From: Hyphomicrobiaceae bacterium
GTDB taxonomy: Bacteria > Pseudomonadota > Alphaproteobacteria > Rhizobiales > Hyphomicrobiaceae
Assembly (NCBI GenBank): GCA_020442225.1
Contig: JAGRKR010000228.1
Span: 8,196 to 13,292, forward strand
Direction: 5' to 3'
DNA length: 5,097 nt
Translations under genes and position numbers: made by a program
The notes under the pieces: model-generated
Databases searched by the model: none
Seen by the model: only the letters and a program-made list of their open reading frames with translations
What the model was told of the DNA's origin: nothing
Shown here: positions 1 through 5,097 of the stretch, piece after piece
How positions within the stretch are numbered: the stretch's first letter is position 1
Layout: the number at the start of each line of letters is the position of its first letter

Positions 1-27
1 GACACCCAGACCAGAGGGCGCGGCTGA

Positions 28-2814
28 TCAGCCGCCGAGCACTGACCTGATGCGCTGGCGGAACCGCTGGGCGACCTCGGCGAACCCCGCATCGCTCGGA
101 TGCAGCTCGTCGTACCAGCGCTCCCGCACGGGGCCGACCGCGCCGAGACAATCGACGAAATGGAAATTGCCGGCATAGTCGGCCTCGAACGCGCGCAGGC
201 GGGCCGAGAACCGCTCGATGATCTCGGCCGTGATGGCGCGCTGCAGCTCCGTATCCTTGATGCCGCATCCCATCATCGGCAGGCCGAGCCAGCGGCCGCT
301 CTCGCCGTCCGGCCAGCCGCGATCGTAGCCGTGCGCGAAGATCTTCAGCTTGGGATCTCGGCGCAGGATGTCCTCGATCAGCACTTTGTAGAAGTAGATG
401 ACCTGGCCGATCGCCTGCTCCAGCGGCTCTTTCAAGCACGCCCGCGGGTCGTCGCCGGGGCGATAGGCCCTCAGATAGAGATTGAGCGCGCCCTCCCCCA
501 ACAGGTCGTTGCCGCCGCCGCTCAGGAGGACGCCGTCCGGCCGGATCTGCTCGATCGCCTTGAGCACGTCGCCGCTGGACGCCATGTGGCGCATCGTATC
601 GCCGGCGCCGGCGAGGGAGTAGATGGCGTAATCGTCGCTGAGATGCCGGATCGTGTCCTTGACGAAGATCGGATACTGGAACCAGGAATCCCCCTCGGCG
701 ACGAAACGGAGGCCCTTCCAGCCGCCCCGCTGCACCTTGCGCCAGTACATGGCCTGCCGGCGTGCTCGAATGATGGGATTGATCGCCGCCAGGGCGACGA
801 TCAGGGCCGATTCCGGCTCGGCCCGCCCATCCGTCTCGGCACCATCGAGCAGATCGCGACGCTGAATGTGCTGGACCGTGCCGGGATCGTGGCTCGGCAC
901 GATGCGCGGCGAAAACGCGTCCGAGCCGGGGTCCAGCATGACATGGCCGGCGAGCAATTCCTCGGGGATGTCGAGATCGTTCAACTTGGCCGCGAGCTCG
1001 CCCGGCGTCAGGGCCTCGCGCGCGGGCTGCTCGCCGGCGGCGGATGGGGCTGCGGCTGCCACGGCTGGCCCCCTGACCCCGACGGCATACTTGCTCCTGA
1101 TGGACTGGATGATGGACGCGAGCGCCACGCCCTCGTTGGCCGGCTCGTTCATGAAGCCGCTGCGACCGCCGAGATTGCGCAGCCCGCCCTTCTGCGGGGG
1201 GCCGGCATGGTGCATGGCGATGACCTGCCAGTCGTTGTCGTCGAACACGGGGCTGCCCGAGTTGCCGGGCATGGTCGGCGTCCTGTAGCGCAGGTAGATG
1301 TCGCCGATCCGCTCCTTGCGCTTGTAGCCGACGTCGAGCACCTCGGTATCGTTGAGGGAGATGCACAGCTCCTCCCGCGCGGGATGCCCGATGATGAAGG
1401 CGTGGCGCAGCGCCATGTCGTCCAGACGGTCGGCGACCAGGTCGGGGGCGAGTGACAGCGGCCGCAGATGCTCGATGCGCGGCGAGAGCCGAACCAGCGC
1501 ATAATCGAGCGCCTCGAACGGCGACTGCATCAGGACCTCGGTGAGGCGATAGCGGCTGCGGCTCTCGACATCCTCCTGGAAGGTCACGTAGGCCCGCTCG
1601 ATGTCGATGCCCGGGGCGGCCGGCGGATCGCCGACGACGTGGGCGTTGGTGAGCAACAGCAGTTCCTCGCCGAGCGACGGAGCGAGGTCGCCGCCGCGCA
1701 CGAGAAAGCCGGTGCCGACCGGAAGCCCCGTGCCGATATTGACGATGCGCCCGACGGCGGCCGCTGCCGTCAGCCCCTGCTTCAGCCAGGACAGACGCCG
1801 CGGCGCCGCGTTGCCGAGCACGGCCTGCGGCACCACGTCGTCCATTTCCGCAAACGACAGCATGGCCTGCGTCTCGGACTTGCTCAGCTCGAGACGGCCG
1901 CCACGCATCTCGCCGAGGCGGGCATTGAGCGCCGCGACGAGTTGCCCCTTGGCATCGCGTCCTGCCGTGATGCCCCAGACCTGGTTGAGCTGACGTAGGC
2001 TGCCCTCCAGCGGGAAAGCCGTTTTGACCCCATCCTCTCGATGGACATATCGTCCATACCAGTGAGCCGCCTTCTCGAGCAGCTCCCGCGCCGACTCGTG
2101 ACGGCCCTCCCGCGCCTCGGCATCGGCGAGCGCCACATAGCATTCGCCCGCCACCGCCGCGTTCCAATGCTCGTCGCCACCGGCCTTGCCGCCCTGCAGA
2201 TGGGCGAGCAGATGGTGCACGATCGGGACCGCGTCGACGCCGGATGGAAGCGTGACGCCGTCGCGGCGCGCCCGCGCGATCAGGGCGACCAGATTGATGC
2301 CGAGCCAGCCGACCTTGTCATCCGCGGCCGCGAGGTAGGCCGACGCGTACCTGGAGATCGCCTGGCGCAGAGCCGACTCGATCGCCGGCGGGCGCGGACG
2401 GTGGCGATATTCGACGTAGATCTGTTTGTGGGCGCGCCCGAGCAGCCCCAGCGCTTCGATGTGCGCCTCCTGCTCGCTGGACGTCGTCATGGCGATGCGC
2501 TCGAGGACCGGCACGGCCGCCACCGGCTGCCCGGAGTCGATCAGCGCCTGGGCCTGATCGCGCGCCACCAGGCCGTCGTCCACGCCGAGGCGCTGGATGT
2601 GATCTGCGACCCTGGCGAGGTGGTCGAAGGCGCGCGCATCCTTGAGCGACTTGAGCACGCCTGCGTAGTCCTCCCTCCGGATCGCGCGGCTCATGCGGGC
2701 GAGGGCGTCAAGGAAACGTTCGATGGGACCTGCCAGCGCCTCGAGCTGGAGCTGTCCCGCCAGCGCCTCGATGTCACGCGCGGCCGACGCGACCTCCTTG
2801 CACACTTCCCCCAT
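28..2814 (-). CDS. TPR/TRAFs-binding-like, trypsin-like serine protease and SGNH hydrolase three-module protein
   Basis: Complete 928-residue protein, probably cytoplasmic: no signal peptide or membrane segment is visible. Residues about 86-308 are helical and TPR-like; the W-L-G-I-N stretch at 169-173 and the repeat near 215-256 resemble the TRAFs-binding (DUF4071-type) domain, a protein-docking module. Residues about 352-577 form a trypsin/V8-like protease: GTGF at 367-370, His392 in TNAHVV, Asp437 in LDYALV and Ser519 in GNSGSP, so the triad is intact. After an Ala-rich linker and an unassigned stretch (about 578-694), residues 695-928 form an SGNH hydrolase: GDSWFQYP with Ser710, a Gly near 736-738, GGND at 767-770, and Asp902/His905 in DELHP. 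It probably cleaves an ester or related bond; the substrate is unknown. The ATG at 2812-2814 is chosen because a strong ribosome binding site precedes it and no in-frame ATG lies between it and the upstream stop at 2902-2904. It lies 132 bases after an SMC-like ATPase on the same strand. Domain calls are firm; a conflict-system effector role is inferred. Confidence 0.93.
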   Translation of the reverse strand: MGEVCKEVASAARDIEALAGQLQLEALAGPIERFLDALARMSRAIRREDYAGVLKSLKDARAFDHLARVADHIQRLGVDDGLVARDQAQALIDSGQPVAAVPVLERIAMTTSSEQEAHIEALGLLGRAHKQIYVEYRHRPRPPAIESALRQAISRYASAYLAAADDKVGWLGINLVALIARARRDGVTLPSGVDAVPIVHHLLAHLQGGKAGGDEHWNAAVAGECYVALADAEAREGRHESARELLEKAAHWYGRYVHREDGVKTAFPLEGSLRQLNQVWGITAGRDAKGQLVAALNARLGEMRGGRLELSKSETQAMLSFAEMDDVVPQAVLGNAAPRRLSWLKQGLTAAAAVGRIVNIGTGLPVGTGFLVRGGDLAPSLGEELLLLTNAHVVGDPPAAPGIDIERAYVTFQEDVESRSRYRLTEVLMQSPFEALDYALVRLSPRIEHLRPLSLAPDLVADRLDDMALRHAFIIGHPAREELCISLNDTEVLDVGYKRKERIGDIYLRYRTPTMPGNSGSPVFDDNDWQVIAMHHAGPPQKGGLRNLGGRSGFMNEPANEGVALASIIQSIRSKYAVGVRGPAVAAAAPSAAGEQPAREALTPGELAAKLNDLDIPEELLAGHVMLDPGSDAFSPRIVPSHDPGTVQHIQRRDLLDGAETDGRAEPESALIVALAAINPIIRARRQAMYWRKVQRGGWKGLRFVAEGDSWFQYPIFVKDTIRHLSDDYAIYSLAGAGDTMRHMASSGDVLKAIEQIRPDGVLLSGGGNDLLGEGALNLYLRAYRPGDDPRACLKEPLEQAIGQVIYFYKVLIEDILRRDPKLKIFAHGYDRGWPDGESGRWLGLPMMGCGIKDTELQRAITAEIIERFSARLRAFEADYAGNFHFVDCLGAVGPVRERWYDELHPSDAGFAEVAQRFRQRIRSVLGG

Positions 2815-2816
2815 TT

Positions 2817-2825
2817 CCCCCTCCC
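2817..2825 (-). promoter_or_regulatory. Strong Shine-Dalgarno for the protease/SGNH hydrolase gene
   Basis: On the minus strand the bases before the ATG at 2812-2814 read GGGAGGGGG then AA. The GGAGG core (2820-2824) sits 5 bases from the start codon, close to ideal spacing. This fixes the start and suggests the gene is translated independently of the ATPase upstream rather than by coupling. Confidence 0.75.
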
Positions 2826-2894
2826 GTACGCATGACCGAGCCTCGCGCCTGAAAGCTAGTACAGGTGAGCGGCGGATGACAGATGCTCTTCCGC

Positions 2895-2937
2895 GTGCGC
2901 CTCATGAGCAGGCCGAAGCGTTGCCGTGAGGGCGCAC
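2895..2937 (-). other. Imperfect stem-loop after the ATPase stop codon
   Basis: The arms gtgcgcctca (2895-2904) and tgagggcgcac (2927-2937) pair over 10 base pairs with one bulged G at 2931, around a 22-base loop. In the minus-strand transcript the stem begins 9 bases after the ATPase stop codon. No run of T follows on the minus strand (the next bases are GCGGAAGAGC), so it is not a standard intrinsic terminator. It could act as a 3' stabilising hairpin, a partial attenuator between the two genes, or have no function. In DNA this rich in G and C, stems of this size can arise by chance. Confidence 0.35.
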
Positions 2938-2946
2938 CCGGCCGCT

Positions 2947-5097
2947 TCATCCCTCCGTCCAGGGCGTCAGGGCGAGGCGATGGCCGGCGATATCCGCAAA
3001 GGCCCGTTCCCGGCAGGTCAGGACCAGCACCTGATGCTGCCGTGCCGCCTCCGCGAGCGCCGCGAACATCCCGGCGATGCGCCGGTCGTCGGCATAGACC
3101 AGGGGATCGTCGAGGACGACGGGCGCGGCGTGGCCATGCTCGGCCAGGTAGCGCGCATAGCCAAGGCGCACCAGGATCGAGATCTGCTCGCGGGTTCCCA
3201 TGCTGACCACGTCGAGCGGCTCGGCCCGTCCCTCGCGCACCAGCGCGGTCGCCTCGGCAGCCGCGCCGAGTTCGAGCGTCCCGTCGCCGAAAATGTGCGT
3301 GAGATAGGGGCGCGCCGAGGCGATGATCGGCGTCAGGAAGCGGTCGCGGCTCTCGCGCTCCACCGCCTCGAAGGTCCGCCGCAGCAGGTCGAGGGCGGCT
3401 GCCTCCTGCGCGAAGCCCGCCACCTGGGCAGCCAGCGTGCGCACACTCTGCGTCAGCGCTTCGAGATCGGCGCGCCGGCCGCTCTCGCGCCGGTTGCCGA
3501 GTGCGCCTTCAAGCTGATTGATCTCCCGCTCCAGCTCCTTGAGCCGCCCGTCGGCCCCTTGCCGGGCCGCACGCGCCCGTGCGTGCTCCGCCTCGATCTC
3601 GCGCCGGCGCGCGGCATCGATCACCTGGCTGCGAACCGCCCGGTGCTCGCGCTCGGCGGCGGCATGGGCCGCGACTTGGTCGGCCAGAGCCTTGGTGAGC
3701 TCAGCCACCCGCGACTGCCGTGCCTCCGGTGCGCCGAGCCGCGCTTCGAGCTGCAGGATCTCGTCGCCGACGCGCTGGCGCTGCTCGCGCGCGCCATTCA
3801 GCGCCGCCTCGGCCGCGCGGACGCCCTCGCGCGCACGCTCGCACGCGGCCTGCCTCGAAGCGAGGTCCCGTTCGGCCGCCGTCACCGCAGCCTCCAGCAC
3901 ATCCGCACTGCCGGACGCCGGCTCGCCGGGCGCAAGCCCCGCGAACTGGGAAACCTCGGCCGTCAGCGCCGCATGCTCGGCTTCGAGAGCCTCGAGGCCC
4001 TGCGGCGCCAGAGCAGCGACGGTCGCCCGCGCCCGCTCGCGCTCGCCCTCCATGTCGCGGCGTGCGTCGAGCCGGGCCTGGGCCTCGCCGAGCGAGGTGA
4101 CGGTCATGCGCGCCAGCATGTCGTCGAGCGCCTTGCGCTCACCATCGCGCGTGTGGCGGAGGTCGGCGAGATCGCTGCCGCCGCCCGGCGCGACGCTGAT
4201 CGTGCCGACCCCGAGGATCTCCAGACGGATCGGCGTGTCGGGCCGCAGCTCTTCTCCGTCATCGAGGGGCCGACCAGCCAGATTGATCCTGCCACCGGCG
4301 CCGGGCACGTAGGTGACGGTGACGCGTGGCGCGGCGGCCGACAGGCGTCCCTCGCTCACGGCCAGCGCGCCGGCCAGCGACCGCGCCCGCTCGACGCGCT
4401 CCGCCGTCACCGGCAGCGCGGCCAGCGCAGCGTCGAGCCGCGCCTGCTCCTGCCCCGCCTGCCGAACCAGACCGAGCCGGTGCTCCAGCGCCTGCTGGCG
4501 TGTGCGTACCGCGTGCGCCTGCACGAGTCGGGCGTGCGCGTCACGGTGCGCCCGGCCCTCATCGAGCCGTCGCCGCTGTGCCTCGTGCGCCTCGCTGGCC
4601 GTCTCGATCTGCACGCGCGCGGCGGTTGCCGCCTCGTCGAGACGGCCGATCTCGCCATCGAGCGCCGCGGCCTGAGTGTGCCTCTTCGCGAGGTCGGCCA
4701 TGTCGCGCTCGAGATACTCCAGCGCCTTGCGTGCGGCGTCGCGCTTGAGGCTCTCGGCCTCAAGCCGCGCCGCGGCTGCCGCCTCCTGCTGCTCGGCCGC
4801 CTGCGCCACCGCCAGCCCCTGCTCCGCGACCTCAACCGCCGCCTCCAGCTCGCCGCGGCGTTCGGGCGAGAACAGCGCCTCGCGCTGCGCGATGCACGTG
4901 GCGAGCCGCTCGATCTCCTGGCGTTCGGCCTCGGCCTGCGCCTGCGCCGCCGCGAGCGCCAGCTCTGCCGCGGCGAGATCCTTGATGGCCCGTTCGCGCC
5001 GGCTGCCGGCCGGCGGCTTGTCGGCCCCGCGACCGCCCGTGAGTTTCTTGAGGTCACCCTCCACAAGCGCCCTGACGGCTCTGGCGCGGTCGCCGCC
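2947..5097 (-). CDS. SMC/Rad50-like coiled-coil ATPase, YhaN-like, 5'-truncated by window edge
   Basis: 716 residues are visible, counted from the right edge. The frame stays open to the edge, and a GTG at 5062-5064 reads as an internal Val in a natural-looking L-V-E-G-D-L run, so the true start lies outside. Residues about 25-240 and 310-585 are Ala/Glu/Arg-rich heptad-type coiled coil. Between them, about 258-306, is a short Gly/Pro-rich, probably beta-stranded insert where Rad50/SbcC would carry a zinc hook; there is no CxxC. Residues about 586-716 are the C-terminal ATPase lobe: ABC-signature-like SMGTREQ at 632-638, Walker B PVVLDD at 659-664 followed by a D-loop-like ADD, and VLTCRER near 692-698 at the switch position, with Cys-Arg where many ABC ATPases have His. 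The Walker A lobe is off-window. Such ATPases act on DNA ends or structure, often with an SbcD-like phosphoesterase (as in YhaO/YhaN); that partner cannot be seen here. It could be a repair protein or the sensor of a defence system. The family is firm; the role is inferred. Confidence 0.92.
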   Translation of the reverse strand, partial: GGDRARAVRALVEGDLKKLTGGRGADKPPAGSRRERAIKDLAAAELALAAAQAQAEAERQEIERLATCIAQREALFSPERRGELEAAVEVAEQGLAVAQAAEQQEAAAAARLEAESLKRDAARKALEYLERDMADLAKRHTQAAALDGEIGRLDEAATAARVQIETASEAHEAQRRRLDEGRAHRDAHARLVQAHAVRTRQQALEHRLGLVRQAGQEQARLDAALAALPVTAERVERARSLAGALAVSEGRLSAAAPRVTVTYVPGAGGRINLAGRPLDDGEELRPDTPIRLEILGVGTISVAPGGGSDLADLRHTRDGERKALDDMLARMTVTSLGEAQARLDARRDMEGERERARATVAALAPQGLEALEAEHAALTAEVSQFAGLAPGEPASGSADVLEAAVTAAERDLASRQAACERAREGVRAAEAALNGAREQRQRVGDEILQLEARLGAPEARQSRVAELTKALADQVAAHAAAEREHRAVRSQVIDAARRREIEAEHARARAARQGADGRLKELEREINQLEGALGNRRESGRRADLEALTQSVRTLAAQVAGFAQEAAALDLLRRTFEAVERESRDRFLTPIIASARPYLTHIFGDGTLELGAAAEATALVREGRAEPLDVVSMGTREQISILVRLGYARYLAEHGHAAPVVLDDPLVYADDRRIAGMFAALAEAARQHQVLVLTCRERAFADIAGHRLALTPWTEG

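Follow-up and report, generated by a model that had tools for sequence, protein, structure and literature searches.

A TPR-S array, a trypsin-fold protease and an SGNH esterase fold on one bacterial polypeptide: a candidate switchable cell-killing module

RESULTS

One polypeptide joins a TPR-S array, a protease and an SGNH esterase fold

The stretch of DNA analysed here (5,097 nt, referred to below as the window) carries an open reading frame (ORF) whose 928-aa product consists of a TPR-S/ASK1-type TPR array, a protease of the trypsin/HtrA fold and an SGNH esterase fold (Table 1). Comparison with relatives suggests that this protein could be a switchable module for cell killing, of the kind found in conflict systems and contained in one chain, a reading to which we give a probability of about 0.5, and that its protease resembles a trigger more than a second warhead. 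The product is identical to P0002, a record titled 'MAG: trypsin-like peptidase domain-containing protein'. A GGGAGG-type stretch, read by eye, lies directly 5′ of the ATG. An earlier note on this DNA had proposed that three domains are joined on one polypeptide, and this was confirmed by the uninterrupted ORF and by three Pfam matches above the curated cut-offs: TPR-S (PF20308, residues 63-178, E 5.7e-12, 46.5 bits vs 27.6), Trypsin_2 (PF13365, residues 367-534, E 3.2e-19) and Lipase_GDSL_2 (PF13472, residues 734-910, E 1.9e-10; all residue numbers shifted by +1 for a query without Met1). Kyte-Doolittle hydropathy revealed no hydrophobic segment, with the highest 19-residue mean at 1.27 over the whole protein and 0.66 within its first 60 residues, which is consistent with the earlier remark that no export signal is visible.

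Table 1. Features of the window, in nucleotide positions of the window and residues of the 928-aa protein
Feature	Position	Strand	Residues	Remarks
Whole ORF	28..2814	minus	928 aa	uninterrupted; ATG 2814-2812, stop 30-28
TPR array	1762..2814	minus	1-351	
TPR-S PF20308 core	2628-2281	minus	63-178	
Trypsin/HtrA-fold serine protease	1081..1809	minus	336-578	
Protease triad codons	1641-1639, 1506-1504, 1260-1258	minus	H392, D437, S519	
Linker 1	1015..1080	minus	579-600	Ala/Pro-rich; pLDDT <50 at 580-597
EXT	871..1014	minus	about 601-648	N-terminal extension shared by many members of the SGNH family
Linker 2	796..870	minus	649-673	pLDDT <50
SGNH hydrolase fold	31..720	minus	699-928	
SGNH residue codons	687-685, 603-601, 510-508, 111-109, 102-100	minus	S710, G738, N769, D902, H905	
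SMC/Rad50/YhaN-like ATPase, neighbour upstream	2947..5097	minus		cut by window end; weak family matches only

All of the catalytic residues named in the earlier note are in place in both active sites (Table 1). Eleven homologues (34-42% identity) share the layout and both catalytic sets, P0015 ending before the last two of these residues; in the 12-row full-length alignment the protease triad, S710, G738 and N769 are invariant, and D902 and H905 are conserved in at least 90% of rows. In an 83-row alignment the protease His, Asp and Ser were kept in 46/46 rows having a residue there, and S710, G738 and N769 in 51/51, although the conservation of S710 is partly circular, because 33 of these 51 rows came from loci of a scan with GDSWF among its two peptide patterns; the other 18 came from the protein search (12) and from later loci (6). 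The 16 rows without H905 are proteins without an SGNH domain, and of the two rows without D902 one has no SGNH domain and the other (L108) has Asn there. One pattern of the scan contained GDSWF and the other GRA-x-KQ, and the 80 fetched loci were the best 80 of the 440 relatives that it found, so they are not a random sample and the conservation of the GRxxK motif is partly circular as well. This motif was invariant in the 12-row set, which was found without the GRA-x-KQ pattern, and is missing from a separate TPR-S gene of L024. Genes at the loci were called with a simple in-house caller, and L005-L007 are close sisters.

The structure was predicted from the 83-row alignment, an earlier model from 12 sequences being poor outside the TPR part. 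By structure comparison of the predicted model, the protease domain, which has both the PF13365 fold and the His-Asp-Ser triad, is nearest to HtrA/Deg proteases, while the C-terminal PDZ domain of the latter is missing here (no PDZ family at E≤1 in Pfam). The SGNH domain carries the Ser, Gly, Asn and His blocks on an SGNH fold. It shares this fold and the S-G-N-D-H blocks with the GDSL/SGNH esterases EstL5 (8ik1), PAF acetylhydrolase (1fxw) and phospholipase A1 (4hyq), and its family differs from them in a GDSWFQYP-type block, the frequent presence of EXT and frequent fusion to proteases.

Linker 1 varied in length and sequence among the homologues (12-row alignment A1). EXT was recognised by our own profile (E 2e-8 in P0001) and in alignment A2. 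Within L001-L080 the profile, for which most of these same ORFs served as training set, found it in 54/59 SGNH ORFs, and it was present in 7/15 SGNH members drawn from the family of G105 (a Roseovarius), but not in P0010, P0011, P0013 and P0015. Its absence from 8/15 members of that draw means that it is no universal pro-segment. EXT as an independent, EAD-like adaptor domain was rejected, since 6/7 matches in a search of 385 genomes from the class of G107 had an SGNH domain after them; for this reason we count EXT as belonging to the SGNH family. The seventh match (L109, E 2e-4) looks spurious.

Homologues were found in 10/103 genomes of the family of G001, and the full fusion in 2/103; a single-protein scan of genome contigs gave no match. 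Partial relatives, all with less than 80% coverage, occur on 68 of 72,556 plasmid records. A viral origin was rejected, as there was no relative among 50,697 phage records or in a pattern-limited scan of viral contigs.

The TPR-S region resembles ASK1 and is a putative sensor

The TPR-S family (PF20308) is reportedly due to Burroughs and Aravind, in 2020. TPR-S domains are predicted to recognise an NAD-derived ligand. When a profile of the TPR-S region was compared with PDB sequences (E≤0.1), ASK1/MAP3K5 was the only natural protein matched (5ulm, E 0.0022; 8qgy, E 0.016), the third match being a designed TPR. PF13281 (MAP3K TRAFs-binding) had no match in the 928-aa protein at E≤1, and is precomputed for many TPR-S-trypsin homologues. 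Hence, the N-terminal region matches both TPR-S and ASK1, and the relationship to ASK-family kinases that had been suggested from the sequence is supported. The suggestion that this region is a docking domain fared less well, because Pfam names TPR-S a sensor and because R, K, Q, W and Y columns are conserved in it across relatives. The charged and aromatic columns among these would suit a ligand-binding site more readily than a variable surface for docking, and we regard TPR-S as a putative sensor.

Ester hydrolases and lysozymes accompany TPR-S-trypsin genes

Among the best 80 of 440 relatives there were 25 TPR-S-trypsin loci, which came from Pseudomonadota, Bacteroidota and Actinomycetota, and in 19 of these 25 an ester hydrolase was adjacent or fused (an alpha/beta-hydrolase in 14, at 0-59 bp; SGNH in 4; patatin in 2). 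L024 has two kinds of ester hydrolase. In the same 25 loci, a lysozyme-type gene was present in 13 (GH108 in 11), an ester hydrolase or a lysozyme-type gene in 22, and a TIR gene within 6 kb in 9, the TIR profile having been trained on 8 sequences that five of these loci supplied. The other 55 loci, which were fetched for SGNH similarity and are not random, contained anywhere none of these alpha/beta-hydrolases, GH108 lysozymes or patatins, one TIR gene and one large lysozyme-related gene. A split version was found in Zoogloea (L019), where an SGNH gene lies 27 bp upstream of the TPR-S-trypsin gene, which is followed by a trypsin-NucA gene, with a TIR gene 3.2 kb away. There is no envelope hydrolase in L001, L008 and L047, and the divergent neighbour in L003 is lysozyme-type only through homology to a gene of L057, its own Pesticin match (E 0.01) being below the cut-off.

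Conflict-type neighbours (TIR, nSTAND1, patatin, lysozyme, NucA, a second TPR-S gene) were present in many relatives, as the earlier note had led one to expect. Housekeeping loci are not the consistent setting of the relatives. Of the two full-length relatives whose flanks could be read, however, L002 is surrounded mostly by genes of housekeeping type, judged by eye, and within 6 kb of it there is neither a lysozyme nor a TIR nor an alpha/beta-hydrolase gene. PADLOC gave only weak RT-Protease_XI matches for the 928-aa protein, and RT-Protease_XI, caspase, TIR-effector, nacht (6e-15, trypsin-NucA gene of L019) and LmuA (1e-6, L004) models for relatives; the matches of the relatives show shared domains, not systems.

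The 5-kb window itself is without a TIR, lysozyme or known defence gene. Of the upstream gene, 716 residues fall within the window; they are of the SMC/YhaN-like ATPase type, not an MBL-fold pronuclease. Its similarity to LmuB is weak (E 5e-5). A role as a Lamassu-like partner was set aside as improbable, because ATPase relatives are common (52/103 genomes of the family of G001) and in G001, G002 and G003 lie on another contig than the TPR-S gene. The ATPase is probably unrelated to the system.

The SGNH family occurs with different protease partners

The 248 genomes of the family of G105 contained 15 SGNH-family copies, of which five are fused to trypsin, four to caspase and two to Amidase_3 and M15, three lie beside a divergent trypsin gene, and one (L119) is without an assigned partner. 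Another trypsin or a caspase is therefore fused or adjacent in 12/15 copies, a count that includes the chosen centre genome G105 as well as L141 with its weak trypsin match (E 2.3e-4). A trypsin/NucA-like frame lies about 4 kb from L119. A draw at phylum level gave 20 matches in 398 genomes, with partners assigned for not all of them, so that it yields no rate. Members of the family also occur near trypsin-NucA genes (L019, L038) and near an EAD1-trypsin gene (L062), and a papain-like partner is indicated by a single match, in L112, that falls narrowly short of the Pfam cut-off, and by our own homology comparison; L177 had no Pfam match. No protease was seen nearby, by eye, in the cyanobacteria L064 and L072, the Chromatiaceae L066 and L073, and L110, L111 and L115, which suggests that the SGNH enzyme can work without one.

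In a trypsin tree (45/47 chosen rows, two trypsin-NucA rows not being found by the profile) the trypsins of TPR-S proteins were split from those of SGNH-first proteins by a branch with SH-aLRT 99, and in an SGNH tree (57 chosen rows of 133 segments) the SGNH domains of TPR-S fusions formed one side of a branch with support 88. Both are quick trees with long branches; 14 of the 15 caspase rows were assigned by a Pfam match of the row or at the same place and one (L048) by resemblance, and 'no protease' labels were given by eye. Taken together, the two branches point to at least two probable origins of the protease-SGNH pairing, with the domains in opposite order.

DISCUSSION

The coupling of proteases to ester hydrolases is borne out by comparison of the loci; for the 928-aa protein we infer cleavage, a substrate and a role in defence. 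The likeliest signal of stress or invasion would be an NAD-derived nucleotide from TIR or similar enzymes; it would bind TPR-S, and the array would then release or orient the protease. The protease might cut the flexible linkers around EXT, either in its own chain or in a copy beside it, or cut a partner protein, or do both, a step with precedent elsewhere, by which the SGNH domain would be freed or ungated. The esterase could then attack membrane lipids or another envelope ester; the lipid is a guess, SGNH substrates being very diverse. Since alpha/beta-hydrolase, patatin or lysozyme stands in the place of SGNH in relatives, we propose self-lysis or growth arrest as the common outcome. Several observations count against this model: the 5-kb window shows neither TIR, lysozyme nor a known defence gene, the expected partner genes are missing around L002 and envelope hydrolases from L001, L008 and L047, and the family has members without a protease seen nearby and members without EXT.

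The earlier note had put forward, as a hypothesis, an effector with two warheads and a docking domain; in such a model TPR would target, while the protease would degrade cell proteins and SGNH would attack esters simultaneously. The domains, the active sites, the ASK link and the conflict-type neighbours of this interpretation were upheld, and its docking domain and two warheads became less well supported. Unrelated proteases (two trypsin groups and caspase) pair with the same esterase family, TPR-S-trypsin pairs with unrelated ester hydrolases, and the TPR-S columns are conserved across relatives. Such partner swapping on both sides fits a trigger plus a payload better, and simultaneous attack by two warheads is unlikely.

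Still less likely is a LypABC-like control of lysis for the release of gene-transfer agents (GTAs) or prophages rather than phage defence. In Caulobacter, LypC, a trypsin-endonuclease protein, is required for GTA-linked lysis, for which its peptidase is needed (excerpts of PMC13236601), and trypsin-NucA genes near L019 and L038 and the GH108 lysozymes of the TPR-S-trypsin loci would suit such a role. On the other hand, no phage or GTA genes were recognised by eye in the neighbourhoods examined, the phage records and viral contigs scanned contained no relative, and neither protein of the window has a CARD or NLR ATPase match in Pfam, the putative sensor of the 928-aa protein being TPR-S.

The peptidoglycan enzymes that recur across the network, namely GH108, phage-type lysozyme, Amidase_3 and M15, would also suit an exported or injected antibacterial toxin of the polymorphic, T6SS or eCIS type, whose peptidoglycan and lipid hydrolases act on other cells. 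This is improbable, as neither a signal peptide nor a membrane segment is visible by hydropathy, genes for secretion or immunity were not recognised by eye in the neighbourhoods examined, and TPR-S with its TIR context points to internal sensing. Least probable is HtrA-like housekeeping quality control with an accidental esterase fusion, for which the protease fold and the housekeeping surroundings (by eye) of L002 and some solo SGNH genes speak, and against which stand the missing PDZ domain and export signal, the patchy occurrence and the conflict-type neighbours of many relatives.

The trigger-and-payload reading can be extended, tentatively, to a wider one: protease-gated ester hydrolases may be recurrently assembled self-lysis effectors, parallel to protease-gated nucleases, in which trypsins, caspases and perhaps papain-like proteases each joined the same SGNH family, once behind an ASK1-type TPR-S in a single chain, and in which EXT, where present, would be a pro-segment holding the esterase off until cut. 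The 7/15 count for EXT makes this wider reading less probable. If it were true, proteolytic activation in bacterial immunity would extend from nucleases and gasdermins to ester hydrolases, the ASK1 TRAFs-binding module would gain a link with a compact death switch of bacteria, and two point mutants could be used to take apart sensing, protease triggering and payload within a single chain. More cases could be sought by looking for hydrolase families whose protease partner changes repeatedly.

Comparison with known systems

The TPR-S-trypsin-SGNH architecture was not recognised among the literature matches listed, judged by titles and the starts of abstracts. Parts of the ASK signalosome have been traced to bacterial conflict systems (PMC8195603); the TRAFs-binding region of ASK1/MAP3K5 is a related array, but ASK1 carries a kinase, whereas the 928-aa protein couples its array to a protease and an esterase. 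Judged by architecture, LypC comes closest among the tested fusions of a trypsin with another enzyme. Its fused endonuclease residues are not needed for lysis, and the payload here may accordingly be something other than the SGNH domain; in CARD-NLR variants elsewhere phospholipases or endonucleases replace gasdermin (excerpts of PMC13236601).

The NucA-trypsin 'System 3' of Kaur et al. 2020 has common ground with the present system: it is mostly alphaproteobacterial, with a trypsin-like core and lysozyme-type partners, and proteolytic release and deployment of effectors were predicted for it (parts of PMC7159879, the main text of which has 0 occurrences of SGNH). The 928-aa protein shares the trypsin-like core and has neither NucA (PF01223) nor EAD1. 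Trypsin-like proteases are described as cutting and activating pronucleases, and in the nuclease-protease pairs of Hachiman, AVAST, Lamassu and canu loci a trypsin- or caspase-family protease was repeatedly acquired with one hydrolase family (portions of PMC12799240), as appears to be the case here. In those systems the protease activates an MBL-fold nuclease from a separate gene, whereas in the 928-aa protein the payload would be an SGNH esterase in the same chain, with putative activation by the protease beside it.

Results

The earlier note had described a TRAFs-binding-like TPR module joined to an intact trypsin-like protease and an intact SGNH hydrolase, and the data confirmed this observation in detail. 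The window protein is a TPR-S protein with a trypsin-fold protease, whose triad is intact, and an SGNH-fold hydrolase, and all eight catalytic residues previously named are present (H392, D437 and S519; S710, G738, N769, D902 and H905). Among 83 aligned rows, the protease triad was kept in 46 of the 46 rows with a residue there, and the SGNH-site S, G and N in all 51, the count for S710 being partly circular, as one of two locus-scan peptide patterns held GDSWF. The same layout was found in homologues P0003-P0011, P0013 and the truncated P0015, at 34-42% identity to the window protein. Overlooked before was a segment of about 50 residues, EXT, which is flanked by two flexible linkers and precedes the SGNH domain here and in many members of the SGNH family. 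In the first 80 loci its profile matched 54 of 59 SGNH ORFs, the majority of which had served to train it; in a family draw made independently, it matched 7 of 15 members. PADLOC returned only weak RT-Protease_XI matches for the window protein.

Features and their coordinates in the window protein, the window and the loci of relatives
Feature	Location	Strand	Remark
Flexible linker	window protein, residues 580-597
EXT	window protein, residues 601-648
Flexible linker	window protein, residues 649-673
SMC/YhaN-like ATPase	window, 2947-5097	-	cut by window end; weak LmuB similarity
TIR + protein kinase + globin protein	L010:14305-16185	-
TIR + protein kinase + globin protein	L011:5708-7537	+
Divergent SGNH subfamily	L154:6250-8310	-	GDSWFNLP, with EXT
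Divergent SGNH subfamily	L155:5162-7205	+	GDSWFNLP, with EXT
Large papain-like gene	L177:8216-10432	-
Animal haem peroxidase domain protein	L166:5586-7538		E 1.1e-21
~250 aa unannotated domain	L024:8402-9178	-	no Pfam match
~250 aa unannotated domain	L031:3641-4402	-
~250 aa unannotated domain	L170:2075-2833	+
~250 aa unannotated domain	L034:9974-13354		C-terminal ~200 aa

Among the best 80 of 440 relatives, 25 loci encode a TPR-S-trypsin protein, two of them (L002, L003) as the full three-domain fusion. Of the 25, 19 have an ester hydrolase as a neighbour or fusion partner (an alpha/beta-hydrolase immediately upstream at 14, SGNH at 4, patatin at 2, L024 being counted as both SGNH and patatin). 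A lysozyme-type gene occurs at 13, namely GH108 at 11 and, next to L003 and L057, a large protein related to lysozyme; the L057 gene has a Phage_lysozyme match over the cut-off, and the L003 neighbour, with a weak match of its own, was scored solely via homology to it (E 8e-119). One or the other kind is found at 22 of the 25 loci, with no envelope hydrolase at L001, L008, which has several TIR genes, or L047, where the contig is short. A TIR gene lies within 6 kb at 9 of the 25. Across their full length, the remaining 55 loci contained a single TIR gene (L079) and a single large lysozyme-related gene (L038), and no such alpha/beta-hydrolases, GH108 lysozymes or patatins. These loci do not serve as a random control, since SGNH similarity was the basis for fetching them and sequences from five of the 25 loci went into the TIR profile. 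In the neighbourhoods tested, Pfam confirmed TIR, SLOG, nSTAND1, NucA, patatin, GH108 and second TPR-S genes.

A split version is seen in Zoogloea (L019): 27 bases separate an SGNH gene from the TPR-S-trypsin gene downstream of it, a trypsin-NucA gene comes next, and a TIR gene is 3.2 kb distant. Precomputed domains in the homologue list join TPR-S-trypsin to TIR (P0032), to the NAD-binding domain PF13450 (P0030, P0057) and to a GH108-type domain (P0033). Near two different TPR-S-trypsin loci, TIR, protein kinase and globin domains form a single protein; a kinase in TPR-S surroundings recalls ASK.

Among 248 genomes from the family of G105, 15 carry the SGNH family; G105, which is the Roseovarius genome that contains L036, is one of the 15. 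These copies are fused to a trypsin (5/15), a caspase (4/15) or Amidase_3 and M15 (2/15), or adjoin a divergent trypsin gene (3/15), and one is unassigned. At L062 the SGNH gene belongs to a same-strand run whose first gene is an EAD1-trypsin. No protease neighbour was recognised by eye beside solo SGNH copies of cyanobacteria, Chromatiaceae and others, or near the divergent subfamily of L154 and L155, which adjoins an alpha/beta-hydrolase gene.

Several further partners were observed. P0046 carries EXT-SGNH with precomputed PF00498 and PF12770 (FHA and CHAT), which adds another protease-type partner. The large L177 gene, which adjoins SGNH-caspase genes and has relatives in 36 fetched loci, some overlapping, has no Pfam match of its own and is papain-like through homology to L112 (Peptidase_C1, E 0.001, under the cut-off). 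The peroxidase protein of L166 has an SGNH-trypsin gene on one side and a papain-like gene on the other. The ~250 aa domain, also seen in similar proteins, again connects the TPR-S-trypsin network with the SGNH-protease network: close to TPR-S-trypsin and SGNH-trypsin genes it has a gene of its own, and in SGNH-caspase-M15 proteins it forms the C-terminal part.

For 57 SGNH domains, a quick tree placed all TPR-S fusions to one side of a branch with an SH-aLRT of 88, and two changes are required to account for the caspase fusions. For 45 trypsin domains, a second quick tree separated TPR-S trypsins from SGNH-first trypsins by a branch of support 99, which carries a long-branch warning. As the trypsins lie on opposite sides of this branch and the domain order is reversed between the two kinds of protein, the joining of esterase to trypsin probably happened on two or more occasions.

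Homologues of the window protein occur in 10 of 103 genomes of G001's family, with the full fusion in two. Partial relatives were found on 68 of 72,556 plasmid records, with query coverage below 80% in every case, and no relative was found in phage records. Relatives of the ATPase encoded upstream occur in 52 of the 103 genomes, and its adjacency to the TPR-S gene is probably not functional, since in G001, G002 and G003 the ATPase relative and the TPR-S gene are on different contigs.

Discussion

The earlier note had read the protein as an effector with two warheads and a docking domain, which is supported in part and is here amended. As the payload is swapped among unrelated folds and the protease among unrelated families, while the parts recurrently stay together, the recurrent combination of sensor, protease and ester hydrolase suggests, at the level of sequence, a signal, a trigger and a payload. 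In the window protein, the protease would cut at the linkers, which would free or ungate the SGNH domain, and the esterase could then damage the envelope. The chief interest is the candidate role of the esterase as a protease-gated payload, with EXT, where present, as its putative pro-segment.

Two likenesses were rejected: the protease is not HtrA, as there is no PDZ, and the locus is not a HamM-type pair, as the upstream gene encodes an ATPase. Tuck et al. (PMC12799240) showed that a pronuclease is switched on by trypsin-like and caspase-like proteases in several immune systems. Kaur et al. (PMC7159879) predicted effector release through proteolysis for NucA-trypsin systems and stated that VMAP-system caspases always have an alpha/beta-hydrolase neighbour. 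A bacterial origin in conflict systems is proposed for parts of the ASK signalosome by Kaur et al. 2021 (PMC8195603). LypC of the Caulobacter LypABC system (PMC13236601) is a trypsin-endonuclease protein whose peptidase is required for lysis and whose endonuclease residues are not, which warns against assuming that the killing is always done by the fused enzyme. The window protein would work like the NucA-trypsin conflict systems, differing in that it has no NucA domain, with 5 kb of the locus visible, and may belong near them.
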